A stretch of DNA of 64,000 nt. It comes from Harmothoe impar. Lineage: Eukaryota > Annelida > Polychaeta > Phyllodocida > Polynoidae. The notes under the pieces are model-generated. The model saw only the letters and a list, made by a program, of their open reading frames with translations, was not told where the DNA came from and did not search any database. Positions 1 to 64,000 of the stretch are shown in pieces. Where the stretch lies: assembly GCA_947462335.1 (NCBI GenBank), contig OX381714.1, positions 59,069,800-59,133,799 of the forward strand. Reading direction: 5' to 3'. The translations under genes were made by a program, and so were the position numbers. How positions within the stretch are numbered: position 1 is the stretch's first letter; each line of letters begins with the position of its first letter.

Positions 1-175
1 CGATTTGGGGCTGATCCTATAAGCTGCACTAGCGATCTGATTATGGTGCCTTTAGTACTGTACCATAGTAGCAAAAACTTGCGTATAAGCCGCACCCTGA
101 CTCTGGACCTATTCTATAAGCCACACTGCCGATCTGATGCGCGTATAAGCCGCGGTACCTATTCTTATTGTAGCT
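1..175. repeat. Diverged repeat with TATAAGCCGCA motif
   Basis: The motif TATAAGC(C/T)(G/A)CA occurs about four times, twice close to GCGATCTGA or CCGATCTGA. This looks like the subterminal part of a DNA-transposon-derived repeat cut by the window edge. No coding sequence is seen. Confidence 0.4.
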
Positions 176-424
176 ACCCCTCAAATCAAGGTGTAGGATA
201 GGAAGGGGTTTGAGTAATGAAGTTACATGGTAATATATATATTGGTTGGCCAGTCTGGATACTTAATGATAATGATATCACAATGCCTGATTATTTTGCA
301 AGCTTTATGCATTATAATATAACACCCATAGTCACCCCTAGTAGTGTGATGCATGGGGTCTGTCACCGTAATGCTACAACACCTCTTATGTGGGGCACAG
401 CATGTCCAAACAAGATTAAACAAG

Positions 425-600
425 AAAAATGTGGCTTTGACCACTGTCGGGTTTGCTAGCAACCCCGAATCTGGTCAAAGCCACATTTTTACATCTGCAA
501 TGTCGCAACAAAATGTCCTGACGTTATTTGTAGGCCTATGAATGGCCGGATGTCATTTTTATCTTACATAATAATAAATGATTAATATCAATTACCATAC
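425..600. repeat. Short hairpin repeat, copy 1
   Basis: Two perfect 19-bp arms (425-443 and 472-490, core GTGGCTTTGACCA) flank a 28-nt loop. They are followed by an AT-rich tail with CATAATAATAAATGATTAAT. A second, diverged copy with the same order of parts lies near 3,698-3,830, so this is a dispersed repeat rather than a unique structure. The short ORFs here are shadows of the hairpin. Confidence 0.55.
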
Positions 601-971
601 AAAATCAATACATAGGCCTATAGATCTAATCAATTTACTAGTTTATCCTCAGTTCCCCTCCCCCTCCCCCTACAGCCTACAGGGAACCATCTAGGCCTAG
701 GCCCTATGTGCCATCTAAGTACCGGTAGCCCTAACTGTAAGAAAATGATAAAACATAGACTTATAGGCATTTATGCCCATGGAAATCCCTGAAACTGGTG
801 GGAACTATGCAGGGCTAGTCTATAAATTACTACTAAAGCACATGCCTAGGCCTAGTGTTATAGGCCTACAGGAACAATAGGACACCTTTTTCCATGACAA
901 TGCTTAGGCCTAGTCAGCTGTTTTTTTAAACCTGCCAACTCCCAAAGTATCAACCCAACTCCATAAAACTG

Positions 972-1285
972 ACTAGGCCAAAAAAAAAGAAAGGTTTGTT
1001 TCAGGTCACCCGACCGACCCTATCTAAACAGGGCCGACCCTACGTTTTTTTATGCAATTTTGAAGAAATATTTATATTTTTAGACTTTTGGGGTCAATTT
1101 TAGGTTTACAAAATTTTGGAAAAAAATCTCATCATTTTTACACTTTTTTGGGTCAATTTTAGAGAGGAAGTAAAAAAAGTAAAAAATTTTAGAGGGGAAG
1201 TAAAAAAAAAAAAAATCCGACCTACCGACCCTAGAGTTTCTTCCCATGTTACCTGAAACAAAACTTTTTTTTAATTTGGCCTAGT
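972..1285. mobile_element. MITE with AT-rich interior
   Basis: Terminal inverted repeats begin ACTAGGCCAAA and continue through an A-run to GTTTGTTTCAGGT on the left. The mirror image (ACCTGAAACAAAAC...GGCCTAGT) closes the right side. The interior holds repeated GGGTCAATTTTAG and CCGACCCTA motifs. It is about 314 bp and non-coding. The superfamily cannot be assigned. Confidence 0.6.
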
Positions 1286-1289
1286 AGTA

Positions 1290-3540
1290 TGGTAGGCCTA
1301 TCTGTGGCCAGTGTGGGACTATGTCGCAGTCGGGACTATGTATGATTAGGCCTATGCGGGGTAGGCCTATGCGGGGTATGTAGGCCTACGGGGGGGGGGG
1401 GGGGTGGCATGCCCCCCCCCCTCACACACACACTCAGGGATGTCAACTTTTGGAATGAGCAAGAGACTAGAGTGAGACTTTTCCAAACTGATAAAGTGTA
1501 CGTGAACATATCGGGGCGCGAAGCGCCGCGGTTTGAAAGCGCAGCGCTGCGACCAAGGTAGGCGGGTCTAAGGGCATGCCCCCCCCCAGAAAATTTTGAA
1601 AATTTAGATGTCAAATGGTGCAATTTGATGTGTTCTGAGAGCATCTTTGTAACTTTGGTTCTAATTGGAGTATCTAAAAAAATATTTCAGTTCTGGAAAG
1701 CCTAGAATCTCAGGAATGCGTGAGATTGCTTTACCCCTGCGTGAGAGCGTGAGACAGGGTGCAAATGCGTGAGTCTCACGCCCAATGCGTGAGGGTTGAC
1801 AGCCCTGCACACTTTTGACGAACCCCAAAAAAATTACCCCTCAGTCCCCCTTACTTTGAAACTGCTTGCCACTCCCCTGCCGTGTTAAGGCTATTCCCTA
1901 AATATGATAGGCCTACTTAATCTAAGGTCTACCCAGTTACCTGGTGTGTTTGTCCCTTCTCGCCGAATCTGAATGATCATTGACGTTCTGGCCCATCTCG
2001 GGATCTCTGGCCAGTCTGGGACTGAGATTGCAGTCTATAGAATAGCGTGATCAACTGTTGCGATTTTGCAGATCCCACGCTTTTGTGACCCCGATTTGGG
2101 AATTGACAATCACGTCGGGATGCAGTTATCTGTTGCGCGGCAAGTTGCCTGGTTACGGGTGCTACCTAGCGTCGTGCTGACGTCAGATTTGGTGTGCCTA
2201 AGCTGGCGCCAGTCAGACTTCTGGGTGGTAGGGCCTAGGGCCTATATTCACGATCATCTTCCGCTTCAGTTTCAGCTTTCATTTAGATCTAAGCCATTAG
2301 AAGTTGATGCGGTATTACCACTTAGCCTACATTCAAACGTTCAAGAATAAACGCACCCATGATCTTATTTTCATTATCACAATCGGCCCTGTGACGTCAT
2401 AGGCCTAGACAGCTGTGAAATGAAACAATCAGTTGGTTTACAGTAATTTCAGGCCTTTAATAGAATATTAGATCTATGAAATGTTTATGTTTATCTATTT
2501 TGCAAGATCGTCCATGAATCTCCATATACTCACACCTCCTAAAAAGTCGTTTGACTCACACATGATTTTATTTTCATGACCACAATCTGTCTTGTGACGT
2601 CATAGTGCCCCATATGGTGCCCAGGCAAACCGAAAACATTAATAGGGTTTGCCGACGCCGCCTAAAGGCAGCGTCAGGTCACTACGTTCCCGGGCCGCTG
2701 GCGCGGCAGGCAAACCCGAAAAAATCATGTTTCAATTCCATACTTGTATACTGACTTGTAATAAACAAATCATTATGGATGTGTTGAAGTTCCGAAATTG
2801 TGCAAATCCTAAGTGCTACTGCACTGGCACCCCATGATGTCCTGCTAGGGTAAACCACTTTAACCCTTTAAGGATAACATGATGCCTTAATGCATCATGT
2901 CCTTGGTTGTCATGATGCATGAATGAAGCCCTGGAGATTAACTCACCAGTGTTGCATTCAAGCATCATGTAGAAAAAATCCTGAAGGGTCTGCATGATGC
3001 AGTGGGCACAAAATGCAGTTCAATGGTGAATCAACATTGAATTAACATTGAATCAATGTTGTCAACCATTCATCACTATTGATTCAATGTTTTGTGCCCA
3101 CTGGGATGCAGCACGGCAGAGTTACTCGTCAGGGCTGCATTGATGCACCATAACAAGCAGGTGTAGACACTAACTTTTTCTGACATGGGCCCCCAGGGCC
3201 CACAGGTTAGAGAATCTACGGGCCCGGACCTACATCTGTGGGCCCAACAAAATCATTTGCTTTTTTTCAAAGAAAAAAGCATAGTTATCATTGATTAAGT
3301 TATATCAAAACGTAATCAGAATATCCAGGTTCCTGATAATTTACGCTTTCCAATGATATGTCACATGCCTGTAATTATAAAAGCTCATTTTTCATGGATT
3401 TCCTTGCCTAATTCCTGTGGGCCACCCTGGCCCATAGGAAGCTAATTTTGTGGAAAACTACGGGCTCGGGCCAAGAATTATGTGCCATTGGCTCCCGGGC
3501 CAGCGTTAGTGTCTACCCCTGACAAGTGTCATATTTTACA
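1290..3540. other. Non-coding stretch with repeats
   Basis: No exon was recognised on either strand, although later exons of the minus-strand DEG/ENaC gene could be hidden here. It holds G- and C-runs around 1,389-1,430, a GC-rich repeat with GGCATGCCCCCCC at 1,500-1,590, an inverted GGGTTTGCC/GGCAAACCC pair at about 2,646 and 2,709, and CATGATGCA-type dispersed repeats at 2,860-3,150. AGGCCTA is very frequent in the first 2.4 kb. Confidence 0.5.
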
Positions 3541-3553
3541 GGGTCAACCCTAC

Positions 3554-3615
3554 CTGAGGCCTTGAAGAAGTCGTTGAGAACATCATGCATTCCCTCTTGG
3601 AAGATCCCTGTAGAT
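3554..3615 (-). CDS. DEG/ENaC channel, coding exon 4
   Basis: This 62-bp exon has acceptor TTGCAG and donor GTAGGG. One base completes the codon split from the previous exon, twenty codons follow, and one base is carried on. It encodes a segment just after the post-TM1 strand, including QEGMHDVLNDFF, which would lie at the start of the extracellular domain. The phase match with the upstream exon and the clean splice sites support it. The next exon was not recognised, so the gene is incomplete in this window. Confidence 0.7.
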
Positions 3616-3697
3616 CTGCAAGAAAAACGCAACATGACATTTTTATACAAGTCATTGTTATAAGTAAAATTTATATATGCAAAGAATCCATCTTAAG

Positions 3698-3830
3698 AAA
3701 AAAGTGGCTTTGACCACTGTCAGGGTGTCCACCTTGACTGTCGTCAAAGTCCCATTTTCCTTGCATCCTAGAAGCGGCAAAAAAAAGTCCTGACATGTCT
3801 TAAAACATAATAAATGATTAATTCATATAG
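3698..3830. repeat. Short hairpin repeat, copy 2
   Basis: Related to the repeat at 425-600: GTGGCTTTGACCACTGTC, an inverted partner near 3,741, then GTCCTGAC and an AT-rich tail with CATAATAAATGATTAAT. It lies in intron 3 of the DEG/ENaC gene. Confidence 0.5.
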
Positions 3831-4045
3831 AAAAATGGTATTTTCTAGACCCGTCAAAACACCATTTTTGGGGGGTTCAAGAAATAGCAACCGAAAGCTA
3901 AGGTGTAAGGGACAACATGCCAGGGACATGACAGGACGTGGTGGTTATGTGATGGACGTGAGAGGGAGGTCCACCGCCCCTCCCCCAGCCCGAGGCATAC
4001 GTCACAAGATGTTTGCACCCCGGCCCCACCCACCACCCAAAGCCA

Positions 4046-4331
4046 CACAGAGAAAAGTAATAGGGTCAAAAAGTGCAGGTTGCCTCCAGAATAACTCCCC
4101 TCTCTAGGGGAGTCCAGGTCACCTAGGAGGCCTAGGTGATTCTCCGTTTGACCTAAGGGAATCACCTGGGTGAGTAATGTGACCCCGAGAGCTATATAAC
4201 TCCCCCAGTGACTCCCTTAGGTCAGCCAGAGAGTTACCTAGGCTCCTTCAGGCGACCTGAACTCCCCTAAAGAGGGGAGTTATTCTGGAGGCAACCTGGA
4301 CTCACTTTTGACACGGTTTCTTCTCTCTGTG
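4046..4331. mobile_element. CACAGAGA-ended MITE, copy 1
   Basis: Inverted repeats of about 80 bp start at CACAGAGAAAAG on the left and end at CTTCTCTCTGTG on the right. They run through TGCAGGTTGCCTCC and ACTCCCCTCT. The interior is rich in paired GGAGTC/GACTCC-like and AGGTCACCT motifs. The same outer sequence ends the elements near 49.8 kb and 54.7 kb. It is inserted in intron 3 of the DEG/ENaC gene. The 90-100 codon ORFs here are shadows of the repeat. Confidence 0.7.
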
Positions 4332-5075
4332 AAATCCTGTTAGAAATGAGCACTCCCTAAGCCCATATAATTATAAGAGTTACACTTTACTTATTAAAGG
4401 AGATTTTCTGCCCCTCACTGATTTTGAAATGTGGAAGGGCGGGTTATTCACATATAGTTTATAACTCCTGAATTTAATAAGGCCCCTCATCCCCCCATCC
4501 TAGCCCTTTCGCTTTGACCTTTAGTAACATGAAAACTTTTCAATGAAAACTAACTATTTTCAAAAGAGGAGGAAGAAGGGACTAGGGGTCCATCTTATTA
4601 GAAAATAGTTAGTTTTAGCAAGCTGAACGTAGACGTAGGCGTGGACGTAGACGTAGCTGTAAAGAACGTTTCAGCAGTTTCCTACGTCCAGCACTATACG
4701 TATATTACATCCGATTGGGCCAACATATCGTAATGAGATTAACTGACAGCCATCTAGGGGTATACATGTCTATGATCCCTGAAAATGGTAAATATTGAAC
4801 TATAAAGGGAACATATCATAAAATATGGTCAAACATTGCACTGTTTTTACTACACCACTATTGACCATGACAGAGTCCACATGCTAAAATGCAGTGTTCT
4901 AACGTATGCAGCAGGCACGTAGCGCTCCCTATGTCCACGTGTCCCTGCTAAAACTCTCTCATAAATACTGCCTTGATACGTGAAGTGGGACTCAAACTAG
5001 GCTTTCTCACTCGGCTTCACTATGGGGCAGCCTGTCTAGCTATATGTCTCTAAGATGAGGTCTACAGTTACTTAC

Positions 5076-5243
5076 TTAAAGAGGTTCTGGTTGCAGAGTG
5101 TGACGGCAGGAAAGGGGAGTTCCGGTTTGTATGTGACGTCTACGTTGACAGATTTGGGACGTTCAAAGTACTTGACAAGGTTGTTAAAGATGATGATGAG
5201 CAGCGTGATGGTGGCTCCTAGTATCACCAGGGTCCAGATTATC
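5076..5243 (-). CDS. DEG/ENaC channel, coding exon 3 (TM1)
   Basis: This 168-bp exon has acceptor TTTTATTCAG and donor GTAAGTAAC. It starts with one base finishing a codon and ends with two bases of the next. It encodes a hydrophobic first membrane segment (IIWTLVILGATITLLIIIF). After a short linker comes PFPAVTLCNQN, the post-TM1 strand typical of DEG/ENaC sodium channels (ASIC, FaNaC, ENaC and relatives). The family forms trimeric channels at the plasma membrane. Which subfamily this belongs to cannot be told without the extracellular and TM2 exons. Confidence 0.9.
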
Positions 5244-5439
5244 CTGAATAAAACAAACATATAGATGTAATTAGGTGAAAAGTAAAGCCTTGAGTTAGTA
5301 ATGAGTTACAGGAAAAAAGTAATGTTTCATATCATAAAGAGAATAAATATCCGACATGAGAAACATGAAAAAATAGGACTAGATATTGTCCCCTTAGAAT
5401 TGATGTTAAATATGTGGGAATAAGATTCTGTTCTCTTCT

Positions 5440-5545
5440 TCTCCTTCTCCCTCCATTCCTCTGTTTCTTTCTCTATGTCTGTGTCTGTGTCTGTCTGCCT
5501 CTTTCTCTGTCTCTTTCTCCCTGTGTCTCTCTGAGTGTCTCTGTC
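5440..5545. repeat. Pyrimidine-rich microsatellite
   Basis: A CT/TCTG-rich tract of about 100 bp in intron 2 of the DEG/ENaC gene. On the gene strand it is purine-rich. Confidence 0.7.
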
Positions 5546-5650
5546 AATTAATTAGGAGGAAATGAACAAGAACTGTTGTTATGATCCATTAAATACAACA
5601 TGAATACAATATTTGTCAGCTGCAGGACCGGGACACAAGCATGTACTTAC

Positions 5651-5753
5651 CGTCTGGCATTATGAGTGTGTTTAGTTGTCGGAAACCGTATCCCATGAAG
5701 GGTTGTTTCTTGTGTAAAGTCTTGCAGAAGCTCCCTCCATGGAGGTGGAGTGT
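5651..5753 (-). CDS. DEG/ENaC channel, coding exon 2 (HG motif)
   Basis: This 103-bp exon has acceptor CACCTTTCAG and donor GTAAGTACA. It enters with two bases and leaves with two, matching its neighbours. It encodes a cytoplasmic N-terminal segment ending before TM1 and contains TTLHG. The His-Gly pair at this place is the conserved gating motif of DEG/ENaC channels. The first two residues come from the codon joined to exon 1. Confidence 0.85.
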
Positions 5754-5877
5754 CTGAAAGGTGAAGACACACATGATGGAAAGGGGAAATTAGCATTGTG
5801 TACGTAACAACCACAGAAATGAGCCAATGTAATGGCCTTTATGAAGGAGATTCTGCCTAGAGTAGGCCATAATTCGT

Positions 5878-5970
5878 CCAGTCCCCCCCCCCCCCTAGAA
5901 AGGGGGTCCACATTTTCTCCCCCCCCCCAAATCGACCAACCCCCCCTGTTGTTAAAAGATGACTACTCCT
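5878..5970. repeat. Fragment of G-run MITE
   Basis: C-runs, ATCGACCAACCCCCC and TGTTGTTAAAAGATGACTACTCC match the right end of the intact element at 10,699-10,990. It lies in intron 1 of the DEG/ENaC gene. Confidence 0.6.
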
Positions 5971-6264
5971 TCAGCACCCCAGTGCCTTCTGATATCAAGT
6001 AGCCTTTACTCTTGGTGCTTGAATAATATTAGCACTTATTCAAGGCCAGTTTTAGTGCATTGAAATACCAAGTGCCATACAATAATTATTTCATTTAAAC
6101 ATTTTGTTCTTGTTCAAAAAGGTTCGATCATATGAAAGAAATTCAAGATCAGACTTGGGATTATAAAACTTGAACATCTCAGTTTGACAATCCTAAAGCC
6201 AGTGTATTCATAATTAAAAGAACCATATCAACAACCCTCATTAAGATGAAAGCTGAAACCTTAC

Positions 6265-6280
6265 TCGATGAGTCCTTCAT
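6265..6280 (-). CDS. DEG/ENaC channel, first coding exon (16 bp)
   Basis: ATG at 6280 lies in a strong context (CCACCATGA). Five codons (MKDSS) and one base precede a GTAAGG donor. The one-base overhang fits the two-base entry of exon 2, so four exons join in frame with no stop (349 nt). Only about 25 residues precede the HG motif, so the cytoplasmic N-terminus is short. An upstream ATG out of frame is possible, and the promoter is not identified. Confidence 0.65.
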
Positions 6281-7760
6281 GGTGGGTGGAGTGAGTCAGA
6301 CGTCAGACATGGCGCATCTCCGTATCACAACTGGTGACTTCGTCCAATACAGACTGCATGGTGCTGCTGCATTTCCGCATCACTGAACACTTTAACACTT
6401 TGAGGACTGCATGATGCCTTAAAAGCCTATGTACTTTTGTCGTCAAGATGCACCATTACAGGGCAGGCAAGTCTCTGCCAATGCTGCAAGTGTGTATCAT
6501 GCCTACCAATCAGGAGTGTATCAACCGTCATGAGGGCTTTTTACCAGTCCTGCAATCACACATGATGATAATAAAGGGGCATTAAAGGACTAAATACTGC
6601 TCATCAAGGATAAACTCTTAATATGCATGACTGCAGCACTGGTGAGCCACTCGCTAGGGCTGCATTCATGTACCTTGATAACTAAAAGCCATAATGCATC
6701 TATGCACTATACAGTTCTTAAAGAGCTAAGGGTCTGCACCGGTCAGGGTAAGGGCAATTTTCATGGAGCTGACTCATCAATGTTTCATAGCTTAGCCACT
6801 AACTAGCTATGTGAGAGATATGGAGGACACAATAGGAAGCCATGTCTTATTGTGGAAGGTGCTGCAGAGAATTAGTCTGGTGTTAAGTGTGCCAGACGAT
6901 CAATCGAGCGAGAACATCCACCGGAAGCAGGATGCTGAAATATTCACAGCGATGTGTAGGACTCTAATGGGAAGTAATGTAGTGAGACGGATGGCAGTTA
7001 TATAGATGGACTGTGTTATCATAACATTCATAGTTATGAAAAGGCATCAGTGTGTTTTGATAACAGGCATTTTTAGAAAATATGGTGAATGCCCTCCCCC
7101 CGTTCCTACTCTATGGAAACAGTAATTACTACGATTTCTAGTGTTAGTATTTTGGAAAGATCACAGTACTATCTCACGATAGTCCCGTAATAAATTATGA
7201 ATTATCAAAAAGATTTAATAAATATGTATATAAAATATGTCAACTTTTAACATGTCGCCTGTGATTAAGCATTGCTCTAATTAGTAACAATGAAGCACCC
7301 CCCTGTACGAGGATTTTTTTTTTGCTGTTTTTATGATTCGCCAAATGATTCTGTATGTTATCGCAAATTGTTCATTGAACATGTCCAAAAAATGTGTTTC
7401 CAACAGTGAGAGGAAGAACTTGATCATGATACTGGGTATCTTTTGTACTCAATAAGCTTCAGATCGTATTTCATCCTTTATATCATTGTATATTGTTCAT
7501 CTTTATATCATCGACTATGTGTTCAAAAATCTTGGATCAAGCAATTATAGGTATCACCACTTATTGTCATGACAACCACATGTATATCTTGTGTCTTTGG
7601 CAGTAAAATCATTTTCAAACCTAAAAATTACTTAAACGTTACCATAATTCATAAGTAGAGTGCCTTAAATCCTTGAATAACCACAAAACCAAGTGTGTGA
7701 CACCAGGTGAATCTACCCTATACCAAGCAGAAGCAGGAAACACTTCACAACCTGTGAAGG
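6281..7760. other. Non-coding upstream region of DEG/ENaC gene
   Basis: No exon seen. From 6,383 to 6,730 there are repeats of the CATGATGCA / TTAAAGG type also found at 2.9, 9.8, 11.6 and 28.9 kb. The remainder is AT-rich and unremarkable. Confidence 0.45.
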
Positions 7761-7767
7761 TAGTTAT

Positions 7768-7998
7768 ATGAATTTAGTGGTCAAGGGGGGAGGGGGGTCG
7801 GTGGATTTGGGGGGGGGGGCAAAAAGATTTAGACCCCTCTCGAAGGGAGGAGCAAAAAAATTGCATCCCTTTTTAGTGAAAAAGCCTGCTTGTTACTGTA
7901 GTACAAAGGGGTCAGCCCAACTAAATTTCAATCTGGTTGGGGGAACGAGAAAAATGTCGACCCACTCGCGCGGAAATCTGCCACAATGTCACATGTAA
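7768..7998. mobile_element. G-run MITE, truncated copy
   Basis: It is collinear with the interior of the element at 10,699-10,990: GGTGGATTTGGGGGGGG, GAAAAAGCCTGC, AAAGGGGTC and AATTTCAA. It lacks the AGGGAGTG end, so it is 5'-truncated or diverged. The 76-codon ORF across it is a shadow. Confidence 0.6.
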
Positions 7999-8779
7999 AA
8001 TTTGGAAAATAAAAATGTTACCTTTCATCTTCATGTCTCATGTTGCCTCTAAAAACCTAGTATTTCCCCTATTCAATTTAAGAAATACCACATGTCATCT
8101 AACTCATTGATATTTCCTCATTTGACTTAAAGGGAATTGCTAGTTCCTACACAGAAGCCACCTGGCGGCAAAAATTGAAGCTCATGAAAAGTATTTTAAA
8201 GCTGTATTCATATTCCTACATAGACCAATTTCCCTAAATCAACTATTTGTATTTGCTATTTTGACAGTATACCTCCATTGTTCAGATACATTCACTGCTA
8301 GGACACCCATAGCATCCTATAGCTAAGGCAAAAGACAGATTTTTCAAAAAATTCATGCCTTTCTCATTTCATCTGTGACCCACTGTTTTATTGGACCTAA
8401 AGTGTTTGTATAGATGTCCACTATACGTTCCAAATGTTTGGTTGCAATATCAATAGAAGAATGACAGATAATGTGAAGATACTGTTTTCCCATTCCTTTC
8501 TATAGTTGAGGTACTCCTTTGCTCAAATGGCCGTATCATGAAAGTTAGTACCGTGACATGGCAATACCTTTGATTTTCTATTTGATAATAAATCAATACT
8601 AATATAATCCTGAGTTATATGCAAAGGTCAATAGAACATCAGTAATCCTGCGACAAGTAGCAAGTCCCTTTAACTCCATGTTGCAGGTGGAATTTTAGAA
8701 ATGCTCATGTTGCCATACCAAAGTAAGATGTCTGGTGCCACACCATCACAGACACCCACATCCAAAACCACATACCCCC

Positions 8780-8932
8780 TGCCCCTCCCCTAGAGACTAC
8801 CCACCCACTGGAGCAGTACGTCAGGACACCTCTCCAGCCTCCTGTGTGCCCTCCTCCTGCCCCTGCTGGTCCACCCCCAGCCGGGTATGGACACCCGGGA
8901 GGATCCTCCAGGCCATAGCACCCCTCTGTATC
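8780..8932 (+). CDS. Possible exon, unassigned (Pro-rich in one frame)
   Basis: A GC-rich island in AT-rich surroundings follows CCCTCCCCTAG, a plausible acceptor, and precedes CTG|GTAGGT, a plausible donor. In one frame it encodes a Pro/Gly-rich tail (PPPAPAGPPPAGYGHPG) that ends at a TAG near 8,917. The other frames stay open across it. No family is recognised and no partner exon was found. It may be a terminal exon, a pseudogene piece or chance. Confidence 0.25.
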
Positions 8933-9017
8933 TGGTAGGTATTATATATAGCAGTGCAAATTGATGGCTCAGAAAGTTTGTTTGAAGTTGGCTAGTATTT
9001 ACCATTTAATATTCAAC

Positions 9018-9055
9018 AGATCACAACGTTTCGACCAAAGTAGGCCTTCATCAGG
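9018..9055 (-). ncRNA. Hammerhead-like ribozyme motif (candidate)
   Basis: On the minus strand CTGATGA (9054-9048) is followed by a short GGCC/GGTC hairpin and then GAAAC (9032-9028). This is the order of the hammerhead core with stem II. Stems I and III and the cleavage triplet could not be defined by eye. A similar motif lies at 51,826. Such motifs are known in Penelope-like retroelements and retrozymes, but no element was delimited here. Confidence 0.35.
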
Positions 9056-9114
9056 TGATTTGTTTTTCCTTAACCTAATCATTCACTGATGTGACATCAT
9101 CACTATTAATCATT

Positions 9115-9300
9115 TAGGGCCGAGCATCGACTATAGTCGATGCCATGGCTGGCCGAGCATCGACTATAGTCATCACTATAATCATCATAACTCTATTGGA
9201 ATCAGCAAAGGCTCGGCCCTGGGAGGGTTCCTATGAAAATGTCCCGGCCCCTTCACCAGCATTTTTTTTTGGTCGGCCTTAAAGGGTTAAGGGCTAAGAT
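9115..9300. repeat. Dispersed repeat (GCCGAGCATCGACTATAG)
   Basis: GGCCGAGCATCGACTATAGT occurs twice in tandem, followed by GGCTCGGCCC and CTTAAAGGGTTAA. A diverged copy lies at 33,690-33,840. It is non-coding. Confidence 0.5.
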
Positions 9301-10698
9301 CTATATACCACGATTTTACAGGAAAAAACTTACACAGACGCTGTTCAATACACCATTGTCACTTACACAGCCGTGGCTTAATTTGATATGCATTTATTTC
9401 CTTTTTAACTCATCCTCCACACAGTATGTAAAATATAGCTTTTTGTTGAGAAGAGCGGTAATATAAAATCACCGTAAAGTGGTTGACATATTCCTTAATA
9501 TCTCTGCTAAAATATGCTATAACATAATGCCGATCCCGTTGAGCAGTGCAGTACACAAGATGCAGTAGCCCCGTACATCTTAAGTAGTAAAATGCAATGG
9601 TCAGATATAACAGACCAAAGGTTTGAATGGCTTTCTACCATACAGGTAGCTCACTGCCTCAGACCTTTAAGGATGGAAGGACTTGTGTTCATTTGCTGCT
9701 GTATTGCACAAAATAATCTGTGTCATTGTTATCGCTGGTGAGTGTAAAAACTCCTATTGGGTCTGCATGATGCATGAATAGAACACTGGCAAGTTACTAT
9801 CTTGTGTGGCAACCATCATGTCAACTGATAAGAATACATTTTGCATCAAAGCACTACTCTACCATTAAAGGGCTAAAGCAGGCCTCAGCCACTACTGCTC
9901 CCCCATTACCTTCCCCAGTCAGTGCCATCAATGCCTGCTAAATGGTCCTCTTTACAGCCTCACTAGTGGCCATTGATTTGATGTGATGCTCCGTTAAACC
10001 CTTTAATGGGGGCATTGACTGTAGACATGCAGCTCTAGTAGTGTGTAGGGTGATGCTAATGCTAAACAAATGTGGTCATTATAGAGGGTAGCACAATACT
10101 GATATAGACAGAGGATGTTATTGGCAATTGTTTGAATGGAGACATGAGGGGGTCTCCCAAACCCTTTTTACACAATCAGACTGAGTTAACCCTCTCTGTG
10201 GGGCATATTGATGGTGGATAGACATGAAACCATGAGACATTGTGTCGTCATTTTAGGGATTACTATGATTACAGTCCGAATTATTTATATATTTTTATTA
10301 GTAGTATTAGTAGGAACACATTCAGATTCAGTTGGGATATTATAAAGGGGTGTTATGAATGTAATATGGTCTTTGTATCATGGGCCCTATCATATGAATC
10401 TTCACTTTGACCTTTGTCAAATCATACCATACATTAGTATGCTTACTTTAGATTTAGTCTCTGAAGGTAATATCACACACGGATTATAAACATTGTATAG
10501 AATGTACATGGCAACCAAAAATGTATTTGAAAGGTTGGATATCTTGTAGCACTGTTGTGCCATTTGCACAATTAGATAAGTGCAGCTCAATTTTCCTACC
10601 TTGTAGGATGGGGACACTAGCTGTAATAAGCAGACTCGATCCTGAATTAAGCACCTAATAGGTATACTTGTCCTACATGGCTAAAATCCATTTTGCTT
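9301..10698. other. Non-coding stretch
   Basis: No gene seen. Short TTAA-ended repeats (TTAACCCTTTAA, CATGATGCA) lie at 9,740-9,870 and 9,990-10,020, which could be remnants of a TTAA-targeting MITE family. Confidence 0.4.
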
Positions 10699-10990
10699 AG
10701 GGAGTGGTCATTTTTTTAACAACAGGGGGGGGGGGGTTGGTGGATTTGGGGGGGGACCAAAAAAATTTGGATTCCTCTTGAGGGAGGGACCAAAAGAATT
10801 GCACCCTTTTTAACGAAAAAGCCTGCGCATTACTATAGCTCAAAGGGGTCGCGCTCAATTTCAACTTGCCTGAGGGGGAGGACCCAAAAAAATTTGACCC
10901 CTTCCGTGGGGGGGGGGGACCAAAGAATTGTCTACCCGCTCACGTGAAAATTCACCGACCCCCCCTGTTGTTAAAAAATTACCACTCCCT
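10699..10990. mobile_element. G-run MITE, intact copy
   Basis: Inverted repeats begin AGGGAGTGGTCATTTTTTTAA and continue through AACAACAGGGGGGG. The right end mirrors this (CCCCCCTGTTGTTAAAAAATTACCACTCCCT). It is 292 bp and non-coding. Homologous to the pieces at 5.9, 7.8 and 15.65 kb. Confidence 0.75.
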
Positions 10991-13900
10991 TATGTGAGAC
11001 TGTAGCACAAAGCTGGCATCATGAGACCCTATGGGGTTGATACACTCATACTCTGCTGGTCAGTACCAGTAGTGATCCATAGTTATGACAGATCAACATA
11101 AATCCTTTAGGAAACATACCATGCTTATGGACCTGCTTAGGTGCATGAACTCAGATATCTGGATCAGAGGGCAGATGAACCCTATCTACTAGAAGTGTGC
11201 ACTCAAGCATTACGAACAGCTGATGGAACTCTTCTTACCAACCCTATCCACCGATCCTGCCTTACCTTAATCACAATCTGGAAGTGCATGGGATCAATAT
11301 AAGTTTTAAACTGTAGCTTGAAAAGTAGCAGTTTAAAAAATGTGAATCAGATTTTGAAAAAGGGCTGGGTTGGGTCATTCTGAAGCAGATTTAGTTCAGA
11401 CTAGTACCAAAGTGACTGAAACAGCTCATGCCATTGGGCTTCTGACCACATCTGAAAACAAATGCAGGAAATTTAGAACATATCAGCAAATAATTCAATG
11501 TTAGTGGGAGCATCAAACACATATTGTAGGCAAGGGCCTTTAATGAAACAATAATGAGTTGCTCACCGCTGATACATTAATGCATCATGTCAACTATAAG
11601 ACATAGTGCAGCATATCACTGCATACTCCGTACTGTGAAACTACGGTAGCGAAGGGTGTAGTAACAGCCTTGGTCCTCTGATACATGTGGCTGTCTAGTG
11701 GTAAGTGTGGGGACTGTATGATCAATGTGTAATGGGAGGGTAGTAAGTGGTGAACCACCCACATCCACCACAGCCCTGTCATCAGACCTCCCACCACTTA
11801 GGCTGCACACTACTACGCATTCCAGTAGGGGAACTGAGAAACAGGCCAAGGGAGTCCAGATACAGATATATAGAGATAATAATGAGACAGGGACATTCAC
11901 AAACAGATATCTCTCTGCTCATTGGGGAACTTGTTTAAAGAATAATGTATTATATTTTGGTCAAAAGTTCAACTTTCTTTAGGTATAAACACTGACAAAC
12001 AAATATGAATATTCAAGGGAACCTTGTCCGTTCAATTAAGACACATTTAATACAGACTACTGTGTATGTGAGAAGTGCAAGTCTCCCCTGCTAGTTCTAC
12101 ATGGAATGATGTCCAGAGTATCCCAATATCACCCCTTTTTCATGCCTAGGCCCCTTTCTCACCCCTCTATGTGCCTCCATACATATATCCTCAGTCAACC
12201 TTCTTATCTTTCATAGCAACCTCCTGTCCTTATATATGTATATCCCACTTCTAAACATATCTAGGCCACGTCCCCAGCAGGTGGCAGCATGGGTATGATG
12301 ACAAGGCCACATACCACAATAGAGATGTCAGCCTCTCCATGGCACCTGTATCATATCTCCATCCACGGGGCCGGGAGGGGATACTGCCTATAGAAATGTA
12401 GATATGACATACTGAGCTGCCACGGCATGCTAGAGTGTTGGAGGTAGAAGCCAGGCTGAAAGATCCTGCAGTAGCCTTCTTCCTCGGAATTCCCCCCTCA
12501 TAGATTATATGAAATAATAGGTAATGTACCGGAATTGCATCAATTTCTTCTGGTGCAAGGCCTACCCAGTGGATGCAATTATATGATTATGAGCTCAACT
12601 GACATGCGATGCTTTTGGGCAAAGTTACATTCATGGGGAACATAATCATAATCCCTTTTTTGGAAAATGTTTTATAATTGTCACTTTTAATGCAGGATAA
12701 TGAAGAGGGTGACATGGGGGTACATAAAACATTGCGCTAATTAACATAAGAAATTGATTCTGTGACACTTTTTCACACTATTAAAGGGGGTGCAGAGGGG
12801 TCCCCCCCCCCCTGAGGTTGGAAAGTCGCCGAAATCAAGGGCCCCGGGTCACAAAGTCGCTTTTTAGACCATCTTTGCTATAGATATATTTTTCCAAAGG
12901 TCGCCAAGGCGCTTAATTTATTCTACCAAGTCGCCAGGTCGCCTGGAAAACAGCACAGGTCGCCAGGTTGCTTTTTACCCCTCTGGAGCCACATTAAATT
13001 GTCATTGTTTTCTGTAAGACCCCCCAGTAACAATACACTATGCTTCATCCAAAAGAGCTCCAAACTAGTATGTCTCTGATTAATAGGTTTCAATTAACTT
13101 CACCTGAGACACCAGTAATCCCCTTCGTTGCCACCTGTGATTTATTGTGCTCTTATTTCTTTGTATTACATATGTAATTTTAAGTGGATTCTTCTCCTTT
13201 TCATTCTATATGACCCAAACATAATCTAAATGTCTTTCTGAAGTAGTTCTCTTGTAACAATCTTCAATCCTAGAGCTGTGAAATTATTCATTCATGAACA
13301 AAGGTAACCTAAGCTTCAAAGAGCTTCTCCCTTGTCTTCTTTGATAATGCGTCCTGTAAGGCATTTCTGAGAAGGTGTCGGGGGAGTTAAATCATTAATT
13401 GGCCCTTTGCCTTTGTTTTGCTCTTCTTACAACCACACCACGTTTGGAGCAAATTGAAAGTACATGTTTGTAACAGTGGATGAGGTGATACCCTAGGCTG
13501 TGCCTCACCAGATCGGTGCACAGACAAAGCTGTACGAGTTTTTGGTCTGTTGGAGGTATATTTTACAAGTTGACCCTCGGGCCGTAATGTGGAACAGGAT
13601 AAGTTTCCTGGATTGCTCTCGGGTTACAATTTGTAGCTTAATCATTTTTCTTCAGCCAAAGCTCCCATAACCATTGGTGTACATACGCATACATATCACC
13701 CTGGTAGCACAGTCAGTGTAAGGCCATGCTCATTAGCATGTTTCTCTGAGGGCCACTGTCAGTCTGCCCTCCATCAGATAAGATGGATGAAGACAGATGG
13801 GTCTTTAGGGCAGAAGACCTGACAACTTAAACATACTGTAGCCTGCGTTGCTTTCTTGTGGTTGAATTTGAGCCACCATATGTGTTATGCTTTATAATAT

Positions 13901-15290
13901 TCAGTTGGGAGGTTTTGAGCATAAACTGTCATTTGACAGTTCTCCCACACACAACAGGAATATCCATTTGTGATATTGTGATTTTGTAATGTGCTTATTA
14001 CCTTAACCCACTCACCGCTAGATTTCTCTATTAATTTTGCTGGCCAAAAATTAAAAAAGTTTTCAATATCAAAAATTGTCATGACTTCTCATGGAGTTTA
14101 CAACGTGGACAGAAATAGTGCAGGGGATGTGACAGAGGATGTCACAAGTTTTAGGATGTTGACAAACGTGGTTTGCTTTTACTGAGCATGTAATAACATA
14201 TGTTCATCAATTTTGAGCAATATTCTTTCTTTAGCTCTGTAAGTTGGATGTACTGGCTGCTTCAGCGGCTTGCTGTTGAAAGTGCAATGCTCTCCCTTTT
14301 CCTGTTATTACTTTAAGCCTAACAAGAATGACCTGTGTCAGAAAGATATGAAGATGGCTAATGTTCTCCTCTTCCATTAAAACAACCTGGTTCTAACAAC
14401 TCAGAAATGATCTAAAGCTTCTGTAAGGTAATTCCTCCTGCTGTTAAATTATACATGAACAGAAGTAACTAGATCTTTAAAGAAATTCTCCCTTGTCTAC
14501 CTTGATAATACCTCTTGTAAAGCTTTTCTGAGAAGGTGTGAGGGGAGCTTCTCCCTTGTCTATTTTCCAAGAAGGTGTTGGGTAAGTTAGATTAAAACAT
14601 CAGTAAGTCTCTCCTCTTTTGTCTCCATGTCCCTACAGCCATATTAGATTCATGTTCTTAACACCGGATGAGGTAACACCTCAATGGTTCACATTAGAAT
14701 GATAATAGAGATGGAGGAGGGTAAAGGGATGGGTGAGGTAGCAACTTAGATCCCTCACCCATTTGATTTTGAGATCCTAACTTCTGAAAACTCTATGAGG
14801 AACCTAAATATATCATAAGGAGGATCATAAGGAACATTAGGGTTCTTATATGATTTTCTCTCATAATTCAGATGCAGAGATGTTTCCTTTAAGCCCTGCA
14901 TGAGCTACTCTCTCACAACATATAGTGCCATAAATATCATGGAGGATATATAGTAACCCAAGTGTATAAGGGTATCTGTGTGTGTTGTGGGGGGGGGGGA
15001 TGCTACTGATGGTGGGGAGAAGCTGTTACCATGGTAACATTCAGATATCGCTACAACTGTACATATGCAATGATCTTGGATTGCTGAGGGTTTGCCCCGA
15101 GAGTCAAGTAGTAGTGTTTAGTAGTTCCCCATTCACCCAGACTCTACTTCTGGCCTGTAAGCTATAGACTGTAACACTGCCATTTTGTAACTGATTACAC
15201 ATACAGGTTATATCCCAGGCAAGTCTTTACCAGCCCTGCTTCTCTGCCCTCCGACCATTACAGCTGTGCACACGATGTCTGCTTGTTACA
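10991..15290. other. Non-coding stretch with dispersed repeats
   Basis: No exon recognised. It contains a GTCGCCAGGTCGC-type local repeat at 12,820-12,980 and two related segments, 13,260-13,480 and 14,400-14,670. Both of those hold CTTCTCCCTTGTCTNNTTTGATAAT and TTTCTGAGAAGGTGT. A reversed third copy of that family is at 45,830-45,960. Confidence 0.45.
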
Positions 15291-15328
15291 TTATAGGCTC
15301 AGTCTCTCAACTTTGTAACAATTGGATA

Positions 15329-15461
15329 GTCTTTGACCGGGTGACGTCTTTGACTGGGTGACGTCTTTGACCGGGTGACATCTTTGACCGGGTGACGTCT
15401 TTGACCGGGTGTCGTCTTTGACCGGGTGACCTCTTTGACTAGGTGACATCTTTGACCGGGA
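15329..15461 (+). repeat. 17-bp tandem repeat, eight units
   Basis: Unit GTCTTTGACCGGGTGAC, eight near-identical copies with single-base differences. It forms part of the surrounding MITE, and the same unit reappears in the MITE at 58.8 kb. Confidence 0.85.
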
Positions 15462-15651
15462 GGCTAGAAAAGGCCATTTTTTTCAATTTCTCTACTATTA
15501 GAGACAATATGTGGATGGTTATTGCATAATACTTTGGACAGTGTACCTCTTCAAATTCTACATAATATAGAAAGTGATGTCTTTGACCGGGCAGAGGAAG
15601 AGATATAACATTATGCTATAATGCATGTAAAAGAGCCTAAATATAAATATA

Positions 15652-15918
15652 AGGGAGTGTTCATTTATTAATTACAGGGGGGGTGGTGAGATTTTGCGCG
15701 GAGGGGCGAAAATTATTTACGCCCCCACCTCGAGTGCGCGTGGAATGTTTTGTGCCCCCCCTTGCCGAAGGCGGCGAAAATTTTTCGCCCACCCCCTTTG
15801 AACTATAATAACATGCTGGCTTTTTTGCTAAAAAGGGGCTACATTTTTTACGCCCCCCCTCTCAAGAGGGGTCAGAATCTTTTACACCCCCCCTGTAACT
15901 AATAAATGAACACTCCCT
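15652..15918. mobile_element. G-run MITE nested in another MITE
   Basis: Ends AGGGAGTGTTCATTTATTAA...ACAGGGGGGG and the exact mirror CCCCCCCTGTAACTAATAAATGAACACTCCCT. The interior is in opposite orientation to that of the 10.7-kb copy. It interrupts the 15,295-16,007 element, so it inserted later. Confidence 0.8.
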
Positions 15919-16007
15919 AACAAACTTTAAATATATTTCCTTTCATATAGTGTGAAAATATCCTTTGACTTTTTCCACCTTTGTTACAAAGTCGTGAGAC
16001 TGAGCCT

Positions 16008-19000
16008 GTAACAAGAAATAGAGGTTACATTTTGACCACGGAGACCACAGACAAACTTCTGGGTTGGGACCATCTATGAATCATAGTTATAGATTTTACA
16101 TTTTCTTCATATGCTTATATAACACAAGTACAGTGGCTGTGCACACTAGTTGTGTGCTATTTTGTAGTGCTGTTTTCTTGAGCTTTCACTTGCAGATATA
16201 TAGATTCTAGTAAAGCAATTGCAAGACCCTGCATGGACGCAATAAGACACATGCTTTGACCCAACCCACTAAACACCCCCTGTAAGACCCATTCGTAGTT
16301 CTGGGAGAACTCTGTTATCTATGAAAGTAAGGAGTGCACGTAGAGAGACAGGTACTGCGGGGATCCAGTAGATGCTGGCCCCACAGAGATGCATAGTCTA
16401 AGATTTGGTTGCACTATAATCTGGTACGGCCCCACCTGGGTATTCACCAACACAGTAAGATGATCCGATTTACTGTTTTATTTCATTGCAATCTTTTATC
16501 ATCTTATTTTTGGATTGGTAGATATCATATTTTGCAAGATCAGACAACAAATACTGTCTGCCAATCAAGAGAGTTTGTGGGAGACAATAAATCTAGCTCA
16601 TTTATTGAAAGATATTGAAACATAGCCTTTGATAACCAACTTGCAATTCCATATGGCAGTAAATGTCAATTATCAATCTCACAAATTAATTTAAAATGAG
16701 TTACAAAAATGAAGTCAATTGATCTAAAATGGTCTAATCTTGTCCAACAACACCTGCAGAATGCATCAGTTCCTAGCCAACACACACCCCAGCACAGACC
16801 GCTACCAATCCTATGACCCTAGTCACTGCCTACCATAGAGCCCTAATCATCCAAGTCCTGCCTTTCATAGATCCCCAATCACCCAATACTGGCAATTACA
16901 TGACCTTCAGTGGCCATCAATCGGGCCATAGGCCACCCATAACTCTGACCTAAGGACCCTGCCTGTCTCCTTACATTCGTAGCAGATATGGTCCCAGCTA
17001 GCACCTTACATAAAAATAACTAGTAAATCATAGTTCTGAGCTCCAACACTAGGCGTCTCATTTTGCAATGTGATCACATTTTAGTCAGCATTCCCCCCTT
17101 CTTGATTAAAAGTTGGATCAAATTAATTGTATAATCTGCAATGAGGGACAAGGTTGGACTACATTTCTTCAGTAATATTTAATGTGTTACTTGTGTTACA
17201 GTGACTCAGTGAATTATAGTTGGACAGCCAAGGCACATAATGGGACACCTCTTCTGTGTCCTTTGAACTTGTATAAGAAGAAATTCTGGCTTTGGGCTGA
17301 TATCACATCTGGGCCTCCTGGCTAGGATAAATGTGTCTGTAAGGAATTGAAAATGCCTGCAAAGTGTTTTTCACAGAGCAGGTCTTTGCTTCCTATGCAG
17401 AGTGCCTATGAACATGTCATACATTGACATAAAATGGACATAACTTTATGATGTCTACAATCTCTCTCAGATGTATCCTAAATATCCTATCTGATTTATA
17501 ATCACTACTGGGAGGGGGTATTCTCAAAACTGGTGCAAAAGTCATCCCTGCAACAGGTCATGTACATATCTCCATATCACATCTTTTTGACATGTCTAAA
17601 TTTATATGTTTCAGACGTGTTTTACAGCTGGTCATATATACGTCATTATTATTAAGTTCAAACATATCGTTGATTTTTTTTTTTTTAGATGAAAATATAC
17701 TTATGTAAAATACCCATGCAAAGGGACACGTAAAAACTTCTTGCGTATGTGACATCTTGGGAACGACAATTGACATCATACAATGATGTCACCACCAATC
17801 AGAAAATGATGTAAAAAGGATGCGATTTACTACGAGTTTTGCTAGCTGGGGTGTTATCAAAGTACCACTGTCACCTGCAGCACATTGTTGTGACACCCAG
17901 GTACCACTGCCACATGATGTGACTACCAGATATGGGTCTGCATCTTCTAGATGCTTCACACATCACTATTTTCCAATGCTTATCCAATCTGTCACTAAAA
18001 TAGTTGTTTTCCAGATGCTTCATCTACTGGTTCTTTCAGTGTCGGCAGAAACTGCAAAAACGGAAGAGGTCAATTGCACAGAGGTTTTATCTAAAAACGT
18101 TTTGCAGAAAACACTTTGTGCCCGATGAATAGCTCCCTTCAGGTCTCGGCAACATAGTAGAGAGTTATACATTAGGCTGGCTGAGGTGAGAGAATTTCAC
18201 CAAAAAAGTAATACCCAGAGGTTTTTATCTACAAGGGGCTTCTGGGAATGGGCACTTGGGGAGCCACTGTGGCACCCATAATGCATCGGTATCTGCAGTC
18301 AATGGTGCACAGTGAGGCTTAAAGCTGGTCCCTTGGTAATCAGATATCCCTAGTATCTAGTTTGTGTCTCCAATATGTAAGGTCCTGATGGTACCACACG
18401 TAAAGCCAAGCATTACAATAGACCATTCAGCTTTACAATAACTTAGGTTATAGGTTTCAAAGCATTATGATGCAAAGAATAATAAGCTGATTTTGCCATC
18501 TGAGCTACAAATCTATCAGTGCTGAACCTTAAAGGGAACTGCTAATTCCAGGATTCTGTGTAGTCTTACGCAATATTATTGTGCCCTTCCTATCATCCCC
18601 TGTATGTCTACCACCTACACTGTCATATTGCTGACATAATTATCCCATTAGTCACACCAGCTGCACAGAGTGTTCGGAAGAGAGCCAATGCCTTTACCCA
18701 GGGAGCTTGAGCAGCAGCAATGACATAATGTGTTACTCTGTTGTATCTCCTCAAATACAACAGGATGATGCCCACTACTTATTATGCAAAATTTTAATGT
18801 CATTGTCCAGATTAAAGACGAGGCTTACCACTATGCATTAGTCTAGCATCAGGTGCTTCAAAACATTGGACTGATAAAGTGTGTTTTATTTAAACTATAA
18901 TGCCCAAACATTGCCTGAACACGCATCTGTGCCTATCAGGCCTAAAGCAGCAAAACAAAGTGAGTGTTACTCCCCTCCTCCCCATGTATCAATTGAATTC

Positions 19001-19245
19001 CTGTAGCTGCAGTCATTGCTGTCACTTTACTGCAGCATTGTTGAGTTAGTGCCCAGACAGGCGGGTTGAGTTTCGGATGGAGAGGAGAGTAGGATGGGGC
19101 GGGATAGGGGCGGCTTATTCACATCTCTATCCCTGCCTTTTTGTCCAATTCCTTTGCAGATTAATCAATTGTATCTGTCAGGGCCATCCCCTTCCACTAT
19201 GCCCTTTGTATGGATGGATAGGGGTGGTGGAGGCCTGGCAGTTGG
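16008..19245. other. Non-coding stretch
   Basis: No exon recognised. A dispersed repeat at 18,185-18,345 (GGGGAGCCACTGTGGCACC, ATGGTGCACA) recurs reversed at 43,790-43,930. The left side of the Polinton-like insertion ends with the target copy CAGGAG at 19,246-19,251. Confidence 0.45.
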
Positions 19246-19251
19246 CAGGAG
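19246..19251. repeat. Left target-site duplication CAGGAG
   Basis: Identical to the six bases directly after the right end (28,872-28,877). A 6-bp duplication is the length described for Polinton/Maverick elements, set by their retrovirus-like integrase. Confidence 0.8.
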
Positions 19252-19317
19252 AGTAGTATATAATGTATCGGAACGGGACTATGCTTAAGTACTGTTTATT
19301 ACTCAATCGACATGCAG

Positions 19318-19670
19318 CCAATCAGAGGCCTCCATTTGGTCACGTGACCGGAAGTGACCTACTTAGGGTATTAGTGGTGACGTCACGTGACCTAGTTAGC
19401 CAATCAGAGGCCGCCATTTGGTCACGTGACCGGAAGTGACGTCATATGACCTACTTATGGACCGGAAGTGACGTCATATGACCTACTTAGGGGACCGGAA
19501 GTGACGTCATATGACCTAATTTAGGATCACGTGACCGGAAGTGACCTGATGAGTCACGTGACCGGAAGTGACGTCACATGACCTAATGGACAACCGGAAG
19601 TGAGTGACCTCATTGAGGATCACGTGACCGGAAGTGACCTGATTGATCACGTGACCGGAAGAAGTGACGT
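19318..19670. promoter_or_regulatory. Array of CCAAT / E-box / ETS / CRE-like motifs
   Basis: The composite CACGTGACCGGAAGTGACGT recurs with spacing of roughly 25-45 bp, with variants ending in CATATGACC. By sequence these are CACGTG (USF-type E-box), CCGGAAGT (ETS/GABP core), TGACGTCA (CREB/ATF) and, at the outer end, CCAAT with GCCGCCATTTG (YY1-like). The mirrored array is at about 28,440-28,800. A promoter, enhancer or replication-origin role is inference. Confidence 0.55.
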
Positions 19671-19867
19671 CATGCGACTTAATGAAGAGATGAGCGTCTT
19701 TAAGGGGTCACGCGCTTTAAAATGTGATATATATTTTTTTTGGAGGAGGCGAGTCTCTTATTTTTTTTGGTAAACCAATAAAAAACACAACAATATAGGG
19801 GGGTGGGGGGGCACTCTAAGGGGCGTTTGTCTCTTTTAAGAAAAAAAGAAAGAAAAGAATTTAATCG

Positions 19868-19909
19868 AGAGACACACTTCTTCCTCTCGAGAGGAAGAAG
19901 TGTGTCTCT
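19868..19909. repeat. Perfect 42-bp palindrome (left arm)
   Basis: Two 21-bp arms meet at CTC|GAG with no spacer. They read AGAGACACACTTCTTCCTC outward to centre, then the mirror. An identical palindrome lies in the right repeat (27,962-28,003). It could extrude as a cruciform or act as a protein-binding or processing site. Confidence 0.9.
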
Positions 19910-20130
19910 TAATTTTTTTGTTTAGGAAGTGACCTGATGAGGCACTTGACTAGAAGTGACGATGTCACATGAGTGACACTTTAAGAGGTCACGCGACTTA
20001 CTAATAAAAGAAGACGTATGAAAATAAAAACACAACAATAATTTTATTTTATTTTTTTTATTTCTTTTTTTTTCAATCTTGATAAACACTCTATTTTTGA
20101 AAAGATGCGCTCAATCAATCAATAACACAC

Positions 20131-20136
20131 TTTATT
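20131..20136 (-). terminator. Polyadenylation signal for polB
   Basis: AATAAA on the minus strand begins about seven bases after the PolB stop codon and is followed by GTGTGTTATTG, a GT-rich downstream element. Confidence 0.5.
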
Positions 20137-20142
20137 TTTTTT

Positions 20143-23100
20143 TCATATCTCTAAAGGACTCGTTGTCACACCGTCAGAATGCACGCGACGCTTATAATAC
20201 AAGTAGCGCACGCCGTCTTTCTCTATGGTGTAGGTGACCATTTTGTTTCGCACCACTTTGAAATTTCTAATTACCGCAAGGAGAGTTTTTCGTTGGCGAA
20301 GAACATCCAAGAAGTCTTCTGGTTCTTTAGGGTTTTGTTTCTTCTGTACACCTTTTGCACTCCATTTTTTGGATTTTCTTTCACCGGTGCCGCTGACTCG
20401 ATCGTAGCAAATGTAAGTCTTAGGGTTGAGACTTAGGATCCCGTCACCTTCCCACTCCGCTTTCATAAGCCCCGAAGTTCTCAGATCATGAAGGTAACGT
20501 CTCTCACAACATCCGCCGGGCGGCGGACACCATTCTCGCACTCTTTCCGTTTTTGTCTTCACGAAAAGCTCTAAGTGATCGTCGCACACCGCTGTCGGAA
20601 TCCACTTTCGTTTCTCTCTGAAGTACGTCTCTCTCAGGCGAGGTTTGACTAGGTCATCCAACGTGTCACCACTGAGAGCCATGTAAAGACTGTCGGTGTC
20701 CATTTGACAAAGAGCATGATCGCGCCGATCGACGAATCTATCCAAGAAGTTGTATGTGAACATTTTCAACTTCGCGTACTGGTATACCATGAACCCTATT
20801 TGAATAGGGAGGTTGTTCTTGACTGTTTTCGGTTGTAGTTCGACTTCAAACAGATCAGAACTCAACTCGGACGCCTTTTTGAAGCGCCACGAATTGGCCA
20901 ATAGTTCGAACTTCCGACTGTCAGTGTATCTCACCGCTGTGTGTTTTTCTTTGTTGCAGATTGTTTTACCGTACGTGGCGTTTCCCATTAACTTGTAACA
21001 GTCTGACAGAATTTTCTTGTTCTCGTTCACGTCTCCACGTCTTCGCGCCGCCGTTACTTCGTCCGCGAAACCGGCAAAGGAGCGTTTAGGTAGGTATTCT
21101 ACGACCAGCTGCACTTTGGTGACTATCAAACCGTGCTCTAAATACCACTTGAGAAGGGGGCGTTCCCAAGAGAATATTTTTTCCGTGGTAACTCCCTATC
21201 AGACATCTCTGAGGCGTGTTCAACAGCTTTTCTTCCTGCGCAAAGTCTGGCATGTGAGGTCCTATGTCTGATTTTGAAACGGACACGTTCTTGAAAAGGG
21301 GGCTCATTTCTTCGAAGTAGTCTCGTAGGTGAGGCGGCGTAGTGATGTCCACTTGAACTAAACCGAACATTTTCCCGTCTTTGACAGCGGAAAGGATGTC
21401 GCTCTTGCTCATTGCGTTTCGAGACACTTTCAAAGCGTCAACCTTCCAGTGTTGTTGGGAGGCCTTACACACGACGACCAGCTTGTGACCTAGCGCTTTT
21501 AAGTAAGCGCTTACTCTAGCCGTTCTGTCGCGTCTCTCCTCCCTCAGTGAAGCGCACTGATATCGGTGCGACGGTATGCACTCGTGAGCGTGGAACCAAC
21601 ACCCGTGAAACTGGAAAACCGTATTAGAGGCCGCGTGAAACCCGTCGACGCGAATTCTTCGACAGCCTAGAACCATCTCGCCGCCGTTGAAAGCGTGGCG
21701 CAGTTTCACGTCGCGGTCGTGCTCTACGAAGCGTAACCACTCCAAAGCGCTGTGAGAGTTTCTTTGCCTAATTTCGGGCTTGAACTCGGTCTCAGGTCGT
21801 CTCACCGCGTAATAGCCCGTGCAGTGCGCTTCGCTCATGCAGCGCAAGTACAGAGAGTTAGCGTCTAGGCCTAGGATGTGCTGGCACGGTCTCGCTTCTT
21901 CGCCGTACTTGTGCTCCCTTATCCGCGTGGTACCCTTCTCGTGAAATCTATGGAAGATGATGGAAGGACCGCCGACTAGATTTTCTTTGATCAGAGCGTG
22001 GAGGACGGCGTCGAACTGGGGGAACGTTGTGAACGCGTCTTCTAGGTTTTGGAAGAGGAACCATAAAGTCAAACCGGCGAGAGAAATCCCGTCTTTCAAC
22101 ATGTCAATGCCGCGATCTTGGAAAAATTTAGCGTGATTTTTCAGAGCTTCTATGAAAGGTTTGACCTCTTTGTTGTTGTAGTGGATCAAGTAATCTCCCA
22201 TAGTTTGCATCTTCTCGTCGGACCAAACTTTCTGACATGCGGCGTAGTCGGATTCGGACATTTTGACGCCCGTCAGTTCGCTGTCAAAAGCCGATCTCGG
22301 TGGCAGTGTTCTGTTTCCCAGTTTCCTGGTAGACGTCATCCATTTGTAAGGAAAGTGACCTTTCTCTTCGTTTCTGGTGAAAGCTCGCAAATAGTTCGGG
22401 TAGTTGTAACCGGGTGCCAAATAGTTGACTACGTCCAAGAAAACCGTGTGCTGTGTGTAAACCGCCAAGTATTGATTGCTTCTCTTTATGACGCTGAATT
22501 CTTGGTTTCTTCGGTCTCCGGAGGCAAAGAACGAGTGAAGGCGTATTTTGATCAGGTTCAAGTCGTAACGCCCCGAGTTGAAGCCCACGACTGGAGCTTG
22601 ACGGATGTATCTCAGAAGCCGCTTCTTCAGTTGAACTAACGGGTGTCTGGTCTGAGCCGCAGCGAAGCCGCCTGGAGAAGGGGTGAATGTCGCCTCCTCC
22701 AGCAGGAGAGCTTCACCTATCGCGGCATCTAACTTCGCTAACGCTAACCCCGATGACTTTGGCGTTCTCGTTTATGTGATTTAAAACTCGGTCCAACAAG
22801 GGGTCGGAATCTGCGTCGGATTCTCTGACGAAGCAGACTGGCCCCTCCCACCCCGGAAAGTCGGATGCGACGCTAGCCGACAAAGGGACGTGATCCCACA
22901 GCAGGGACACGTGTTCCGTCGACGGTTCTCTGCACGGTCTGAAGAAAGCCTCGAAATCGAAGGTGATCTTGTAAGGGTAGATTCCGGAATGTCCGTCGGG
23001 AGGAAAAATGGAGAAGTCTGCTAGCGCTTCGAAAATCGTTCTCGAATTTTGGTAGATGCCACCTACGTAGCGCAACTTGACTTGTCGGCAAGAGGAAAGC

Positions 23101-24197
23101 TGGTTCCTGTGTCTCTTCAGCAAGAACTCGGTGGTGAACGCCGCCTTACACTTGCAACATTCGTATATGCCCGCGTACGCGTTGAAGTCCGTGACCAGAG
23201 AGACGTGCAAACCGCCTTTCGCCGTCAGGTGTAGGTTGACTTTACCTCGGGCGGCCAGAGTTCTGGAAGGCGGTCTGATCAGAGTAACACATCTTCTCAA
23301 CTTCCGCCCCGGCACCTGACGCGACGCGGTGTAAACCGCTATTTGTACGTCAAACAAGTTCTCTAACGCGGATAAGTTGCGGATGTTCAAACCCGGAAAG
23401 GTTTCAGGTGTGGCAGCGGGACAGAACTGACGTAACAAATCTGAAGCGCGCTTGCTGGTGTTGTATAAGTGAAAGGAAATGCAGCGGAAGACGCAGAGGT
23501 TGTCCTTGTTGGGAAAATCTAACACGCCGCTTCTCTTTCCAACTCGACCGGCCTGAGTGATCCTACCGCCTATGGGAAATTCCCCCGGTCCCATGTAAAC
23601 ACAAATGTTCAAATTGGTAGGAAAAAGAACGTGCCACTTGGTGTCAGCGTCGCAAAATTTCCGTACTTCCTCGCAAGCGACGGTGTTTTCCGTCTTTGAG
23701 AGGAGCTCTTCCAAAGTTTCTGAATTAGTTATAGTAGGGAGCGGTTGTATGAGAGTTGCGTTGTTCTGGGAGGCGTGAAAGTAGCGCAGTTTGCTCTTGT
23801 CTTCTCTGTGTTGTAAGAGTAAGCCTACCGAGAAACCCACTTTGTATCTGAATCTTTGCGTGAAGTGAATGCGACGCATAGTATCTACAGCGTCACTCAA
23901 CTCGCCGGTTGGTAGCCTGAAGTTTGTTACACTCACGCGAGTCCCGTGCATCCTGACGCCCGTTTGTATTGCAGGCCAATTCGCCGTGAACGTTTCCTCA
24001 CCGTTCGGTACAGCACATATGCGCGGAGGGATAGTCACCCCGTCCAGAGATTTGCGTCGACAGGTGATCTTTCGGCAATCGCCTTCGCCGCATAGAGGGC
24101 AAAACTTAGGTATTACTCTACATTTTTCTACGTGTCTCTCGTGATTGTACGGTCTTTTAAAAATTTTGAAACACTTTTCGCAGACGTACTGCGTCAT
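20143..24197 (-). CDS. Protein-primed family-B DNA polymerase, frameshifted
   Basis: Replicates linear DNA from a protein primer in Polintons, adenoviruses and relatives. ATG at 24197, stop at 20143, about 1,350 codons. In order: a C2HC zinc finger (C6, C9, H22, C26) and a Cys cluster; a DNLCVFRCISFHL segment resembling OTU-like regions; a second C2H2-like finger; ExoI TFDFEAF (about 22,950); ExoII GFNSGRYDLNLI (about 22,570); ExoIII-like HYNNKEV (about 22,170); motif A LDANSLY (about 21,865); HGCWFH; motif B KLMGNATYGKT (about 20,975); motif C MDTDSLY (about 20,695); KTY (about 20,415). The frame shifts by one base near 22,758 and near 21,153, giving three segments. ExoIII has Glu where Asp is usual. 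As it stands no full-length product is predicted. Confidence 0.9.
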
Positions 24198-24264
24198 GTT
24201 TTTTTTGTTTTTTTTTGTTTTTTCACTTAGTTACCAATTAAAAAAAGTTTTTTCCCAACTACTT

Positions 24265-24301
24265 AGCCGTCTATCTATCTATCTATCAATCTATCTATCT
24301 G

Positions 24302-24346
<45 letters not shown>

Positions 24347-24375
24347 ATATCTATCTATCTATCTGTCTGCTGTCT
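24265..24375. repeat. (TCTA)n microsatellite
   Basis: About 110 bp of TCTA/TCTG units between the PolB start and the end of the PC4-domain gene, inside the element. It leaves roughly 250 bp between the two genes, which must hold any separate PolB promoter. Confidence 0.85.
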
Positions 24376-24449
24376 GTGTATCCGTCTGTCTGTTTCATAC
24401 AGCGTACGTCAAACACTGTGTGTGTGCGCGCGTGAGCGTTGAGCGTCTC

Positions 24450-25968
24450 TCATTCCAAATCCATACCGAGAAATTTGAGAATATTCTCTGTTTTGTCATC
24501 CAACTCTTTGAGCGCTCTGGCGGACAGCGTCACCCCCTGCTGTGTGGGTTTTTTGTCAGGACCTTCGTACTTGCGCACGTGGATGAGGTTCTTACCGCTG
24601 TAGTAGCTCACAGCTGCGTACACTGCGCGGATCTCGGTGATGCGCGCTATTAGCTCGCGCAGCGCGTCAGCGGTGAAGTGCACTCGCTTGCTTCTGGTCA
24701 GAGACGCCTCTTTCACCTGGCCGTCTTTTGTGTAGCGCGGCCTCCTAGACAGTCTAGCCTCGTCCTCCCAGATCTCCAGCGTCAAAGTCCCGTCTAAGCA
24801 GAACTCTAACCCGAGAGGACGGGGGGTTTTCTCTGCTTCTTCTCGTCCATCTTCTTCTTTTTCTTGTATTTTTCTCTTCTTAGTAGGCCTTGTTGTTCTG
24901 GAACCCGCCTTAGAAAGAAAAGAGTAACACCATCAGCGTGAGCTGAATCAGCAGCAGAACCAATAACAGGAGCAGCGTCAGCGCTGGTATCCGACGACTC
25001 GTTGTTGGAACAGAGCAGCCACACGCCGTCGGTGCTGAGTGTAGCGGTAGAAGATGAAGCGCCGCCGCCCTCGTAAGGTGGCGGTGAGGGCAGTCGCCAC
25101 GGACCGGATGCGCTACCAGTGGAAGTGAGGTCGAAAGTAGTGGAAGAGGGGAGCCGAAAAAACGTACCGTCCACCCGTTGCCCTTCGGGTTCGTCGTACG
25201 CCTCGTCGTCAGTGTCGTTCTCTGTCTCACCCTGTTGCTGCTGCTCCTCCTCCTCCTCTTCTTCTTGGTTTAGGGGCTGAGTGTCCGAATAGCTGTAAGT
25301 CTCAGCGCGAGCAGCGTCGATGGCGTCGGTTGATGTGGTGGTGGAGAGGGGCTGTGCAACGTGCGGCAGGTCATCAAAATCAGCAACAGTAGTGGGGAGG
25401 TAAAACCCCGGTTGCCAGTACTGCACTGTGCCAGGAGTGTTGTCGTCAGTAGTAGTAGCGGTAGCAGCAGGTGCAGCAGCAGCAGCAGCAGCAGGCGCAA
25501 CAGTAGCAGGCGCAGCAGCCTCAGCAGGCGCAGCAGTAGCAGGCGCAGCAGTAGCAGGCGCAGCAGCAGCAGCAGCACGAAGAGCACCAGCAGCACGAGG
25601 ATCACCAGCACCAGCAGCAGCAGCACAAGGAGCAGCAGCAGCAGCAGGCGGGGCAGCAGTAGCAGCGGCAGCTCGCTTAGCAGCAACAACCGTCGCGAGT
25701 GTAACAAGGCGCTAGCACGACGACTACTACCAGTAGTACTGCTACTACTACTACTACTACTACTACTACCGCTACTACTACTACTACCAATACTGCTGCG
25801 AGCGTTCGCTACAGCGGGAGGGTGATAAGACCGAGCGGTTGCGGCGGTAGTCTCATCTTCAGTAGCAAGAGGAGGCGCTGACGCTAAACGTGCGCTGTTC
25901 CGCGTAGTCTTCTTGTTCTTGAACTTGCTTAGATCCTTGGACGGCCCTAGGTGTTGTCTTTTGCTCAT
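24450..25968 (-). CDS. Low-complexity protein with C-terminal PC4-like ssDNA-binding domain, frameshifted
   Basis: ATG at 25968 lies in a perfect context (CCACCATGA). The reading begins MSKRQHLGPSKD, basic and then Ser-rich. It continues, after a one-base shift near 25,710, into an Ala/Pro-rich stretch encoded by GCT/GCC repeats, then a Thr/Asp- and Glu/Gln-rich acidic region. A second one-base shift near 24,917 leads to a PTKKRK nuclear-localisation-like motif and a C-terminal domain. That domain (SYYSGKNLIHVRKYEG, KKPTQQGVTLSARALKEL) matches the PC4/p15 fold that binds single-stranded DNA. The domain has no ATG of its own, so it belongs to this gene. A role as replication SSB for the adjacent PolB is inference. 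Confidence 0.6.
25450..25800. repeat. CAG/GCA and TAC triplet repeats in coding sequence
   Basis: CAG-type triplets (25,450-25,680) and ACT/TAC triplets (25,725-25,795) give open frames in several phases, hence long artificial Leu-, Ser- or Ala-rich ORFs. The frame linking to the downstream acidic region is the Ala/Pro one. Confidence 0.8.
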
Positions 25969-26026
25969 GGTGGTGACTGTAGAGAGCGGCAAAAGACTGA
26001 GTGAGTGAATGGGGGTTTCCAGACCC

Positions 26027-26034
26027 CTTATATA
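26027..26034 (-). promoter_or_regulatory. TATA box of the PC4-domain gene
   Basis: TATATAAG on the minus strand, about 60 bp upstream of the ATG at 25968. The spacing suggests a transcription start near 26,000 and a short leader. Confidence 0.55.
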
Positions 26035-26039
26035 CGCCT

Positions 26040-26430
26040 TCTCGCTTCAAGAGCTAAGCTACTTACTGCCCTGTTCAGCTGCCGCCGGCTGACCCGCGGC
26101 CATTCACAAAGAGAAACAAAAGACATAATGCATGATGTTTTCAGCTGGATCCCTTTCCCCCCTTTTGAGAGATCGACTGACATGAGCTAAGCTACTTACC
26201 ACCCTGTTCAGCAATTCAACGCGCATTAGCTGTATAAAGGATTAAGCGGTTGCTGCCGCCGGCTGACCGGCGGCCATTCACAAAGAGAAACAAAAGACAT
26301 AATGCGTGACGTTTTCAGCTGGATCCCTTTCTCCCCCCCCCCCTCTCTTTTGAGAGATCGACTGACATGAGCGGGCAGTGTACCGACTGTGCTAATTCAA
26401 CGCGCATTAGCTGTATAAAGGATTAACGGT
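26040..26430. repeat. Duplicated intergenic segment
   Basis: Two copies of a segment of roughly 170 bp stand in direct order. CGGCCATTCACAAAGAGAAA begins near 26,097 and 26,271. AATTCAACGCGCATTAGCTG, followed by TATAAAGGATTAA, begins near 26,213 and 26,393. This lies in the region between the divergent genes and may double promoter elements. No ORF of note. Confidence 0.7.
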
Positions 26431-27039
26431 CATGAGCTTAGAGTGTGTATACAAAAAAACTACAGGAGGCGTGTGGCGTGAAGCAGGACCCCCTAAGACG
26501 AGTGTGTCTGTCTGTGAGTAGGGTCGTGTGCATGTGGTGAGCGACTTAAGTGTTAAACAAAAAAAAATCCCCGCCTCCTGCCGTGGTGAGTAGACCGGGC
26601 CAGCCGGCGGCGGCCGGCTAGTTCAATAGGGGTGACAGCTGACTAAGGCTGTGCATGAAAAAATCCGATTTTCACCTGACCTCTGACGTTTGTTACAATG
26701 AATGTCAGAGGGAGAGAGAGTCGTCCTCAGGTAGGGGGTAGGAGGTAAGGCTATGGATGAGGAAAAAACACCATTTTCAGCTGGCCTCCACCGATAGCGA
26801 TAACATACTCTTCGTCATCTAAGCTCTTAAGAAGCTCTTAAGGAGCGGAGCGGCTGAAAAGCGTCATGCGGACAGGTCGCTAGACAGCTGGGGTGCTGTT
26901 GGAAATAGGATCAAACTCCCTCTGTATAAAAGCTCTGATTTCTGTTGGAAAAAAACCATATCGCCTCTGACCACAGTAACGTCTACTACCACCACCACTG
27001 CCACCACCGCCGCCGCCGCGGCCGCCAAGACGAGACGAG
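26430..27039 (+). promoter_or_regulatory. Promoter and leader of the death-domain gene
   Basis: TATAAAAG at 26,925-26,932 is 108 bp before the ATG at 27,040. The leader is rich in CCACCG and CCGCCG triplets. Upstream, 26,430-26,900 holds no ORF. Confidence 0.5.
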
Positions 27040-27776
27040 ATGGCTCAAGCTATTGCACTTTCAAGCTCGCCTTCACCCCCTTGTCCACCTGAAAAGTTAA
27101 TGCGGCTTCACGACGTGAGATGCGCGGTGCAGACCGATGGCGAGAATAGAGAGGTAGGACAGCGGCGCTTAGCATATAGCGACGCCTTGCTTCGTCAACT
27201 AGGTAAAGAGTTGAGCGGATCTTGGAGAGTGTTGGGCAGTAGCTTAAAAGTTACCGCCGCCCGTATGGATGCTCTAGTAGAGCGCAGTGTCAAGACACCG
27301 GAGGAGCTGTGTACGGCGATGTTCCGAGTCTGGTGGGGTGAAACCCCGCATCGTCATAGATGGGGAGAGCTCGGCCGCGTCTTCACCCGCATTAGACGAG
27401 TGGAACTGTTGGCTCAGTGGATGTCCCTTCTCCACAGGCAGGGGTTGGATTTCGAGAACCCCGACTCGCACGGGATGCATAAGCACTTGGGCGCCCTCAG
27501 CAGACGCCTAGGTAGCAGGTGGAAAGAGGTGGGGGACATTTAAAATTGTCGCCTGAGAGGTTAGATAAGATCGCTGAAGAATGCGAATACGGAGGACGTC
27601 CCGCTGAGTGGGCCTTCCGAGTGTTGAAAATGTGGCAAGCTGAAGCTGACGGTGCCGGCAGTACACCTTTTGAACTCCTTCGAGTGTTGACTGAGGACAT
27701 GGGAAAGTTTGACCTCGGCATCGCGATATTACTTGACTTTATCAAGCAAGAAACAACGAGAACAACGGACATGTGA
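27040..27776 (+). CDS. Protein with two tandem death domains, frameshifted
   Basis: Death domains are six-helix interaction modules of apoptosis and innate immune signalling (FADD, MyD88, IRAK types). ATG at 27,040 has a good context. After a Ser/Pro-rich leader, residues about 48-131 show the death-domain pattern (LGKELSGSWRVLGSSLKV, then FRVW and a final Leu-rich helix). A second domain starts near residue 146 (LGALSRRLGSRWKEVG). A one-base shift near 27,538-27,545 puts its remainder (helices around LSPERLDKIAE, VLKMW and DLGIAILLDF) in another frame, ending at 27,776. No enzymatic domain is present. Interference with host death or immune signalling is inferred from the fold only. It sits next to the right inverted repeat and diverges from the replication genes. 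Confidence 0.8.
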
Positions 27777-27961
27777 ATTGTTGTGTTTTATTTTCATACG
27801 TCTTCTTTATTAGTAAGTAAAAAAAATATTATAACAATTAAGTCGCGTGTCCTCTTAAAGTGTCACTTCCTCCGGTCGCGGCTGATCGCCTCATTAGGGC
27901 ATGTGACGTCGTCACTTCTAGTCACGTGCCTCATCAGGTCACTTCCTAAACAAAAAAATTA

Positions 27962-28003
27962 AGAGACACACTTCTTCCTCTCGAGAGGAAGAAGTGTGTC
28001 TCT
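27962..28003. repeat. Perfect 42-bp palindrome (right arm)
   Basis: Same sequence as at 19,868-19,909, centred on CTC|GAG. Confidence 0.9.
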
Positions 28004-28079
28004 CGATTAAATTCTTTTCTTTCTTTTTTTCTTAAAAGAGACAAACGCCCCTTAGAGTGCCCCCCCACCCCCCTAGAGT

Positions 28080-28160
28080 GCCCCCCTCCCCCCTCCCCTC
28101 CCCTCCCCTCCCCTCCCCTCCCCTCCCCTCCCCTCCCCTCCCCTCCCCTCCCCTCCCCCC
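28080..28160 (+). repeat. (CCCCT)n array
   Basis: About 15 units of CCCCT, followed by C-runs. The minus strand (AGGGG)n is a strong G-quadruplex candidate. The left arm has only a short G-run at the matching place, so this is an expansion in one arm. Confidence 0.85.
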
Positions 28161-28439
28161 CACCCACCCCATGCATCCTAAAAGCGCCCCCCTCCCCATG
28201 CATCTTAAAGGGGCCCCCCTCCCCCCTACCCTCCCCTCCCCCCTTATACACTCTAAAGAACACTTCTACCTAGTTCAATAAGTCACTTCCAGTCGCTCAT
28301 AAAAAATAAAATGAAAAAACAAACTTATATTGTTGTGTTTTTTATTGGTTTACCAAAAAAAATAAGAGACTCGCCTCCTCCAAAAAAAATATATATCACA
28401 TTTTAAAGCGCGTGACCCCTTAAAGACGCTCATCTCTTC

Positions 28440-28810
28440 ATTAAGTCACGTGACGTCACTCCTTCCGGTCACGTGATCAATCAGGTCACTTCTGGTCACG
28501 TGATCCTCAATGAGGTCACTCACTTCCGGTTGTCCATTAGGTCATGTGACGTCACTTCCGGTCACGTGACTCATCAGGTCACTTCCGGTCACGTGATCCT
28601 AAAAAAGGTCATATGACGTCACTTCCGGTCCCCTAAGTAGGTCATATGACATCACTTCCGGTCCATAAGTAGGTCATATGACGTCACTTCCGGTCACGTG
28701 ACCAAATGGCGGCCTCTGATTGGCTAACTAGGTCACGTGACGTCACCACTAATCCCCTAAGTACGTCACTTCCGGTCACGTGACCAAATGGAGGCCTCTG
28801 ATTGGCTGCA
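28440..28810. promoter_or_regulatory. Right-arm array of ETS / E-box / CRE-like motifs
   Basis: Mirror image of the left array: repeated TCACTTCCGGTCACGTGA and GACGTCACTTCCGGT, ending with two CCTCTGATTGGCT (inverted CCAAT) boxes. Confidence 0.55.
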
Positions 28811-28871
28811 TGTCGATTGAGTAATAAACAGTACTTAAGCATAGTCCCGTTCCGATACATTATATACTACT

Positions 28872-28877
28872 CAGGAG
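28872..28877. repeat. Right target-site duplication CAGGAG
   Basis: Directly follows the CTACT end of the element and equals 19,246-19,251. Confidence 0.8.
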
Positions 28878-31800
28878 GGAGGCCAAAGCTACAGGCTTAC
28901 TCAGGGCTATCTGTAAAAAGAAGGGTCTGCATGATGCACCAATGCAGCACCAGCATGTTACCCTCTTGGGCTGCATTTGTGCATCATGACAAATATCATC
29001 TTTTAACAACATGCCCTACTTAAAGAGTGCAGTAGCTAATATGTTTTTTAGAATGAGCTACGTGATGTATCCACGAAATGTTAGAGTGACTTAGCTTACA
29101 CAGTAGCTTTACAGAGCACTTAATGTATCCCCAAAACGTTGATGAGGTACTTTAATGGATTATGATATGGAGATCAGTGGAAAGCAATGAAAAATAAGTG
29201 TAGATTCTGAAAACAACTGTAAAAGGGTGTGTGCAGGGCAAATTCTAACATCAGGAATATTGGGAGGTATCTCTTTCTGTTTAATACATTTAAAAAAATT
29301 GCTAACCTGATGTACATGCAACACTTTGACAAACAGCATCTATAGTGGAAGGATGTCATTAACCATGTTCGGTCACTTTCCTCCTCCTCTTACTGATGTG
29401 TTTGAAACAACAAGGATTTCTAAGAAGTCAATCCACAGTCAGGATTAAAAGCATTGACAATAAATGGATACAGACGAGTCAGATGTCCCACTCAATAAAC
29501 TCCTCATTCTGTGCTAGTGGGATTTATAAAACCTTCTATATGCTACAATATTACAATATCTAGAACTTCTGTGCGATAGCCACAGTTGTGTGATTTGTAT
29601 CTATAATGTTTCACTGAATCTATACTTTTTCGTTCAAGGAAATGATCCCCTCAGGAAGTCCAAAATCTCACACGTTGATTATTTTGCATTCAACGTTTTT
29701 TATTGAATTAGTATTATACGATATCAAGTGCTTATGAGTAAAATAAATTTCCTAATATTATAACCCTTGGATTGCAAAGCAGAAAAAGAAAATGTTCTAT
29801 TGATGGTGTTAACCATTTTCATAATGCAAATCAGCAAAGAAGGGTAAGGGTGATCACAATGACAGTACACAGTTGATTATGGACATTAATAGGAGGAAAT
29901 TGAGATGTAAAACACCCAGACTGTTTATGTGGCTGGGTTGCTGGTAGCTTCTATAATAGGGGGTTATAACAGTAGATCATGAGCTGGTCCAGAGGCTGCT
30001 TTTATGAGGCTTAAGGAGCCATACATTAAGCAGTAACACATAGCGGCACTGTAAAGCACATCTCTATTATGATCCCATGATGATATCATCCATGTGTGTA
30101 ACTATAGTGTCCCATATACCTTATATAGGCCTTCCCTTAAATAACTCCTTCCACTTAGATAAAGTATAGCAACATGTGTAAACTCCTTGATATCCCCGCA
30201 ACTCATGTATCCAGTAAACTGATCATGATGACATGAATTATCTGTTACCCCAATAAACAAGTAGGATGTTGTGGAAAGATTGACCAATGGCTGACTGATG
30301 GCTCCTGCAGAAAGTGGAATGGTCTTTTGAAGAGTAGAGATGGGAGCCCCTCCACTGATGTATTATTCATAAACAGAGGGGCTGTGTGTCTATTTATAGC
30401 ATCCAGGCACAGCTCCCTGATAGATGCGCTCTGTTCACCCTGCTACATAACACTTAATGCTCGGCTGTATAGTAGTACGGAGCCACCTGCTGTATAGCAG
30501 CACTGTGCAACTCCCTGTGTGCAATGGGCGGGGATCCTAAAAAGTTGAACAGCCAACTTTTACTTCGGACACATTTACTATGGACTATATGCTTTATGCT
30601 CTGGACACATACTATTTTCTGATGGTGCTCAGGGTGTGCTCAGGATGGGCTTTATATAAGACATGTTCAGTAAATGCTCTGGACTTACTAGGCAGGAGTG
30701 TCCCTAAAGAAACCCTAGATCAGCATGCTGTATAGCAGCACTAAGCTGCTCTAGGAGTACTTCAGGGAAGGGTCTCAGGTTGAGTAGCTAGAGAGTATCA
30801 CAGTAGTATATTGCTGTACTGGTGGGAAGGTGAGATGTACATTGCAGTGCATCCAAGCCATGGATACCTATGTACTTATTGAAAATGGTCAGTCAGCATA
30901 ATGGGGGTTTATTAACTTTAGAGGCTCCATTCAAATGAACAGTACTATCAAAAGTAACCAACACATGTATATCATATTCCACCCTATAGTAGCATTCAAT
31001 TACATTTCACCTAACAACCTGCTGTGTAACAGTACTGCACAGCTGTGAGATCAGGTCAGGGAACGGTGTAAAAATATTACTTTAAGAGAGCATCACTATA
31101 ATGGATTACTTTACTGATTGAATGTGATTTGTGCAGAATATATTTAAGATATGGAACTATTGTAATAATATATGTTTAGGGTGAAGTGTTGACAAACATA
31201 TGAGTACTATATCAGGAATATTTACAACTTGAAAAGCTCCATATGAATTATACGAGGAATGACAATGAAGGAAATCAATCATATTTTTGACTCTACTCAT
31301 AAGTGATTAAAATATCTAAAATATTAATTCCTCCACTGTTTTTCACATTTCTCTGAAGTGAAGAATATCCAAAATCTCCTCTTTTACCTCCAGACAAGGA
31401 GCTTTCCCCATAATTCACTGGGGGGCTGTTTGGGATGTAGAATAAGAAATCAATCTTGTAAGGAAATAGCCTCCCTACGGGAGGGTTAGTTCATGGCTGA
31501 TTAGAAGAACCGTGAGCAAAGCAAGCTTAAAGATATTTTTCTAAAGTACAAAACTGTATTCTGATCTAATTAGAAAAGGTTCAGTCGGACGTCCATTTAG
31601 AATGCGTACAATATTGTCAAAATCAGCCTCAAGGGAAAAGGCTTTTTTTATATATTCATAGAATTGAGTTGTATTGCATTTTATTAGCTCTGGCTGCTCC
31701 CCCGACAGAGTTGTCTATGAAAATATCTTTGCATTGTTTTAATACATTTAGAAAGGTTTCAATTTGATGTCTACAATTCCTTTGCAAACGTGCGCAGGTA

Positions 31801-33230
31801 TGATAAAAAAATGTTTCATTTGCTCTGGCAGCTCATTTTCACAAGAAAAGAAGAGTTGATATTACTTTAGGATTCCCTAAAAGGTGATTTGTAGTATGCA
31901 TAGTGAACAGAAGCATATCAGGTTAGCATATCCAAAGTCATATTTTAGCTCCTGTTAGTGAAATTGAATGAGACTTGATTTTGTGATAAATATGAAAATC
32001 TGCTATCAGGTACCTATTTATATTTAATTTGAAGTGCAGGGATGTGAGGGTGATTGCAAGAAACGACCAGCGACTTGCAATCATATTTTCTGAAATATCC
32101 AAAGTTTGCCCGAGGGAAACAAGGTAGGGTTGGTAGCAGTATCGTGAAGTCATTTTGATTGACAAATTCATGAATTGGAGACAGTCTGTGTACCTTTTGT
32201 TAAGCAGTTAGCCTAAATACTAAATATGGGACCTATCCTTGCAGGACTCAACTGTTGAAGGCACAAGTCAATGCTGAAACATTGTCATCTCACCTTATTA
32301 CTATTTTCAAAGTTATGAATGACCCCTTAAAACCTCTTCTAAAAAGTCTTTTGTTGCAGTTGTGTTTTTTATATATTCATATGTGAAACTAAATGTTTTA
32401 ACAGTAAATATATTCCATACAATTTCAAATAAGATACCATTGACAAAAATGATGTATCATATGTCAACATCTTTGAACATTGATAAAGAATAGCTAGACG
32501 TGGCTTTATTTGGGGGCAGCTGACTTCAGCATGACTAATATTACCTGGGAAACAGAAAAGCAGTATCCCCATTCTCGGTGCCCTTGGTTATTCCTCTTAA
32601 AGCACTGTTACAGGCAGCCTGGCCCCCAGCACTGTCTTCAGAGGTGTGATTTGTATCCACACTCATGTGTTAAATCTGAGCTATTTTCAGCATCTCCTCC
32701 AGGCTGCCATCTTGCAAATAACATGAAGTCAACAGTGTCTTTAATTTAGGATCTTTATCAGTAAAAGTATTTCTAGTTCTGTGGTTTCTGAATTTCTAGT
32801 TCTGAATTATTTGGCCTACTGGATTACTAGTGCACTTTTTCAGAGTTTAATTTGTCTGATATAGATTTAGTGAGCACATAATGAAGTTTTCACCCTTATC
32901 TTTGACTTTATATATTAACCTAAGGCTAATTGAAAAAAGTACCTTGTTCAATCCATGACAATATATCGAGGGTCGATAACCAAAAGGTCTTATATAGCAT
33001 TTTTGCTGATTTTCATATTTCATATTGACTAGAATCTCCTTTCAATTCCGCATCATCTCATGTTTTCTGCTAAGCTATACGATAGTTTATTACAATTTTA
33101 TAGTGTGAGAAAAAAGGTAGTATCTCAAATGCCTTCCATTCTAGTTAGAGCCAATATGATGTATCTTCAGATGGGACCTATTGGTCTTTTGTTTACAAGT
33201 TAATTAATTTCTTATGATATGTGCCAGTAT
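28878..33230. other. Non-coding stretch
   Basis: No exon recognised. A CATGATGCACCAATGCAGCA repeat follows the element (28,925-29,000). A GCTTCTATAATAGGGG repeat (29,945-30,010) recurs at 35,205 and, reversed, near 63,490. GCTGTATAGCAGCACT occurs several times between 30,480 and 30,750. Confidence 0.45.
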
Positions 33231-33660
33231 GTCCTATCTTGTAATAAGATGTTTTGGCACTATGGCACTATCCGTGATGAACCAATTTCATTGAGGCAAA
33301 AAGGTCCTATCTTGCAATAAGATGTTTTGGTACTATAGCATTAGCTATGAAGAACCAATTTCATTGAGGCAAAAGGTCCTATCTTGTTATAAGATGTTTT
33401 GGTACTAAGGTTATAGCTTTTAAGAAGAAATTTTATAGAGGCAAAAGGTCCTATCTCAAGATAGGTGCTGTGGGCTATGTATTTTCCGGTATATATTTAT
33501 AGGCCAAGAAGAGCTATCTCAAGATAGGTCCCATAGACTAGTCACATTCTGGTATACATTTCTGATCCAAATGGTCATATCTTGAGATAGACCCCAAGGG
33601 ATGAGCATTGTCTCAATATACATGACTAAGCCAAAAGGTTGCATCTCAGAATTCTTACTT
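33231..33660. repeat. 72-bp tandem repeat
   Basis: Units starting GTCCTATCTTG recur at 33,231, 33,303, 33,375 and 33,447, then decay. Each unit contains a small inverted pair (CTATCTT...AAGATG or TATCTCAAGATA). Confidence 0.75.
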
Positions 33661-33689
33661 CTATTTTAAATGTTAATGTTGTCATTAAC

Positions 33690-33840
33690 CCTTTGTGGCC
33701 GAGCATAAGCTACAGTTGATGCCATGGCTGGCTAAGAGTCAATTATAGTTGATGCCATGGCTGACTAAGCATTTACTATGATCAGCTAAGGCTTAACCCA
33801 GGGAATGTTCCTGTAATAATGTACAGCCCCTACAGCTTCT
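33690..33840. repeat. Dispersed repeat, copy 2 of the 9.1-kb family
   Basis: GTTGATGCCATGGCTGGCTAAG and neighbouring words match 9,115-9,250, with TTAACCCTTTG at the left. Confidence 0.5.
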
Positions 33841-33889
33841 CTGTAATATACCAGCAAAATGGCTTGAAAAGCTTTTACTAGGGGTTTAT

Positions 33890-35050
33890 ACTTCTTGATA
33901 TGAGGGACAAGGGATTCCCAGAAGGATGCCCTAGAAAGCCTATACAAGGAGCTGAAGAAACACAGAGGGGTTTCATGGACCATCTACACCTCCAAATACT
34001 CCTAGGTAGCTTGGGTAAGCATATAGTAGAGGCAAATTACCACCAGAAGCTTTAGGACCCCCAGAATGGTAAAAGTCCATATGAGGGACAAGAAGTTACT
34101 AGAACGGTAAAGAAGCCCGTGAGCGGTGCCCAAGACTGACGGAAAGGAATAAAAGCCTATAATTACAGGCCTAAGATCCAAAGAATGATTAGACAAGTCC
34201 ATATGAGGTACCAAAATCCACTAGAAAGGTTGAATAAGCCAATATAAGGGGCCCCAGACTCTCAGCCAGGAGCTGCAAGCCTATATATGAAGGGCCAAAG
34301 ATGCACAGAAAGGTAAGACAAGCCCATAGGAGGGACCAAGTACCAACAGAATGATTAGACATGAGAGACCAAAGGCCAATAGAAAGGCTGAACAAGTCCC
34401 TGTAAGCGGCAAGAGATCCACTTAATGGGGTTATAGAGCCATCCGTGGGCCCAAATACTTACAGAAAGATTTGACAAGCCTATATGAGTCCAAATGCCAG
34501 TAGAAAGCCTAATCTAACCCAAATAAGAGGCCTCCGACCCACATAAAGGTTATACAAGCCTATATGAGTGACCTAAGACCACAAAAATGGGTTTGAAAGG
34601 CCATATGAGGGATAAAGACCCCCAGTATGTTTACCAAAGAAGGACCAAAGATGCCCAGAATGATTAGACAGGTCCATATGAGGTACCAGAGGCCACTAGA
34701 AAGGTTGATTAAGCCCATATAAGGGACCCCAGACCTACAGAGAGGAGTTACCTGCCTATATGAAGGGCTCAATGTGTACAGAAAGGTAAGACAAGACCAT
34801 ATGAGGTGCCAAAGACCACTAAAAGTGATTTACAAGTCCATATGAGGTACTAAAGGCCACTAGAAAGGTTGAATAAGCCCATATAAGGGGCCAGAGACCC
34901 TCAGAGAGTAGTTAAAAGCCTATATGAGGTGCCAGAGACCACTAGAAAAGCTAGATAAGCCCATGTAAGAGGCCCGAGGTCCACGTAATGGTTTTTAAGA
35001 GCCATTTGTGGGGCCAAATACTGACAAAATGATTTGGTAAGCTAATATGA
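33890..35050. repeat. Degenerate minisatellite, units about 42-48 bp
   Basis: The words AAGTCCATATGAGG, CCACTAGAAAGGTTGAATAAG and CCCATATAAGGGGCC recur along 1.1 kb. Several 60-70 codon minus-strand ORFs here are repeat artefacts. Confidence 0.7.
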
Positions 35051-37500
35051 GGGTCTTGACTGTCAATCAAATAATGTGAACTGGCTGGTAGGGGGAAACA
35101 TGATGATGGTAGGCATGTGATTATATGAATTATAATCATGGAATTGATATATAAAGCTCCTTCATGTTAACTGGATTATTTACGCTAATTGGAGGATGTG
35201 TAGCTTCTGTAATAGGGGCTGTAACCAGAAGTTCACAGTGCAGGCCAGACAGGCACTGGCCCACAGACTGTTATAATGAGGGGAGAGGATCCAGATGTTG
35301 TTGTGTATTGAAAGGGGTGACACCATATGTATACTTCTTTGGTAGTCTAGAACTAGACTACTTTTTCTGAATTAATTGGCCAAGTTGGTGATGGAGTTTG
35401 GACTGGAAAAAAGAACAAAAGGCAACAATATAAAGAGGGATATTAGTTTATGGGTTCCGGTGTCTGGTAATTCACATAGTTAGGAGAATCCCCTATATTT
35501 GACTATATATATGGAAACTATTTCTATGTAAATTCGACTATAGCACACTGAGTAAGGCTAATGATATAAAAAATATAAACTTTCAGTCATATTCCTTTTA
35601 CAAAAAAAGTCCACAAAGGTGCATCAGGAAAAAAAAAAGAGGATGTGATTCGTCTATCACTAGTTCTCAATTCTCACTAACTATGCAAAACCAAGAAATA
35701 CCCCTCTCTTGTAAGTAATAGTGACTACTTAACCACTCAAAGTTTTGTGTTGTTTAATTCACCATATGACGGGTCCAAAGACCTATTCTATCACAACAAG
35801 CACAGTGTGTAAAACAACCAGCAACCATCAAATACAAAAGTGAAAGCTATGACACAATGCAGGGGCACAGGTGAACAATTCTCCACGGACATGTCAAATA
35901 ACAATAGGCTCCAACACCACTATCACCCAGAACAAAGAGGGGGCTTTATGATTGCCTCCTCTACAAGACCAGGAACTCTGATATCAGGACACGTTCACTG
36001 TATATTGGCAATTTTGCCCCAGTCCATAGGTACATACCCCACCAAGAAAACAGGCAGGGCCGAGAAATGGAAAAGAGAACAGCCAGATATATACAGAGAG
36101 ACACAGAGAAACAGATGGACAGAAACAGAGATAGAACCAGGATAAATGAAACACTCACCCATACCTTATAAATTAATAGTCAAGAGAAGTCAAAATACTA
36201 TGCCTGAGAGTTTTGGGTCATCATAGTACAATACTGCAAGACTAAAGGGGAATGGGCTGATACAGCGGGAGGAGGGTAAAGGCATGGCAAATTGGATATT
36301 GAGTGGGCAGGGTTTAAAAGGGTAGCCATACAGTGCGGGAGAAGGAGATTATTGTCGACTGGATGATATCTATATTGAATGACTGATGACCCTCCCCAAC
36401 ATATAGCCAATATCAGAATGCCCTTGACAGTAGACCCTCTTCTATCACAATTTCTCCCAAGGCACTGGCTTTGTTAGAAGCTTACAATGGAGAGGAGGAT
36501 TTCCTGTATAGATTATTCATGAATCCCCAAATTTATCACTCAATTTTTACAGCTAATGGTTATTTAGGTTGATTTCAACATGGAAATAATTCACATTTTT
36601 TCAGGCTGAATTTATCATGGTGGATGGAGTCTCAACATGAGAAAACATCACAGGTCATTTCAAAAAACATTGATGGTGTTCAGTTGTGAGCCAGCTATAT
36701 CTCCTTACACTTCAAAAGTTTAATGTTTTTGCATTTGTTGCCCTCAGTCTGTATTCCCTCTTTGCGTTACAATAAAGCAGTGCCCATCCTGATACCCAGT
36801 AGGTATTGCTTGATATTGCCCCTGGATATCATTTCGATTGATGTTGGCCTTTTGATGGGAGTGCCATTTGTTTTGTTACTTGACTGCATTGCTGCTAGAC
36901 TGTCATCTGCATCTGTGTCTCCTCCCAGGGTTATACCTAGTTAAGCAGAACTGGATGTGGAAAGTAAAGCCTCTGAACCTTTCACAATAACACAATAACA
37001 ATTTATGGTGGAATTCTTGAATCAACCCACACTGAAATTGACAGTTATAATATAAAATACACCAATTGTAGTACATCAAATAACAAATATTAAAGTTCTG
37101 GAAATAGCTAGCATTATTATAGGGAACAGAGCTCACCATTTACCCTTTGGCAGTCCTCTAACCAAGCATTGGAACATTTCAACAGTCTAGAACAGCTGTT
37201 GGACAAAGCATCCTAGAGGTTTTTTTTGGTATGAGATGGCTAAATTGCCAATCCCGTTTATTTTTATACTGGACATAAAAAAGAGCTTGTTCAGCTCGAT
37301 GAGTATTTTACATCCAGTTGTATCATAGAAATTCAATGTAACATAAGACTATATGTAACGTATGAAAAAATAGTAATAGCAATGAAGATGTCTGTTGATA
37401 GTTGTAATAACTATCAGCCAGACTATCGTTATTCTTTGTCAGAGATATTACACAATTAAACAATTAAATTATCTAGTAAATTATATGATTCTAGTTTATG
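35051..37500. other. Non-coding stretch
   Basis: No exon recognised. ORFs of 61-101 codons at 35,840-36,410 and 36,720-36,944 have no recognisable domains or splice context. Confidence 0.4.
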
Positions 37501-37693
37501 TTTCTATACCTTAGCAATATATATAATCGCGCTGATAACATCTAAAATGGGATGAGACATTTAGGGGCGGGCACCCCGTACATCAAAATCAGTCTAGTCA
37601 TTATGAAATAACCATATTACCGGTAATATCACACGTAATTACATTCGTTTGTAGCAAGAGAAGGCCCAGTAAACCTAATGCACAATACAGTCA

Positions 37694-40447
37694 TTATGTC
37701 ATATTATAATTAGTACTACCCAGCCATTTTTTCCTATTAAGCTTAAATGCCTCATAGTCTAGAATATTTCTTATACCAACAGTTAGGCTGTTCCATGTCA
37801 TTGCTCCTCTATACAGAGCACTTTTCTTACAGGACTCATTTTTTGGCTTGATGCTTAGAAATAGAGGCGCGTCATGAGCCCTTGTGTGTATATTCCTAGT
37901 ATTTCTTATCTCTATATTATTTTTCTGCTTAAACATGAAATTCACAAGGTGCATAATACGTCTAGGTTCTAACTTTGAGATAAAGGCCATTTGATGAGTT
38001 AAAATAACTGGGTACCTGTAGTCCAGCCCCAAACTCATACGTAAGGCCCTATTTTCAACGACTTGAATTTTATCCAAGATGGCTTTTCGAGCAACTCCAT
38101 AAAAAATATCTCCATAGTCTGCATGTGGCAGTACCATGGTCTTGTACATATATAGCATGGTATCGTTGTTCATACAATCTCTTAATACAGCCATTTGATG
38201 TACACGATATACTACCTTCTTGTAAGCAGATTCGGCTTGCATATTAAAGTTTAGAACAGGGTCAAGGATTACTCCCAAATATTTAAAGCTTATACATCTA
38301 TCAATTTCTTTATCTCCAAACATGACCTTATGAGCTAATATCTCTTTCAATCTCGATCTAAGACCAAAAATCATAAAATTTGTTTTTTTCGCATTTAAAG
38401 TGAGCTTATTTTTCCTAAACCATAGAGATAAACGTGTCAGGTCCTGCTCAAGAGAGATAGTTAACTCGTTCAAATTTTGTCCTGTCATTGATACCACCGT
38501 ATCATCTGCATACAGATAAGTTTTGGAGTTGAAAATAACATTTCTCAAGTCGTTAATATACACTAAAAAGAGGGTGGGGCCCAGTATGGACCCCTGAGGG
38601 ACCCCACAGACCACATCCCCCTCTTCAGAGGTAATTCCATTGGCAAATGTTTTTTGTTTTCTGTCTTTCAAATAATTTGCCAACCATTTATAAAGAAGAC
38701 CTCCGACACCTAATTTTGACAATTTTTCTAAAAGAATAAAGTGATTTACGGTGTCGAAAGCCTTCTTTAATTCCACAAACACAGACAACGTGTAATGTCT
38801 ATTATTTATACCCCTGTATATGTCATCTGTAAAATAGGCAACAGTAGAAATGGTAGAGTGATCCGCCCTAAAGCCACCCTGCTGAGCGTCTAATAAATCG
38901 TTATCTTCAAGGTAACCAATTAACCTATTATTAACTATTTTTTCTAATAACTTACCAATAATAGGTAATAGTGTAACAGGTCTTAAGTTAGCTACGTCAG
39001 CTTTGTTGCCTTCTTTCTGTAGGGGGATCACTGTACCAGTCTTCCATTTATCGGGTATAATAGAAGTGACAAATGATTCATTAAACAGAACCGTTACCCT
39101 ATCCGGTATTGCAAGTAGGCAGTCCTTTAGAGCTCTGGCTGAGATGCCATCAATAGCCGAAGACTTATTCACCTCAATTTCTTTAATATATTTTAATACC
39201 TCCACCTCATCAGTGTGTATGTCACCAATGCCTTCCTCCTTGATTAAACCATCATATGACCATTCATCATCGTAGGTTGAGGCCAGCTTGGGTCCTATGT
39301 TCAAAAAATAATTATTTATAAAATTTGGGGTGTCGTCTGGCAAAATGTCTATGTCATTTTCTTGATCTCTTAAGTTAAAGTTGGAATGTTCTTTTTTACC
39401 TTTAATAATCGTATTAAGTATTTTCCAGAATTTCTTACTATCTTTCTGATTTTCCTCTAGGCTATCTCTAATAAATTTGGCTTTAGCTTTTTTGATAGTT
39501 TTATGTACACTATTGCGTAATTTACTTGCATTCTGCCAGTCAACCGGACTCTTAGTAGCCTTAGCCTTTCTTAGCGCTAAATCCTTATCTCTAATTATCT
39601 CTAGAATGTAGTCAGTTATCCACGGTGCTCTTTCTTTCCTCACCTTGAATGTCTTTAAAGGGCACATTTCATTTAAAAATCTGGACAAAAGACCCAAAAT
39701 GAATTCCCATCTGTCATTTACATTGTGACAGTCATCCCATGGTCCCCAGTCAGCATTTTTAATACAGGCCTTAAATAATTCACTATCATATTTACGGTAG
39801 GTTCTACCTGTGAATGATACCTTCTCATACGTGACATAATTTCCTAGCAAAGTAATGCCTACTAACAAGTGATCGCTTACATTCCAATTTCTAGTAAAGG
39901 CCACATAGCTTTTAGATGTATTTGTTACAACCCAATCCAGACATGTACTCGTATCCTCAGTAGACCTTGTAGGCACATCTATTAGTTGTTTAAGGCCCAA
40001 AATGTTAATACATACCTTCATTAACTTAGTTGAAACCTTATTCACATTTAGATAGTCGAAATTAAAATCACCCATAATTATTAGATCTTTCCTACGTAAA
40101 TTACACCTTTCAATTTGAGAATTAAATGCTTCTATAAACAGTGCCTTGTTACCATCCGGTGGTCTATAAACATTTGCTACTACAATATTTTTTTTTCCAT
40201 TTCTAACAATTTCCACCCAATGAATTTCTATATCATTACTGCTAACATTCAAGTGAGCATAGTTGCTTGTTGAATACGATACATCATTCCTTATATACAA
40301 TCCAACTCCTCCTCCAGATTTATCATCTCCCCAACCCCTATTTAGCCCCTCAAATGAGTAACCATCAACATGATACCTATGGCTAGCAGTATCTTCGTCT
40401 AGCCATGTCTCAGAAATGCCAAGGACTGCATCTAACTTATCCCACAT
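37694..40447 (-). CDS. LINE ORF2: endonuclease-reverse transcriptase
   Basis: Nicks target DNA and copies the element RNA. The endonuclease part has SETWL, YRPP, MGDFNFD and NVSDHLL. The RT part has AIDGISARALK, LRPVTLLPIIGKLLEK, FVELKKAFDTV (motif A), GVPQGSILGP, YLYADD (motif C) and a KYLGVILDP thumb segment. Motif A has Glu where the catalytic Asp is expected, which may disable it. The first ATG is at 40,447. The frame stays open upstream to a TAG near 40,577, and that upstream part still reads like the endonuclease start (LNTRSLISKIETL). The true start may therefore be non-ATG, lost, or reached by reinitiation. Confidence 0.9.
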   Translation of the reverse strand: MWDKLDAVLGISETWLDEDTASHRYHVDGYSFEGLNRGWGDDKSGGGVGLYIRNDVSYSTSNYAHLNVSSNDIEIHWVEIVRNGKKNIVVANVYRPPDGNKALFIEAFNSQIERCNLRRKDLIIMGDFNFDYLNVNKVSTKLMKVCINILGLKQLIDVPTRSTEDTSTCLDWVVTNTSKSYVAFTRNWNVSDHLLVGITLLGNYVTYEKVSFTGRTYRKYDSELFKACIKNADWGPWDDCHNVNDRWEFILGLLSRFLNEMCPLKTFKVRKERAPWITDYILEIIRDKDLALRKAKATKSPVDWQNASKLRNSVHKTIKKAKAKFIRDSLEENQKDSKKFWKILNTIIKGKKEHSNFNLRDQENDIDILPDDTPNFINNYFLNIGPKLASTYDDEWSYDGLIKEEGIGDIHTDEVEVLKYIKEIEVNKSSAIDGISARALKDCLLAIPDRVTVLFNESFVTSIIPDKWKTGTVIPLQKEGNKADVANLRPVTLLPIIGKLLEKIVNNRLIGYLEDNDLLDAQQGGFRADHSTISTVAYFTDDIYRGINNRHYTLSVFVELKKAFDTVNHFILLEKLSKLGVGGLLYKWLANYLKDRKQKTFANGITSEEGDVVCGVPQGSILGPTLFLVYINDLRNVIFNSKTYLYADDTVVSMTGQNLNELTISLEQDLTRLSLWFRKNKLTLNAKKTNFMIFGLRSRLKEILAHKVMFGDKEIDRCISFKYLGVILDPVLNFNMQAESAYKKVVYRVHQMAVLRDCMNNDTMLYMYKTMVLPHADYGDIFYGVARKAILDKIQVVENRALRMSLGLDYRYPVILTHQMAFISKLEPRRIMHLVNFMFKQKNNIEIRNTRNIHTRAHDAPLFLSIKPKNESCKKSALYRGAMTWNSLTVGIRNILDYEAFKLNRKKWLGSTNYNMT

Positions 40448-41201
40448 ATGTATACGTAATGTTTCAATTTTTGAAATTAAACTCCTAGTATTTAGGTGGG
40501 ATAGAGTGAATTCGTTCTTGCTATTTCTTTTTAAATTATTACCTGGCAGGATACCGTATGGGTTTGCCCGCTATGTCTCCTCCCATATAGAACATACATT
40601 TTAAACAATAATAAAGCAGGTTATGACAACTAGTGTCCCCCACTGGAGGATTTCTCCCCATTGCTAGGCTTAGAGGAGCATTAGTCAGCCTACAAAGATT
40701 AGAGAAAGCTGCACCCCCCCCCCCTTACATTATTACTATCCCCCAATAAATTTTACCAAGAAAAGTAAGTTATTTATATTATGATTAATTAAAGTGATAT
40801 GTTAATCGTCACTATATAAATAATCCATTTGACCAAAGTTAACATATTATTCAGAAACAATTGAGTGTATGATATGGTACAAATACATGTAGAGTCGACT
40901 CCAGCAGTGGCCGTGCTAATCTACCATACCGGTAGCGTCTAACATAGAAGTTGTGCGATCAGCTGATCGGCCTGGAGGTGGCGCCGCCTGGTGTAAACTA
41001 ACCATACTATGCGTTTTGCTTAACGTGATACGGTATGTATAGGCTATACATGTCCAGCACTAAGTTAGTCTAGAGGTACATATACATTCTTATATAAATA
41101 TAACCAAGGTCTTTACATAAAGAATAACATGATTCAGTGTAGATCTAGTTATGTATCACGATTTTAGTATAGACCGGTACACCATATAATGCAACTTCCA
41201 C

Positions 41202-42638
41202 TCATGTTTTTAGTTCATCTCTGAGCTCCATCAGTAGGCTTCCCATTCTGTTGCTTTTTACACTTCTCGGCGTGATTTTGTCTACCTGCGAGATGGTGTA
41301 TCCACAGCCCCAGCCTTTCTCTGTTGATGCTTCGTATAACGTCCCGGTAGTCTCTATCAGCTTAGCCTTGAGGTCATCATCTTGTGTGAACTTCAGTTTA
41401 ATGCAGTCCGCCATAATGTCATATCTTTTGATGTGAGAGTCTTGCTTTGTGTAAGCTATCCTATATGAAAGCTTTTTGGCCTCATAACCATCCTCGCTAA
41501 GCATTATAGCTTCTGCTGTGTCGTAATCTTCATTATACACTGCTAGTCTGTACCAATACAGTTGCTCTGACGAGAGCCAATTGGTGTTATCATAAGAAAT
41601 AGAGCATTTGTACATGTTGGACAGGAACGAGTGATGTGACTGAAATGCTATGCCATGTTCAAAGTGAACAGTTTTGGCAGCCTCCATATCCACTCCTTCG
41701 GGAAGTTTGTGTATGTCTCTATACTGAAACACCTCCTGGTCAACCTCTATCTTATTCCCCTTCACTCTGGCAGCCATCCCAAGGTCTCTGGCGACTGCAC
41801 TCAGACACCTCAGTTCTTTGCGCTCCTGTTGTTGTTCAAGTGATAGATCGTCGCTAATGAAGATCTTCTTCCATTTGTCGAGGTCTTTCATTTTACCTAT
41901 ATTGGTAAAGAGTTTCTGCTTTGAATCCATATCTCTGAACTTGATTAAAATGTTTCTTGGGCTAGTGGCATTATTTCTCATTTTGCCAATCCTATATGCA
42001 CTTTCAAGGTTTATTTTTTCGCCTTGAGTACACGCCCCAATATCATTCATCAGATCCAATAGGATTTTTCGTGGGGTATCCTGTCCCTCTGGGAATGCCT
42101 CAATGATAATGTTTTTGCGTTTACGATCCTCATCTAAGGCTCTGACCCGCATTTTCTCTTTGTCGAGTCTATGTGATAGTCTCTGGTTAGAAATGTCCAG
42201 ATTTTTGCACTCAAAGTTCCTCTCATCTAAGAGTTTTTCAGCTCGTTCCATTCTGGTGGTGAGAGCCTCTATACAGGTCTCAGTGTCAGATTTAAACTGG
42301 TCGTATGTGGATATGTGCGAGCCTAATTTAGTATCATTGGCTTTTATAGATGCTTCTAACCCCTCAAACTTGACTATCATGTCCTTGTTTGACTTTTTAA
42401 GCTCCAACATGGATTCTAAAAGCTGATCGTTAACTGACTTCTCACCCGCCATTGTTGTTTTGTCACTGTCAGACCCTATAGGCCTGCGTTCAATAGGAGT
42501 CACAGTGCAGTTAGCCTTGACAGGTGTGTTGTTTACCTGCCGCTCCTCACCTGACGCTGTTGACACCGTCCCGCGTCCGCTTCCACTCCTCCCTCGTCTC
42601 ACCTGAGTATTAGCTTTCTTCAAACTAGGTCCTGGCAT
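41202..42638 (-). CDS. LINE ORF1: coiled coil, RRM-like and NADAR domains
   Basis: ATG at 42,638 (MPGPSLKK), about 478 residues. The basic Ser-rich N-terminus is followed by a coiled coil (about residues 68-175), an RRM-like segment starting KRKNIIIEAFPEG (about 175-262) and a linker. The C-terminal 150 residues match NADAR/YbiA: FLSNMYKCSISYDNTNWLSSE with the key Glu near residue 358, AKKLSYRI, IMADCIKLKFTQ, GWGCG and GSLLMELRDEL. The first parts are normal for an RNA-binding ORF1 protein. NADAR proteins act on ADP-ribosylated or N-glycosidic substrates, including ADP-ribosyl-guanine. Its role here is unknown; the fusion is in frame with no break. Confidence 0.85.
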   Translation of the reverse strand: MPGPSLKKANTQVRRGRSGSGRGTVSTASGEERQVNNTPVKANCTVTPIERRPIGSDSDKTTMAGEKSVNDQLLESMLELKKSNKDMIVKFEGLEASIKANDTKLGSHISTYDQFKSDTETCIEALTTRMERAEKLLDERNFECKNLDISNQRLSHRLDKEKMRVRALDEDRKRKNIIIEAFPEGQDTPRKILLDLMNDIGACTQGEKINLESAYRIGKMRNNATSPRNILIKFRDMDSKQKLFTNIGKMKDLDKWKKIFISDDLSLEQQQERKELRCLSAVARDLGMAARVKGNKIEVDQEVFQYRDIHKLPEGVDMEAAKTVHFEHGIAFQSHHSFLSNMYKCSISYDNTNWLSSEQLYWYRLAVYNEDYDTAEAIMLSEDGYEAKKLSYRIAYTKQDSHIKRYDIMADCIKLKFTQDDDLKAKLIETTGTLYEASTEKGWGCGYTISQVDKITPRSVKSNRMGSLLMELRDELKT

Positions 42639-42830
42639 ATCGAATATATTGGCAATTATACATTCCACGCATGCCTCAGACGTTTATGAAGATTTGCTCT
42701 CAGTTTCTGGTCATCTCGCTGCTCAAATACCCTTAAAAGGTGGTGGTACGCCTTCCCCGCACTCTCAGCTAACCTGTGCTTGCCGCCATTCTTTTTCTAT
42801 GATATGGGTTATTTTAAATCCCTCCCCCCT

Positions 42831-45800
42831 CCTGCCACTGACACAGTGGGCACAAAGGAAGAAGGCTGGCTTTGACAGTTCAATTGATCACACTGAAAGA
42901 GAACTTGGCAAAATGGAGGCATAGCAATATAGATAAGCCTGCACTACCGTCTCCTCATCTCTGCTCCATCCAAGGCTCAGACTTCCTGTCTGGGCACTCA
43001 CTATCAACAATGCTGACACCAATAACTGCAGGGATTCAACTGATACAGAGAGAGGAGAGAGTCCGTTCATGCCAGATGAAATAAAAGGTGTGTTTAAGCA
43101 AAAATGTCTAGGCAATACATACAGAGATCTTTAGCAGGCAGTAGCCAATGTATAATGATTTCTTGTATCATAGGTCTTCATAGGTGTGATTCTGAGTCTT
43201 GGAAGTACTTTGGCAGAGCAGCAAATTTTAGCTATTCACGTCTGATACTGCAAGAAAGGGTGTTCACTTGCCGTCTCATGATAGGCTGATGGGCCTCCTC
43301 TGTGTTGTGTACAATGGCATTACAAATATTACATAATATGTAACTGTAACGCATTATGTCATTGCTGCAGCTCAAACGTCTAGGGTAAATGACTTGGCTC
43401 TGCTCCTAACCAGCCATCCATGCAACTGGTGTGTAAAACATATAATCACATTCACCGGTATGACAGTGGGTAGACAAACAACAGATCTCTGGATGTGATC
43501 GGAAGATTTAGTGGTGATAAACTGATAAAGCGTTGACATGACAAATATGGGCATTTAGATAATAGGGCATTGAGGTGGTCCCTGGTCTCAGTGGGGGCAG
43601 GGATAATTGAATAAGCATTGATAAATGGTTCTCAATGTTGAAATTGTGCTGGGGTAGAATCAACAACATTTACCCTTGCAGTATTTCCTTATTCCTAGAA
43701 GTAGGTGTTATACCATTGAGCAGCATCTTTCCTACGTATTGCTGTAGGACCAACAAAATAGGAGAGTGGCTTTGAGCTATATATCAACGCAAGGTGAAAC
43801 TCAAGGGACCCGCATTAAGCCCTTGTTGTGCACCATTGACTGTAGATACTAAAAGCATTAAGGGTGGCACAGTGGCTCCCCAAGTGTCCATCTCAGGAAG
43901 CTTATTGTAGATAAAAAGCAGTGAATGTATTCTATCAGTGTCTAATCGTATCCAGAAAGTTTGGCCTCTGAACCACCAACATGCCAGTCACAGGCACAGG
44001 CTGTCTTCTCAAGGTGGAAATGTTGTAAATGCATTTATATTTACTGTCCAGACTCCTCTGATAAATAGATAGACTACATTTGCATTTCATGGTAATGTCT
44101 GGGGTCCATGCGGGAAGTGTTTCCTAAGATGCAGGACTTTATAGGCTTTTATCAGCTGTTTGTTTACAACTTCCTGCATTAGATAATCAATTAAGCAGAT
44201 CTTGGAGAATGATCGATGGAACAAACATTGGAAAACTATAATAAGTTAAGTAGTAGTTATAGGATGAGGACCATGCTCTAGGCGAAGTACAGTGAAAGGA
44301 GCCTTATGAATACCCCTACAGCTGGTGCACCGTTACACGGCCTATAACTACTTCATACCACTAGCTGTATGCAGTATACAAGAGGTGTGACATGCTTTGT
44401 TCTCTCTGCCCCCTGTGGTATAAGTATGTTAAAGTATCAGACCAATGTACAATAAAGTCTGCTGTATTTATGAGCGGTGTCACAGCTTGAATTTAATATA
44501 AAATATTCCTACGTATGACATGGATTTTGGAAGTGTTGAGTACTAAAGTAGCAGTTCTCAGAATTCTTGTGTGCTTATAAAATAGTTTTATGGTGTTAAG
44601 TACAAGTTTATTCATCTCCAAAATTGGGAAATGTGAGTTCTAGTCTGAATATGCCCCTAAAAGAAGAGGAGGCACTTATTAGGGGGAGGGCACTTATCAT
44701 GTTGAATACGGTATGTGAGAGTTAGTACTGGAATATTGGGGCTCTATGCAGGGTAGTCACCAGAATCAGGGGTCAGTGGAGGGATGGGGGGTAGTAATGT
44801 TGGTAGTAATGGCTATGCCTGAACAATTAAGTAGAGGTCTGATATCTGCAAAAGTTTTCCTCATTGTCAGATGATACATCCTATCTTATATTGCAATCTG
44901 AAAGTGAGAAGCCAATCTTCTCCATTTTTCTGTAGGAAATTGAATCCGACTGCATGTCACACTACTGTGTACGCTTTTGGACACCCAGGTGGCTTGGTCC
45001 AGATTATTGTGTCTCAGATTTCTATTTTCTCGGAGTAACAGCATCTTAAGCTATGTAGCCCTGTGGGGCAAACATCTATTGCATCTTCCCACGCTGTACT
45101 CCTCTCACCCTCCCCTCTCCACTTCTACTCCCTAATGCCAACTGTCTGAGTTAATTCTGTCCCAGACCCCTTCCACAACTAACTTTAGGTCCTACTAAAA
45201 AAGAGTCAGTATTGGGGTTTGAACCAAAATCAGTCTAGAGCATAGGCTTGATACATCAGGATGCATCTGCATGACTATATGAGTCTACCAGAGTGAATGC
45301 CCTATATCAATGGTGATTTCTTTACCTCCACTTTGATGCTAAAAGCCCTGGGAAAAACAGCTTATATGACAAAACATCATAGAAGGAGAGAAAGGAAAAT
45401 GATATCACTGGTCACTGCATGCAAGATTATCTGCCACAATTTTCCGCACATTTTCTAACCGAGTCTATAACTTGCAACAAGATAGTGCTGCTAGAGTATA
45501 CACCTTACACTCCTGGTGGAGGAATGAAGAACTACTACATGACTGCCAGACTAATCCCTCAGCAATCTGAGATCATTGCACATGTAATCTTGTGGCAGTA
45601 TCTATCTGTTACCATGGTAACTGTATCTCCCTGCGTACTGACTGACAGAGGGGCTGTGTCCTGTCTCCAGAGAACAAAGAGAGATAGAGATTAAGTTGGG
45701 TTATTTATATCCTCCATCATTTATGTATTACATAGTGATATGGTGCATGGTGACGGATCCAGACTTAGAGGGAAAGCATCTCAGCATCAGCTTTTTGACA

Positions 45801-46560
45801 AAGGATTAGAAGAGTTCTAATGATACAATGTATAGGGAAACAAAAAAAGTCCTCCTGAAAACTTGATGCAATTCCCTGACACCTTCCTTAAAAGAGGTAT
45901 TATCAAGGTAGACAAGAAGGAAGCTCTTTAAAGCTGAAATCACTTCTGTTTGTGAATATATATAAAAGATATAGGCACAGCTCTCTAAAAAGGTTTCTTA
46001 TATGCACAAAGACTTTAATGTCATTATGATTGGACTGTCTCAAAATGAAATGGGGAAATTTTCTCTTTTAACATATTTTATAAAAGGGTAAAGTAGCTTA
46101 TAAAACCAGAGAGAGAACTTTTTTTTCATCACCATATTCACTATGTCAAACACTATATATTATGTATCGGTGTCTGTTGTGTCTGTATGTGCGATGCATC
46201 ATGGAAGTTATGACGGGATGCACATACAGCCACCAGAACCAGCTCAGGCTACACCTGGTTATATTCATCAGGTCTCCCTGCCCTTAGAGACCTCATCTGT
46301 CTCAATCTGGTGCAGGGCAGACTGTCCATGTGTGGCACTGGTGCTGCAAGGATAGCTGTCTACAGTTGACTGTGCTCATGCAAATTAAGAAGGTTAAGCC
46401 AAATGCTGTACTTGTATAAGTATGTCAATGGTCATGGCAGGACTGACTACATACTTGGGGGGCCAAGGAGACAAAACGTTGATATTTAACTTTAGGTTGG
46501 TGTGGGGACCAATACTTTGTATGAGTATTGTATCAGGGTATTTTAAATTCCGAATTTGCT
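42831..46560. other. Non-coding stretch with dispersed repeats
   Basis: No exon recognised. Reversed copies of the 18.2-kb repeat (43,790-43,930) and of the 13.3/14.4-kb repeat (45,830-45,960) lie here. Confidence 0.45.
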
Positions 46561-46569
46561 CTGTGTAAA

Positions 46570-46890
46570 GTGATATCTGTGTCGCAACAAGGTCAAATCC
46601 AAGGTCGAAGGTCACGATTTGATGTAAAAATGAGATTGAAATGAGCAAACACATGTTAAAACAAATACAAACATACTAAAAGTGAATCTTATCCATCTTA
46701 GGCATGTGACTCACATCTGTCTTAGTCATATACTGTTACTGATGTGGTACCAGTAAAAGCGATTGCAAATAAAATAGAATGAACTATTTGCTTTATAGCT
46801 ATTACCCTGCTTAAATTGCAGTCTTATTTTTATACCCACTTGTGACCTGTGACCTTGTATTTGACCTTGTTGCGACACAGATATGTTTTA
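46570..46890. mobile_element. Inverted-repeat element with AAGGTCA motifs
   Basis: The arms 46,570-46,614 and 46,845-46,887 mirror each other (ATCTGTGTCGCAACAAGGTC outward, then AAGGTC repeats). About 230 bp of AT-rich sequence separates them. It is non-coding; outer limits are approximate. Confidence 0.5.
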
Positions 46891-47162
46891 CAAGCCAACT
46901 AGTCTCGGTAAGTGCACACATATCCAATTTGCTGATAATCTGTTAATGTCCAAATAGAAAAACTTTAGAGTGGATGAGTAATAACCATCATTAGTAGTAG
47001 CTGTATTAGATGGAATGTAGTCTTCTATATTAATGGAGGAGACCTTCATTCCAATCTCAACCTATAAAACATCATGACCGGATTCTAAGGGGACAAACGT
47101 TTTGTAATGCAATTTAAGGTTTCATATGTGAAAGTTCCTCTTTTTTAAAATGAGCCTAGGCG

Positions 47163-47205
47163 AAGCCTAGCATGAAGCTCACAAAGTGAGCTTCATGCTA
47201 GGCTT
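47163..47205. repeat. Perfect 20-bp hairpin with 3-nt loop
   Basis: Arms AAGCCTAGCATGAAGCTCAC (47,163-47,182) and its exact mirror (47,186-47,205) are separated by AAA. The loop is too short for a usual miRNA precursor; a palindromic transposon remnant is more likely. Confidence 0.8.
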
Positions 47206-47689
47206 GGCCCAGCACTTTATGCAGTGGCCGGAATTCATGGAGGATTTGCAGCATTCAAGTGACAAGTTTGATGGCTGATTTCCAAGAAGTTTATGAAAAT
47301 TAATATTCAAAAAAATGGCAGATAATCTGCGATTATGAAGATCTTTCACTCACATAAAGATGGATTGAAAGATAAATATATCTGTCACCATCATTGATGA
47401 CAGATTTCTGCACAATGCTGTAAAACCTTTCAGAGGGGACAAAATGGCTGACATTATGGGTAATTCACATTCTCCTAACACATTAAAATACAGCGGTATC
47501 CTGTCAATGTAACCCGACTAAACCTCTTCAAGGAGAGTGCAGTGACGTCACAGCCTTAGCAACATCACTACGTCACCACCCAACGTCACCTGGCAATGTG
47601 ACCACATCACCTAGGCCTATCAGTGACGTCACTTCCTGCTCCATGTTGTTTTCATTTGGTCGGAGTTGTTTGATGTTAGAGTAAAGCTA

Positions 47690-47935
47690 AGTTTACCATG
47701 AAGGTGAAGCTAACTTTGCTGTGAAAGTGAAGCTAACTTTGCTGTGAAAGTGAAGCTAACTTTGCCATGAAAGTGAAGCTCAGTTGCCGTGAAAGTGAAG
47801 CTAATCTAAGCTAAGCTTGCCGTGAAAGTGGAGCTTAGTTTGCCGTGAAAGTGAGGCTTTAATACTTTGCCGTGAAAGTGAAGCTCAGTTTGCCGTGAAA
47901 GTGAAGCTCAGTTGGTAGTCAGAATGGGTCATAGT
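47690..47935 (+). repeat. 23-bp tandem repeat (GAAAGTGAAGCT)
   Basis: Units such as GAAGCTAACTTTGCTGTGAAA recur about ten times with variation. TGACGTCA occurs upstream at about 47,543 and 47,624. No ORF runs through the array. Confidence 0.75.
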
Positions 47936-49831
47936 TTGGTAGGGCCAAGGGGAAGGGCGGGGGAGGCGCACTTTTTTCAAGGATCATATCCAATCTTAAT
48001 TAAGCAAAGTGATCAGTCTACAGAGGAGGGCTTCATCAATCTGTGTTAAAGCCTCTCCTATATATATATCAGTTCATGGCATATACTACATCAAGTAATT
48101 GGAAATGGTGATGTCATGTTCCAACACAGTTCTATATTGCAAAAGTTTATTCAGATCTCATTTGCTTCACCAAAGCCATTGTCTGCGGATTTATGCATTT
48201 CTTGTACTTATCATTCTGAGGAATACTTGATCAAAATTGTTTCAAAACAATGGTGTGAATAAATTTGATGATACTTAAAACCAAGGTCACTGTTCCTGAA
48301 TAATTGAAAGACAATGGTAATGAAAGAAAGATTTGCAGGTGCCAAATAAATGCATAATGATAGTGACTATTATTATTTTTTTAGCAGCTTCAGTCCCATT
48401 TAAATGCCCATTAAGGAGTACTTCTTTTTATGTGATTCATATTTTGTCTTCTTTTCAGTGCCTCCTTAAAGATAGGTGGGCAACAGCTTCTGAAAAAACA
48501 GAAAGCTAAGCTGAAAGTCACAGTTTCTGAGGCTCTTGATAATACCGGCTGTCTGTCTAATTTTGTATGGACATATATATATACAAAAAAAAAACTCTAA
48601 ATTCATTAAAAGCTATGTGGCAAAAGCCCCTTTGAAGTAGCTTGCCCAGCTCATATAGGAGAAGTATACATTTTCATGCTGACCTCTTGAGAGCTTTATC
48701 TCCAAATGAGCAACCCTTGTGACCAGTTGAAGCACTCTAACTTTAGTGAGTGAAGTAGATGAGAAGGCAGAATGTTGGCGGCAGGTGCAAATGGGATATC
48801 GCTAAACTAACATTGAGTAAATGCCTGATACTCTTGAGTGCCCTACATCAAATATGATCTTAATGTTGTGGCAGCTGCTTGTGTACACCATCAAATGACT
48901 AGAGGTATTGAAATACTGCTCATGAAGTTAAATATGCATATGTTGAAGGGCTTGGCTTACCTATAATGGATACATCTAAGGGAGCAGCATCAGGGGATGG
49001 GCATTTAGGCCTCCCTGCAGAGCTCTCATCTCACCTACTTTAGTCTACTGATAATAACCTCCATGTCATAAAGTGACATTATCATTATAGAGCCATTTTA
49101 AGGTATCAACTCCAAAATCTTATGTATAGATATATATATTTCTTTTTCTATGGAAACTTGTTATGGCAAAGATTACAGAATCAATTTTGATATTATCAAT
49201 TTTATCAATATATTCTTGGGATAACTTGTAAAGTATATATATATATATTCGAAATGTTCATGGATGTAACCACTCATGCAGAAAATATGCTCCAGGATTG
49301 TCTTCAGGTCTAATGGAATAAGCTGCCTATTGTGTTATCTCAAGTACACCTTGGCAATATGCATTTTATTTTTTGGTCCCTACTGGGCGAGTTTCTTGAA
49401 AACTGTATTGGTCACTTCCAAGTCCCTCTAGAATATATCACAGTTGTAAAATAAATAACAATAAAGAAAGCTCTTTCTCTGTAGCCATGGAGTTCAAAAT
49501 ATATGTATTTATTTTTCTTTAAAACAAAACCTGACGAAAGGAAGGTATGAAAAAAGGAGAAAAGTTGCCACTGCTGTAGCACAGGACCACTCTGCATGCA
49601 TACTACAGTGTGTGTATAGTAAAGGTCTGGGGCTGCCCACTGCCCCACGTTGTGTCCTGACTCTAATATCACACACTTCCTGCTACTCCCGATGTCCAAG
49701 TAGCCGGCAACTCCTGTATTATTGGTCCCTGGGGGAGGAGTGTTGTGGCTGATATATCAGCTAACGGGCCACCCTGGTGTTCTGTTAGGACTGGACTGCT
49801 CTGCAGACATTGTGAAGTAAACCATTATCTA
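47936..49831. other. Non-coding stretch
   Basis: AT-rich, with short TATA microsatellites (about 48,576, 49,128 and 49,238). Nothing coding was recognised. Confidence 0.45.
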
Positions 49832-50206
49832 CACAGAGAGAAGAAGTAGAATCACTGTAACACCCAAATGGGAGTCCAGACTCGATCACTGAGGTAACTC
49901 TCCCCAGGACTCTAAAGTGACTCCATAATATTAGGGAGTCTAACTCTGATGACACTGCTCATGTTGAGAGTCAAAGAGCCCTGACTCTATTTCAAAGGAG
50001 AGTCAGCCAGATTTGACTCTATAGATCATTGGAGTCAAACAGCAATGACTCCACTTGAAATGGAGTCAAATTTGTTTGACTCTCGAGATGAATGGTGTTA
50101 ACACAGTTGGACTCCCTAATAGCAGGGAGTCACTTTAGACTCCTGGGGAGAGTAACCTCAGTGATCTAGTCCAGACTCTTATTTGGGAATCACAGTGATT
50201 CTACCT
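49832..50206. mobile_element. CACAGAGA-ended MITE, copy 2
   Basis: The left end CACAGAGAGAAGAAGTAGAA runs into ATCACTGTAACACCCAAATG. The right arm mirrors it through GAATCACAGTGATTCTACC, with a diverged tip. The interior is packed with GGAGTCA and TGACTCC words in both directions. It is non-coding. Confidence 0.75.
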
Positions 50207-50960
50207 TTTATTTTCCATAATACCCTGCCCATACATACTGTAGCATTATATCATAATATTATCTATGTGGCCCAATATTACATGGCTCTATATATATAAC
50301 AGTGCATTTATGTTAAGTGCTTCATGATAAATACAATTATTTGTTCATTGGAATAGATAGCCCAAAATTTATGAAAGAAAATAACAAACACACTGCTAAT
50401 GATCTTTGAATTATTTGGTTTATTTTTATTTGGTTTATTTAATGGTATTTCTGCATCATAGCATATCCTTGATGTTTCTTTGACCAATGAGAATACTGCA
50501 GCTAAACAAAACATTGGTTAATAGAAGATAAGACATCCTCTTCCCCCGAGCCTCCTTCCAGATCCTAAACACATGTAAATATATAAAACAATTGTTAATA
50601 AGGTAGATTGCTACCTATAATTGAAAGTTCTTCATCAGACGATAAGATTCTTATCAACATTCTTTTACCCATGGGTAGCTTTAATCGCTTTACAGCCGAT
50701 AATGGAAAGTAAATGAAGGGCCGGCATTGCTACATATAAAATTAGTCTTTTGAAGAAAAAACATATTTTCTATTTTCGGAAAGAAAATGGGAAACGGTCA
50801 AATTTTCATGTATTATTTGTAAAACGTAATGAACCAGGTCCCACATCAATACAGGCCTGATCATGAGGACCCAAAGTTAGGCCTATGTTCTTTATTGGAA
50901 AAAATAAGACTATGGTCCCAAAATATATCCTTCTATGGTAAAACGTGAAATATTTTGACT
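50207..50960. other. Non-coding stretch
   Basis: AT-rich; no gene or clear repeat beyond a short TTTATTTGGTTTATTT run. Confidence 0.4.
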
Positions 50961-50969
50961 TTATCATGC

Positions 50970-51075
50970 CAGACCGGTCGGAGACGGCACACAGTCAGAG
51001 ACAGCACCTGGTCAGAGACGGCACCCGGTCAGAGACAAAAACATGGGCCTAAGTTCGTGAGACACAGCCATATAT
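50970..51075. repeat. Third relative of the 17-bp repeat MITE
   Basis: GGTCAGAGACGGCACCC-type units (about four) are followed by AGTTCGTGAGACACAGCCATAT. This matches the right end of the 58.8-kb element (ACTCATGAGACACAGCCATAT). The left arm is not evident. Confidence 0.5.
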
Positions 51076-51089
51076 ATATCACCATAAAT

Positions 51090-51310
51090 TTAGACCCCTT
51101 TTACAGAGACAACTCCCGCCAAAACGGCCCCCTTTTAGCGGGATAACCTCCCCAAAATGTGTAGAAATCAGACCCCTTTTAGTGGGACACCACCCTAAAT
51201 TAGCCAAAATCCACTCCATTTTGGCGGGATACTTTTAATTGGCCAAAATTAGACTCCTTTTAGCGGGATACCCCAATAAATTGACCCCCTTTTAGTGGGA
51301 TAGCCCTTTA
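51090..51310. repeat. Tandem repeat with CCCCTTTTAGCGGGATA
   Basis: About five degenerate units of roughly 45 bp, each with (C)CCTTTTAG(C/T)GGGA and AAAAT(T)AG words. Confidence 0.65.
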
Positions 51311-51825
51311 TTAGTAGAAGGGCATGGACACATCGTTTTCTCAGCAAATATCTGAAATATCAATGGTTATAAATATGAGAACGAAACGCATTTTTCCAGT
51401 GTAAATAATTTCACATATATGTTTGTAATAAGAAAACTGGAGTACATGTAGCCTACATTGGCTAAGGATACACATGTGATACATGCAGTTCCATAGTATA
51501 TAGTAAATTAGGACTAGTCTTTCTTATTACTACATGTGTATAGCTATTATGTAACTAGAGATGCACAAATAGTTGTTTATTTGGAAATCATACTTACATA
51601 TGCTTGGGGGCTGCTGGTGTGTGGTCAGACAACATGTGAGGTAGGACTGTCAGTACTGAGAGGTGGAGCAGGAGTGATCAGGTCCCAGCCCCAAATGCTG
51701 TGACCCCTAGTGCAAGTTTGGGAGAAATCATTCTGTATCAGGAGGGGGGGGGGGGGGTATTGTCGAATTGCAACACCCTTGTTGCATAAATAATCTTCTA
51801 CAATTATATTTAACACTTAAGATGC

Positions 51826-51860
51826 CTGATGAAGGCCAATTAGCCTGAAACATTGTGACC
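51826..51860 (+). ncRNA. Hammerhead-like ribozyme motif (candidate)
   Basis: CTGATGA is followed by AGGC-CAATTA-GCCT, a perfect 4-bp stem II with a 6-nt loop, then GAAAC. The core and stem II match the hammerhead consensus. Stem I, stem III and the cleavage site remain undefined. The sequence resembles the minus-strand motif at 9,018-9,055. Confidence 0.4.
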
Positions 51861-52119
51861 TTGTAAATAATAATGGTAATAAAAGCCAATGAAAATAAAG
51901 GTTATATCGTTCTAGTTGTGTCTTTTATATAATTATTACATTCAACATTGTTCAAACAGGTCATATTCTTGCTCCTATTCTGCTCACACAAAGACTCTGA
52001 ATCTACCAAATTCATAATAGCAACTGTTTAATGAAGCTTTCAACCCAAACCATATATTATATCCTTGCATCAATGACAACCGTTTCTGCTTATTACCCCC
52101 CCCCCCCCCCACCAATAAA

Positions 52120-52215
52120 CCTAGTAGAATGAGTGTTCCTGTAGCCAGGTCTAAGCAATGACCAGGAGAATAGGACGCCCTGAACCACAGGCTTAAACTG
52201 ATCAGCCTGGTTATA
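52120..52215 (-). repeat. SINE-like repeat, fragment
   Basis: The reverse complement shares CAGGCTGATCAGTTTAAGCC and CTACTCCCA(G/A)TATAA with 53,360-53,500, so the two are copies in opposite orientation. Confidence 0.5.
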
Positions 52216-52240
52216 CTGGGAGTAGATGGCTGTATATAAA

Positions 52241-52476
52241 ACAAGGTATGACACATCTAGACACCCATCATCTTCATACCCTAGATGGCCCTACTGAACC
52301 ATGTATTTGGCTATAGACAGGTGGCACCATCTGAAGTCTAAAGATGATGGTGGACTAAACGGTATACATATTACATGTACTGGCTAAATGGCGCTACCCT
52401 GTATGGCCAAACCCATAGTACAGTAGGGCCATCTAGGGTATGAAGATGATGGGCGTCTAGCTGTGTCATACCTTGT
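52241..52476. mobile_element. MITE with 54-bp inverted repeats
   Basis: ACAAGGTATGACACATCTAG...CTAGATGGCCCTACTG on the left, near-exact mirror on the right. It is 236 bp with about 120 bp of unique interior. Confidence 0.75.
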
Positions 52477-52596
52477 GGTATATACAGTTATCAGGTATGG
52501 TCCACTGCAGCATTAGGGCACACACAGTCTCAACATATACCATAGCGATATACCATGACGCTCTGACACCCCCCCCCAACCACGGCTTACTATATA

Positions 52597-53030
52597 CAGT
52601 GAAATCTCGTTATAAGGAGGACGGTTATAAGGAGCAGACGGTTATAAGGAGCACATTTGCTTTGCCAAATCCTTTTCTATACTTTTCTATAGTAAAAAAA
52701 CACTATTAGAACGAGCATTTCTTGCCAAAAATCGTTTATAAGGAGCAAATATTTTCAAGATTCAGTAAAATTCATCCCGTCCTATACAGGTGGATGAGGG
52801 CCCAGGACTTCCCTTTGATGTCTGAGTCCCCCTGCCGCATACCTACCCCCACACCCCGCCTTATACAGGTGGATGAGGGCCCAGGACTTCCCTTTGATGT
52901 CTGAGTCCCCTTTGCTGTATACCTAGCCCCACAGAGAATTAATTATGACCAAAATCGGTTACAAGGAAGGTTGGTTATAACGAGCAAATTTACCTTGCCA
53001 AAAGGTGCTCCTTATAACGAGATTTTACTG
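52597..53030. mobile_element. Pogo/Tigger-like MITE, TA target site
   Basis: Ends CAGTGAAATCTCGTTATAAG and CTTATAACGAGATTTTACTG are flanked by TA on both sides (52,595-52,596 and 53,031-53,032). This fits Tc1/mariner-superfamily insertion. Inside is a tandem duplication of about 77 bp (ACAGGTGGATGAGGGCCCAG, near 52,787 and 52,866). It is non-coding, 434 bp. Confidence 0.75.
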
Positions 53031-53032
53031 TA

Positions 53033-54300
53033 CATACAGTTGCTTAGTGTGAAAGCTGGAAGGGGGAGGGCCTGGACACTTATACACGCACCTTGTACAT
53101 GTACTTACAAGGGAAAGGCGGAGGGAGTGGGGGGTATAGTAACAAGTTTAACTCCTTTTTTCTCCTTAATACAACACAGCATCAATCCGGTGCATCCACA
53201 GGCCTTTAGAGGGGATATTTATCTATTACCTTATGACATCAGTTTATTCCACTAATTTGAAAAAAAGATCACAAATTTGTTTTAATTTAAGATGTATATA
53301 CATTGGCTCATGCATCTCAGTATAACACTACAGAGTGACAACATGTCTGTGAGTGTATACTAAATAGCACTACGGTTCTGGGTCAAGCCCCGGCGAGGGA
53401 GCCTTGGTTAGCTGTCACCTGGTTATCCACTCCCAATATAATCAGGCTGATCAGTTTAAGCCTGTGCCCTGAACTGAAAAGTCCGTCCTCATTGCCGGGG
53501 ACGGTTTGCCCCCCCCTCCCCCACATCCACCTATGGACCCCCTCCCCTCCCTGCCACTAGCCACCACCAGGTCTCCCTGCCTAAAGTGAAGGGGGTGACA
53601 TAGCTATTGCCGGTGCTATTCCACAGGGTGGATATCCAAACCTACGTGAGGGTCAACAATTAGAATATTTAACATCTCAGAGTGGACCCCAAAAGATGTA
53701 AGGTCCAAGGTCAATCTGCTCAAAAAAAGAGAGTTTACTCGTTTTTTTTGGTTTCAAAACATGTGGGTATATCAATTTGATATTTAGCTTTGAATTGTAT
53801 GTGTTTGTAAATACCATATATTATATTAATTACCAGGTAAGTTAAAAGTAGCCATGTACCAGGAGGGGGGTATTGCCGGGACCTGGTAGCCCTGGGTGCG
53901 CGGCTGACCTATATATCCCTTCTATGTAATTGTGATTGCTATTATTAGCACATTATGCATACTATATTTTGTGAATGGGAAACGACTTGTGAATGGGGTG
54001 GTCAATCGATAAACATGGGTGGGGCAGGGGCATCTTTGTAATGGATATAGGCCTGCTTTATTCTAATGGGGTAATTAAGTTCAAATCCGCCCCCTTCATC
54101 ATGAGTAATGGAAAATCCCATTACTTCACCCTGCGTATATGTCATCTAAACTCTAAAGGACAGAGGGAATTTCGGCAATCTAATCAATTAATAGAATATG
54201 CCCCAACCCCCCCATCTAGTAATAAGTGACCTGCCCATTGGATTTAACACGGCATACTCTGCCTTGCCATGGTCAACAGCAAATAGGGTTGTCCCACTCA
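53033..54300. other. Non-coding stretch with a SINE-like repeat
   Basis: 53,360-53,500 resembles a tRNA-derived SINE: GGTTCTGGGTCAAGCCCC is B-box-like, then TATAATCAGGCTGATCAG. No coding exon seen. Confidence 0.4.
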
Positions 54301-54339
54301 TTGACTGGGGTGAATCCCGCAATTCAGAGTGTGTACTTT

Positions 54340-54720
54340 TATATTCTGACTCTTAATGAAGTGTCAAGGTGAGGGGTATTACACATAGAGCATGTGTAGA
54401 GCGTCAACAGAGAGTCAAAACAGTTTTGGGAGTTAATAGGGAGCCGGATACATATGACTCTCTATGGAGTAGTGACTCCCCTATGTGGAGTCATCCAGGT
54501 CATGACTCCCGTTCTATTGGAGTCAATGCCAGTTTATTCCATAGTACCCAGGTAGGGAGTCAACTAGCTATGACCCCCTTAGAACAGGAGTCATTATGGA
54601 GTTATTATAGAGTCCTGATAATATTAGGGAGTCACTTTAGAGTCCCGGGGAGTGTTACCTCAGTGATCGAGTCTGGACTCCCATTTGGGTGTTACAGTGA
54701 TTCTACTTCTTCTCTCTGTG
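54340..54720. mobile_element. CACAGAGA-ended MITE, copy 3
   Basis: The right end GATTCTACTTCTTCTCTCTG-TG and GGGAGTCACTTTAGAGTCCC match copy 2. The interior again carries alternating GGAGTCA/TGACTCC words. The left end is unclear and probably lost. Confidence 0.65.
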
Positions 54721-56820
54721 TATGCCTACAATAATGGATTTCTTTTGTATATTTAAATTCTTTTGCAAAACCTGTTATACCATGCAGTATCTGCCACACT
54801 CTGCTGCTGGCATGCCATGTTTGGGAATGTAATACCTTACCAAAATAAGAGAGCATAAATCTTTGATGCACTTTGTCCTTTTGTCATTGAGATGAATTAA
54901 TGCAGCACCAGAAACTAACTGAATTTTACTTTTATCATTTCAAATCATTGGGTGCATATATTTGTTTAGGCTTGGAATCACGCACCAATACAGCACTGGC
55001 AAGTTAATCACCAGAACTAAATTAGCACATGTTGAGCCACCATGCATTCATACCATCCTTGATCACTTATTAGGAAATTCCCTGCTGTACACACTGTGCC
55101 CTACCAATAGACAAATAGGACTAGGACAGTTTTTCACTTGTGGAAGGGGTCCAAGATGGACAACAGATGCAGCATGGGAAGTGCCACATACTGGCAGCCA
55201 CCCAGCAGCCAACTGGCACCATGGGTGCTCCAACACTCGCTGAGTACCATCTCCCGTCCTCGTTGTTAGAGGTCCATACTGCCTCTGTGTTGCACCGTTC
55301 TCAAAGAAGTATGCTTAAATGTAGGGCAGTGCTTCAAAAGTCCATTCAGAATATTGGGCCTTTTTATGTGGTCAATGGTGTAGCCCTGAGGGGTAGTAGC
55401 TAAACCTATTTTTCTCATTTTGACACACTTCTTGTGCAATGACATGGATAACAATTGCAACTTTTGGACTGAGTGCTAGGTTCATGAAGATGCCTGGAGC
55501 ATGAAACCAACTACATGTATATACATGCTATTTTCTATCACATACATTTAGTCAGTACTATCTGCAATTATATTTTTCTATCTGAATGAAACCGCTATTC
55601 ATGTTCTGTTGACTGTACTTGGACCAACCCTATTGGTGGGAAATGCCACAATCTGTCCCCACAAATCAGCAAGAAAGAAGCCACTAAAAGAAGCGATTCT
55701 AAAAGGATTCATGATTATAAACCCTTAACCACCTGCAAAGCACTTCTAGTGCTTACAAGTCGTCCACCATTCTGCCCCATGCCTACCACTCCCACCGACC
55801 CATATGCATATACCCATCACTTCCCTGTGCTATCTCAACTACCAACTACCCAAATGCACATCACATCCCTGTAAAATCCCCTTTTCCCCTTCAGGGTCTG
55901 GGTCCTTGCAGTGTATTGCTGCGAAAAACCTTGTATACAATAGCATTTCAAATAAAGATGGTCTGCTATATATATATCCAATGATCTATGGGAAAGTGCC
56001 ATGTTTTGCTGTGTCATGCAGGAAGTGCCTAGACTCAGTCAGGGGAAACTCAGTTTCCCGCTTCTTGAGACTAGACTTGTGGACCTTGCTAATTAACAGG
56101 GCATGCACTTGCTGCTATAGCTTTCCAAAAGGCTGAGGCAGTCCAGTCTACCTTTTATAATCAACAAATTGGCCATGAGGCTAAAGGAGTAAACAACATT
56201 TTATAATGTTATTATAACGTTATATATCATTTCTATACAACTCCTTACCATGGCATAACGTTATACACAGTTTCAAAATGTTGTTCCGATGTAAAATTTA
56301 AAAAAATTATCTGGGAATTGTACCTTACTTCGAAGCCTGCTGTGTGAAGGACTAACTTCCTAACATTTCAGTGTCCACCTCTACCAGATGTCACGTCCAA
56401 GCTGTCTTAGTGCTGTCTCACCAACCTGTGCTGCTTGTGGTATCCGTCACTCTGCCTCCAAGCTGTGTTTACTGAGGACCCTGGGTTGTTGTAATTGGTC
56501 ACAGACTAGGCTGGACCAGTGTGTAGTCACTGGTGTGTATGGCCGTGCTGCTGGTGTGTAGGTATGTATATTGGGTTATGCAGCCAACATGTAGCAGATT
56601 CTGTAAATATATATTCATCTATTGGTCCCGTTATGTCTTGCTATATGAGCTGGTTACTTCAACAGCTTTTGCATAGAAATATCATCTGAATGTGGATGAC
56701 TGTGGGATGAGAATGACTGATTACTGGTTGTGTAGGAGTAAGTGAAACATGATGCATTTCTTTCAGGGTGTATAGAGGGAAGTGAGGCGGTTAAGTGACA
56801 GGATGAGCAGTGAGCAGTAA
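54721..56820. other. Non-coding stretch
   Basis: No exon accepted. A Cys-rich open stretch at 56,370-56,565 follows a CATTTCAG acceptor-like site, but nothing in it is recognised. Confidence 0.4.
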
Positions 56821-56822
56821 GT

Positions 56823-57006
56823 TACCGTACCGTCGCAATTTAGCGCCGGGGCGCTCTTCAATTTGGAGGGCCAATTAAACCCAAGATAGGCCCTTATTCG
56901 AGATCCTATTATAGTGCTTAAGGAATATTTCAAAACCCCTGTACCCCGGCGCTTATACAAGACCGGCGCTCTTTCGAAACCGGCGCTTTATCGCGACGGT
57001 ACGGTA
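56823..57006. mobile_element. Small MITE with GCGCCGG motifs
   Basis: Ends TACCGTACCGTCGC and the mirror GCGACGGTACGGTA. Subterminal GCGCCGG repeats lie in both arms. 184 bp, non-coding. Confidence 0.75.
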
Positions 57007-58750
57007 GGCAATATTTGAGCTCTCCGGAGAGCAGCTATATTTAGGTCTGTATTGATTCTTCTCTCAGAAATGTTGACACACCAGAAGTAATCAGTGTCAA
57101 TGTTTACATGTTTCTGTCCTCAGATGCTTCCCTAAGGAGATACCTTCTGATAGGTAGAACTAATGTGCTTCTGTAAAATAGGTCCTCGGTTCTTATCCAT
57201 CCTGGCTAAGAATAAATAATTAAGCCATATTTATGTGGTTGAGGTGTGATTTTCAAATCATTTTGAGATAATCAAGGCCATAGGGATCTGATCAGAAGTA
57301 ATAGATAGTTTCTGTCCCACCTTTAGGAAGGAGCCATGTCTGCAAGGCGTACACTGATGAGGAAACTAAGTTAAAGCTGTCAGCCAATCAAAGGTGATCA
57401 AGAGTGATAGCCCAATGACAAACTGAATCCTTCATGGGCCTTAATGTTGACCAAGATGGATTGATCCGCTCATGGCACCTTTCATTATCATTATGTCACG
57501 CTATAATCCTATATCACAGCAATTGATGCTTGTGGAAAGACATTTTAGGGTATTATACTTATTTCCATTAAAGCTCTTGTATGTTTGAATATTCTAGACA
57601 CGGTTATAAAAGTGTTCCTTCTTTTTGGGGAAGTGTAATGAGGAATGGTGAATCTGCGCAATAGAGGAAACATGGAGGTGTCGTTGCATGGGGTTTCCCT
57701 CTATGCATTCTTCAAATATGTACATTTGTCTCAAGGTTTTATCAAAGGCTCAAGATAAAACTAATTACAGTGATGTGTTTGAGATGAAATGAAGTGTCAA
57801 AACCATTATTGGCTTTATTTCAGGTACTTTTAGCCTTTCCTGACAAAAATCAAGAAAAGAATGGACAGGACAGTCCAGGGCTGTGGCAAGCAGTTTCCAA
57901 GTAGGGGGTACTGAGGGGTATTTTGACCATTTTTTACCCCTTTTCACTTGACCTTTTTAATTTGACCTTTTATGGGGCTGGTCAAAAGTGGGGGGGACAT
58001 GGCTGGCATTATCTGTTAAAGGTTGTGACAGGTATTCTGCAGGCAGGACTAGCCAATGTCTACTAGCAGCAAGTCTGGGTGTAGTCTGGGGGACCCTGGA
58101 GGCTGGTCCTGTTTAGTTTATAACAAGGGCCCCCTGCTGGGGTATACAGAGTCTACATTGGTATTCATTGGGCCTGGTGCTGAGCTGAATTGGCCACTTG
58201 AGCTGAGGACTGACTGGGCTCACCCCTACTGCATTACAGGCACTGCTACTCTCACACTACCTTTGGCGTAGGGGTGTAATTGTGCTGACAGGTCCAGGCC
58301 ACTCTTTCATTGGTTTAGCCAAAGCTGAACATGAGGATAATACTTTATAAGGATTTTAGCCACTCAAGGTATTTTCAAATTTAAATTCAACTCATTATAA
58401 CATCCTGGGGCCTGATTTAGTCTAGCTTGCATTGTCATCTACCATTTATAACCCTTATTACAGAAGCCACCCAATGTCCCTTTCACAATTGTTCCAAATG
58501 TTCTGGGTAAGATGAAGGAGCCCTACATCTCAATTACACAATCATAATGTATGTAATGACAGCCCGCCAGCATAGTCCCCCATTTTAGTATATTTGCCAC
58601 ATTCAACTCAATAGTACTGACATGAATTGACAGAGGTACCTTTCCCAATGGCCTTGCATCAATGCCTTTAATCAAAAGCTAGTGCAAAAATTGCATTATG
58701 TGCTCACCAAAATTCAATAAATTGACATCGACCAAATTTGATGCTTGAAA
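57007..58750. other. Non-coding stretch
   Basis: No gene or strong repeat recognised on either strand. Confidence 0.4.
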
Positions 58751-58752
58751 TG

Positions 58753-59028
58753 ATATGACCCTGTCTTATGAGTTTGTAACAATTGAAACGTCTTTGACCG
58801 GGTGTCGTCTTTGACCTGTGTACACAGAAATGGGGGGGGGGAAAGGTTAATGGATATTTCAACAGTATATACTACAAACTTCCCGGCATTTCTGTGTACA
58901 TAGCTCCCATTTCAGCCATTTTAAAACTTGCTGGTCAAAGACTACACCGGTCAAAGATGACACAGGTCAAAGATGACACCCGGTCAAAGACGTTTCAAGT
59001 GTTACAAACTCATGAGACACAGCCATAT
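58753..59028. mobile_element. MITE sharing the 17-bp repeat unit
   Basis: The left arm ATGAGTTTGTAACAATTGAA then ACGTCTTTGACCGGGTGTC is mirrored on the right (GGTCAAAGACG...GTTACAAACTCATGAGACA). ACAGAAATG and CATTTCTGTGTACA form an inner pair. It has a few 17-bp units per arm, against eight at 15.3 kb. Confidence 0.75.
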
Positions 59029-60700
59029 TCTGATGATCCTATTAAGATGATTTCATCAATGATTAAATTAGATTCAGAAATTTAATGACTCGGTAATGAT
59101 GGCTTCACTATATATAAAGCAGTGGTACAGATCCTCTGATACCTAGCCTACACAACATACACTAGTACCTTGCTGCAATTTGTAGACCTTGAGGAGATGC
59201 CTTGAGTAGATTTACAGCATGAGAATGGATACAAATCACACCACTGCTGCCAGTGCTGCTGGGCTTTGTTCTCTGTATCTGTGCCATATGAGGGGGCATA
59301 TATCTGGACAAATTAAGGATATCCATGGTTACCATAAATAGTGACACTGCTTTTCTGTCTCAGGATTTAGTAGCTGTTTGGCATTCAGATGTGTGGCAGA
59401 ATCTTAAATTATTGAATAATTTCATTGTTTGATTCAGTTGTTGAATTCATACTTTCAAAATAAATTTAATTAACTAAGATACTATAGATTCATGATGATT
59501 TGGAATTGTATGGATAGCTTTAGCTTGGTCAGCAATTATGACTTATTCATCATCCTATCAAGCTTATCTCATTGCCCTAAGGCAAATCTTGTATAGTCTT
59601 TGCAGATAATGTGATTGTAGCCTATATTGCTAATTGTTTTATGCATTCAGCAGTATTGTACATAAATGGCCACATTGTCAATTACCAAGTGTCAATTACC
59701 AAAATTGGCCTGTGCATTACGACTATAAATATGGGCTCGAATGTAAATTTCATGAGACATCAAAACTAGTGTTCATCTATTTACTGTAAAAGCTATTCAT
59801 GCAGATTTAGCCTTGCTTTTTAAACTCTACATAAATTTTAAACTCAGTGGTAAAAGTCAGAGCTATTGAATGAAACCTGTTGTGGCTTAATTCCTAATTC
59901 TAGGAACATGGAAAACATGACACCACTCGGTCTGCTGTCTGGTACCCTCCGTCTAGTGTGACCTCTATACACCCTCCTCCTTGGACGCTAAATCCTAACT
60001 AGATTGATTGCACATTTTCTGTTACACAAGAGTGTAATCAGCTTTCTAATTATTGCTCCTGTATAGACAACCATTACTACACATTCAATCAGCCTTAAAA
60101 CTACTTGCATGGATATCCAGTGAGGCATTTTGCTTATTCATCAATGGCGATACAGTTGAGAATTAGTTTAGAATAACAGTAAAATTTGAGTAGTCATGAA
60201 TTTATTTTCTCATTTCAGGATCAATGATTGATTCCTTTATGGTCTATACTCATGAAATCACTATCAAATATCAAAAGTGCTAGTTATTCTAAATATAGGA
60301 ATTCACACCCATTAGTGATAATTTTGACAAGCATTACGATAATTGGCAACTGCAAACAGAGGCTGAATTTGGTAATTGAAAATGTATGCAGAGTTGTCTG
60401 TCTGCAGATTGATATTTCAGTTTGTAAAGTTCTAATATCATTGATTCAATCAGATGCTGAATGCATTATTCCGTACTATCCTTCCCAACAGCTCCTGTGA
60501 CTTGTAACAATGATTCCTATCTCATCAGTTTATGGCAGACATGTTATTCACCTCAGCTTTCTTGTATAATGCATACATTATAAAAGCCGATGTTGATGGC
60601 TTAGGACAGATGTTGTTGTCCTAGATCAAAGGTGGTCAGTCATTGATCTAATTTGGTCATGTTGGTTGGTTCTAGATCAAGTACTGTGAGATGGGGATGT
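59029..60700. other. Non-coding stretch
   Basis: AT-rich; no exon or repeat recognised. Confidence 0.4.
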
Positions 60701-61610
60701 TTACACATATCCAACTATAAGTGCATCATGAAAATCCTTGTTCCATTTGGTGAATTCAAGCCCCTTCTTAATAGATCGAGTTTCCACTGTTAACTTATTC
60801 AAAGCCCCTGACACTCTGTACACAAGGCTTCTTGTATAGGCAGGGTTCATGGACCTGTGTTGCTTTGATAATCTTTGGTCATGACGTCTTGTCACAATTG
60901 GTCTAAGGCTGTATCTATGAGGAAAGCTTTCATTAAGTGGTAGTGCCTTCTATCCTTCAATTTATTCAGTTTGGCCTTCCTGTGGAGTTTGGCAGTGTTC
61001 AGAATACCTGAGCGTCTATAGGCAATTTTCAGAGATTTATTGATAACTACTTGAATACCTTCCAGGCAGGTGTGTCCAGCAACATCATAGAATACATCAC
61101 AATAATCCAATGCTGGTAAGATTAAGGTTTTAACCACCTTAACTGCTTCTTTCTGAAGCATATCAAATTTATGCCTGTTAAAAAGGTACACTTTATGTCT
61201 AATACTGTGTTTTATTTCATGGTGAATACGGACTATCAAGGTTAATCCTATGGGAGTGCACTCGTGGTGCTTTGGCCGTATTGCACTCGGCCTACGGCCA
61301 TCGTGCAATACGGCCCAATGCAATAACCATGGACTCAGTCACTTTAGCGTGCAGCTCTGTCTATTTATTGTAGGAACATGGTGACTAAAATTTTATAAGG
61401 GATCCAGGGTGACTCCGAGGTATTCATAGGTAGGGGAATATGTGACAGGGTTATTCTGGAGTTTTGGTTGTGACCTGGTTAATTTTTTCCTTAAAGCTTT
61501 ATTTGCAAATACCATGAATTATTTGTTTCTATTTAACGAGAGTTTATTAACAGTACACCAAGTATTTATGTTAGCGAGATCTTTATTCAAAATATGAGTG
61601 ATTTATGATT
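60701..61610 (-). pseudogene. Degraded LINE reverse-transcriptase fragment
   Basis: The minus strand encodes pieces of an RT thumb and C-terminal region: NTWCTVNKLSLN, YEYLGVTLDP, KTLILPALDYCDVFYDVAG and LNKLKDRRHYH. They resemble the corresponding parts of the ORF2 at 37.7-40.4 kb but are clearly diverged. In-frame stops (after LSLNRNK and after LDPL) and frame changes break it. A GTATTGCAC/GTGCAATAC hairpin (about 61,285-61,315) interrupts it. Confidence 0.75.
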
Positions 61611-62040
61611 TTATTAGTTTGGACGATGCATGGGTAACAACAATGATGAAAGCTACATATGTCAATATGTATGTAGTAATGGATAGATGAGTGAGCTTGT
61701 GCATATTGCTTTATCACATTTTAGTGGAATGAATTCTTCAGAGGAATGCTGGTATAGTTTACCCCAGACACTATAATTATAACCTCCAGGATTACTGCGG
61801 CCAGAGCAAGAGATGATATGTTTATGAGATCTGTCCTACAGTCCCACTGTGACTTAGTCAGTGTACAGGCTACAATTCTGTAATAACAATAGTGCTCAGA
61901 GTAGGCCTACAATGAACTTTTTTCTGTGGAATATGCATGCTTGAAAAAAACTATCAATCAATGAGTTGTAGAAAAGAGAAAGTTGAATGATCTATTTTGT
62001 CTTAAATAAACATGAAAATTTGATGGTACCCATGCCTGAT
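61611..62040. other. Non-coding stretch
   Basis: AT-rich, no gene seen. CCCATGCC near its right end also follows the next element, but not at the exact boundary. Confidence 0.35.
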
Positions 62041-63254
62041 GTAGGGGAGACCGGGGCACGTTGAACCGCTTTGACACCTTTATTTTTCCTGACCTTGCTA
62101 AAAGAATCTGAACTTTGGTTTTGTATCAAGCAGTTACCTTGTATCATTGCGATATAATAGAACCTATTGCAAGGCAAATGTGGGCTTTTCTTGTATTTTT
62201 CATGAATTTTTAAAAATAAAATCTTAGGGTGGTTCAATGTGCCCCATGCCCGGGGTAGGTTGATCCACCCACCGGGGCACCTTGAACCACATGTGTTGAA
62301 CAATCCAAATAATCACTAATATAGATCAATAATTGAAATTTCGGTGGGAATTAGTTGCTATTGTTACTTTTGCATGGGATTGAAAGTAAAAATTACATAT
62401 TTGATGCACGAAAGTCACTCAGTTATAGTTTCTGGAAAAGTGACTGAGTTTGTACCTTACAGATTTTTATCAGGGTCAAATTAAACCAGTTTAAGAGTAT
62501 TCCTGTTATTTGTTCAGTCTGAATAAATCATTGATTACATTCTTCTATAACATAATGCGCTGTTCTACCTCTGAAAAGTGATAAATCTGGGAATAAAGAC
62601 ACTGTAAACATGTTACACAAGATTTTTTTTTCACAAACCGCAAACTATGTATTCTATCATAAATATATAACCAAATTGTATCGAATTTGTTTATATCATT
62701 ATCCATATTATCTTCCCTTAATACACTTCTAACATTGCATCATTATTCAGTCATTTAAGAGTCTTAACACCATTGCCAAAGAGCTCCGAATGTCGGGGCA
62801 CCTTGAGCTGGCTCAAGGTGCCCCAGAGCTTGGAGCACCTTGAGCATGGCTCAAGGTGCCCCGTTTTTTGTGGCTCAATGTGCCCCATGCTAGTCATCAC
62901 AGATAAGATTGATGTTATTCAAATTACATAACACACCCAGCAGTAAAGTTGGGTTCTATTCAAGGATTCATATGTATACTTCGATCTCCAAAGAGATCTT
63001 AGGCCAACAATGTTTTTTAACGAAACAAGAACAAAAGTTAAACAATTGCAAGTATCTACTTTCAAGGCCATAAACCTTTAATGTTGTCTAACTTTCTCAT
63101 CAGCATCCTAAAATCATAATGATGTTGCTGATCTGAACTGTCTATATAAGGGGGTAATATGGTAGGCATACTGCCAGAAAATTCCCAAAGGAATAGCAAA
63201 GAGAGCGGGCGGCTCAACGTGCCCGGGTGGTCAACGTGCCCCGGTCTCCCCTAC
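62041..63254. mobile_element. 1.2-kb non-autonomous element with CAAGGTGCCCC motifs
   Basis: Ends GTAGGGGAGACCGGGGCACG-TTGA and the mirror CAACGTGCCCCGGTCTCCC-CTAC. GGCTCAAGGTGCCCC or close variants recur near 62,225-62,290 and 62,795-62,890, in both orientations. No ORF encodes a transposase. The superfamily is uncertain. Confidence 0.75.
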
Positions 63255-63800
63255 CCATGCCATTCCAGCGATTTACTGGCCGGCACATTATAGTGCTCTT
63301 CGCCCAATGGTTGGCAGACTGGCATAAGGCTTAGTTCTTATAGAGCCATATTACCTGAAGATTTAACCACTGAGCTATGACACATTGCGTAATCTAGCCC
63401 TTCTGTCTAGCAGTGCCAAACACTAGTACAGACTTCTTGTTATTGAAAGCACTGCTTAATGTACAGCTCCTTTCTCCTCATTATAACAGCTTCTAGCCCA
63501 GCTCTAGTCAGGGCTATAATATGATCTACTGTTATAACCCCTTTATGCAGGACATAACCAGTCTCATCCACCTATTATCATAAATTATTGGGTCTAAATT
63601 TCCCTATTTCAGTGACCATATTCGATATGTAGCTGTTGTTGTGAATCATCAGTTTTTACTTTAATTTGTCAAAATGAGTGTTGCCAACAATAGAACAGGA
63701 ACTTTTGTTTTAGCCTTGTATTAATGAGCATCTTTTTTAAACATAAATGATGAACCGCCTCTGGTAAAATACAAAGCCTCCTTTCACTGCTTTATGTGTG
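63255..63800. other. Non-coding stretch
   Basis: Contains a reversed copy of the 29.9/35.2-kb repeat (63,480-63,545). No gene. Confidence 0.4.
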
Positions 63801-64000
63801 CAGAGAAGAGACATGCAGAGGCAGACACTGTACGAACAAATGTGAATAACTGTCAGGAATGTGAGCAGAGCTGTTTACAATGTATGTAATATGTGGAGAC
63901 TACAGCCAGAGAGGCTAGCAGTGTGTGAGACATATCTTCATAGAGAAGGGACATGCGGAGACAGATATTGTACAAATGGATGTGAATTAGTGTCAGGGCT
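63801..64000. repeat. Tandem repeat of about 140 bp, running off the edge
   Basis: AGAGAAG(A/G)GACATGC(A/G)GAG with GTGAATNANTGTCAGG occurs near 63,801 and again near 63,941. The array continues beyond the window. Confidence 0.65.

What the first reader, a model, noticed from the sequence alone, without database searches (positions are those of the whole stretch)
19252..28871. Polinton-like element with PolB but no integrase or capsid genes
Seen: long inverted repeats with AG ends, a perfect 6-bp CAGGAG duplication, and only three genes in 9.6 kb. Known: Polintons have 6-bp duplications, a protein-primed PolB and an integrase, and are usually 15-20 kb. Inferred: either a streamlined lineage mobilised in trans by a full-length relative, or a capsid-less DNA replicon. 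The gene set (PolB, PC4-type binder, double death domain) is not one I know as a described unit.
Basis: partly seen in the sequence, partly recalled or inferred. Interest (0 to 1): 0.88.

Follow-up and report, generated by a model that had tools for sequence, protein, structure and literature searches.

The report
Polinton split over two mobile elements
The DNA element in this window carries only the copying enzyme of a virus-like transposon, while other elements in the same genome with matching ends carry the shell and insertion genes, so the two look like halves of one virus that travel separately.

Summary
Window 19252-28871 (9,620 bp) has long inverted repeats, a perfect 6-bp duplication, a Polinton-type PolB, a PC4-type and a double-death-domain protein, and no integrase or capsid gene. 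It is not a lone deletion. A 31-letter terminus pattern has 12,231 matches in the 1.5-Gb host genome. Five complete copies of this class ("A") carry the same three genes. A second class ("B", 10.5 kb; three copies read) carries packaging ATPase, integrase, capsid protein and protease genes, but no recognisable PolB. A and B share their outermost 98 bp (up to 100% identical) and nothing beyond. Both make 6-bp duplications. Each splits into two lineages at similar depth (dS about 0.08-0.09) with lineage-matched termini in both. PolB and capsid gene are under purifying selection. I read this as a bipartite Polinton: A for replication, B for integration and particles. Complementation in trans is inferred, not shown. 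Caveats: copy lists are top-scoring subsets; other integrase copies and two longer terminus pairs could not be read; B could hide an unrecognised replicase. My (capped) literature listings showed no bipartite Polinton; bidnaviruses are the nearest parallel.

The parts
19246..19251 (.). left target-site duplication CAGGAG
28872..28877 (.). right target-site duplication CAGGAG
19252..19971 (+). left terminal inverted repeat
   Evidence: (I1, I2)
27900..28871 (-). right terminal inverted repeat, with a C-rich stretch (about 28081-28325) missing from the left arm
19252..19349 (+). outermost 98 bp, shared with the capsid-bearing elements
28774..28871 (-). outermost 98 bp at the right end, same sequence inverted
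22713..24197 (-). PolB, N-terminal piece (weak zinc-finger matches; exonuclease-like motif seen by eye)
   Evidence: 90% or more identical to other copies
21086..22588 (-). PolB, middle piece: palm motif A and an inserted Vsr-like nuclease stretch (motifs by eye)
   Evidence: one relative (P0114) is named Vsr by its source
20143..21129 (-). PolB, C-terminal piece: palm motifs B and C (DTD) by eye
24450..24785 (-). PC4-type domain, C-terminal part of a longer Ala/Ser-rich protein
   Evidence: (24.7 bits, cutoff 25)
24806..25992 (-). broken N-terminal Ala/Ser-rich part of the PC4 protein (open in copy L034)
27040..27776 (+). double death-domain gene, interrupted in this copy (27040-27543 and 27519-27776)

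Best explanation
The element is segment A of a bipartite Polinton-type virus/transposon. Segment A (PolB, PC4 protein, double death-domain protein; 9.6-11.2 kb) would supply protein-primed replication and perhaps host-cell-death control. Segment B (ATPase, integrase, putative minor and major capsid proteins, protease; 10.5 kb) would supply packaging, particles and integration. PolB and integrase act on both segments because both carry the same 98-bp terminus. Shown: complementary gene sets in the copies read, shared termini, 6-bp duplications in both, high copy number of the terminus, purifying selection on PolB and capsid gene, two lineages in each with matching termini. Inferred: trans-complementation, separate packaging, and the roles of PC4 and the death domains.
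For: Five complete A copies carry PolB, PC4 and DD and no B gene; in C83 most of the middle of PolB is missing. B copies C12 and C4 (both ends found) and C19 (left end outside the fetched stretch) carry ATPase, rve integrase, putative minor capsid protein, major capsid protein and C5 protease, and no PolB match. The outermost 98 bp is exactly identical between some A and B ends (three groups, of 13, 10 and 4 ends, contain both classes, out of 59 distinct ends); identity falls to 26-30% after bp 98. 6-bp duplications in 5 of 5 A and 2 of 2 B copies with both ends read. Terminus types sort with the internal trees of both segments. Mean dS: A1-A2 0.078 (35 pairs), B1-B2 0.087 (12 pairs). dN/dS 0.22 PolB middle piece, 0.31 capsid. 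12,231 matches to the terminus pattern, control 0; of 40 convergent neighbouring pairs among the first 100 listed ends, 28 are 8.7-9.9 kb, 10 are 10.42-10.54 kb, two are 13.2 and 15.9 kb. 0 of 86 scored PolB copies lie within 60 kb of any of 96 scored capsid copies. The unsplit relative found, L001, has both sets on one contig.
Against: No expression, particle or mobility data. PolB, capsid and integrase hit lists are top-scoring subsets of thousands of candidates. 113 integrase copies (open frames mostly 369 or 376 aa) score at or above B's integrase and their surroundings were not read. Two of 40 terminus pairs (13.2 and 15.9 kb) were not read and could be nested insertions or unsplit elements; 20 of the 100 listed ends are unpaired. 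B has proteins without a Pfam match and about 3 kb at its left end with only low-complexity or unmatched ORFs, so an unrecognised replicase is possible. The lineage split is one event per segment, so co-divergence rests on a single comparison; A2 is itself deep (dS 0.057 within), and two B copies (L015, L079) carry a mixed terminus. That the short size peak is A was checked for one pair only (C1:2211094-2220687 holds a PolB hit); two complete A copies (11,231 and 10,744 bp) fall outside that peak.
Confidence: 0.68

Rival explanations
1. A and B are both non-autonomous derivatives mobilised by an unsplit helper Polinton that is still present in the genome.
For: Further Polinton-like integrase copies of unread context exist in the host; an unsplit relative exists elsewhere (L001); two terminus pairs of 13.2 and 15.9 kb were not read.
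Against: 38 of 40 terminus pairs are 10.6 kb or shorter; A and B repeats are unrelated beyond bp 98, unlike deletion derivatives of one parent; 0 of 113 scored integrase copies lie within 25 kb of the 86 scored PolB copies; purifying selection on PolB and capsid genes.
Confidence: 0.14
2. B is the self-sufficient element (copied by the host, by an unrecognised replicase of its own, or by cut-and-paste) and A is a satellite that borrows B's integrase and capsid.
For: B has the integration and particle set; Polinton-like viruses without PolB that use other replication proteins are known (PMC11071308, passage); several B proteins have no Pfam match.
Against: No PolB or death-domain match in B at E<=1; A shows the same two terminus lineages and purifying selection on PolB.
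Confidence: 0.13
3. The window element is a single internal-deletion relic of a full Polinton.
For: It has broken frames and lacks integrase and capsid genes.
Against: Five complete copies share the same gene set and 12 of 86 scored PolB copies keep an open frame of 1,370 aa or more.
Confidence: 0.02
4. Assembly or contamination artefact.
For: None found.
Against: Target duplications at several sites in both classes; copies on many contigs.
Confidence: 0.01

Closest known systems
Polinton/Maverick and adintoviruses
   Same: Polinton-type PolB, long inverted repeats, 6-bp duplication (recalled as a Polinton trait), rve integrase, double jelly-roll capsid protein, adenovirus-type protease and packaging ATPase
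   Different: typically one molecule of 15-20 kb (PMC4061559, passage); here the genes are on two elements of about 10 kb with a shared 98-bp end
Polinton-like viruses (PLVs)
   Same: like segment B, mostly lack PolB (PMC11071308, passage)
   Different: they mostly lack the rve integrase too and carry other replication proteins; no PolB partner element is mentioned in the passages seen
Bidnaviridae (Bombyx mori bidensovirus VD1/VD2)
   Same: linear DNA genome in two segments, Polinton-derived PolB, inverted repeats, conserved terminal structure (PMC4061559, passages)
   Different: ssDNA, parvovirus-type capsid protein, segments of 6-6.5 kb
Polintons lacking capsid genes (nine elements, PMC4028283, passage)
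   Same: MCP, protease and ATPase absent together
   Different: read there as a concerted loss; no partner element in the passages seen. That survey dropped elements under 10 kb as incomplete
Escarpia-associated Polinton (L001, QGON01000029.1)
   Same: PolB about 40-42% identical to segment A; capsid and integrase about 36-38% identical to segment B
   Different: all genes on one contig

Membership tests
Polinton/Maverick | Polinton-type (DNA_pol_B_2, protein-primed) PolB | tested here: met
   A only: 432 relatives, most of the 120 listed carrying PF03175; the window piece itself scores only 11.8 bits, cutoff 25.8, the related L001 PolB 36.8 bits. No match in B. Protein priming itself is not testable here
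Polinton/Maverick | rve-type integrase | tested here: met
   B only: rve 50.2 bits; Chromo 19.6 bits, below its cutoff of 25.1. Not met for the window element alone
Polinton/Maverick | 6-bp target duplication and long terminal inverted repeats | tested here: met
   5 of 5 A copies, 2 of 2 B copies with both ends read
Polinton/Maverick | double jelly-roll major capsid protein, packaging ATPase, adenovirus-type protease | tested here: met
   B only: Foldseek hits to Sputnik, mavirus, PBCV-1 and PRD1 capsid proteins from a low-confidence model (TM-scores about 0.3); Adeno_IVa2 and Peptidase_C5 just above cutoff
Polinton/Maverick | minor capsid (penton) protein | tested here: inconclusive
   B has a 372-aa protein matching the L001 ORF in that place; no Pfam match
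Polinton/Maverick | replication, integration and capsid genes on one element of 15-20 kb | tested here: not met
   A 9.6-11.2 kb, B 10.5 kb, complementary gene sets; size survey (two of 40 pairs longer, unread)
Adintovirus | PolB with N-terminal OTU-like domain | not tested
   an OTU-like motif was seen by eye only (recalled), no tool test
Bidnaviridae | two segments with conserved termini | tested here: met
Bidnaviridae | parvovirus-type capsid and SF3 helicase | tested here: not met
   B capsid model matches double jelly-roll proteins; no SF3 helicase family among the Pfam matches of the ten B ORFs scanned

The most novel reading that the evidence does not exclude
A bipartite (multipartite) double jelly-roll DNA virus of animals, endogenised as about 6,000 elements: two similar-sized segments, replication on one, integration and particle on the other, each integrated separately and held together by a lineage-specific 98-bp terminus that PolB and integrase both recognise. 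It may include a third segment if one of the integrase families of unread context shares the terminus.
Probability: 0.62. Interest if true: 0.93.

Novelty: new variant of a known kind. Interest (0 to 1): 0.86.

Why it matters
Polintons are seen as ancestors of many eukaryotic DNA viruses, and those that I know of with PolB, integrase and capsid genes are single molecules. A split one would show that this lineage can become multipartite, would offer a parallel for how the Polinton-derived bidnaviruses came to have two segments, and gives a natural record (12,231 terminus matches in one genome) in which segment pairing, reassortment and terminus recognition can be measured. It also warns that size filters (elements under 10 kb removed as incomplete, PMC4028283 passage) can discard such systems.

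Tried and rejected
Relatives of PolB in viral contigs: none confirmed in two scans; terminus pattern there: none. Genome contigs gave L001 (useful) and L002, a contig that runs from a PolB fragment straight into bacterial genes, probably chimeric, not used. The structure model of the death-domain protein has mean pLDDT 43.5 and was not used; the capsid model (51.0) was used only for fold-family hits. A first dN/dS run read copies on the wrong strand and was replaced. Simple internal deletion was rejected (see rivals). Searching the host with the Escarpia PolB for an unsplit element was asked and never answered. Separate A- and B-specific terminus counts were asked and never answered.
Full report
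What is in the window. The stretch 19252-28871 is a 9,620-bp element with a perfect 6-bp duplication, CAGGAG, and inverted repeats that are 98% alike over 547 nt and again over 181 nt further in. On the minus strand lies a PolB gene in three open pieces, then a PC4-type ORF; on the plus strand a death-domain ORF. All three genes are damaged in this copy. The middle PolB piece has 432 relatives (E<=0.001, 5,259 candidates); the 120 listed are 36-44% identical. It includes a stretch that resembles a Vsr-type nuclease; one relative carries that name (P0114), the rest of that reading is mine. Polinton polymerases are reported to carry inserted homing endonucleases (PMC11071308, passages).

Nearest unsplit relative found. 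A scan of genome contigs with the PolB alignment found L001, an 11.8-kb contig filed under a tubeworm endosymbiont and probably host DNA (inference). It carries PolB (open 1,409 aa), packaging ATPase, rve integrase with chromodomain (33.8 bits, cutoff 25.1), a major capsid protein, a putative minor one, and a protease on one molecule. This PolB family therefore also occurs in an ordinary, unsplit Polinton.

Segment A in the host. The window lies in a 1.51-Gb genome. The inverted repeat gave 40 places at 97-100% and one partial match at 74%, out of 1,475 candidates of which 40 were scored. The middle PolB piece gave 86 scored copies out of 8,129 candidates at 93-100%; 12 of 86 have an open frame of 1,370 aa or more. 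Five complete copies (window, C13, C14, C83, C18) measure 9,620, 11,231, 9,842, 10,744 and 9,932 bp. They hold PolB, PC4 and DD, with most of the PolB middle missing in C83; none shows a B gene at E<=1. Each has a 6-bp duplication (CAGGAG, CACATC, CCCCCC, GGTGGG, ATAGTG); CCCCCC is low-complexity and so weak. In the three further copies scanned the death-domain protein is 246 aa with two Death stretches at 28-33 bits.

Segment B in the host. The L001 capsid protein found 96 scored copies out of 2,685 candidates, all 36-37% identical, 94 of 96 without an internal stop. Three were read outward (C12, C4, C19; short gaps inside the capsid gene of C12 and C4, and the left end of C19, were not fetched). 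In the C4 copy the order is an ATPase (Adeno_IVa2 21.6 bits, cutoff 21), a 391-aa protein, an integrase (rve 50.2 bits; Chromo 19.6, below cutoff), a 372-aa putative minor capsid protein (no Pfam match; named by its match to L001), a 143-aa protein, the major capsid protein and a protease (Peptidase_C5 23 bits, cutoff 21.3); the matches to L001 follow the same order in all three. No PolB or death-domain match appears in the fetched stretches at E<=1; two PC4 matches have E=0.05 and 0.80, chance level. Both ends were found for C12 (10,536 bp, CAGCAT) and C4 (10,507 bp, GAAGTT). The capsid model is poor (mean pLDDT 51), yet the 50 PDB matches listed are capsid proteins of the double jelly-roll type, such as Sputnik, mavirus, PBCV-1 and PRD1 (family recalled).

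The link. A and B share their outermost 98 bp (93.9-100% to the window) and are unrelated beyond it (26-30% identity in bp 99-140). Among 59 distinct ends, three identical-sequence groups contain both classes: 13 ends (12 B, 1 A), 10 ends (4 B, 6 A) and 4 ends (3 A, 1 B). Two main terminus types exist, differing at bases 10-11 and 32-33. In a tree of the PolB 3' region (25 copies with at least 350 bp of it, 23 with a typed end) the 9 type-2 copies separate from the 14 type-1 copies. In a tree of the capsid/protease region (24 copies, 22 typed) 16 type-2 copies separate from 4 type-1 copies, with two mixed-type copies (L015, L079) beside the latter (midpoint-rooted, support values not examined; shorter rows dropped). 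Mean synonymous divergence between the lineages is 0.078 for PolB (12 copies, two of them with a stop) and 0.087 for the capsid gene (8 of 10 loci; L015 and L016 did not pass the start filter). Within lineages it is 0.018 (A1), 0.057 (A2), 0.042 (B1, one pair) and 0.032 (B2). dN/dS is 0.22 and 0.31; dN is below dS in 66 of 66 and 27 of 28 pairs. Sampling caution: some type-1 A copies were found by their terminus, and ten of the type-2 A copies were chosen from one PolB subclass.

Numbers. The 31-letter terminus pattern (two free letters, so both types and both classes) has 6,105 forward and 6,126 reverse matches, none in the control. With two ends each that is about 6,000 elements, roughly 60 Mb or 4% of the assembly (my arithmetic). 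Only the first 100 places are listed; 80 of them form 40 convergent neighbouring pairs: 28 of 8.7-9.9 kb, 10 of 10.42-10.54 kb (the size of B), one of 13.2 and one of 15.9 kb; 20 ends are unpaired. One short pair (C1:2211094-2220687) contains a PolB hit; the others were not read. None of the 86 scored PolB copies lies within 60 kb of the 96 scored capsid copies. Both lists are partial, so this is weak by itself.

How it would work (inferred). PolB from A starts copying at the shared ends of both segments. B's integrase cuts and joins the same ends with a 6-bp stagger. B's ATPase and capsid package each molecule; the two are similar in size and together about 20 kb, the usual Polinton length. 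The PC4 protein may bind single-stranded DNA or act in transcription, and the death-domain protein may interfere with host cell-death signalling; neither was tested. In the protein collection the death-domain protein has only three relatives (95, 78 and 56%), on ENA contigs of 0.8-2.7 kb, and the capsid protein has 42, the best six at 93, 81, 79, 79, 72 and 71%. So both segments may exist in related hosts, though no shared genome was shown.

What stays open. The L001 integrase found 113 scored copies out of 8,702 candidates; they fall mostly into frames of 369 aa (38-42%) and 376 aa (about 38%), nearly all at 249.5 bits or more. B's own integrase in C12 and C4 has a 399-aa frame, 327 aa in C19, and 237-248 bits by local phmmer. 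So these copies are probably other elements or variants of B; their surroundings could not be read. They may be ordinary Polintons, a helper, or a third segment. None of the 113 lies within 25 kb of the 86 PolB copies, and one lies 7.9 kb from a capsid copy.

Literature. Searches for Polinton with bipartite genome, segmented/split, multipartite, mollusc/in trans, and adintovirus with bipartite or segmented genome, and earlier ones, showed no title or abstract start describing a bipartite Polinton. The listings were capped (for example 25 of 78, 12 of 140). Beyond listings I saw passages of PMC11071308, PMC4061559, PMC11071296 and PMC4028283. Most subscription papers are not in that library, and Repbase was not searched. 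PMC4028283 removed elements under 10 kb as incomplete, and noted nine Polintons lacking capsid, protease and ATPase genes together. PMC11071296 reports bidnavirus-group members with up to twelve segments.

Noticed in passing
window 37697-42668 (-): A non-LTR retrotransposon ORF with endonuclease and reverse transcriptase (RVT_1 109 bits) next to a 488-aa ORF ending in a NADAR domain (73.1 bits), perhaps its ORF1.
   Followed up: partly
window 19316-19690 and 28439-28807: The inverted repeats hold tandem units of about 30-33 bp rich in CACGTG, TGACGTCA and CCGGAAGTG, which resemble E-box, CRE and ETS promoter sites (motif names recalled), so the ends may double as promoters.
   Followed up: no
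window 19868-19909 and 27962-28003: A palindrome of about 42 bp inside each inverted-repeat arm, identical in both arms.
   Followed up: no
host genome, e.g. C12:63764958 and C1:11408673: Polinton-like integrase copies with 369- and 376-aa open frames; most of the 376-aa copies have the same score.
   Followed up: partly
L015, L079: Segment B copies with a mixed terminus (type 2 at bases 10-11, type 1 at 32-33), possible recombinants between lineages.
   Followed up: no
L031, L032 (C83 copy of A): The inverted repeat of this copy is extended to about 1.7 kb and contains a second, partial death-domain gene at the left end.
   Followed up: no
C10:23840977 and C10:23844476: A PolB hit only about 2.6 kb from a right-type terminus, so probably a shortened A copy.
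   Followed up: no
L002: A bacterial MAG contig (Cohaesibacter) whose first bases read as a PolB fragment in frame with a long bacterial-looking ORF, probably a chimeric assembly.
   Followed up: no
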